DNA from: Guyparkeria sp.
GTDB lineage: Bacteria > Pseudomonadota > Gammaproteobacteria > Halothiobacillales > Halothiobacillaceae
Length of the DNA stretch: 32,354 bases
Direction: 5' to 3'
NCBI GenBank assembly: GCA_024636755.1
Contig: JAGXGL010000082.1
Location: 1-32,354 of the forward strand
Shown: piece by piece, positions 1 to 32,354 of the stretch
How the letters are laid out: each line of letters opens with the position of its first letter
How positions within the stretch are numbered: the stretch's first letter is position 1
Program-made: the position numbers and the translations under genes
The notes under the pieces: model-generated
What the model saw: only the letters and a program-made list of their open reading frames with translations
The model's database searches: none
What the model was told of the DNA's origin: nothing

Positions 1-1145
1 ACGCCCAGGCGAACGCGGTTTTCCTCGAGGAAATGTCCGGCCAGCAGCGGGATGTCCTCAAGTCGTTCGCGCAGGGGTGGCACCCGTAACGGGAATACCC
101 CCAGACGGTGGTACAGATCCTCGCGAAAGCGTCCGGCCTTCACCTCGGCGATCAGGTCGCGGTTGGTCACGGCGACGACGCGTACATCCACGGCCTGCAC
201 CCGTTCGCTTCCCAACGGTTGAATCTCGCCTTCCTGCAGCACCCGCAACAGCTTGGGTTGCAGCGACAACGGCAATTCGCCGACCTCGTCGAGCATCAGG
301 GTGCCGCCGTCCGCCATGGCGAAGTGGCCCCGGTGGTCGCTCACGGCACCCGAGAAGGCGCCACGGCGGTGACCGAACAGGGCGCTCTCGATCAGGCTCT
401 CGGGTAGGGCGGCGCAATTGACATGCACCAGGGGCCCGTTTCGGCGCTGGGATCGATCATGCAGGGTGCGAACGACGTGCTCTTTGCCCACCCCGGTCTC
501 GCCGGTCAGCAGGACGTTCATGTCCGTGGGGGCCACCAGCTTCACAGAACTGATCAACTCGCGCATCGCCGGGCTACCCCACTCATGCAGGGAGGGCTGG
601 TGGTGGCCGTCATCAAGCGCTTCACTGAGCATCGAGCGCGTGGCGCTGAGCCGTTTCGCCACGCGCAGACAGGTAGCCAGAAGCTCGGCGGCCGCCTGAA
701 GCTCGCTCTCGTTGAGGTCGTCCAGATCACCGGGGCCGAGCGCGTCGAGCGTCAGGATGCCCGTCAGGCGACGATCGTCCTTCAATGCCACGCCGACGCA
801 GTCGTGAACGTGACTGAGCTGCTCGTCCAGCAGGCCGTCGAACGGGTCGGGGAGGTCGGTGTCCGGAGGGAAACGGCAGACGCCCGGGTGGGCGGCGATG
901 GCGGCAAGCCGGGGGTGCTCTTCCAATGTGAATTCCCGGCCGCGAACCTCGTCGTTGAGTCCGAGAACGGCAACGGGTCGCAGGATGCCATCGTCCATGA
1001 CCATCAGGGTGCTGGCGTCGGCGGGATAGTTCCCCACCAGCGCGTGCAGTATCGACTGCCAATGTTGGCTCAGTGCTTGGTCATCGTCGCCATCGGCCAG
1101 CCGGGCAAGGAGCTCACGCAGGGAGTGCAGGAATTCGGTCATCAT
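1..1145 (-). CDS. norR: NorR, nitric-oxide-sensing sigma-54 activator (3' end outside window)
   Basis: Reading runs open from the start at 1145 to the left edge (about 381 residues), so the C-terminal helix-turn-helix lies outside. The first ~180 residues fit the NO-sensing GAF domain of NorR. The AAA+ domain follows: Walker A GETGVGKE with Lys221, the sigma-54 contact loop GAFSGA at 262-267 (the family usually has GAFTGA), then Walker [11 protein letters not shown] and a VTNRDL segment. In the NorR family, NO binds a GAF-domain iron, which relieves repression of the ATPase and lets the protein open sigma-54 promoters. It is divergent from hmp across a gap holding NorR-type boxes and a sigma-54 promoter, so hmp is the obvious target. 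Two adjacent ATGs (1145, 1142) are possible starts; no strong Shine-Dalgarno is seen. The P. aeruginosa FhpR type of regulator is the same family. I see no frameshift. Confidence 0.9.
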
Positions 1146-1149
1146 GGAT

Positions 1150-1205
1150 TGTTATTCTAACAGCCGGTTCGTCCTAATAACATTGATTTTCAATGTCGAA
1201 AACAC
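1150..1205. promoter_or_regulatory. Three NorR-type GT-N7-AC boxes
   Basis: Three copies of the GT-N7-AC core lie at 1151-1161 (inside the palindrome TGTTATTCTAACA, 1150-1162), 1171-1181 and 1195-1205. A further inverted repeat, CATTGA-TTT-TCAATG, lies at 1181-1195 between the second and third. E. coli NorR uses three such enhancer boxes ahead of norVW. Here they lie about 90-140 bp upstream of the hmp -24 element, and the first is only 5 bp from the norR start codon, which would also permit autorepression. The stretch is AT-rich compared with its surroundings. Binding is inferred. Confidence 0.6.
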
Positions 1206-1291
1206 AACATCCCGGTTGGCTTCTGGTGGCCTCGCTCAGCAAAATGGCGTCATAGCGGCTTTTTAGAGGATTGGGTGCCGGACAGTGAGGA

Positions 1292-1307
1292 CGGCACGCT
1301 GCTTGCC
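1292..1307 (+). promoter_or_regulatory. Sigma-54 (-24/-12) promoter of hmp
   Basis: CGGCACGCTGCTTGCC matches the sigma-54 consensus TGGCACG-N4-TTGC. The invariant GG (1293-1294) and GC (1305-1306) are separated by exactly 10 bp. Transcription would begin near 1318, about 32 nt before the hmp ATG. The upstream NorR-type boxes and the divergent norR gene support this assignment. Confidence 0.75.
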
Positions 1308-1349
1308 CAATGAAGGGATAGACGATCCAATCCGACCAGGAGCAAGACC

Positions 1350-2522
1350 ATGCTGACGAAAGACCAGGAAAGCCTGATCGAGGCCACCGCCCCGGTGGTG
1401 GCCGAGCACATCGACGAGATCACCAAACGGTTCTATCCGCTGATGTTTCAGCGCTATCCCGACGTCAAGCCGCTGTTCAACGAAGCCAATCAGAAGAGCG
1501 GCCAACAACCTCGCGCCCTGGCCGCGGCCGTTGTCGCCTACGTGCAGATGCGCAAGCACCCGGAAATGGTGGGCGACAAGATGGCCGTGGTGGTCAGCAA
1601 GCATGTCTCTCTTGGCATCCGGGCAGACCAGTACCCGATCGTCGGCGAGTGTTTGATGGCGGCAATCGGTGACGTGCTCGGCGAGGCGATCACACCCGAG
1701 ATCGCGGATGCCTGGGGGGCACTCTACTGGGAGCTCGCCGACATCCTGATCGAGATGGAAGATGCCCAATACTCGGCCTTTGCCGGCAAGCCCGGTGGCT
1801 GGCGTGGGATACGGCGGTTTCGCATCGCCGCGACCAGTCAGGAAAGCGCGGTCATTCGCTCGTTCGTGCTCGAGCCCGAGGATGGTGGGGCTGTGGCCGA
1901 CTTCGAGCCGGGCCAGTTCATCGGGGTTCGATTGACCATTGACGGCGAGCCGGTCTACCGCCACTACAGTCTTTCCAACGAGCCCAACGGCCGCCATTAC
2001 CGCATCTCCGTCAAGCGTGATCCCAATGGCAGCGCCAGTCGCCACCTGCATGATGCAATGACGGTCGGCGACACGCTCGACCTGCTACCGCCCTCAGGCG
2101 ATCTCACGCTCCAGAAGGGCAGTGAGCCCTTGCTGCTGGTCAGCGGTGGAGTGGGCCAGACACCGATGCTGCCTCTGGCCCGGCAGGCCCTGGCCGCTGG
2201 GCGGCGGGTGGTCTACATCCATGCCGCCATCGATGTGGATCACCATGCCTTTGCCGAGGAGATCGCCGCGTTGCGAGAAGGGCATCCCGAGCAGTTGCAG
2301 ACAGTCACGATCTACGACCAGGGTGGCGGAGGCGACCACGCCGGTCGCATCGATCGGGCTTTGCTCGCCCGGTATCTACCCGGCAGCGAGACGCGCTGCT
2401 ACTTCGTGGGCCCGGCGCCATTCATGAGTGCAGTCGAGAACGCCCTGGCCGATCTGGGTGTGCCCGAAGATCGACGCCACTATGAGTACTTCGGCCCGTC
2501 ACAGCCACTCCAGGCGGCCTGA
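1350..2522 (+). CDS. hmp: Flavohemoglobin (NO dioxygenase) Hmp
   Basis: The protein has 390 residues, close to E. coli Hmp. The globin domain (1-140) keeps distal Tyr29 and Gln53 and proximal heme ligand His85, at the same numbers as in E. coli Hmp. The FAD-binding domain (about 150-260) contains RHYSLSNEP. The NAD-binding domain (about 265-390) contains GGVGQTPMLPL, and the protein ends with the typical YEYFGP. The enzyme oxidises NO with O2 to nitrate using NAD(P)H in the cytoplasm. The start at 1350 has an AGGAG 7 nt upstream. A sigma-54 promoter and NorR boxes precede it and a strong terminator follows, so it is probably a single-gene NO-induced unit. This differs from the NsrR-repressed hmp of enterics. 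The nitrate it makes could feed the nearby assimilation genes, but that is inference. Confidence 0.97.
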   Translation: MLTKDQESLIEATAPVVAEHIDEITKRFYPLMFQRYPDVKPLFNEANQKSGQQPRALAAAVVAYVQMRKHPEMVGDKMAVVVSKHVSLGIRADQYPIVGECLMAAIGDVLGEAITPEIADAWGALYWELADILIEMEDAQYSAFAGKPGGWRGIRRFRIAATSQESAVIRSFVLEPEDGGAVADFEPGQFIGVRLTIDGEPVYRHYSLSNEPNGRHYRISVKRDPNGSASRHLHDAMTVGDTLDLLPPSGDLTLQKGSEPLLLVSGGVGQTPMLPLARQALAAGRRVVYIHAAIDVDHHAFAEEIAALREGHPEQLQTVTIYDQGGGGDHAGRIDRALLARYLPGSETRCYFVGPAPFMSAVENALADLGVPEDRRHYEYFGPSQPLQAA

Positions 2523-2547
2523 CACTCGTCACCCGAAGCACGGTCTC

Positions 2548-2580
2548 AAACCCGGAACCACCATCGTTCCGGGTTTTCTT
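2548..2580 (+). terminator. Rho-independent terminator after hmp
   Basis: A perfect 11-bp stem AAACCCGGAAC (2548-2558) pairs with GTTCCGGGTTT (2566-2576) around a 7-nt loop, and is followed by T-rich sequence. It begins 26 nt after the hmp stop codon. Confidence 0.9.
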
Positions 2581-2764
2581 GTTGCGGTTCCGAGATCGTC
2601 CTTTCGAAAACCCCGGCCCTGAATCTGGGATTGATCCCCGGTTTCGCCTGTTTCGCCGGTGTGTCGGTCGGATCGGCTGCGGCACTGATGTCTGAATTGC
2701 CCCGACTTTGCTAGACACATCCAGAGCCTCGTCACGGATGAGTGTCTTGTAGACCGGGGACGAT
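2581..2764. other. Intergenic stretch without recognisable gene
   Basis: Between the hmp terminator and the hsdM relic, none of the six frames gives a protein I recognise. The stretch may be eroded restriction-modification DNA, but nothing specific supports that. Confidence 0.4.
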
Positions 2765-2905
2765 TCAATCCCGATTCCAGGGAGGGCGACGGTCCTCATC
2801 CGACATATTCAGAAAGAACAGGTAGGCGACCTGCTTCAGGTGGTCACCGTGGCTCACGCTATCGTCGAGGAGCATGTGGTAGTAATTCCTGATCTTCGAG
2901 GAGAG
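2765..2905 (-). pseudogene. Relic of type I restriction methylase HsdM (N-terminal fragment)
   Basis: This short open stretch lies between stop codons (TAA at 2906-2908, TGA at 2765-2767). It reads ...YYHMLLDDSVSHGDHLKQ, then VAYLFFLNMSDE, then RRPPWNRD. That follows the N-terminal HsdM pattern of a Y-C-x-L-x-D-D-G-x-S/T-Y-x-D-Y segment, a TYLLFLKMADE segment and KPPYNR. Only about 46 codons remain; the methyltransferase catalytic motifs and any hsdS or hsdR are absent. It lies just downstream of, and in the same direction as, the Fic gene, an arrangement often seen inside hsdM-fic-hsdS-hsdR operons. The call rests on pattern memory, not an alignment. Confidence 0.5.
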
Positions 2906-2933
2906 TTACTCGACGTTCCTGTGGGGGCATGCT

Positions 2934-4025
2934 CTAGTGGTTGGCCTGTTGCTTGAGGTCCATGGGGGATAAGTCGAACAGCAGCCGAACGAGTTCGTGG
3001 TTGATGTAGTAGTTCTCTCGGCCCAGGCGATGCTTGTCGAGGATCCCTCCGTCGGCCAGTGCATCGAGGTACCGCGTTGCGGTGGCCCGGGAAACCCCGA
3101 GATCGCCCTCGACAAAAGCCACCTTGGTATACGGGTGCCGAAAGATGTTGTTGATCAAGTCCTGGCTGTAGAACCGGTAGTTATCCCGAATGTAGTGCTT
3201 GTGCCGTTGCAGCAGGTTACCGATAGCCTCGACTAGATCGGTCGTGTGCCGAGCCGTGACCGCCACCCCCCGCAGCATGTAAAGCAACCAGCTTTCCCAC
3301 TCGCCGGCATCACGTACCCGCTGGAGTTCGCTGTAGTACGCCTCCTTGGTCTGACTGATATACCGGGCCAGGTACAGGATGGGCGAGTCGAGCAAGCCTG
3401 CCCTCACGAGGAACAGGATGTTGACGATCCGCCCAGTACGGCCGTTGCCGTCGTAGAAGGGATGAATCGTCTCGAACTGGTGATGGATCACCGCCATGCG
3501 GACTAGCGGATCCTCGGCACTGTCCTCATGGATATAGTGCTCCAGCTCGGCCATCAGGGCCGGCACCTCCAGGGGTGACGGCGGTTCATACACCGTTTCT
3601 CCGGTTCGCAGATTTCGCAGCATCGTGCCCGGGGTGGCGCGAAACCCGGCATCGTTGCCTTCCAGGACTGCCTGGATCTTGCGGATGGTGTTCAGAGTCA
3701 AGAGCCCGGAGTCGCGCACCTCCCGGAGCCCCGCATCCAAGCCTTGGGCATACCAGGCCACCTCCTTGCCCGCCGGATCCACCGATTCAGGCTGAATCTG
3801 GTAGCGGTACAGCGCATCCTGCGTGGTGATGATGTTCTCGATCTCCGAACTGCTCTGGGCTTCCTGCAAGGACAGGGTCGACAGCAGCAGCCGCTCATTG
3901 GGGATCGTCCGGGCCACCCCCTTGAGCTCGGCCAGGTTGCTGCGAGCATCTACCAAGGCGCGCAACACCACGGGAGTCTCCAGCGGCCCGGCGGGCGGGA
4001 AGTAATCATGGGTATCGAGCGACAT
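2934..4025 (-). CDS. Fic family protein (AMPylase-like) with C-terminal winged helix
   Basis: The protein has 363 residues. The Fic core motif HPFYDGNGRTGR (188-199) is complete, including catalytic His188 and the phosphate-binding Gly/Arg residues. An N-terminal SSEIEN (59-64) fits the (S/T)xxxE(G/N) inhibitory helix, so this is a class II, self-inhibited Fic. The C-terminal ~70 residues look like a winged helix (VSRATATRYLDALADGGIL), suggesting DNA binding or autoregulation. Family members transfer AMP to hydroxyl side chains; the target here is unknown. A perfect inverted repeat sits 23 bp upstream of the start and an hsdM relic lies downstream. It is probably the intact survivor of a lost restriction-modification island rather than part of the nitrogen genes. 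Confidence 0.9.
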   Translation of the reverse strand: MSLDTHDYFPPAGPLETPVVLRALVDARSNLAELKGVARTIPNERLLLSTLSLQEAQSSSEIENIITTQDALYRYQIQPESVDPAGKEVAWYAQGLDAGLREVRDSGLLTLNTIRKIQAVLEGNDAGFRATPGTMLRNLRTGETVYEPPSPLEVPALMAELEHYIHEDSAEDPLVRMAVIHHQFETIHPFYDGNGRTGRIVNILFLVRAGLLDSPILYLARYISQTKEAYYSELQRVRDAGEWESWLLYMLRGVAVTARHTTDLVEAIGNLLQRHKHYIRDNYRFYSQDLINNIFRHPYTKVAFVEGDLGVSRATATRYLDALADGGILDKHRLGRENYYINHELVRLLFDLSPMDLKQQANH

Positions 4026-4048
4026 CAGAGCACCGTGTTTGGATCAAA

Positions 4049-4086
4049 CCCACCTGCTCAAAAAATCCACTTTTTGAGCAGGTGGG
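4049..4086. repeat. Perfect 16-bp inverted repeat upstream of the Fic gene
   Basis: CCCACCTGCTCAAAAA (4049-4064) is followed by a 6-nt spacer and its exact reverse complement (4071-4086). It starts 23 bp upstream of the Fic ATG. A related half-site, TCTCAAAAGTGG, lies at 4096-4107. Two readings are possible: an operator for the winged-helix domain of the Fic protein, or an RNA hairpin in its 5' leader. There is no T-run as in a terminator on either strand beyond the stem's own A/T tract. Confidence 0.75.
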
Positions 4087-4350
4087 TCGGTATCTTCTCA
4101 AAAGTGGTGATATCTGAACACACATGCACACCTTCGAACACGACGATCGGTAACGCAGGCGCTCAGGGTCGCAGCACATTTACCACCACGCCGCAATCGT
4201 CTGCAGGTGGTGGTTTGGTGGGCTGTCTCCGATAGAGTTCGAGACGCGCAATTTCAACCGGCTCGCGGGTGTCTGGAAAACCGGGGGTGATTCAGTCGGG
4301 ATCGTGGGCAATACTCATCGACAGGATTAGCCAGCCATCGCGAGGGCACC
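4087..4350. other. Intergenic region between Fic gene and nitroreductase pseudogene
   Basis: This 264-bp stretch probably holds the divergent promoters for the Fic gene (minus) and the broken nitroreductase (plus). Apart from the half-site at 4096-4107 I see no coding segment or clear regulatory element. Confidence 0.4.
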
Positions 4351-5369
4351 ATGAACTACGACGAGGCGGTGAAGGACACTTGGGATCTGGATGGCGTGTC
4401 GCCGAAGGGCGAGGCCGCGCAAATGGAAACGCTCATTCGCTATGCGACCCTGGCGCCGTCGGGTCACAACACCTAGTGCTGGCGGTTTCGGGTGGCGGCG
4501 AGCGCCATCCGTATTCTGCCGGACCTGAACCGGCGTACGCTGGTAGTCGACCCGGACGACCATCATCTTTATGTGTCGCTGGGCTGCGCCACAGAGAATC
4601 TTTGCCTGGCCGCCCGGGCGATGGGACTGGAGCCAGAGGCCGAGTTCCGGCCCGAGGGTGATGGGGAGATCCGGGTGGCCCTCACGCCCGGTGAGGCTGA
4701 GGTGTCGCCGCTCTTCGAGGCCATCGTCTCGCGCCAGTGCACGCGCAACGACTACGATGGCACGCCGCTTCCCGCCGAGGAGCTTCGCCTGCTCAAGGAA
4801 GCCGGTAGCGGTGATGGCGTCGCGGTGGTGCTGCTCACCGATCACGACGCCATCGAGCACGCGCTGGTATTCATCCGATTCGCCAACACCCGGCAACTGA
4901 ACAATTCCACCTTCCGCCGGGAACTCGAGGCATGGATTCGCTTTAACGACGCCGAGGCTGTGGCCAAGGGTGATGGCCTGAGTGGTCGGGCGACCGGCAA
5001 CCCCCAGGCGCCGCGCTGGCTGGGGAAAATCCTGATGCGCGCCGTGCTCAGACCGAAAGCAGAGAGCACCAAGTTGGCCCGCCAGGTGCGCAGTTCCGCC
5101 GGACTGGCGGTGTGTTCGTCTCGGCAGAGGATGACCGAGCGCATTGGGTGGAAGCCGGGCGCTGCTACCAGCGCTTTGCCCTGCAAGCCACGGCGCTGGG
5201 CATTCGCAACGCCTTCGTGAACCAGCCGGTGGAGGAGGCGAGCGTGCGCCCCGATTTCGCCAGGGCGCTCGGGCTTGGCGGCGGGCGTCCCGACCTGGTG
5301 GTGCGCTTTGGTCGTGGCCCGGCCATGCCCCGATCCCTGCGTCGCCAAGTGGAGAGCGTGATGCGCTGA
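4351..5369 (+). pseudogene. Acg-family FMN nitroreductase, inactivated
   Basis: From ATG 4351 the frame reads MNYDEAVKDTWDLD... to LAPSGHNT and then meets TAG at 4474-4476, where the family normally has Gln in SGHNTQPWRF; one C-to-T change would explain it. The same frame continues through VDPDDHHLYVSLGCATENL and further. A frameshift near 5095-5110 then moves the C-terminal part (GGVFVSAEDDRAHWVEAGRC..., to TGA at 5369) into another frame. Joined, the pieces give about 340 codons, the usual length of Acg-like nitroreductases (a family that includes DosR-regulated mycobacterial proteins). Two lesions make function unlikely. A sequencing error could explain one of them but probably not both. 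It is convergent with moeA. Confidence 0.8.
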
Positions 5370-5375
5370 CTCCGG

Positions 5376-5403
5376 CGCTTGCTGCGATAAGCGGGTTTCA
5401 GTT
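5376..5403 (+). terminator. Possible weak terminator after the nitroreductase pseudogene
   Basis: CGCTT (5376-5380) can pair with AAGCG (5389-5393) across an 8-nt loop, followed by GGGTTTCAGTTT. It sits between the convergent ends of the pseudogene and moeA. The short stem makes this a weak call. Confidence 0.3.
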
Positions 5404-6591
5404 TAAAGGCAGCACGGATATGGGCATACCCGCCTCGAAAGGTATTCGGGCCGGAATCACTGCAAGCGCCTCGGCTTGCTCCGGCTCCGTAGACCCGCCC
5501 CGCACCCACCATGTGCCGTCACCTGATTCGAGTCGGATCGGGAGATAGCGATCGACGTCTGCTAGTCCGAGGGGTTGCGTTAGCCGGGCGGTGATTCGTG
5601 CGGTCGAGGCATTGAGGCCCATCATTCCGTCCAAAAACGGTCGAACAATGCCGTGCAGTGCGGTCAGCAAGGCGGCAGGGCGACCGGGCAATGACAGGAT
5701 AAGTGTGCCCTTGACTGTCTTGGCTGCACTGGTGGGGCGCCCTGGTCGCATCGAGACGCCTTCGAACAGCGCAGTGCCAAGGCGGCGAAGAATGGTGCGT
5801 CCGAAGTCATGATCACCCACCGAACTGCCTCCAACGATGAATACTAGGTCGGCACTGCCGAGGTGCTGCTGCACCCGAGCCTCGATTGTCGGCAGGTGGT
5901 CGGCAATCGGGCCAATTGGCCCGATAACGTCGGCACCAAACCGAACAAGGGTGGCCTCCAGGAGGATGCTGTTGCTGTCATGAATGCCTCCGGCTGCACA
6001 GGGTTGACCGGGTGAGGTCAACTCATCGCCCGTCACCAGCACAGCCACACGTGGCGGTCTGCAGACCGGCAGGGTGGCGAGTCCGTGTCGGGCGGCGAGC
6101 GAGAGATGGCCGGGTTCCAGCCGAGTGCCGGCTGACAGTATTGGCGCGCCCGGCATGTTGATCGCTCCGACGGTCTCGCAGTCGGCCCAGAGCTGCACTG
6201 TGGCCGTTGTCCGCAGCATTCCCCCCGACACCGAGACGATTTCCCGACGCAGGACCACGTCGGCCCCCGGGGGCAGCGGCGCGCCCGTGGCGATGGGGGC
6301 ACAGTGCCCGCCATTGAGGGCTTCCGGCATGGCGTGACCCGCTTTCGATGCGGGTCGGACTTTTAACGTGCCACCATCGTTGACCTCTGCCTGACGGGCG
6401 GCGTAACCGTCCATCATGGCTCGATTGAACGGTGGGTAGGCTCGGGGCGCATGAATCGTCCGGGCGAGCACTCGTCCGAGGGCCTGGTCGAGAGATAGCT
6501 CGATCTCCGGGAGTTTGGGCGCAGCGGCACTCAGCGTGGCGATCGCCTCTTCCACGCTCGGGCTGGCCGTGGCGCAATGGCAGTTCGTCAT
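5398..6591 (-). CDS. moeA: Molybdopterin molybdenumtransferase MoeA
   Basis: The protein has 397 residues, near the usual ~410. Family motifs are clear: PPFNRAMMDGYA near residue 57, an LVTGDEL segment near 185, and GGSSVGDHDF near 255, followed by MRPGRPT and LPGRPAA. MoeA inserts molybdate into adenylylated molybdopterin to form Mo-cofactor in the cytoplasm. The ATG overlaps the mobA stop (ATGA), with GGGAGGAAAAG just before it, so it is translationally coupled. It is the last gene of the nitrate block. Its product supplies the cofactor that MobA converts to the guanine dinucleotide form used by NasA. A second, housekeeping moeA could exist elsewhere. Confidence 0.95.
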   Translation of the reverse strand: MTNCHCATASPSVEEAIATLSAAAPKLPEIELSLDQALGRVLARTIHAPRAYPPFNRAMMDGYAARQAEVNDGGTLKVRPASKAGHAMPEALNGGHCAPIATGAPLPPGADVVLRREIVSVSGGMLRTTATVQLWADCETVGAINMPGAPILSAGTRLEPGHLSLAARHGLATLPVCRPPRVAVLVTGDELTSPGQPCAAGGIHDSNSILLEATLVRFGADVIGPIGPIADHLPTIEARVQQHLGSADLVFIVGGSSVGDHDFGRTILRRLGTALFEGVSMRPGRPTSAAKTVKGTLILSLPGRPAALLTALHGIVRPFLDGMMGLNASTARITARLTQPLGLADVDRYLPIRLESGDGTWWVRGGSTEPEQAEALAVIPARIPFEAGMPISVLPLN

Positions 6592-7208
6592 GATCTTTTC
6601 CTCCCTATGCCGGGGATGGCTGGAGGTTGCAACAGGTCGGTCGGGGTATTCACGTTGAGAAACGCGTCGTGGTCGGCGGACAGGTCGCAGCAGACGTGTG
6701 GCCCGTTGGTGAGCAGATCGGTCAGCCGGGAGGGTACGGGGCCGACCAGCCGATGGAGCAGCGTCGGGATATGCAACAGGGTCACGCCCGGTTGCAGGCG
6801 ATCACCGTCGTAGGCGATCACCACTGGGGAGTCGGTTGCCCGTTGACGCGCAACAAGCCTGGCTGGCCACTGGGAGCGGTATCGTGGCATGTCGCATGGC
6901 GCGAGCAGCACCCAGTCATGACGCAACCGGCCGAGTGCGGCATGGACGGCCGCCGCCGGACCGCGACGGATGCCACCCGGGTCACTGATCGTGGGGTGAC
7001 CGAGGCGGCGATAAGCATCAAGATGCCGGTTGGCGACGATCACCAGTTCGTCGACGGACGGGGCCAGCGCCTTGAGCACGTGGCCAACCATTGGCTGGCC
7101 AAGGAACGGTTCGAGCCCCTTGTCCCGTCCGCCCATGCGACGGCCGGCCCCACCGGCGAGCACCAGCGCACTCAGTTTATGGCCGGCAGCGAGCGATAGG
7201 CCCTTCAC
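6588..7208 (-). CDS. mobA: Molybdenum cofactor guanylyltransferase MobA
   Basis: The protein has 206 residues. The N-terminus has the nucleotidyltransferase signature LVLAGGAGRRMGGRDKG; CDMP follows near residue 110 and NVNTPTDL lies near the end. MobA joins GMP to the molybdenum cofactor, giving the bis-MGD form that NasA-type nitrate reductases need. The start is GTG at 7208, whose GTGA overlaps the hemD stop. No ATG occurs before the nucleotide-binding motif, which supports this start. It sits between hemD and moeA in one transcription unit. Confidence 0.94.
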   Translation of the reverse strand: MKGLSLAAGHKLSALVLAGGAGRRMGGRDKGLEPFLGQPMVGHVLKALAPSVDELVIVANRHLDAYRRLGHPTISDPGGIRRGPAAAVHAALGRLRHDWVLLAPCDMPRYRSQWPARLVARQRATDSPVVIAYDGDRLQPGVTLLHIPTLLHRLVGPVPSRLTDLLTNGPHVCCDLSADHDAFLNVNTPTDLLQPPAIPGIGRKRS

Positions 7209-8056
7209 GAGTGGGCCTCGCGACGTTGCAGATGGTCGGCCAATGCGTCGACCAACGGGTGCATCAGGAAGCGTCGGCTAGGCATCACGTCGACTCGGAT
7301 GTCGAGGCCTTCGAGATGTTGCGCCATGACCGGACCGATGGCGGCCACCACCGCCCGTTCGAGGCCCCTGTGCAGTGCCTCAAGACGTCCGGCGCCCCGG
7401 GCAACCCGCAACAGGCGATTTATCTGTGGCTGGGCGGTGAACAGGATCACGTTGGTCTGTCCCCGCGCCAGCTCTTCGATCAGCGCGAGTACGGCCTCGG
7501 TCTCGCTTTCGGTGGCGTAGACGTAGGGGGCGACCGGCACCGGCTGGCTGCCGATCTCGTGGACCGCGCGGATCAGCGGGATGTTCGGCTCGGTCCCGTA
7601 GAGCACCACACCGGTGCGCGGCGCCGGCTGGTCCAGTTCTTGCAAGGTCGAGATCACCCCCTCGCTGGTTGGTCGTTCGGCGCGGACCTCGGCCTGGAGT
7701 CCCCAGCGCTTGAGAACGCGCCCCGGCTTGGGGCCGCGGACGATCAGGCGGGTCTGTTCCAGTCGGCGCAGGAAGGCCGTCTCGCGACTGCTGCGTTCGG
7801 CGGCAGCGTGCAGGCGAGCGATGCCCTCGCCGGTGAGCAGGATCAGGTCCCCCATCGACCGGTCGGCCAGGAAACGGTCGATCCATGCCAGGACGCCGTC
7901 CTGGTCGGGCGAGTCGTGGATGCTGACCAACGGGCAGCGCGTGACCATGGCGCCGCGGCGTTCGAGCAGGCCGGCCAGGATGTCGATCTGGCGTGATTCC
8001 GGCAACGCGACGCGACAGTTGTGGAAGGCCTGAGGGATTTCGCGGACCCGGCTCAT
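7205..8056 (-). CDS. hemD: Uroporphyrinogen-III synthase (HemD family)
   Basis: The protein has 283 residues from ATG 8056, which overlaps the cysG stop (ATGA). The frame is open further upstream, but that part lies inside cysG and is not coding. The sequence opens CRVALPESRQIDILAGLLERRG and has the two-lobed HemD pattern: TGEGIARL in the first half, a linker near VRGPKPGRVLKRWG, then TGVVLYGTEPN and ILFTAQPQINRLL. The enzyme cyclises hydroxymethylbilane to uroporphyrinogen III, the substrate of CysG on the way to siroheme. HemD is a divergent family, so identity rests on this pattern and on its position beside cysG. It may be a nitrate-dedicated second copy that raises siroheme supply for NirB. 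Confidence 0.82.
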   Translation of the reverse strand: MSRVREIPQAFHNCRVALPESRQIDILAGLLERRGAMVTRCPLVSIHDSPDQDGVLAWIDRFLADRSMGDLILLTGEGIARLHAAAERSSRETAFLRRLEQTRLIVRGPKPGRVLKRWGLQAEVRAERPTSEGVISTLQELDQPAPRTGVVLYGTEPNIPLIRAVHEIGSQPVPVAPYVYATESETEAVLALIEELARGQTNVILFTAQPQINRLLRVARGAGRLEALHRGLERAVVAAIGPVMAQHLEGLDIRVDVMPSRRFLMHPLVDALADHLQRREAHS

Positions 8057-9489
8057 GCGGCCCCCTTGGCCAAGTACGGCTCGCTGTCGGGGAAGACCGT
8101 GGGTATATCCCCGCGGCCATGAAACCATCCTAACGAGTCGTGCAGTTGCGTGACCTCGCCGACGATGAGCAGCGACGGCGATTCCGCCGCCGTGATCTTG
8201 TTGGGCAGGGTCGTCAGCGTGCCGGTGTAAACGCGCTGGTTGTCGGTTGTGCCGCGCTCTATCAGGGCGGCCTTGCCGCCGCGGGACATCCCGTGGGCGA
8301 TGAGCTGATCGCAGATCTGGCGGGCGCTGCCCAGGCTCATGTAGAACACCAGTGTGTCCCGGCTTTCGGCGAGGTTCTTCCAGTCGAGATCCAGCTCGTC
8401 GCCGCGTCGGTGGCCCGTGACGAAGCGGACCGACTGGGCGTGGTCGCGGTGGGTGAGCGGGATGCCCGCGTAGGCGGCGCAACCGCTGGCGGCAGTGATG
8501 CCGGGCACCACCTGGAAAGGCAGGCCTGCGGCGGCCAGCACCTCGATCTCCTCGCCGCCCCGGCCGAAGATGAAGGGGTCGCCCCCCTTGAGCCGGGCGA
8601 CACGCTTGCCTTGTGCTGCGAGATCGCGGAGCAGGCCGCTGATGTCTTCTTGGGAGCAGCTGTGATGGCCGGCGCGCTTGCCGACGTAGATCCGCTCGGC
8701 CTCGCGGCGCGCGAGATCGACGATGGCCGGGGCGACCAGCCGGTCGTACACCACCACGTCGGCCTTTTGCAGCAGGCGCAGGGCGCGAAAGGTCAGCAGG
8801 TCGGGATCGCCGGGGCCCGCCCCGATCAGATAGACCTCGCCGGAATCGGTCGGTGCGGCCTTGTCGGTGAGCAGCTGGGCGAGTTGGCCCTCGGCCTCGC
8901 GTTCCTTGCCAGACAGCACCAGGTTGCCGATCGGGCCATCGATCACGTCCTCCCAGAAGCGCTTGCGGGTCTCGAGGCCGTGGATGCGATCTTTGGCGGC
9001 TTGGCGGTAGCGGCCCAGCAGGTTGGCCAGCCGGCCGAAGCTCGCCGGGATAAGGGTCTCAAGTCGCGCCCGCATCAGCCGGGCGAGTACCGGCGAGCGT
9101 CCGCCGGTGGAGACCGCGATGGTTACCGGGCTCCGGTCGACGATCCCCGGCAGGATGAAGCTGCACAGCTCGGGCTGATCGGCGACGTTGACCGGGATGC
9201 CGCGGCACTCGCAGGCGGCGAATACCGCGCGGTTGACCTGTGTCTCATCGGTTGCGGCGATCACCAAGCGGTTACCGGCGACCATCGCGTCCGCGAATTC
9301 GGCTTCGTGCCAGGCAAGCCGGCCATCGTCCACCATGCGACGGGTCTCGCCGCTGACCGCGGGGGCGACGACCGTCACCCGGGCACCGGCGGCGCGCATC
9401 AGGTCCGCCTTGCGGGCGGCGACCGCGCCGCCGCCAACGACCAGACAGTCCTTGTCGCGCAGGTTCATGAAAATGGGTAGCTGGTCCAT
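8053..9489 (-). CDS. cysG: Siroheme synthase CysG (trifunctional)
   Basis: The protein has 478 residues, close to E. coli CysG (457). The N-terminal dehydrogenase/ferrochelatase half begins with [16 protein letters not shown] and holds the [14 protein letters not shown] segment. The SAM-dependent uroporphyrinogen-III methyltransferase half begins near residue 216 ([16 protein letters not shown]) and contains [13 protein letters not shown]. The enzyme makes siroheme from uroporphyrinogen III by two methylations, NAD-dependent oxidation and iron insertion. Siroheme is the prosthetic group of NirB encoded in the same block. The start at 9489 has GAGGGGAA about 8 nt upstream and lies 13 nt after nasA; the stop overlaps hemD. 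Confidence 0.96.
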
Positions 9490-9502
9490 GGGTCGGTTCC
9501 CC

Positions 9503-12166
9503 TCAGATGTTTGTTGCCGTCAGGCGCTTGGCGATGAGTTGCTTGAGCTCTGGGATGCAGGAGCCGCAGTTCGTGCCGCAGCGCAGGGCCTTGCCCAGTG
9601 CGTCCGGCGTGTCGAGGCCTTCGGCATCGATCGCCTCCAGAACCGTGGTTTCCCCGACCTGAAAGCAGGAGCAGACGATCGGGCCGGTATCGGGCATCGG
9701 CTCGGCGGGACGGCCGGCTAGCAGGCCGAGTCGTTGCGTTAATGACAGTTCGTCAGAGCGGATAAGTTCGGCCAACCACTCGCGTGAGGGCAGGTCGGGA
9801 GTGCGGCCAACGAACAGCACGGCGACCACCCGGCCGTCGACCACGCGGGCTGCGCGGAACTGGCCGCCAGCCGGGTCGTCGTAGGTCTGCCACTCGCCCC
9901 CTTCACCGAGGAGGTGACCGGCCCATGCAGACCAGTCGGCGATCGGTTCGCGACCGGCCATCTCATAGCGAATCCCACCCTCGATCGGGATGAGGGTCCA
10001 GTACTCGGCTTGTGGCCGTGCGACCGGCTCGCGACTGACCAGCGTGGCGAACCAGGTGGCGGCAAACGGGCGTACGGCGACGGTCGCGTGCTTGGATTCC
10101 GGCTGCCCGGAGTAGGGGTCGACGTGTGCTGGGATTAGCGAGCCCACGCAGGCGCTGCCGCTGAACTGGGCGTTCCAGTGGATCGGTACGAACAGTGAAC
10201 CCGGGTGCTGCGCCGTGGTGATGCGCACCCGGCCGATATAGCGGCCCTGCTCTCCACGGATTTCGGCGAATGGGTTCGGCTCGAGCCCGTAGCGGGCCGC
10301 GTCCTGCGGATGAACCTCAACGAACGGCTCATCGATGTGCTGCATCAGCCGCGATGCCTTGGCAGTGCGGGTCATCGTGTGCCACTGATCGCGAATCCGC
10401 CCGGTGTTCATGATGAGCGGGCGGCGTGCCGATACCTTGATGGCCGGGCCGGTGGCCGTGATGGCGACGAAACGCGCCCGGCCAGTGGGCGTGAAGAAGC
10501 GACCGTCCTCGAACAGGCGCTTGTGGCCCTGCCCGGTGGCCGGATCGATCGGCCAGTGGATCGGGGCGAGCCGGTCGTAGTCCGCGTCGCTCAACCGAGC
10601 CAACGCGCTGATATCGAAATCGCGCGAGCCGTGGTTCTCGTAGCCTGAGAGCGCGGCGTGCTCGCGGAAGATGTCTGCGGGCCCGCGATAGGGAAAGGCC
10701 TCAGCGAAACCCAGCCGCCGGGCCACCTCGGTAATCGTCCACCAGTCGTGGCGAGCTTGTCCGGGTGGCGTGAGAAAGCCGCGCTGGCGGGAGATGCATC
10801 GTTCGGAGTTCGTGACCGTGCCATCCTTTTCCGCCCAGCCGGTCGCCGGTAGGAGCACGTCGGCACAGGCGGTGGTGTCGGTCTCCTGCATGCAGTCGGA
10901 GACGATCACCAGCGGGCAGCGACGCAGCGTTTCGCGGACCCGCTCGGATTCCGGCAGGCTCACCACCGGGTTGGTCGCCATGATCCAGATTGCCTTGATT
11001 TGCCCGGACTCCACCGCCTCGAACAGGTCGGTGGCCTTGAGACCCGGTGCATTCGCCATGGCGGGAGACCCCCAGAAGCGTCCGACGCGCTCGACCGCGC
11101 CCGGTTGCTGGAAATCCATGTGGGCGGCCAGCTGGTTGGCCAGCCCGCCGACTTCACGACCGCCCATCGCGTTGGGTTGGCCGGTTATCGAGAACGGTCC
11201 CTGCCCGGGCGCACCGAGGCGGCCGGTGGCGAGGTGGCAGTTGATGATCGCGTTCGCCTTGTCCGAGCCGCTCGAGGACTGATTCACGCCCTGCGAGTAG
11301 ATTGTGACGGTCCGCTCGCGGCTGGCGAACCAGTCGAAGAAGATGTGCAGGTCTTCGATGTCGACGCCGGTCGAGCGTGCCACCGCCCCGATATCGGGCG
11401 CGTCGGCCCGAGCGGCGGCGATCGCCTGGTCGAACCCCTCGGTATGCGCGTTGATATAGGCCGTATCGATCGCGTTGTCGTCGGCCAGTCGCGCGAGCAA
11501 ACCATTGAAGAGAAAGGCATCGCTGCCTGGGGCGATCGCCAAATGCAGGTCGGCGATGTCACAGGTGGCAGTCTGGCGCGGGTCGATGACGACCACTCGC
11601 ATCTGGGGGCGGGCGCGTTTGGCGGCAGCCAGGCGCTGGTACGTTACCGGGTGGGTCCAAGCCGCGTTCGACCCCACTAGGACGACCAGGTCGGCGAGTT
11701 CCAGGTCCTCGTAGCAGGTGGGTACGGTATCGGTGCCAAACGCCCGTTTGTAGCCGACTACCGCCGAGGCCATGCATAGGCGCGAGTTGGTGTCGATGTT
11801 GGCCGTGCCGATGAAGCCCTTCATCAGCTTGTTGGCCGCGTAGTAGTCCTCGGTGAGCAGCTGGCCGGAGACGTACATCGCCACAGCATTCGGCCCGTGC
11901 TCATCGATGACGCGGCGAAAGCCGTCGGCGACGGTGTCGAGTGCGGTGTCCCAGTCCACTGCCTCGCCATCGACCTGCGGCACCAGCATGCGCCCGGCCG
12001 GGTCGACGGTCTCGTGCAGGGCGGAGCCCTTGACGCACAGGCGCCCGAGGTTGGCCGGATGATCCTTGCTGCCCACCACACCCACCAGACGCCCGTTGTC
12101 GAGGCGGGCGTCGACGCCGCAGCCGACTCCGCAGTAGGGACATGTTGTCTTGATGGTCTCGTGCAT
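9503..12166 (-). CDS. nasA: Assimilatory nitrate reductase catalytic subunit NasA
   Basis: The protein has 887 residues. An N-terminal [4Fe-4S] site is formed by Cys9, Cys12, Cys16 and Cys44 (TCPYCGVGCGV, then LCVKGS). The long molybdopterin-oxidoreductase body follows, with a dinucleotide-binding domain near 590-720. The C-terminus carries a BFD-like [2Fe-2S] domain with CxC at 832/834 and a cysteine cluster at 863-870. The enzyme reduces nitrate to nitrite in the cytoplasm using bis-MGD. No signal peptide is seen. The C-terminal BFD domain is typical of Klebsiella-type NasA, which takes electrons from a separate flavoprotein; the FAD oxidoreductase at 15352-16605 is the likely partner. It follows nirD after a 258-bp gap with its own sigma-54 promoter and ANTAR-type leader. 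Confidence 0.96.
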   Translation of the reverse strand: MHETIKTTCPYCGVGCGVDARLDNGRLVGVVGSKDHPANLGRLCVKGSALHETVDPAGRMLVPQVDGEAVDWDTALDTVADGFRRVIDEHGPNAVAMYVSGQLLTEDYYAANKLMKGFIGTANIDTNSRLCMASAVVGYKRAFGTDTVPTCYEDLELADLVVLVGSNAAWTHPVTYQRLAAAKRARPQMRVVVIDPRQTATCDIADLHLAIAPGSDAFLFNGLLARLADDNAIDTAYINAHTEGFDQAIAAARADAPDIGAVARSTGVDIEDLHIFFDWFASRERTVTIYSQGVNQSSSGSDKANAIINCHLATGRLGAPGQGPFSITGQPNAMGGREVGGLANQLAAHMDFQQPGAVERVGRFWGSPAMANAPGLKATDLFEAVESGQIKAIWIMATNPVVSLPESERVRETLRRCPLVIVSDCMQETDTTACADVLLPATGWAEKDGTVTNSERCISRQRGFLTPPGQARHDWWTITEVARRLGFAEAFPYRGPADIFREHAALSGYENHGSRDFDISALARLSDADYDRLAPIHWPIDPATGQGHKRLFEDGRFFTPTGRARFVAITATGPAIKVSARRPLIMNTGRIRDQWHTMTRTAKASRLMQHIDEPFVEVHPQDAARYGLEPNPFAEIRGEQGRYIGRVRITTAQHPGSLFVPIHWNAQFSGSACVGSLIPAHVDPYSGQPESKHATVAVRPFAATWFATLVSREPVARPQAEYWTLIPIEGGIRYEMAGREPIADWSAWAGHLLGEGGEWQTYDDPAGGQFRAARVVDGRVVAVLFVGRTPDLPSREWLAELIRSDELSLTQRLGLLAGRPAEPMPDTGPIVCSCFQVGETTVLEAIDAEGLDTPDALGKALRCGTNCGSCIPELKQLIAKRLTATNI

Positions 12167-12177
12167 TTCTCACTCGC

Positions 12178-12233
12178 AAAAAAAAGACGCCCGATCCAGC
12201 GTGGGCTTGCAGCCACGTGGAACGGACGTCTTT
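12178..12233 (-). terminator. Leader terminator of nasA
   Basis: AAAGACGTCCG (12233-12223) pairs with CGGGCGTCTTT (12193-12183), with one G-U pair. An inner CGTGG/CCACG stem lies within the loop and a run of eight T residues (12185-12178) follows. It ends 11 nt before the nasA ATG. A strong terminator directly in front of a gene points to attenuation. Its 5' arm contains the loop and 3' strand of the second hexaloop hairpin, so the two structures exclude each other. Confidence 0.85.
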
Positions 12234-12268
12234 GTCCAGGTCTATTTTTTCGCCCCGCCGTTGGGACG
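12224..12268 (-). promoter_or_regulatory. ANTAR-target RNA (two hexaloops) in nasA leader
   Basis: Hairpin P1 is CGTCCC-AACGGC-GGGGCG (12268-12251) and P2 is GGAC-AAAGAC-GTCC (12237-12224). Both loops have six bases with A at position 1 and G at position 4, the features reported for RNAs bound by ANTAR proteins such as NasR and NasT. P2 uses bases that otherwise form the terminator's 5' arm, so a stabilised P1-P2 would act as antiterminator. The predicted transcription start lies about 4 nt before P1. The nrtA leader repeats the layout with the same P1 loop. Seen directly: sequences and complementarity. Inferred: NasT binding. Confidence 0.85.
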
Positions 12269-12282
12269 CTTACCCTTGCTCA

Positions 12283-12298
12283 AGCAGGGTTCATGCCA
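12283..12298 (-). promoter_or_regulatory. Sigma-54 promoter of nasA
   Basis: On the minus strand TGGCATGAACCCTGCT has the invariant GG (12297-12296) and GC (12285-12284) exactly 10 bp apart and resembles TGGCAC-N5-TTGC. The start would be near 12272, just before hexaloop P1. It would give nasA and downstream genes their own transcript independent of the nrt-nir operon. Confidence 0.65.
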
Positions 12299-12359
12299 CC
12301 CACGTCATGACTGACAATCAATGGCTTACGCACGACAGACGGCGGCATGGTCGCGTCGA

Positions 12360-12408
12360 TGCACCAGCGGCGATCACCATCGAGTGGCGACCGTTCCATC
12401 GTGGTGCA
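12360..12408. promoter_or_regulatory. Two NtrC-like half-conserved sites upstream of nasA
   Basis: TGCACCAGCGGCGATCA (12360-12376) and CGTTCCATCGTGGTGCA (12392-12408) each have one perfect 7-bp half of the NtrC consensus TGCACYA-N3-TRGTGCA and a weaker other half. Their centres are about 96 and 128 bp upstream of the predicted nasA start, a usual distance for NtrC enhancers. Assignment is by inspection only. Confidence 0.45.
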
Positions 12409-12424
12409 TGGCGAACCAATCGCT

Positions 12425-12787
12425 TTACGCCTCGGGCTGGGCAAGCTGCACCCTGCCGTCGACGACCCGTACGGGGTAGCTGCGGGCACTGACCGAGTTC
12501 TCGAGGCACTGGCCGTCGCGGAGGCGGTAGTGCTGCTTGTTCAGCGGCGAGGCAACCACCGGCTCGCCGTCGAGGTCACCGAGGATGCCTCGCGAAAGGA
12601 CGTTGGCTTGGCCCAGCGGGTCCCAGTTACCGATGGCGTAAACGGATGGCTCCGTGTGGGGAATCAGGAACAGGGCCACCTGGCGTTTGCCCACCAGGGC
12701 GGCGACGCCGGATTGGGGCACCAATTCGTCCAGCGCGCAGATGTCGATCCAGGTGGACTCGGTACGTTCTGCCACAGTCATGGTCAT
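12425..12787 (-). CDS. nirD: Nitrite reductase small subunit NirD
   Basis: The protein has 120 residues, the typical NirD size. It reads WIDICALDELVPQSGVAALV... NWDPLGQANVLSRGILGDL...VVASPLNKQHYRLRDG, which is the Rieske-like fold of NirD. The Cys/His cluster ligands of true Rieske proteins are absent, as in other NirD proteins. It partners NirB in reducing nitrite to ammonium with NADH in the cytoplasm. The ATG overlaps the nirB stop (ATGA); a second ATG two codons later is possible. The gene ends just before the nasA promoter region. Confidence 0.95.
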   Translation of the reverse strand: MTMTVAERTESTWIDICALDELVPQSGVAALVGKRQVALFLIPHTEPSVYAIGNWDPLGQANVLSRGILGDLDGEPVVASPLNKQHYRLRDGQCLENSVSARSYPVRVVDGRVQLAQPEA

Positions 12788-15330
12788 GCCTCCTCGGCCA
12801 GGGTCTCGGTCCCGGCACGCTGTCGTTTTTCCTCAGCGGTCGCCGGACGGATCTGGCCGCGCTCCTCGACGAACAGCACGTTGTCATCCGGCTGGTCGGA
12901 ATTGACGAAGCTGCGAAAGCGCTTGAGCTTGGCGGGATCGGCCAGGGTGCTCTTCCATTCGCACCGGTAGCTGTCGACCACTGCCTGCATCTGGCTCTCG
13001 AGTTCCTCACCGATTCCGATCCGGTCGTCGATCACCACCTCGCGCAGGTACTCGAGTCCGCCTTCGAGGTTCTCCAGCCAGACGCTGGTGCGCTGCAGCC
13101 GGTCGGCGGTCTTGATGTAGAACATCAGCAGCCGGTCGATGTAGCGGATCAGGTGCTCGTCGTCGAGATCGGTGGCGAACAGGTCGGCGTGTCGCGGCTT
13201 CATGCCGCCGTTGCCGCAGACGTAGAGGTTCCAGCCGTTCTCGGTGGCGATAACGCCGATGTCCTTGCTCTGGGCCTCGGCGCACTCGCGGGTGCAGCCG
13301 GAGACGGCGAACTTGAGTTTGTGCGGCGAGCGCAAGCCCTTGTAGCGGTTCTCGATGTGGATCGCCATGCCTACCGAGTCCTTCACGCCGTAGCGACACC
13401 AGGTGGAGCCCACGCAGGATTTCACCGTGCGCACTGACTTGCCGTAGGCATGACCGGTCTCGAAGCCCGCCTCGATCAGCTCCTCCCAGATCGGCGGTAG
13501 CTGCTCCTTGCGAGCGCCAAACAGGTCGATGCGTTGGCCGCCCGTGATCTTGGTGTAGAGACCGTATTTCTTGGCCACGCTGCCGATTACGATCAGTTTT
13601 TCGGCGGTGATTTCGCCGGCCGGCACCCGTGGGACGATCGAGTAGGTGCCGTCTTTCTGCATATTGGCGAGGTAGGTGTCGTTGGTGTCCTGCAGCGGCT
13701 GGTGCACGGGTTCGAGCACGTGCTCGTTCCATACCGAGGCGAAGATCGAGGCGGCCGTCGGCTTGCAGATATCGCATCCCAGACCGCGGCCGTGACGCTC
13801 GAGTAGTTCCGCGAAGGTACGGATGCCCTCGACCCGCACCAGGTGGTAGAGCTCGATGCGGGTATGCGAGAAGTGCGCGCAGATGTCGGTGTTGACCTCC
13901 ATGCCGCGCTTGGCAAGCTCGTGGTCGACGGTCGACTTGAGCAATGCGGCGCAGCCGCCGCAGCCGGTGGAGGCCTTGGTCGCGCCCTTGATGTCGCCCA
14001 GGTTGGCGCAACCGCCGTCGAGTGCTTCGATGATCCCGCCCTTGGTGACGTTGTGGCAGGAGCAGATCGTGGCGGTCTCCGGCAGGGCGTCGGGGCCCAA
14101 GGCCGGTGGGCCGTCACCGGCCGGCGCGATCAACGACTCGGGGTGCTCGGGCAAGTCGAGGCCGTTGCGGGCGTATTGGAGCAGGATGTCGTAGTCGGCG
14201 CTGTCGCCTACCAGCACCGCGCCGATCAGCTTACCGTCAAGCACCACCAGTCGCTTGTAGGTGGCGTCCGGCTCGTTGATGGTGGCATAGGCCTGGGCGC
14301 CGGGCGTGCGGGCGTGCGCATCGCCGATTGAGCCTACCTCGACGCCCAGCAGCTTGAGCTTGGTGCTCATGTCCGCGCCAGTGAAGGCGGCCGTCTCGCC
14401 GGCCTCGGTCAACTGCTTGACGGCGACGTCGGCCATGGCATAGCCCGGCCCGACGAGACCGAAAATCTGGCGGTTCCACAGCGCGCATTCGCCGATGGCA
14501 TAGATGGCCGGGTCGGAAGTGCGGCACTGGTCGTCGATCACGACGCCGCCGCGTTCGCCCACCGCGATCCCGGCCTTGCGCGCCAGCTCGTCATGCGGAC
14601 GGATGCCCGCAGAGAAAAGCACCAGGTCGGTCTCCAGCGCCTCGCCATCGGCGAAGTTCATGCGCAGCCGGTGGTTTTCGCCGGCGTCGATCAGTTGCGT
14701 GGCCTTGCCGGTGTGTACACGCACGTCGAGGGCCTCGATCTGGCGACGGAGCATGTCGCCGCCGGCCAGGTCGAGTTGGGCGGGCATCAGCTGCGGGGCG
14801 AACTCGACGACGTGGGTCTCGAGGCCCAAATGCTTGAGCGCGTTGGCTGCCTCAAGACCCAGCAGGCCGCCACCGACCACCACGCCGCGCCGGCCGTGTT
14901 CGGCATGGTCACGAATCGCATCGAGGTCCTCGAGGGTGCGATAGACCAGGCAGCCGTCCTGATCCCGACCCTCGATGGGTGGGACGAACGCGTACGAGCC
15001 GGTGGCCAGCACCAGCCGGTCGTAGCCGTGCCGGGTACCGTTACGCGTCACCACCTCGCGGGCGTCGGTGTCGATTTCGACCACGGGGGTGTCGAGGTGA
15101 AGGTCGATGCCTTGCTCGCGGTAGTTTTCGGCCGTGGTGAGCGCGAGATCCTCAGCGTTCTTGCCGGAAAAGTACTCGGAGAGATGCACGCGATCGTAGG
15201 CGGCGCGGGGTTCCTCGCCGAAGACGGTCACGTCAAAGCGGGCAAGGCCGTCGGCCTCGATCATCTTTTCGACGAAGGCATGACCGACCATGCCGTTGCC
15301 GATCACGATGAGTTGTTGTCGGTTGCTCAT
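12784..15330 (-). CDS. nirB: Nitrite reductase [NAD(P)H] large subunit NirB
   Basis: The protein has 848 residues, matching E. coli NirB (847). In order: FAD/NAD(P) domains (LIVIGNGMVGHAFVEKM at the start; GVVVGGGLLGLEAANAL near 150), a BFD-like [2Fe-2S] domain near 415-470 (CSCHNVTKGGI, TGCGGCAALL), and the sulfite/nitrite reductase half. The siroheme/[4Fe-4S] ligands are Cys639, Cys645, Cys679 and Cys683, almost the same numbers as in E. coli. It reduces nitrite to ammonium with six electrons in the cytoplasm. The start has a GGAG 6-7 nt upstream and lies 21 nt after the FAD oxidoreductase. It depends on siroheme from cysG and hemD in the same block. Confidence 0.97.
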   Translation of the reverse strand: MSNRQQLIVIGNGMVGHAFVEKMIEADGLARFDVTVFGEEPRAAYDRVHLSEYFSGKNAEDLALTTAENYREQGIDLHLDTPVVEIDTDAREVVTRNGTRHGYDRLVLATGSYAFVPPIEGRDQDGCLVYRTLEDLDAIRDHAEHGRRGVVVGGGLLGLEAANALKHLGLETHVVEFAPQLMPAQLDLAGGDMLRRQIEALDVRVHTGKATQLIDAGENHRLRMNFADGEALETDLVLFSAGIRPHDELARKAGIAVGERGGVVIDDQCRTSDPAIYAIGECALWNRQIFGLVGPGYAMADVAVKQLTEAGETAAFTGADMSTKLKLLGVEVGSIGDAHARTPGAQAYATINEPDATYKRLVVLDGKLIGAVLVGDSADYDILLQYARNGLDLPEHPESLIAPAGDGPPALGPDALPETATICSCHNVTKGGIIEALDGGCANLGDIKGATKASTGCGGCAALLKSTVDHELAKRGMEVNTDICAHFSHTRIELYHLVRVEGIRTFAELLERHGRGLGCDICKPTAASIFASVWNEHVLEPVHQPLQDTNDTYLANMQKDGTYSIVPRVPAGEITAEKLIVIGSVAKKYGLYTKITGGQRIDLFGARKEQLPPIWEELIEAGFETGHAYGKSVRTVKSCVGSTWCRYGVKDSVGMAIHIENRYKGLRSPHKLKFAVSGCTRECAEAQSKDIGVIATENGWNLYVCGNGGMKPRHADLFATDLDDEHLIRYIDRLLMFYIKTADRLQRTSVWLENLEGGLEYLREVVIDDRIGIGEELESQMQAVVDSYRCEWKSTLADPAKLKRFRSFVNSDQPDDNVLFVEERGQIRPATAEEKRQRAGTETLAEEA

Positions 15331-15351
15331 GGTGTGCTCCTGTCCGCAGTG

Positions 15352-16605
15352 TCAGGCGGCGTTTTCGGTGGGCGAGTCGTGAGAGGGGGTGAGTGCGTCG
15401 TCCGGCTCGCAGAAGTGTTTGCCGAACAGCAGACGGTCACGGAATGTGCGCACGTTGCCGTGGTCCTCGAGCAGGTCGAAGTACCACCCCCCGTCGGCCA
15501 CATCGCCGACCAGTACCGCGCCGACCACGTTGTCGTCGCGGAGAATGAGTTTCTTGTAAATACCCTGTTGCGGGTCGCGAAGGCGCAGACAGTGATCGCC
15601 GGGTTCGGGATCAATCCGGCCGGCGGAGAACACGTCGATGCCGGTCACCTTCAGGCGGGTGGATGTGAGTCGGTCGCGGTAGTGTCCCTGGCCGGTGGTC
15701 AGCACGTCGGCCAGCACGCGGGCCTGATCCCAGATCGGGGCGACCAGGCCGTAGGTGCGACCACGATGCTCGATGCATTCGCCCAGGGCGTAAATGGCCG
15801 GGTCATCGCTGCGCAACTGCTCGTCGACCCGGATGCCGCGGCCGCAGTCCAGCCCGGCAACTTGCGCGAGCGAGATCTCCGGTTGGATGCCGATGGTGAA
15901 CAGCACGGTCGAGGCCGGCAGCCGGCGGCCGTCGTCCAGCCGCACGGCCTCGGCCCGTGCAACTCCCTCGATCGCGTTAGCCTGGGCGTCCAGCACGAAG
16001 CGCACGCCCCGAGCCGCCAATTCCTGCCGCAAGATGGCGGCGGCTTCGTCGTCCAACTGGCGGTTCATCAGCACCGGGTTGCGGTGGACCACCGTCACAT
16101 CGACGCCGTGGCCGGCGAGCCCGGCAGCCGCTTCCAGTCCCAACAGTCCGCCGCCGAGGATCACCACCGGCCGGGGATCGGACAGCCGGGTGCGCAGGAA
16201 CTCGACGTCGGCGAGATCCCGGAAGCCGCCCACGCCGGCCAGATCGATGCCCGGTATCTCCGGCAGCCAGGGGCGCGAGCCGGTGGCGAGCACAAGCTGG
16301 TCGTAGGGGACGGTCACCCCGGCGCGACTGGTCACCTCGCGCCGCTCGCGATCGATCGTCACCACTGGGTCGCCGAGATGCAGCGCAATGTCGTGGCGGG
16401 CGTACCACTCGCGTGGGTTGAGCATGATCTCCGCGACCGTCTTCTCGCCCGCAAGCACCGGTGAGAGCATGATCCGGTTGTAGTTGCCATGCGGCTCGGC
16501 GCCGAACACGGTGATCGCGTGGCTGCCGGCCTCATGCTCGACCAGCTCCTCCAGCAGGCGCGCGCCGGCCATGCCGTTGCCGATTATTACTAGCCGCGGC
16601 TTCAT
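15352..16605 (-). CDS. FAD/NAD(P)-dependent oxidoreductase, probable NasA electron donor
   Basis: The protein has 417 residues and resembles the first half of NirB without the BFD and siroheme parts. It has an FAD-binding RLVIIGNGMAGARLLEEL at the N-terminus, LATGSRPWLPEIPG near residue 105, a NAD(P)-binding VVILGGGLLGLEAAAGLAGHG near 150, and the second FAD contact PAIYALGECIEH near 272. The C-terminal ~90 residues follow the NirB pattern (KKLILRDDNVVGAVLVGD). NasA lacks a flavin module but has a C-terminal ferredoxin-like domain, so this protein most likely passes NADH electrons to NasA, as Klebsiella NasC or Bacillus NasB does. The ATG's downstream partner is nirB; its own ATG overlaps the nrtD stop (ATGA). 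Assignment to NasA rather than NirB is inference. Confidence 0.85.
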   Translation of the reverse strand: MKPRLVIIGNGMAGARLLEELVEHEAGSHAITVFGAEPHGNYNRIMLSPVLAGEKTVAEIMLNPREWYARHDIALHLGDPVVTIDRERREVTSRAGVTVPYDQLVLATGSRPWLPEIPGIDLAGVGGFRDLADVEFLRTRLSDPRPVVILGGGLLGLEAAAGLAGHGVDVTVVHRNPVLMNRQLDDEAAAILRQELAARGVRFVLDAQANAIEGVARAEAVRLDDGRRLPASTVLFTIGIQPEISLAQVAGLDCGRGIRVDEQLRSDDPAIYALGECIEHRGRTYGLVAPIWDQARVLADVLTTGQGHYRDRLTSTRLKVTGIDVFSAGRIDPEPGDHCLRLRDPQQGIYKKLILRDDNVVGAVLVGDVADGGWYFDLLEDHGNVRTFRDRLLFGKHFCEPDDALTPSHDSPTENAA

Positions 16606-17462
16606 GCGACGCGTTCCTTCGCCTTGTCCTTGGTCGTTCCCTTGGCCGCAGCGGGGCTCGAGCTGCCGATTTCCTCGACCTTCTTCTGCTTTTCATAGAG
16701 GAAGGTCAGTACCTCGTGGCGATAGTGGTTGTAGGTCGGGTCGTCGGCCAGGGCCAGACGGTTGCGGGGTCGCGGCAGGTCGATGGTGAGGATTTCGCCC
16801 ACGGTGGCCGCTGGACCGTTGGTCATCATCACGATGCGGTCGGAGAGCAGCACGGCCTCGTCGACGTCGTGGGTGATCATGATCACCGTGTTGCCCAGAT
16901 CGGCCTGGATCTCCATCAGCGAGTCCTGCAGATGGGCCCGGGTGAGTGCGTCGAGCGCGCCGAAGGGTTCGTCCATCAGCAGCACCTTCGGTTGCATCGC
17001 CAATGCCCGGGCGATGCCGACGCGCTGCTTCATGCCCCCAGAGATCTCGTCCGGGCGCTTGTGCAGGGCGTGATCCATCTGGACCAAGGCAAGATTGTGG
17101 TGGATCCAGTCGCGCATCTCGGCGCGGCTCATGCGGCCCTTGAAGACCTTCTTCACCGCCAGTTCAACGTTTTGGTAGACGGTCAGCCAGGGCAGCAGTG
17201 AATGGTTCTGGAAGACCACCGCCCGCTCGGGGCCCGGTTGATCGACCTCGCGGCCGTCGAGCAGCACGCCGCCGCGGGTGGCCTGGTGCAGTCCGGCGAG
17301 AATGTTGAGTACGGTCGACTTGCCGCAGCCGGAGTGGCCGATTAGCGAGATGAACTCGCCTTCGTCGACCTTGAGGTTGATGTTGTCGAGGGCTTGGAAG
17401 GGTCCCTTGGGCGTGGGGAACTCGATGTCGACGCCCGTCAGTTCGAGGTGTGATTGAGTCAT
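16602..17462 (-). CDS. nrtD: Nitrate ABC transporter ATP-binding protein NrtD
   Basis: The protein has 286 residues. Walker A is GHSGCGKST near residue 43, the Q-loop lies in VVFQNHSLLPWLTVYQNV, the ABC signature is SGGMKQRVGIARAL, Walker B is VLLMDEPFGALD, and the H-loop is MITHDVDEA. The pattern matches the NrtD/NasD branch of the nitrate/sulfonate/taurine family. It drives nitrate import with NrtB and NrtA at the inner face of the membrane. A GGAGA precedes the ATG, 13 nt after nrtB. The last ~40 residues are lysine- and alanine-rich and probably disordered. Cyanobacterial NrtC, with its fused regulatory domain, is not present. Confidence 0.95.
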   Translation of the reverse strand: MTQSHLELTGVDIEFPTPKGPFQALDNINLKVDEGEFISLIGHSGCGKSTVLNILAGLHQATRGGVLLDGREVDQPGPERAVVFQNHSLLPWLTVYQNVELAVKKVFKGRMSRAEMRDWIHHNLALVQMDHALHKRPDEISGGMKQRVGIARALAMQPKVLLMDEPFGALDALTRAHLQDSLMEIQADLGNTVIMITHDVDEAVLLSDRIVMMTNGPAATVGEILTIDLPRPRNRLALADDPTYNHYRHEVLTFLYEKQKKVEEIGSSSPAAAKGTTKDKAKERVA

Positions 17463-17475
17463 GACGAAGTCTCCA

Positions 17476-18486
17476 TTAACGCATTATTGCGGTCTTGTCC
17501 CAGGACATGGCTCGCTGCAGCGCAAGCATGCCCCGGTCGAGGAGGAAGCCGATCAGGCCGATCACCAGCACGGCGACCATGATCCGGGCCAGTGAGTCGG
17601 ACGAGCCGTTCTGGAACTCGTCCCAGACGAACTTTCCGAGGCCAGGGCTCTGAGCCAGCATTTCGGCGGCGATCAGCACCATCCAGGCGATACCCAGCGA
17701 CAGGCGCAGGCCGGTGAAGATCATCGGGATGGAGGAGGGCAGGACGATCTTGACCACGTGGGTCAGCCAACCCAGGCGCAGCACCTGGGAGACGTTGAGC
17801 AGATCGCGGCTGACGGTGTTCACGCCCACGGTGGTGTTGATCATCGTCGGCCAGAGAGAACACAGGACGACGGTGATCATCGAGGTCAGGAAAGACTTGT
17901 CGAACATGGGATCATCGGTGACGTAGACCGCGCTGACGACGATGGTGACCAGCGGCAGCCACGCCAGTGGCGAGACCGGCTTGAAGATCTGCACCAGCGG
18001 GTTGAACGCCGCGTACAGGTTGCGGCTCAGGCCGGTGATGATGCCCAGCGGGATGGCGATGATCGAGGCGATTAAGAAACCCGAGAGCACGGTGATCAGG
18101 CTGGTGATGACCTGGTCGAAGAATGTCGCCTTGCCGGTGTAGTCGTGAATCCGCGGCTCGTACCCTGGATCGTTGGCCAGCCGCTCGGCGATCCGGTCGT
18201 CCTGGCGTTCATAGAAGGCCTCGGCCTTTTCGCGCTCGGCGACGTGCTCCACGTAGAGCGCCTCGGCCTGGTTCCAGACTTGCGCCGGGCCGGGGAACTG
18301 GCCGAGCGAGGTGTCGATCTTCCCGGCCACGCCGGACCAGAGCATCAGGAAGACCATCAGGCCGATGACCGGCAGGCCGACCGTGCGGAACAAGACGTCG
18401 AGTTGGGCCCGGGGGCTCTCGCCCCGGGCCAGGTTCACGAACGGGGCGATGGCCCGTGGTGTCTTGAGTGACAGGTTGGTGTTCAT
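17476..18486 (-). CDS. nrtB: Nitrate ABC transporter permease NrtB
   Basis: The protein has 336 residues with one N-terminal membrane segment (LPVIGLMVFLMLWSGVAG, about 34-51). A charged, coiled-coil-like stretch of about 80 residues follows (AEREKAEAFYERQDDRIAER). The binding-protein-dependent permease core has five membrane segments from about 128 on. The EAA-type loop reads LRLGWLTHVVKIVLPSSIP near 240. It forms the membrane channel for nitrate with NrtD. The start has GGAGTTAAACC directly upstream, 36 nt after nrtA. The extra hydrophilic stretch between the first and second segments is not needed in the cyanobacterial protein but, as I recall, is common in proteobacterial NrtB. Confidence 0.94.
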   Translation of the reverse strand: MNTNLSLKTPRAIAPFVNLARGESPRAQLDVLFRTVGLPVIGLMVFLMLWSGVAGKIDTSLGQFPGPAQVWNQAEALYVEHVAEREKAEAFYERQDDRIAERLANDPGYEPRIHDYTGKATFFDQVITSLITVLSGFLIASIIAIPLGIITGLSRNLYAAFNPLVQIFKPVSPLAWLPLVTIVVSAVYVTDDPMFDKSFLTSMITVVLCSLWPTMINTTVGVNTVSRDLLNVSQVLRLGWLTHVVKIVLPSSIPMIFTGLRLSLGIAWMVLIAAEMLAQSPGLGKFVWDEFQNGSSDSLARIMVAVLVIGLIGFLLDRGMLALQRAMSWDKTAIMR

Positions 18487-18521
18487 GGTTTAACTCCGGA
18501 TGTTCGGGCAGTCCAGGTCGG

Positions 18522-19922
18522 TCAGACCTGGTCCTCGCCCTTGAGACCGATGGGGAACTGTTTGAGGTACTCGTTCGGCTTGCGCCCGTCGTAGGTGACG
18601 CCGTCGATAAACTCACTCTGCGGCGGCTTGAAGCCGGTTTCGCTGTCGAAATCCGGGAAGTCGTCGGCGCTCATCGTTCCGTCGGCGATCAGCTCGCGCG
18701 CCGCCTGGGTGTAGATGTCCGGGCGGTAGACCTGCTTGGCGGTCTCCATGTACCAGTCGTCCGACTTGCGCTCGGCAATCTGGCCCCAGCGGCGCATCTG
18801 CGTGAGGTACCAGATGGCATCCGAGTAGTAGGGGTAGGTGGCGTTGTAACGGAAGAAGACGTTGAAGTCGGGGACCGGGCGCTCGTCGCCCTTCTCGTAC
18901 TCGAAGGTGCCGGTCATGGAATTGGCGATCACCTTCTCATCGGCGCCGACATAGTTCGGCCGCGCCAGGATCTCGACCGCCTCGGGCCGGTTGGCGTTGT
19001 CGTCGGCATCCAGCCACTTGGCGGCCCGGATCAGCGCCTTGACCAGACGCACGGTGGTATTGGGATACGTCTCGGCGAACTCGCGCGTGATCCCGAACAC
19101 CTTCTCCGGGTTGTTCTTCCAGATCTCGTAGTCCGTGATGACCGGCACGCCGATGCCCTTGAACACGGCCTGCTGGTTCCAGGGTTCACCGACGCAATAG
19201 CCGCTGATGGTGCCGGCCTCGAGGGTCGCGGGCATTTGCGGGGGCGGGGTGACCGAAAGCTGGGCATCGGCGTCGATGAGCCCGGAGGTGTCGCCGTTGC
19301 TCGGATCGTAGTAGCCCGGGTGAATCCCGCCGGCAGCCAGCCAATAGCGCAGCTCGTAATTGTGGGTGGAGACGGGAAACACCATGCCCATCTTGAACGG
19401 CTGACCCTCGGCATTACGCCGGTCGACCACCGGTTTGAGGTAGTCGGCCTTGATCGGGTGGACTGGTTTGCCATCGTCGCGCTTGGGCAGGTCGGGGAGC
19501 ATTTCCTCCCAGACGTCGTTGGACAGCGTGATGCCGTTGCCATTGAGGTCCATGGAGAAGGGCGTGATGATCTCCGCTTCGGTGCCGTAACCGATGGTGG
19601 CGGCGAGCGGTTGCCCGGCAAGCATGTGTGCCCCGTCGAGTTGGCCGGTAATCACGCCGTCGAGCAGCACCTTCCAGTTGGCCTGGGCTTCAAGCGTGAC
19701 GTACAACCCCTCGTCTTCGAAGTAACCCTTCTCGTAGGCGATGGCGAGTGGCGCCATGTCGGTCAGCTTGATGAAGCCGAAGGTCAGGGCCTCCTTCTCC
19801 GCGTAGCCGATTTCGGCCTGCGCCGGCAGGGCGGTCAGGGCGCTGCCGGCCAGTGCCGCACCGGCCAGGCTCATCGCGGTGCGCTGCAAAAAGCGGCGTC
19901 GTGACGGGGTTGTTTGGGTCAT
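18522..19922 (-). CDS. nrtA: Nitrate-binding periplasmic protein NrtA
   Basis: The protein has 466 residues from ATG 19922, chosen because AGGAGAG lies 7-8 nt upstream; an in-frame ATG at 19973 would lie within the leader terminator. A twin-arginine signal peptide is plain: SRRRFLQ at 7-13, a hydrophobic stretch, then a likely AQA cleavage near residue 36. The mature part follows Nrt[25 protein letters not shown], then [20 protein letters not shown] near 255. It captures nitrate in the periplasm for NrtB/NrtD. It is the first gene of the nrt-nir transcription unit, behind a sigma-54 promoter and an ANTAR-type attenuator. Tat export suggests folding before export; the reason is not visible in the sequence. 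Confidence 0.96.
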
Positions 19923-19958
19923 GAGATCTCTCCTATGGACGATTCGTGGGCATGAAAT

Positions 19959-20002
19959 AAAAAAGGCGCTCACGCTCCGGCTTTGCCGGATTCGTGAGCG
20001 CC
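19959..20002 (-). terminator. Leader terminator of nrtA
   Basis: GGCGCTCACG (20002-19993) pairs perfectly with CGTGAGCGCC (19974-19965). Within it CCGGC/GCCGG forms an inner stem, and TTTTTTATTT follows. The terminator lies 37 nt before the nrtA ATG and would stop transcription unless opened. Its 5' arm includes part of the loop and the 3' strand of hexaloop P2. Confidence 0.9.
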
Positions 20003-20043
20003 TTTGCTCGTTTTGATTGGTTGCTCCCGCCGCCGTTGGCGGG
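19996..20043 (-). promoter_or_regulatory. ANTAR-target RNA (two hexaloops) in nrtA leader
   Basis: P1 is CCCGCC-AACGGC-GGCGGG (20043-20026), a perfect 6-bp stem. P2 is GAGC-AAAGGC-GCTC (20009-19996). Both loops have six bases with A1 and G4. The P1 loop is identical to that of the nasA leader, and the P2 loop differs from it by one base. P2 shares GGCGCTC with the terminator's 5' arm, so P1-P2 and terminator are mutually exclusive. NasT, an ANTAR protein encoded about 1.4 kb upstream, is the expected ligand. Binding is inferred. Confidence 0.88.
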
Positions 20044-20058
20044 GCGTGCTTTACTTAA

Positions 20059-20074
20059 TGCATGGGCTGTGCCA
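20059..20074 (-). promoter_or_regulatory. Sigma-54 promoter of nrtA operon
   Basis: On the minus strand TGGCACAGCCCATGCA matches TGGCAC-N5-TTGCA, with GG (20073-20072) and GC (20061-20060) 10 bp apart. The start is predicted near 20048, about 5 nt before hexaloop P1. Confidence 0.8.
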
Positions 20075-20158
20075 TTTTTCTATAGTCTGATAAAACAACA
20101 GGTTGTTGGATTTAATCCCGATTGGCCGGTTGGCCGTTGCCCCATGACGCGGCAGCTG

Positions 20159-20175
20159 TTCGCCATCATGGTGCA
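20159..20175. promoter_or_regulatory. NtrC-like site upstream of nrtA
   Basis: On the minus strand TGCACCATGATGGCGAA matches the NtrC consensus TGCACYA-N3-TRGTGCA at 12 of 14 defined positions. It lies about 119 bp upstream of the predicted start and just beyond the nasS stop codon. Confidence 0.55.
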
Positions 20176-20188
20176 ACGATGGCCGGAT

Positions 20189-21406
20189 TCAGCCCGGCGG
20201 GTCGAATGCTTGTCCGTTAAGGAAACGGTCGGCGCCCAACGTGAGCCCGCCGGGCGTTTCCTGCCAGTTTGTGGCGTGGATGCCCTCGCGTTTGCTGCGC
20301 TCGATGGGTAGGGGCTCGCCGAGATCCTGCATCAGTTCCCGGTACGGCCGATCATCGAACACTTGCGCGGCGAGTCGGGGGAGCAGGCCCTCTCCATCCG
20401 CCAGATCGCTGTCGAGTGGCAACTGCTCGAGCATCCACAGCGCCTGTGACCACCACGGATAGTTGGCCGAGTAGCGATGGAACACGTTGAAATCAGGCAG
20501 TTCGACGATCGGTTCGTCTCGCCCCATCTGGATTCGCCCGGTAAGCGACGGGGCGATCGCCGCCTCCGGGGCGTCGATCACGTGCGCTTCGGCGATCATC
20601 TGCGCCGCCTCGAGGCGGTGCTCGGGATCGTCCAGCCAGGCGCATGCCTCGTAGAGTGCGGCCATCAGCGCCTTGAGCGTCTGCGGGTGGGCCTTCGCCC
20701 AGGCGTGTGTCACGCCGAGGACCTTTTCCGGACTGTTGTTCCAGATCTCGTAGCCGGTGATCGCGATTCGCCCCTCGCCGCGCTGGACCGCGAGGGTATT
20801 CCAGGGTTCGCCCACGCAGAAACCGTCGATATGGCCATGGTGGAGGTTGGCGACCATCTGTGGTGGGGGAATCACCACGATGCGCACGTCGTGGTCGGGC
20901 TCGATGCCGTGATGCTTCAGCCACAGGCGGAGCTGCAGGGTATGCATGGAATAGGGGAAAACCGTGGCGAAGGTGCGCTTAGGTCGGCCCTCAACCTGTT
21001 CGCGGGCGATCAGGCGCTGGAGCGCGCGCCCCACATCACCGACGTCATTGCCGCCTGCCAGTTCCGCCAGTTCGCGATGGAGGGCGGTGGACAGGGTGAT
21101 GGCGTTGCCGTTGAGATTCAGCACGAAGGGGGCGAGCATCGCTTTGGTGACCGAGCCGAGTCCGGCGGTGCAGGCCAGCGGCATGGGCGCGAGCATCTGG
21201 GCGCCGTCCAGTTCGCCGATGATCACCCGGTCTCGGATGTTGGCCCAGGAGACCTCGCGCTTGAGTTCGACATCAAGCCCCCACTTCTCGAATAGGCTTT
21301 TTTCGTGGGCGACGATCAGTGGGGCGCAGTCGGTCAGTGGAATAAAGCCCAGCGTGAGGCGTCTTTTCTCCGGTTGGTAAATCGTCTTGGTGTTCGTCGG
21401 GTCCAT
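20189..21406 (-). CDS. nasS: NasS, cytoplasmic nitrate sensor (NrtA-like)
   Basis: The protein has 405 residues and is homologous to NrtA along its length: TLGFIPLTDCAPLIVAHEKSLF at the start, and FCVGEPWNTLAVQRGEGRI near 195. It has no signal peptide; it begins MDPTNTKTIYQPEKRRLTLGF. Loss of the export signal while keeping the nitrate-binding fold is the hallmark of NasS. In Azotobacter, Paracoccus and relatives NasS holds NasT inactive until nitrate or nitrite binds. It starts 11 nt after nasT, so both are made together. The order nasT-nasS is the reverse of the usual nasS-nasT. A soluble transporter component is the less likely alternative. Confidence 0.88.
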   Translation of the reverse strand: MDPTNTKTIYQPEKRRLTLGFIPLTDCAPLIVAHEKSLFEKWGLDVELKREVSWANIRDRVIIGELDGAQMLAPMPLACTAGLGSVTKAMLAPFVLNLNGNAITLSTALHRELAELAGGNDVGDVGRALQRLIAREQVEGRPKRTFATVFPYSMHTLQLRLWLKHHGIEPDHDVRIVVIPPPQMVANLHHGHIDGFCVGEPWNTLAVQRGEGRIAITGYEIWNNSPEKVLGVTHAWAKAHPQTLKALMAALYEACAWLDDPEHRLEAAQMIAEAHVIDAPEAAIAPSLTGRIQMGRDEPIVELPDFNVFHRYSANYPWWSQALWMLEQLPLDSDLADGEGLLPRLAAQVFDDRPYRELMQDLGEPLPIERSKREGIHATNWQETPGGLTLGADRFLNGQAFDPPG

Positions 21407-21417
21407 GCTGTGCTCTC

Positions 21418-22002
21418 TCAGATGCCGTCGTCGCCGACGAGATCGAATACCGCGATCACGTTGCGCGCCGTCTCGACCAGTTGCTGGTTGCGATTCATGG
21501 CCATCTTCCGCATGGCGTGGTAGGCCTGTGTCTCGTCGAAGCCGCGATGCTTCATCAACAGCCCCTTGGCCTTCTCGACCACCTTGCGGTCCTCGAGTTG
21601 GGTGCGGGTCTCGTCCAGTTCGTTGCGCAGGGCTTGGAATTCGCGGAATCGCGCGACGGCCACGTCGACGATCGGCCTGACGCGATCCACGCGCATGCCG
21701 TCGTAGATGTACGCGCTGACGCCCGCCTTGATCGCCTTAGCAATGCTTTCTTCGCTGTCCTCCTCGGAAAACAGCACGATGGGCCGCGGATTGTCGCGCG
21801 AGACCACCGACATGTTCTCAAGCGCATCGCGATCGGGTGACTCGATGTCGATGATCACGACGTCTGGCTGGTGAGCTTCGACTTCCTGCGAGAGTCGTTC
21901 AACGCTGGCCAGTCGGGCGACGACCTCGTGCCCGGCATCCTGGAGGGATTGTTCGACGATCGCGGCACGGCCACGATCCTGATCGATGAGCATCACGCGC
22001 AT
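21418..22002 (-). CDS. nasT: NasT, ANTAR-domain antitermination regulator
   Basis: The protein has 194 residues from ATG 22002, which begins MRVMLIDQDRGRAAIVE as receiver-like domains do. An ATG 16 codons upstream (22050) is open but adds a proline- and arginine-rich tail without a ribosome site. The receiver-like part has VIIDIESPDRD near residue 53. The C-terminal ANTAR domain (about 120-190) reads LEDRKVVEKAKGLLMKHRGF, then AYHAMRKMAMNRNQQLVETA. ANTAR proteins bind tandem hexaloop RNA and prevent termination. Two such leaders lie in this window, before nrtA and nasA, so NasT most likely controls both. An AGGAAG lies 12 nt before the start. It has its own sigma-54 promoter. Confidence 0.93.
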   Translation of the reverse strand: MRVMLIDQDRGRAAIVEQSLQDAGHEVVARLASVERLSQEVEAHQPDVVIIDIESPDRDALENMSVVSRDNPRPIVLFSEEDSEESIAKAIKAGVSAYIYDGMRVDRVRPIVDVAVARFREFQALRNELDETRTQLEDRKVVEKAKGLLMKHRGFDETQAYHAMRKMAMNRNQQLVETARNVIAVFDLVGDDGI

Positions 22003-22096
22003 GGCTCGGTGGCACTTCCTGGTATTCCGGGGGAGGGTGTTGCCGGTCATGGGCGCCCGTAAATCGGTGGGCGGTGACGGTCGTTACCGCACTGAT

Positions 22097-22112
22097 TGCA
22101 ACTCCCATGCCA
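22097..22112 (-). promoter_or_regulatory. Sigma-54 promoter of nasTS
   Basis: On the minus strand TGGCATGGGAGTTGCA fits TGGCAC-N5-TTGCA very well, with GG (22111-22110) and GC (22099-22098) 10 bp apart. The start would be near 22086, leaving an 84-nt leader before the nasT ATG. No hexaloop or terminator is seen in that leader. Confidence 0.8.
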
Positions 22113-22139
22113 CTACCGCGAGCGGCGAGGCGGCACGGA

Positions 22140-22213
22140 TGCGCGGCACCGGTGCATCAGTGGGTCGCTGTCTGCCGGTGCAATCCGCGGCACGAATGCA
22201 CTGTGCTGATGCA
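22140..22213. promoter_or_regulatory. NtrC-like sites upstream of nasT
   Basis: TGCACTGTGCTGATGCA (22197-22213) matches TGCACYA-N3-TRGTGCA at 12 of 14 defined positions and lies about 119 bp upstream of the predicted nasT start. A weaker copy at 22140-22156 ends in GGTGCA, and another at 22166-22182 also ends so. The group fits a nitrogen-controlled enhancer. Confidence 0.55.
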
Positions 22214-22246
22214 TATCCGGGGGCGTCTCCCAACCACTGTATGGAG

Positions 22247-22462
22247 CTAGCGGTGCCAGAAGCCCAGATGGGTGATGTCGGTCATGACATGCGTGGCGAC
22301 GGACGCGCAGCCGAAGCCCGCCGCGCGGCGCCCGTCGGTCAGGGCCAGCTTGCCGATGGGCAGAGGGTCGGGACGTCGTTGATGAATGAGCCGAACTGGG
22401 TGGCGGGCACGTGCCAGACTTTTGCACGGCGATGGCCGTGCCGCCTTCCTGGGGGGCACCCA
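22247..22462 (-). pseudogene. Relic of an allophanate-hydrolase C-terminal domain
   Basis: Three frames must be joined to read EGGTAIAVQ, then VWHVPATQFGSFINDVP, then PLPIGKLALTDGRRAAGF...VATHVMTDITHLGFWHR and TAG at 22249-22247. This parallels the end of the intact allophanate hydrolase in this window (EGGAAIDVEVWDVPASEFGSF, PLGIGKLTLADGSEVPGF, ATDITELGSWRSHL). At least two frameshifts are needed, so the copy is dead. It may derive from a duplicated atzF or from a stand-alone AtzF-C-like gene. It lies between nasT and the methyltransferase gene, in the same direction as both. Confidence 0.7.
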
Positions 22463-22541
22463 TGGGTGGTGCGGTAGGGCGTATAAGTCTTACTCGTGAT
22501 CGAGAGAGTGTCAGCAAAACCGCGGACGGTCCGTGATTTCC

Positions 22542-23480
22542 TTACCCGTGCGCGGAGATGGGTGTTCGCTTCAGGGGAGCGAGGGCCGCTATGTGCTCAG
22601 GTGACAGACCGCAACAGCCACCGAGCACCTGCGCACCTTCTTCAATCCACGCCTCGGCATACCGGCGCAGATCGGGTGGCTCGATCACGTCCTCGAACTG
22701 CCAATGAGGGGATTTGAAATATCCGGAGTCCGGGTACGCCATGAGGGGGCCGTCGAAGGTGCGCCGTAGGATCTCGAGGGCATCGGAGACCGCGTTCGCG
22801 GGTGTGTGCATGATGCCCGCCACGTCGACCGGCCAATCGTCCAGGACCGAGAGGATTTGCTCGAAGGGAACATCGTCGTCGGGCCCGAACCCGAGAACCT
22901 GCCCGTTCTCGTCGTGCCTGGCCGAGAACCCGGCCCAGACTGGCAGGCCCGTCTGGGCCGCGGCCTCGAAGACCAGTAGCATTCGGTGGGGGTCGTACAT
23001 CATTTCCAGGAGGAGCAGGTCGCAGCCCTCGTCGCGGAGTAGCAGGGCCTGTTCGCGCAGCGCCAGGGCCATCTCGTCGAGGCCGATGGCCGCGTTCGTG
23101 TCCGGCTGGGCGGATGCTGCGGCGATCGGCCCCCGGTGAGACAACGACCCGGCGACCATGACATCCGGCCGGTGGCCGCGCTCCCTTGCCCGCAGTGCGG
23201 CGCGGACTGATGCCCGGTTGATCTCATCGAACTTGTCGCCAAGGCCGTCAAGTTCGAGAAGGGCGCGCGAGGTGGCGTACGTGTTCGCCGTGATGATGTC
23301 GGCGCCGGCAGCGATGTAGTCCCGGTGGACCTGTTCCAGGACCTCGCTGTGTTCGAGAGATGCCGGGCCACTCCATGCGCCAGCGCTCATGGGCACGCCG
23401 CGTTTTTCAAGCTCGGTGCCGGTTGCCCCGTCGAGTAGCCTGATTTCGCCTTTTCGCAGCGCGGTATACGTCATTGCCAT
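22542..23480 (-). CDS. Homocysteine S-methyltransferase family protein
   Basis: The protein has 312 residues from ATG 23480 (an upstream ATG at 23525 is open but has no ribosome site). It starts LRKGEIRLLDGATGTELEKRGVP, typical of the family, with TANTYATSRALL near 70 and LLLLEMMYDP near 150. The C-terminal zinc-binding GGCCG lies near residue 290. The third zinc ligand normally is Cys in a G-x-N-C motif; here the segment reads GIMHTPANAV, so His may replace it. Members move a methyl group from S-methylmethionine or betaine-like donors to homocysteine. The substrate cannot be assigned here. It is single, between the atzF relic and a long divergent promoter region. Confidence 0.85.
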   Translation of the reverse strand: MAMTYTALRKGEIRLLDGATGTELEKRGVPMSAGAWSGPASLEHSEVLEQVHRDYIAAGADIITANTYATSRALLELDGLGDKFDEINRASVRAALRARERGHRPDVMVAGSLSHRGPIAAASAQPDTNAAIGLDEMALALREQALLLRDEGCDLLLLEMMYDPHRMLLVFEAAAQTGLPVWAGFSARHDENGQVLGFGPDDDVPFEQILSVLDDWPVDVAGIMHTPANAVSDALEILRRTFDGPLMAYPDSGYFKSPHWQFEDVIEPPDLRRYAEAWIEEGAQVLGGCCGLSPEHIAALAPLKRTPISAHG

Positions 23481-24120
23481 GCCATCCCGGGTCGATTCTT
23501 GTCTCCCTGCGATTGTGGCAGACAACGTCGTTCATGAATCGCAGTTGGGTCGTGTCATTGGTGCGGGCGTGACGGTTGCCGGTGGCTTGCTGTTGGCCCT
23601 GTGAAGTCGAGCGGATTGATCACGCGATACTGAGTGGGCAACGATTTTCGTTTCGTTGTCGCAAGGCCAACGCGGATCCTGCCCCCTTTCGTCGGTCCAG
23701 GCATCGCGGCACAAGGCGGCGGAGCCCGCGGGCAAGGCGTTTTTCCCTGCGGTTGTGCGACGCGGAATCCCACCTGACTTTCTCTTCGGCTGTTGTTCCG
23801 GACGTTGGCAAAAGCCTGGGCAAGGGTCTGGCCAGGACATGGCTAGGACCTGGCGTTGCCGGTGTGTGCCAGCGCGAAGCAAGGCGGGGGAGGCTTCATT
23901 CCAACGACAAGACCCCTTTCTCGCCACCCAGGTGAGGGCTGAGCGGCGGGCCGTGCCACCGGCGTGGGCGCTGGGTGCCTAACTTGGTGTCGAACTTGCT
24001 GAGTCGTGGGGGAAACGGCTTCCCAGCACCGGGAGCCCGTATTTCTCCATGGATATCCCCCCATGTGGTGCATTGCCGTCACCGGCGTGCGCGTCATTGG
24101 GGCAGAAAGGGGCGCCCCGC
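23481..24120. other. 640-bp divergent intergenic region
   Basis: The region separates the methyltransferase gene (minus) from the Amt fusion gene (plus) and should hold both promoters. I recognise no protein in any frame. An imperfect 11-bp tandem repeat (TGGCCAGGACA, TGGCTAGGACC, then TGGC) lies at about 23831-23856. No convincing sigma-54 element with 10-bp GG-GC spacing was found ahead of the fusion gene, unlike the nitrate genes. Confidence 0.5.
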
Positions 24121-27100
24121 ATGCAGTTGTCGGATATCGACGTCGTCTGGGTCTTGGTGAGCGCCACGCTGGTGCTGTTGATGCAGGCGGGGTTTCTCGC
24201 CCTGGAAACCGGCGTGACGCGGCGCAAGAACGCGATCAACGTGGCGATGAAGAACGCCGCGGATCTCATGCTCACCTTGCTGGCATTCTGGGCGGTGGGA
24301 TTCGGTCTGATGTTCGGGCCGAGCGTGATGGGCCTGATCGGGGGCGGTGGTTGGTCGCCGAACCTCGCGGATCTGGCCGTCGAGGAGGCGGTCTTCTTCC
24401 TCTTTCAGGCGATGTTCGCCGCGACCGCCGCAACGATCGTCTCCGGGGCCGTCTCCGAGCGGATGTCGTATGTCAGCTACGGGCTGGTCACCCTGGTCGT
24501 GGTGCTATTGCTTTACCCCCTTGCCGGTCACTGGGCCTGGGGCGGGGTATTCGCCACGGGCGACGGTTGGCTGGCCGCGCTCGGCTTCGTCGATTTTGCC
24601 GGCTCGACCGTGGTGCACAGTGTCGGCGGTTGGGTTGCCCTCGCGGCGGTCCTGATCATCGGCCCACGCATCGGTCGTTTCACCGACGAGGGCGCGCAAC
24701 GCATTCCCGCCAGCAACCTGCCACTGGCCTTGCTGGGCGGGCTGTTCTTCCTGATCGGCTGGATCGGCTTTAACGGCGGCAGTGAATTGGGCCTGACCGA
24801 GCGCGTGCCGGCAATCATCGGCAATACCCTTCTGGCCGCCGCGGCGGGGGCGGTGACCGCCCACTTCCTTGGCCTGCGTATCCAGGGTGGCTACGTCGAC
24901 AACCTGTTGCTGCCCTTGAACGGTTTGCTGGCGGGGCTGGTCGCGATCACCGCCGGGGCGCACGCGGTCTCCACCGGGATCGCCGTGCTGATCGGGGCGA
25001 TCGGCGCGGCCGTGATGCTGGTGGTCGATTTATGGATGATCCGCCGTCGGCTGGACGACAGCATCGGTGCCGTGCCGGTCCATCTGGCGGCCGGCATCTG
25101 GGGCACCCTGGCCGTGGGCCTGTTCGGTCAACTCGAGCAATTGGGTACCGGGCTGGGGCGCCTCGAGCAGATCGGGGTGCAGCTGCTCGGCATTGTCGCC
25201 ATCGGCGCGACCACTTTCGTCCTCGCCTGGCTGATCCTGCGTGGCATCGACCGGTGGCGCCCATTGCGCGTGAGTGCGGAGGACGAGATGGTCGGTCTGA
25301 ACGTCAGTGAGCACGGCGCACGGACGGATCTGCTCGATCTGCTCGATGCGATGGAGCGCCAGGCCAATGACACGGATCTGTCCCAGCGTGTGCCGGTCGA
25401 GCCGTTCACCGAAGTCGGGCTGATCGCCCGTCGTTACAACGCGGTGATGGTGGCGCTGGAGAAGGCGGTGAACCGCACCCGGACGATGTTCCGTGACATG
25501 AGTGAGGGCATTGTCACCTTCGACACGGCCGGCCGCGTGATCAGCATCAACCCCGGTGCGGAAAAACTGCTGGCCGTCCCGGAAGAGGGCGTTAGCGGTC
25601 GACCGCTGGATGAATTGTTCAGGCCGTTGCTGGGCGAGCGTCTCGCGCGCGGCATCAACGAACGGCTGCGCTCGGGTTCGATCCAGGAACTGGTCGGCCG
25701 GATCGGCACGCAGGAACGCACCCTCGAACTGCAGGCCTCTCCCAGCGACGAGGCAGGGCAGGCGTTCTACACCGCCGTGTTGCGGGATGTCACCGAACGT
25801 CGTCAGGTGCAGAACCAGCTCGACCGCCAACGGGAACTGGCGCAGGTGACGCTCGAATCGATCGTGGATGCGGTGATCGCCACCGACGAGACGGGGCGGG
25901 TGCGTTTCATCAATGCCAACGCCGGCAATCTGAGCCGTTGGCCGGTCGCGCAAGCGCAGGGCCACTCGTTGTGTGAAATCTTCCGTTTCGAGCAGTCCGC
26001 GGGCCGGCGGGACTGTGACGCGATGATCGCCTCCTTGTTGCGCGAGAAACGGGTGCTCAATGGCACGACAACGTGGAACCTGAGCAATGCAGCCGGCGAA
26101 ACGCGGGTGGTGCAATACACCGCGGCACCCATCTTCGAGCGGGAGGGTGGGATAGCCGGCGGGATCGTGGTCCTGCACGACGTCACCGAAGCCCGCGCCA
26201 TGGAGCGCCAGCTGTCGCACCAGGCGACTCACGATGCACTCACCGGTCTGTTGAACCGGCGCGAGTTCGAGACGCGGCTGGGAGAGGCGCTGGCCGAGAC
26301 AGGTAATCAGGGTCGACGACACGTGCTCTGCTACATCGACCTGGATCAGTTCAAGATCGTCAACGACACCTGTGGGCACCTTGCCGGGGACGAGTTGTTA
26401 CGCCAGATCACCCGGGTGATTGGCGATTGCCTGCGCGAATCGGACACCTTTGCCCGGCTCGGGGGTGACGAGTTCGGCGCGATCTTGAAAGACTGCCCGA
26501 TGAGTGTCGGTCAGGAGTTGGCGGAAGCGATTCGCGAGCAGGTGCATCGTTTTCGCTTCCCGTGGAAGGGCCGCCATTTCGCCGTGGGCAGCAGTATTGG
26601 ATTGGTGGCGCTGGAATCCGGCTGCGGTGACCTGGCCGAGGTGCTGGGACAGGCGGATACCGCCTGCTATGCCGCCAAGGATCGCGGTCGTAATTGCGTG
26701 CACGTGTTCGAGCCGGACGACCGGGAACTGGCCGAGCGCAAGGGGCAGATGCAGTGGGCGTCGCGCATTCGCAGCGCGCTGGACGGCGACCGGCTGAGAC
26801 TCTATTACCAGCCGATCGTGCCCACGGTGACCCCGACCGCGAAGGCCGCTCACCACGAGATTCTGGTGCGCCTGCTCGACGACGAGGACAACCTGGTCCC
26901 GCCCAGTGCCTTCATTCCTGCCGCGGAACGCTACGGATTGATGCTGGAAGTGGATCGGTGGGTGGTGCGCAATACCCTTGCCTGGATGGGTGACCGACAT
27001 CGGGCCGACCCGGGTAACCCCATTGTCTGCGCAATCAACCTCTGCGGTGCCAGCCTGGGGGATGCCGGCCTGCTCGCCGAGATTCAGGTATTGCTCAATC

Positions 27101-27522
27101 GGCACCAGGTGCCCGGCGAGACGGTCTGTTTCGAGATTACCGAGACCAGCGCGATCGGCAATCTGCAGGCCGCCCGGCATTTTATCGACAGGCTCACGGG
27201 AGTCGGCTGCCGCTTTTCGCTGGATGACTTCGGCTCCGGCCTGTCGTCGTTCGGTTACCTGCGCAATTTGCCGGTCCACTTCGTCAAGATCGACGGCACC
27301 TTCATCCGCGAGATTGCAAACAACCCCACCGACGAGGCCATGGTCCGATCCATCCACTCCATCGCCCGCACCATGGGTCTGCAGACCATCGCCGAATTTG
27401 TCGAAAACGCCCAAGCCGTCGAACGGCTCGACGCGATTGGTATCGACTTCGTGCAGGGCTACCACATCGGCCGCCCCCGTCCGCTGGAGCAGCTTGACTG
27501 CGTGAAATGCATGCCGCGATGA
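24121..27522 (+). CDS. Ammonium transporter fused to PAS-PAS-GGDEF-EAL
   Basis: The protein has 1133 residues from ATG 24121 (AAAGGGG 9 nt upstream; an in-frame ATG at 24049 adds 24 unlikely residues). The Amt domain (about 1-400) has eleven-helix character and keeps the pore twin histidines as His166 (VDFAGSTVVH) and His321 (VHLAAGIWG), plus the C-terminal GLNVSEHG motif. A HAMP-like linker (400-450) leads to PAS domains near 457 and 579. The GGDEF domain starts near 704; its active motif is Gly781-Phe785, and an I-site RESD lies at 772-775. The EAL domain has EIL at 913-915, DDFG from Asp1035 and QGYHIGRP near the end. Both cyclic-di-GMP domains thus look catalytically complete. It probably senses or transports ammonium in the inner membrane and adjusts c-di-GMP; transport and signalling are inferred. 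Confidence 0.95.
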   Translation: MQLSDIDVVWVLVSATLVLLMQAGFLALETGVTRRKNAINVAMKNAADLMLTLLAFWAVGFGLMFGPSVMGLIGGGGWSPNLADLAVEEAVFFLFQAMFAATAATIVSGAVSERMSYVSYGLVTLVVVLLLYPLAGHWAWGGVFATGDGWLAALGFVDFAGSTVVHSVGGWVALAAVLIIGPRIGRFTDEGAQRIPASNLPLALLGGLFFLIGWIGFNGGSELGLTERVPAIIGNTLLAAAAGAVTAHFLGLRIQGGYVDNLLLPLNGLLAGLVAITAGAHAVSTGIAVLIGAIGAAVMLVVDLWMIRRRLDDSIGAVPVHLAAGIWGTLAVGLFGQLEQLGTGLGRLEQIGVQLLGIVAIGATTFVLAWLILRGIDRWRPLRVSAEDEMVGLNVSEHGARTDLLDLLDAMERQANDTDLSQRVPVEPFTEVGLIARRYNAVMVALEKAVNRTRTMFRDMSEGIVTFDTAGRVISINPGAEKLLAVPEEGVSGRPLDELFRPLLGERLARGINERLRSGSIQELVGRIGTQERTLELQASPSDEAGQAFYTAVLRDVTERRQVQNQLDRQRELAQVTLESIVDAVIATDETGRVRFINANAGNLSRWPVAQAQGHSLCEIFRFEQSAGRRDCDAMIASLLREKRVLNGTTTWNLSNAAGETRVVQYTAAPIFEREGGIAGGIVVLHDVTEARAMERQLSHQATHDALTGLLNRREFETRLGEALAETGNQGRRHVLCYIDLDQFKIVNDTCGHLAGDELLRQITRVIGDCLRESDTFARLGGDEFGAILKDCPMSVGQELAEAIREQVHRFRFPWKGRHFAVGSSIGLVALESGCGDLAEVLGQADTACYAAKDRGRNCVHVFEPDDRELAERKGQMQWASRIRSALDGDRLRLYYQPIVPTVTPTAKAAHHEILVRLLDDEDNLVPPSAFIPAAERYGLMLEVDRWVVRNTLAWMGDRHRADPGNPIVCAINLCGASLGDAGLLAEIQVLLNRHQVPGETVCFEITETSAIGNLQAARHFIDRLTGVGCRFSLDDFGSGLSSFGYLRNLPVHFVKIDGTFIREIANNPTDEAMVRSIHSIARTMGLQTIAEFVENAQAVERLDAIGIDFVQGYHIGRPRPLEQLDCVKCMPR

Positions 27523-27711
27523 GCCTTCTGACGGTTCACGGGTTGAGCGAAGTGCCCGGCTGAAATTCAATCCACCTCAGTGGCCGGTTCTTGGTGCGGG
27601 ATCGCGGTGCAGCTGGAATGATCGTGTTGACACCATCGAAGGCGACGGCGTCAGCAATCAAGGCGACAGTCTTGGGTAACCCGGCGAAAAAGCTGGTGGT
27701 CGCGCCGTCTC
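27523..27711 (-). other. Convergent intergenic region with possible transposase remnant
   Basis: The region lies between the ends of the Amt fusion and the allophanate hydrolase. The minus strand is open for about 50 codons from 27708, reading GLPKTVALIADAVAFDGVN, then IIPAAPRSRTKNRP. This recalls the LIAD...D...IP...R.KNR segment of IS5-type transposases. It has no start, ends or inverted repeats, so the resemblance may be chance. No clear terminator for either neighbour was found. Confidence 0.25.
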
Positions 27712-29508
27712 CTAGCGCCGTTCGGCCAGGTGGCTACGCCACGAGCCAAGCTCGGTGATATCGGTTGCACCCTGCGTGGCGATGGGTTCGGCAATGAACC
27801 CCGGCACCTCGCTCCCGTCGGCGAGCGTGAGCTTGCCGATGCCGAGCGGCGCGGGGATGCCGGCGACGAACGAGCCGAATTCGCTGGCGGGCACGTCCCA
27901 CACCTCCACGTCGATCGCCGCGCCGCCCTCCGTGACGCGCACCAGCCCGGGGCGCTCGGGCGGGCCGCCGGGCAGGGCGTAGAAGCGATACTCGGGGGCC
28001 GTGCGGGTGGTCTGGGCCAGCCGGCCGCGGCGCTGGGTCAGTTGCCAGTTGAGCGGCAGCCCGCTCAGGTGCGCGCCGCAGACCGCCACCGGGATGACGT
28101 GCTCGCCGCCGGCGTCGAGCGTCTCCTCGGGCAGCGGCTGGTCGGTGGCGCCGAGCCGGTCGACGCTGGCCCGCTGCAGCCGGTCGCCGAGTGCGAGCAG
28201 GTCGCGGTCGGTGAACGCCGGGGCGAACAGGGTGACGCCGAACGGCAGCCCGTCATCGCGGAATCCCGCCGGCACGGCGAGCGCGGCGAAGTCGAGCAGG
28301 TTCATGAAGTTGGTGTAGTAGCCCAGGTCGCTGTTCTTCTGCACCGGGTCGGCCTCGACCTCGTCGATGCGGTAGTGGCGCCCGGCGGTGGGCGTGACGA
28401 CCAGATCCACGTCGGCCCAGACCGTTTCGGTCTGCCGCCGCAACTCGGCCAGCCGGTACTGCGCCTTGAAGGCCTCGGCGGCCCGGGGCGTGGCGCCGCC
28501 GGCGATGATCTGCCGGGTGACCGGGTGCAGGCTGTCGGCGGACTGCTCGATGAATGGCTCGATCGCGGCATAGCGCTCGGCCACCCACGGCCCCTCGTAG
28601 AGCAGGCGCGCGGCCTCGAGAAACGGGCCGAAGTCGATCTCCACGGCGGTGCCGCCCAGCGCGGCGAGGCGATCGATGGTGGTATCGAAGCGCCCCGGGT
28701 TCTCCGCATCGCCGAAGAAGGCCAACTGCTCGCGGCGGGGCACGCCAAAGCGAAAACCTGTCGCCGGGATCGCGGCGTGGCCGAACTCGGGCACCCGGTC
28801 GGGGCGGGCAAAGGCATCATCGCTATCGAAGACCGCGGCCACATCGAGCACCCGCTGGGCGTCCGGCCCGGTCAGGGCGAAGATCGAGACGGTATCGAGC
28901 GTGCGGCAGGCCGGGACCACGCCACCGGCGCTCAACAGCCCGCGGGTGGGCTTGACGCCGACGAGGTTGTTGAACATCGCCGGCACCCGGCCCGAGCCGG
29001 CGGTGTCGGTGCCCAGCGAGAAGGCCACCTGGCCGAGTGCGACGGCGACCGCCGAACCCGAGCTTGACCCGCCGGAGAGGTAATCCGGATCGAAGGCGTT
29101 GTGACAGGCGCCGTAGGGCGAGCGGGTGCCGACCAGGCCGGTGGCGAACTGGTCGAGGTTGGTCTTGCCCACCGGCACCGCCCCCGCCTCGATCAGGCGC
29201 TGGACCACGAACGCCGAACGCTCGGGCGTGTAGGCGTAGTCCGGGCAGGCGGCCGTGGTGGGCACGCCGGCGAGATCGATGTTGTCCTTGATCGCGAACG
29301 GCACCCCGTAGAGCGGCAGGTCGGCCGGATCGGCGGCCTCGAGGCGCTCGAGGTAGGGCTCGAGCTGCGCCTCGTCGAGCATGGTGATCCAGACGCGGTG
29401 TTCGTCGCCGGCACGGATGGTCTGCATCGTGGCACGCAGGTGGTCGCGCACACGCAATTGGCCGGTTCGGTACGCGGCGAGCAGGTCGGTGATGGTCGTG
29501 GCTGTCAT
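27712..29508 (-). CDS. atzF: Allophanate hydrolase AtzF
   Basis: The protein has 598 residues from ATG 29508, preceded by AGGAA 6 nt upstream; an ATG ten codons earlier lacks a ribosome site. The amidase-signature domain (1-~450) has the Lys of FAIKDNIDL, the cis-Ser region SGGSSSGSAVAVALG, and the nucleophile region GTDTAGSGRVPA. A C-terminal domain (~470-598) ends IGKLTLADGSEVPGF...DITELGSW. It splits allophanate to ammonium and CO2. Its C-terminal domain acts on the first decarboxylation product according to work on AtzF. It lies 37 nt after the urea carboxylase gene and completes ATP-dependent urea degradation. A decayed copy of its C-terminal domain sits at 22247-22462. Confidence 0.95.
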   Translation of the reverse strand: MTATTITDLLAAYRTGQLRVRDHLRATMQTIRAGDEHRVWITMLDEAQLEPYLERLEAADPADLPLYGVPFAIKDNIDLAGVPTTAACPDYAYTPERSAFVVQRLIEAGAVPVGKTNLDQFATGLVGTRSPYGACHNAFDPDYLSGGSSSGSAVAVALGQVAFSLGTDTAGSGRVPAMFNNLVGVKPTRGLLSAGGVVPACRTLDTVSIFALTGPDAQRVLDVAAVFDSDDAFARPDRVPEFGHAAIPATGFRFGVPRREQLAFFGDAENPGRFDTTIDRLAALGGTAVEIDFGPFLEAARLLYEGPWVAERYAAIEPFIEQSADSLHPVTRQIIAGGATPRAAEAFKAQYRLAELRRQTETVWADVDLVVTPTAGRHYRIDEVEADPVQKNSDLGYYTNFMNLLDFAALAVPAGFRDDGLPFGVTLFAPAFTDRDLLALGDRLQRASVDRLGATDQPLPEETLDAGGEHVIPVAVCGAHLSGLPLNWQLTQRRGRLAQTTRTAPEYRFYALPGGPPERPGLVRVTEGGAAIDVEVWDVPASEFGSFVAGIPAPLGIGKLTLADGSEVPGFIAEPIATQGATDITELGSWRSHLAERR

Positions 29509-29545
29509 GGTCGTTCCTGGCAAGGCCGTACTGGGCATGGGCGGG

Positions 29546-32354
29546 TCACTCGGCGTGGTCGAGCACGATCAGGGTCTGTCCGGGCTTGACCTGGTCGTCT
29601 TCCTTGCACAGCACGCGGGCCACCGTGCCGGCGACCTCGCTGTCGACGTGGATTTCCATCTTCATCGACTCGAGCACCAACAAGGTCTGGCCGGGTTCGA
29701 TCCGGTCGCCGACGTTGACCTCGAGCTTCCAGACCACGCCGTGGACGTGCTCGGAGATGGCGGTCTGGCCATCGCCGATCTCGATGGTGTCGATGCCGGT
29801 GTCGACCGGCTCGGACTCGGATTCGTAGTTGGCCTGACCGGTGGCGATCCAGTGCTGCCGCTCGGCCTCGAAGGCGGCCTGCTGGCGGTCCTTGAAGGTG
29901 CGGATCTCCGCGGCGTGCTCTTCGAGAAAGCGGTTGTAGCGCCCCAGCGAGAAGGTGGTCTCCTCGATCTCCAGGCGCACGCCGCCGTGCGGGAAGGCAT
30001 CGCGCATCCGCAGCAACTCCTCCTCGCTGACCTCGTAGTAGCGGATCTGGTCGAAAAAGCGCAGCAGCCACGGTTGTTGGAATTCGGGCGTGCGCTTGTA
30101 GCGGTTCCAGATCGGCAGCGTGCGGCCGACGAACTGGTAGCCACCCGGGCCCTCCATACCGTAGATGCACATGTACGAGCCCCCGATGCCCACCGCGTTC
30201 TCCGGCGTCCAGGTGCGCGCCGGGTTGTACTTGGTGGTTACCAGGCGGTGGCGCGGATCGACCGGGGTTGCCAGCGGTGCCGAGAGGTAGACGTCGCCCA
30301 GGCCCATGACCAGGTACGAGGCGTCATAGACGATCCGCTTGACCTCCGCCTCGCTGTCCAGCCCGTTGATCCGGCGGATGAACTCGATGTTGCGTGGGCA
30401 CCAGGGCGCGTCCTTGCGCACCGATTGCATGTACTTCTCGGTGGCCAGTTGCGTCTGGCTGTCATCCCAGGCCAGCGGCAGATGGATGATCCGCGAGGGC
30501 AGCTCGGTGTCCTCGAGGCTCTTGAGCTCGTTTTCCGCCTGATCGAGGATCGCCAGCAGGCGCTCGGTGGGCAGCCGGGCCGGCTCGTAGTGGAGCTGCA
30601 GGCTGCGCACCCCCGGCGTCATCTCGACGATGCCGTCGATGCCTTGCTCGTTGAGCCACTCCAGCAGGGCCTGGACGCGAAACCGCAGCGAAAGGTCGAG
30701 CACGATCGGGCCGTACTCGACCAGCAGGTACTTGTCGCCGGCGGGGCGGTAGGTCACGCCCACCGGGTGCTCGCCGTCCTCTGCGCGGCGCTCGCGGATT
30801 ATGGGGGTGGTGATCTCGGCGCGCTCGGCCTCGCGTTCGGCCGGTTCGAGCCGGTCGATCGCCTGATCCTGCTCGCGCTCGAGGCGGTTGGCCTCGGCCA
30901 GCGTGGTGGGCACGAAGCGGATGGTGTCGCCGGGCTTTAACTGGCCGAGCTTCCACAGGTCGGCGGTGACGATGGTCGCCGGGCAGACGAACCCGCCCAG
31001 GCTGGGGCCGTCCGGGCCCAGGATCACCGGCATGTCGCCGGTAAAATCGATGGTGCCGACGGCGTAGGCGTTGTCGTGGATGTTCGACGGGTGCAGGCCC
31101 GCCTCGCCGCCGTCCTCGCGGGCCCACTCGGGCTTGGGCCCGATCAGGCGCACGCCGGTGCGGCTGGAGTTGTAGTGCACCTCCCAGTCGGTGCCGAAGA
31201 ACATCTCGATGTCATCGGAGGTGAAGAAGTCCGGCGCGCCGTGGGGGCCGTAGATGGTGCGGATGTCCCAGGCATTGTCGTAGTCGGGGATCGACGCGGC
31301 GGGCATGGCTTCGGGCTTGCCGGCAGTCTGCTGGCCGACATGCAGCACGTCGCCCGGCCAGAGCACGCGCCCGCCGTGGCCGCCCATCTGGCCGAGGGTG
31401 AAGGTCGAGCGGCTGCCCATGTGCAGGGGGGCGTCCAGCCCGCCGCGCAAGGCGAGATAGGCGCGTGCGCCCGTTCCTTCGACCGCGCCGACCTTGAGCA
31501 TCTGGCCGCGTCGGACGCTCACCGGCTCCCAGAACGCCACGGGTTCGTCGTCGAGCGTGGTCGCCATGGTGGCGCCGGTCAGGGCGATGGTCGCATCGAC
31601 GTTGAACTTGAGCGTCGGGCCGTTGACCGTTACCTCCAGGCCAGCGGCCTCCTCGGGGTTGCCGACCAGGCGGTTGGCCTGGCGGAAGGCGAGCCTGTCC
31701 ATCGGGCCGGAGGGCGGCACGCCGATGTCCCAGTAGCCGACGCGGCCGGGGTAGTCCTGAATGGTGGTCTGCGTGCCGGGGCTGAGCACCTCGACGGTCG
31801 GTGCGAGGTACTCGATCCCAGCCAGGTGCGCGGTGGTGTAGTGCCCGGCCTCGAAGCCGGGATCGGTGGCCACCTGGCGCAGGTAGAGCCGGTTGGTCTC
31901 CAGTCCGTGGATGGCGGTCTGGTCGAGCGCCTCGCGCAATCGGCGAAGGGCGTCCTCCCGGTTGGGGGCTCGGACGATCAGCTTGGCGAGCATCGGGTCG
32001 TAGAAGGGCGAGATCTCCGTGCCGCTTTCCACCCAGGTCTCGATGCGGGTATCCGCGGGCCAGCGCACATCGGTGAGCAGGCCGGTGGAGGGCTGGAAGT
32101 TCTTGCCGGGGTCTTCGGCGTACAGGCGGACCTGGATCGAGTGGCCCTCGATGCCCGCCGGGCGCAGGGTCTCGAGGTCCGGCAGGTCGCCGGCGGCGCC
32201 GCGTACCATCCACTCGACCAGGTCCACGCCGGTGACCTCCTCGGTCACGCCGTGCTCCACCTGCAGGCGGGTGTTGACCTCGAGGAAGTAGAAGCGCCCG
32301 GTGTCGTCGTCGAGGATGTACTCCACCGTACCGGCCGAGCGGTAGTTCACGCCG
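29546..32354 (-). CDS. uca: Urea carboxylase (5' end outside window)
   Basis: The reading is open to the right edge, so about 935 C-terminal residues of a ~1200-residue protein are present. From the edge: the end of the biotin carboxylase domain (YFLEVNTRLQVEHGVTEEVTG), the biotin carboxylase C-terminal domain (~70-175), a carboxyltransferase A/B-type domain from about 190 (LSPGTQTTIQDYPGRVGYW), a C/D-type domain about 540-770, and a C-terminal biotinyl domain with the biotin lysine in VLESMKMEIH. The domain order is that of urea carboxylase rather than acetyl- or propionyl-CoA carboxylase. It carboxylates urea to allophanate with ATP and bicarbonate in the cytoplasm; the following atzF finishes the pathway. 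Urea or guanidine-related substrates are both possible in this family. The promoter is outside the window. Confidence 0.93.
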   Translation of the reverse strand, partial: GVNYRSAGTVEYILDDDTGRFYFLEVNTRLQVEHGVTEEVTGVDLVEWMVRGAAGDLPDLETLRPAGIEGHSIQVRLYAEDPGKNFQPSTGLLTDVRWPADTRIETWVESGTEISPFYDPMLAKLIVRAPNREDALRRLREALDQTAIHGLETNRLYLRQVATDPGFEAGHYTTAHLAGIEYLAPTVEVLSPGTQTTIQDYPGRVGYWDIGVPPSGPMDRLAFRQANRLVGNPEEAAGLEVTVNGPTLKFNVDATIALTGATMATTLDDEPVAFWEPVSVRRGQMLKVGAVEGTGARAYLALRGGLDAPLHMGSRSTFTLGQMGGHGGRVLWPGDVLHVGQQTAGKPEAMPAASIPDYDNAWDIRTIYGPHGAPDFFTSDDIEMFFGTDWEVHYNSSRTGVRLIGPKPEWAREDGGEAGLHPSNIHDNAYAVGTIDFTGDMPVILGPDGPSLGGFVCPATIVTADLWKLGQLKPGDTIRFVPTTLAEANRLEREQDQAIDRLEPAEREAERAEITTPIIRERRAEDGEHPVGVTYRPAGDKYLLVEYGPIVLDLSLRFRVQALLEWLNEQGIDGIVEMTPGVRSLQLHYEPARLPTERLLAILDQAENELKSLEDTELPSRIIHLPLAWDDSQTQLATEKYMQSVRKDAPWCPRNIEFIRRINGLDSEAEVKRIVYDASYLVMGLGDVYLSAPLATPVDPRHRLVTTKYNPARTWTPENAVGIGGSYMCIYGMEGPGGYQFVGRTLPIWNRYKRTPEFQQPWLLRFFDQIRYYEVSEEELLRMRDAFPHGGVRLEIEETTFSLGRYNRFLEEHAAEIRTFKDRQQAAFEAERQHWIATGQANYESESEPVDTGIDTIEIGDGQTAISEHVHGVVWKLEVNVGDRIEPGQTLLVLESMKMEIHVDSEVAGTVARVLCKEDDQVKPGQTLIVLDHAE

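Follow-up and report, generated by a model that had tools for sequence, protein, structure and literature searches.

The nitrate assimilation (nas) cluster of this Guyparkeria genome raises the question of why a leader with a promoter of its own should stand directly before nasA, inside a gene run that already begins with a leader of the same design. The window, by which we mean the whole 32,354-nt stretch of DNA analysed, is contig C8 of a genome that is 79% complete; among its named relatives, Guyparkeria sp. WRN-7 is the nearest, with a NasA that is 83% identical. The minus-strand order is nasT, nasS, leader 1, nrtA, nrtB, nrtC, nirB-like oxidoreductase, nirB, nirD, leader 2, nasA, cysG, hemD, mobA and moeA; nasS and nasT are adjacent and nitrate assimilation genes lie downstream of a leader, as in nas operons controlled by NasS and NasT. 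For the nasA product, a NasC-type model is the best in sense, yet the score falls under that model's cut-off. The window also encodes a Fic-domain protein of the SoFic type (2934-4025, minus strand). Based on the sequence, we read 12298-12178 as an antitermination leader that responds to NasT and has an NtrC/sigma-54 promoter of its own, making it the second module of this kind in the co-directional nas cluster, and we give this reading a probability of about 0.87. One operon would then probably have a pair of matched switches under the control of a single protein.

Table 1. Positions in the window of the nas genes and of the predicted elements of the two leaders.
Feature	Position	Strand	Remarks
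nasT	22050-21418	-	receiver-ANTAR antiterminator; Pfam ANTAR + Response_reg; predicted binder of both leaders
nasS	21406-20189	-	periplasmic-binding-protein-like nitrate sensor, NasT partner; Pfam NMT1_2; adjoins nasT
NtrC-like pair, leader 1	20175-20159 and 20154-20138	-	centres ~ -119 and -98; conserved blocks in four Guyparkeria genomes
IHF-like site, leader 1, CAACCTGTTGTTT	20105-20093	-	centre ~ -51; one mismatch
Leader 1	20074-19958	-	parts ordered as in leader 2: sigma-54 (20074-20060), P1 (loop AACGGC, 20037-20032), P2 (loop AAAGGC, 20005-20000), terminator to T-run
nrtA	ATG at 19922	-	first gene behind leader 1
nirB-like NAD(P)H oxidoreductase	15352-16605	-	between nrtC and nirB
nirD	12787-12425	-	Pfam Rieske_2; last gene ahead of leader 2
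NtrC-like site I, leader 2, TGCACCACGATGGAACG	12408-12392	-	centre ~ -128; 6/6 + 3/6 match to TGCACC-N5-GGTGCA
NtrC-like site II, leader 2, TGATCGCCGCTGGTGCA	12376-12360	-	centre ~ -96; 3/6 + 6/6 match
IHF-like site, leader 2, YAANNNNTTGATW (TAAGCCATTGATT)	12328-12316	-	centre ~ -50
Leader 2	12298-12178	-	sigma-54 element, P1, P2, terminator sharing P2
Sigma-54 -24/-12 element, leader 2, TGGCATGAACCCTGC	12298-12284	-	GG-N10-GC; two mismatches to TGGCACG-N4-TTGC; conserved
ANTAR hairpin P1, leader 2	12268-12251	-	CGTCCC-AACGGC-GGGGCG; loop AACGGC 12262-12257
ANTAR hairpin P2 (antiterminator), leader 2	12237-12224	-	GGAC-AAAGAC-GTCC; loop AAAGAC 12233-12228
Intrinsic terminator, leader 2	12233-12183, T-run 12185-12178	-	11-bp stem from P2 loop + P2 3' arm
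nasA	12166-9503, ATG at 12166	-	assimilatory nitrate reductase-type molybdoenzyme with C-terminal BFD-like domain; from Pfam and nas-cluster gene order

The sigma-54 element of leader 2 reads TGGCATG-N5-TGC and has the consensus flanks expected of an NtrC-activated promoter; the terminator stem behind it pairs AAAGACGTCCG with CGGGCGTCTTT and runs into the T-run. The initial annotation had named this element, P1, P2 and a terminator sharing P2 before nasA, and all four are present there on the minus strand; the order and P1 loop of leader 1, before nrtA, bear out its view that the module recurs with an identical P1 loop, and the start that it placed near 12272 agrees with the one predicted from the position of the -24/-12 element. 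Based on the description of ANTAR antitermination leaders in Ramesh et al. 2012, both leaders have two hexaloops, each with A as the first and G as the fourth nucleotide, and the leader 2 terminator overlaps P2 such that, on paper, the two exclude each other. The ANTAR protein encoded in the genome is NasT, the single match identified, although the assembly, being 79% complete, may lack another such protein or a further leader; with one ANTAR protein found, both gates fit the same regulator.

The minimum-free-energy fold of leader 2 consists of P1 and the terminator stem and lies 4.1 SD below shuffled sequences (z -4.1). Both elements are still predicted in the fold of a 263-nt read-through RNA, and P2 forms when the terminator 3' arm is removed. 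Forcing P2 makes the best fold less stable by 11.8 kcal/mol in leader 2 and by 16.2 kcal/mol in leader 1; termination would thus be the default and P2 would need help to form, as expected of an ANTAR target. A strict composite, in which two hairpins with A..G.. hexaloops are combined with a terminator that shares P2, occurs exactly twice in the 32 kb, at leaders 1 and 2, and in 0 of 150 dinucleotide shuffles. The sigma-54 element by itself is weaker evidence than this composite (the pattern TGGCAY-N6-TGC alone has 3 matches, with 0.59 expected). A scan for sigma-70 promoters found none in 3000-16000.

The spacer upstream of leader 2 has diverged among three Guyparkeria genomes (G000, WRN-7 and G009), yet four blocks within it are invariant: GCACCA and GATGGA in NtrC-like site I, CGCTGGTGCA in site II, and TTGATT within YAANNNNTTGATW, which fits the IHF consensus. 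The block in site II is the longest invariant run of the region, and the observed run lengths were reached by 4 of 5000 column shuffles. In each of the two NtrC-like sites, one half is perfect and the other degenerate; the position and spacing of the sites are conserved, with 32 bp between them in all three genomes. At E. coli glnAp2, NtrC sites are also spaced by 32 bp. Single matches to the NtrC site are common by chance and not rare by count in the window, and we therefore rely on conservation instead of counts. In the 32 kb, the IHF-like site of leader 2 alone matches the consensus perfectly (0.09 matches expected), and the match is perfect in the leader 2 regions of all three genomes. Upstream of leader 1, the sites follow the same order, with the NtrC-like pair 21-22 bp apart; the IHF-like site there has one mismatch in WRN-7 and G009 as well, and is absent in two further Guyparkeria genomes (G003 and G010). 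A whole module of putative enhancer, promoter and leader recurs at both places, its NtrC-like and IHF-like sites being additions to what the initial annotation had named. Genes for NtrC, RpoN and IHF alpha are present in the genome. A third sigma-54 element (TGGCATGGGAGTTGC, 22112-22098, minus strand) precedes nasT by 48 nt; it has an NtrC-like site upstream (22213-22197) but lacks an ANTAR leader. Ntr control probably extends to nasTS, which would make a feed-forward arrangement.

Both leaders stand at the same two places in WRN-7 (G005) and G009. Within the window, leaders 1 and 2 share 46% identity, whereas each is 76-90% identical to its own counterpart in those two genomes; the two leaders thus match in design and are not a recent copy, and we rejected the idea that leader 2 is a recent duplicate of leader 1. 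In an alignment of 15 leaders, 99.3% of cells are paired in P1 and P2 (76.8% when shuffled) and 97.8% in P1 and the terminator (84.4% when shuffled), percentages that are biased upward because several of the aligned sequences were picked by a hairpin scan. Changes on both sides of the stem occur at four of the six P1 pairs, where they are compensatory, at three of the four P2 pairs and at three of the 10 terminator pairs, and hence at seven pairs in each of the two structures, P1 with P2 and P1 with the terminator. One terminator pair of leader 2, for example, is A-U in the window and G-C in WRN-7.

Work on related systems indicates how such a module may act. The nas scheme of Klebsiella combines NtrC with antitermination by NasR (PMC5424462), and in Paracoccus, NasT binds a nasA leader RNA and is freed from NasS by nitrate (PMC3795266). 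The leader hairpins of NasS-NasT systems are required for nitrate-dependent expression (PMC3795266, PMC5424462). From the Paracoccus and Klebsiella work we infer the mechanism at this locus; binding, start sites, read-through and the signal are likewise inferred. Under limitation for fixed nitrogen, NtrC in its phosphorylated form, with DNA bending by IHF as an aid, would start RNA near 12272 and 20048; by default, each leader RNA would fold its terminator and stop before nasA or nrtA. Upon sensing of nitrate or nitrite, NasS would release NasT, which would bind the P1 and P2 hexaloops, hold P2 and block the terminator. Transcripts that run on from nrtA-nirD would face a second gate under the same signal, and both gates should open together. 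The simpler use of leader 2 may be that a nasA block with its own promoter needs its own gate. The module would likely make the nasA-cysG-hemD-mobA-moeA block self-sufficient in promoter supply and silent without nitrate, rather than set it below nirBD.

Every part of this arrangement is of a known type; the repetition is uncommon, albeit with precedents. The Klebsiella oxytoca nasF leader likewise follows an Ntr/sigma-54 promoter and has P1, P2 and a shared terminator, but it is a single leader at the operon head, read by NasR, a one-component ANTAR protein to which a nitrate domain is fused; in the loci examined, nasA was not preceded by a second leader. The nas leaders identified in Enterobacter and Pantoea have the same loops, AACGGY and AAAGGC. 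The two-protein system of a NasS sensor and an ANTAR NasT is shared with Azotobacter vinelandii nasAB, Paracoccus nasA and Pseudomonas aeruginosa nirBD, for which a single leader per nas operon is reported, whereas the window has two, each with NtrC-like and IHF-like sites. Several ANTAR terminators within one locus are known from Enterococcus faecalis eut, where four precede eutP, eutG, eutS and eutA (PMC3369931); unlike the window, that locus concerns ethanolamine in a Firmicute and phosphorylated EutV, with no sigma-54 promoter described at each gate. In Desulfotomaculum acetoxidans, 13 ANTAR terminators are predicted, in six units. Two genes of one nas operon, narK-bjgb-flp-nasC of Bradyrhizobium diazoefficiens, have predicted NasT hairpins in their leaders (narK and bjgb), and the downstream nasC and the operon are independent of NasT under denitrifying growth (PMC6759348); the promoters suggested there, unlike those in the window, are of the alphaproteobacterial FixK/RegR type. 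Internal ANTAR terminators are therefore already known, whereas the full module before nasA is rare, and we found no description of a repeated promoter-plus-leader module before nasA in the literature searched.

Using a covariance model of P1 and the terminator (E up to 1e-4), we identified matches in at least 53 of 370 gammaproteobacterial genomes, at least five of which have two matches, each pair co-directional and on one contig. With positions compared by eye, the usual layout has a single leader lying 4-11 kb upstream of nasA. Of the 30 loci whose NasA is most similar, only two, both from Guyparkeria, were seen to have a leader immediately ahead of the gene, which is a lower bound. Pokkaliibacter has a weak leader match before nasA. 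In one genome (G098, locus L098), three co-directional ANTAR leader matches lie within 7 kb. In genus g4 (L089 4450-8448, L090 and L091), two leaders are separated by 3.4-3.9 kb; in L089, genes for an MFS transporter and a kinase/phosphatase-domain protein follow the first leader, and genes for an NMT1-like protein and a nirB-type reductase follow the second.

Some of these layouts bear on an alternative to which we give slightly less than an even chance, namely that leader 2 heads a separate unit, nasA-cysG-hemD-mobA-moeA, which came to lie behind nirD via cassette exchange, with minor read-through from nirD and two adjacent NasT-controlled operons. The 258-nt spacer between nirD and nasA holds a full enhancer-promoter set. 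In genus g3 of the same family (G012 and G016), one leader stands at the operon head and another just before nasA, with nirD and the latter about 2 kb apart and an opposite-strand gene in between; Oceanospirillum has separate leader matches before nrtABC, nasB-nasA and nirBD. Guyparkeria G003 and G010 keep nasT-nasS-leader 1-nrtABC, but their nirB-type/nasA pair is a different one (36% and 55% identity) and leader 2 is lacking, so leader 2 travels with the nirBD-nasA arrangement, and cassette exchange likely explains why a promoter-leader module sits inside the gene run. L087 (5467-11227) and L088 are the loci of two Guyparkeria genomes in which this other pair stands downstream of nasTS-leader-nrtABC and leader 2 is missing. 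However, the genes are tightly packed up to nirD, and the terminator search of the window found no other minus-strand terminator between nirD and leader 2, so some read-through is to be expected. A separate unit is compatible with our reading of 12298-12178 as a second NasT-responsive module, and the two are not exclusive.

The two gates might instead differ in NasT threshold, through the P2 stem and terminator strength, so that one NasT pool would open the nrtA-nirD and nasA blocks at different nitrate levels, with a repeated NtrC-IHF-sigma-54-ANTAR module whose two P2/terminator types have been kept apart over genus-level time. The P2 stems do differ (GGAC/GTCC in leader 2 and GAGC/GCTC in leader 1), each stem type is retained between species, and the terminator segments are predicted at -31.9 (leader 2) and -35.2 kcal/mol (leader 1). 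These energies are predicted and close, however, and with identical P1 loops and near-identical P2 loops (AAAGAC and AAAGGC), we regard differing thresholds as unlikely.

Less probable still is the proposal of the initial annotation that double gating keeps nasA and the cofactor genes below or behind nirBD and so limits nitrite build-up. Its premises, namely a second matched leader with its own sigma-54 element, a second gate for read-through RNA and a separate nasA start, hold at the level of sequence; the lower or later expression of nasA relative to nitrite reductase does not follow from them. In a flux model in which an equal fraction e passes each gate and the promoters have strengths p1 and p2, the flux is p1*e into nirBD and (p1*e + p2)*e into nasA, giving a nasA/nirBD ratio of e + p2/p1. 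Although read-through RNA passes two gates, the inner promoter and enhancer set adds RNA, and equal promoters give 1 + e, a ratio above 1; nasA would thus be lower than nirBD only if the inner promoter were weak, and unless it is much weaker, the inner module would raise nasA relative to nirBD, so that a limit on nitrite build-up does not follow either. Two gates under the same regulator do not in themselves cause a delay, and nearly all other nas clusters examined have no pre-nasA leader despite the same nitrite problem. An ordinary intergenic terminator with ANTAR-like hairpins by chance can be dismissed as very improbable: terminator-like sites do arise by chance (8 in the window, 6.2 expected), but the composite was absent from the shuffles, the leader is conserved with compensatory changes, and nasT lies nearby.

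At the gathering threshold, Rfam gave no match in the window. We dismissed weak matches to ctRNA_p42d, P11 and STnc40, as they arise from the terminator hairpin. Below the threshold, both leaders match narK RNA (RF03032) over its full length (12297-12223 and 20073-19994, minus strand), with scores of 32.5 and 29.7 bits under a gathering cut-off of 43.2; a relative (G017) scores 43.9. The 72-nt consensus of this family consists of GG-N10-GC, a hairpin with loop AACGGC and then CGAC-AAAGAC-GUCG, and RF03032 looks like a sigma-54 promoter plus an ANTAR leader. As drawn, the family has only P1 paired, leaves P2 unannotated and ends before the terminator, whereas the leaders in the window extend to it. 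A search of the literature found no mention of a narK RNA family by that name.

If RF03032 is a NasT/ANTAR leader, a listed RNA motif would gain a function, and part of its model would describe promoter DNA, not RNA. For Guyparkeria, the locus may offer a natural test of the effect of a second antitermination gate where the same regulator and promoter type already head the operon, and the cassette types with and without leader 2 would make a comparison within the genus possible.
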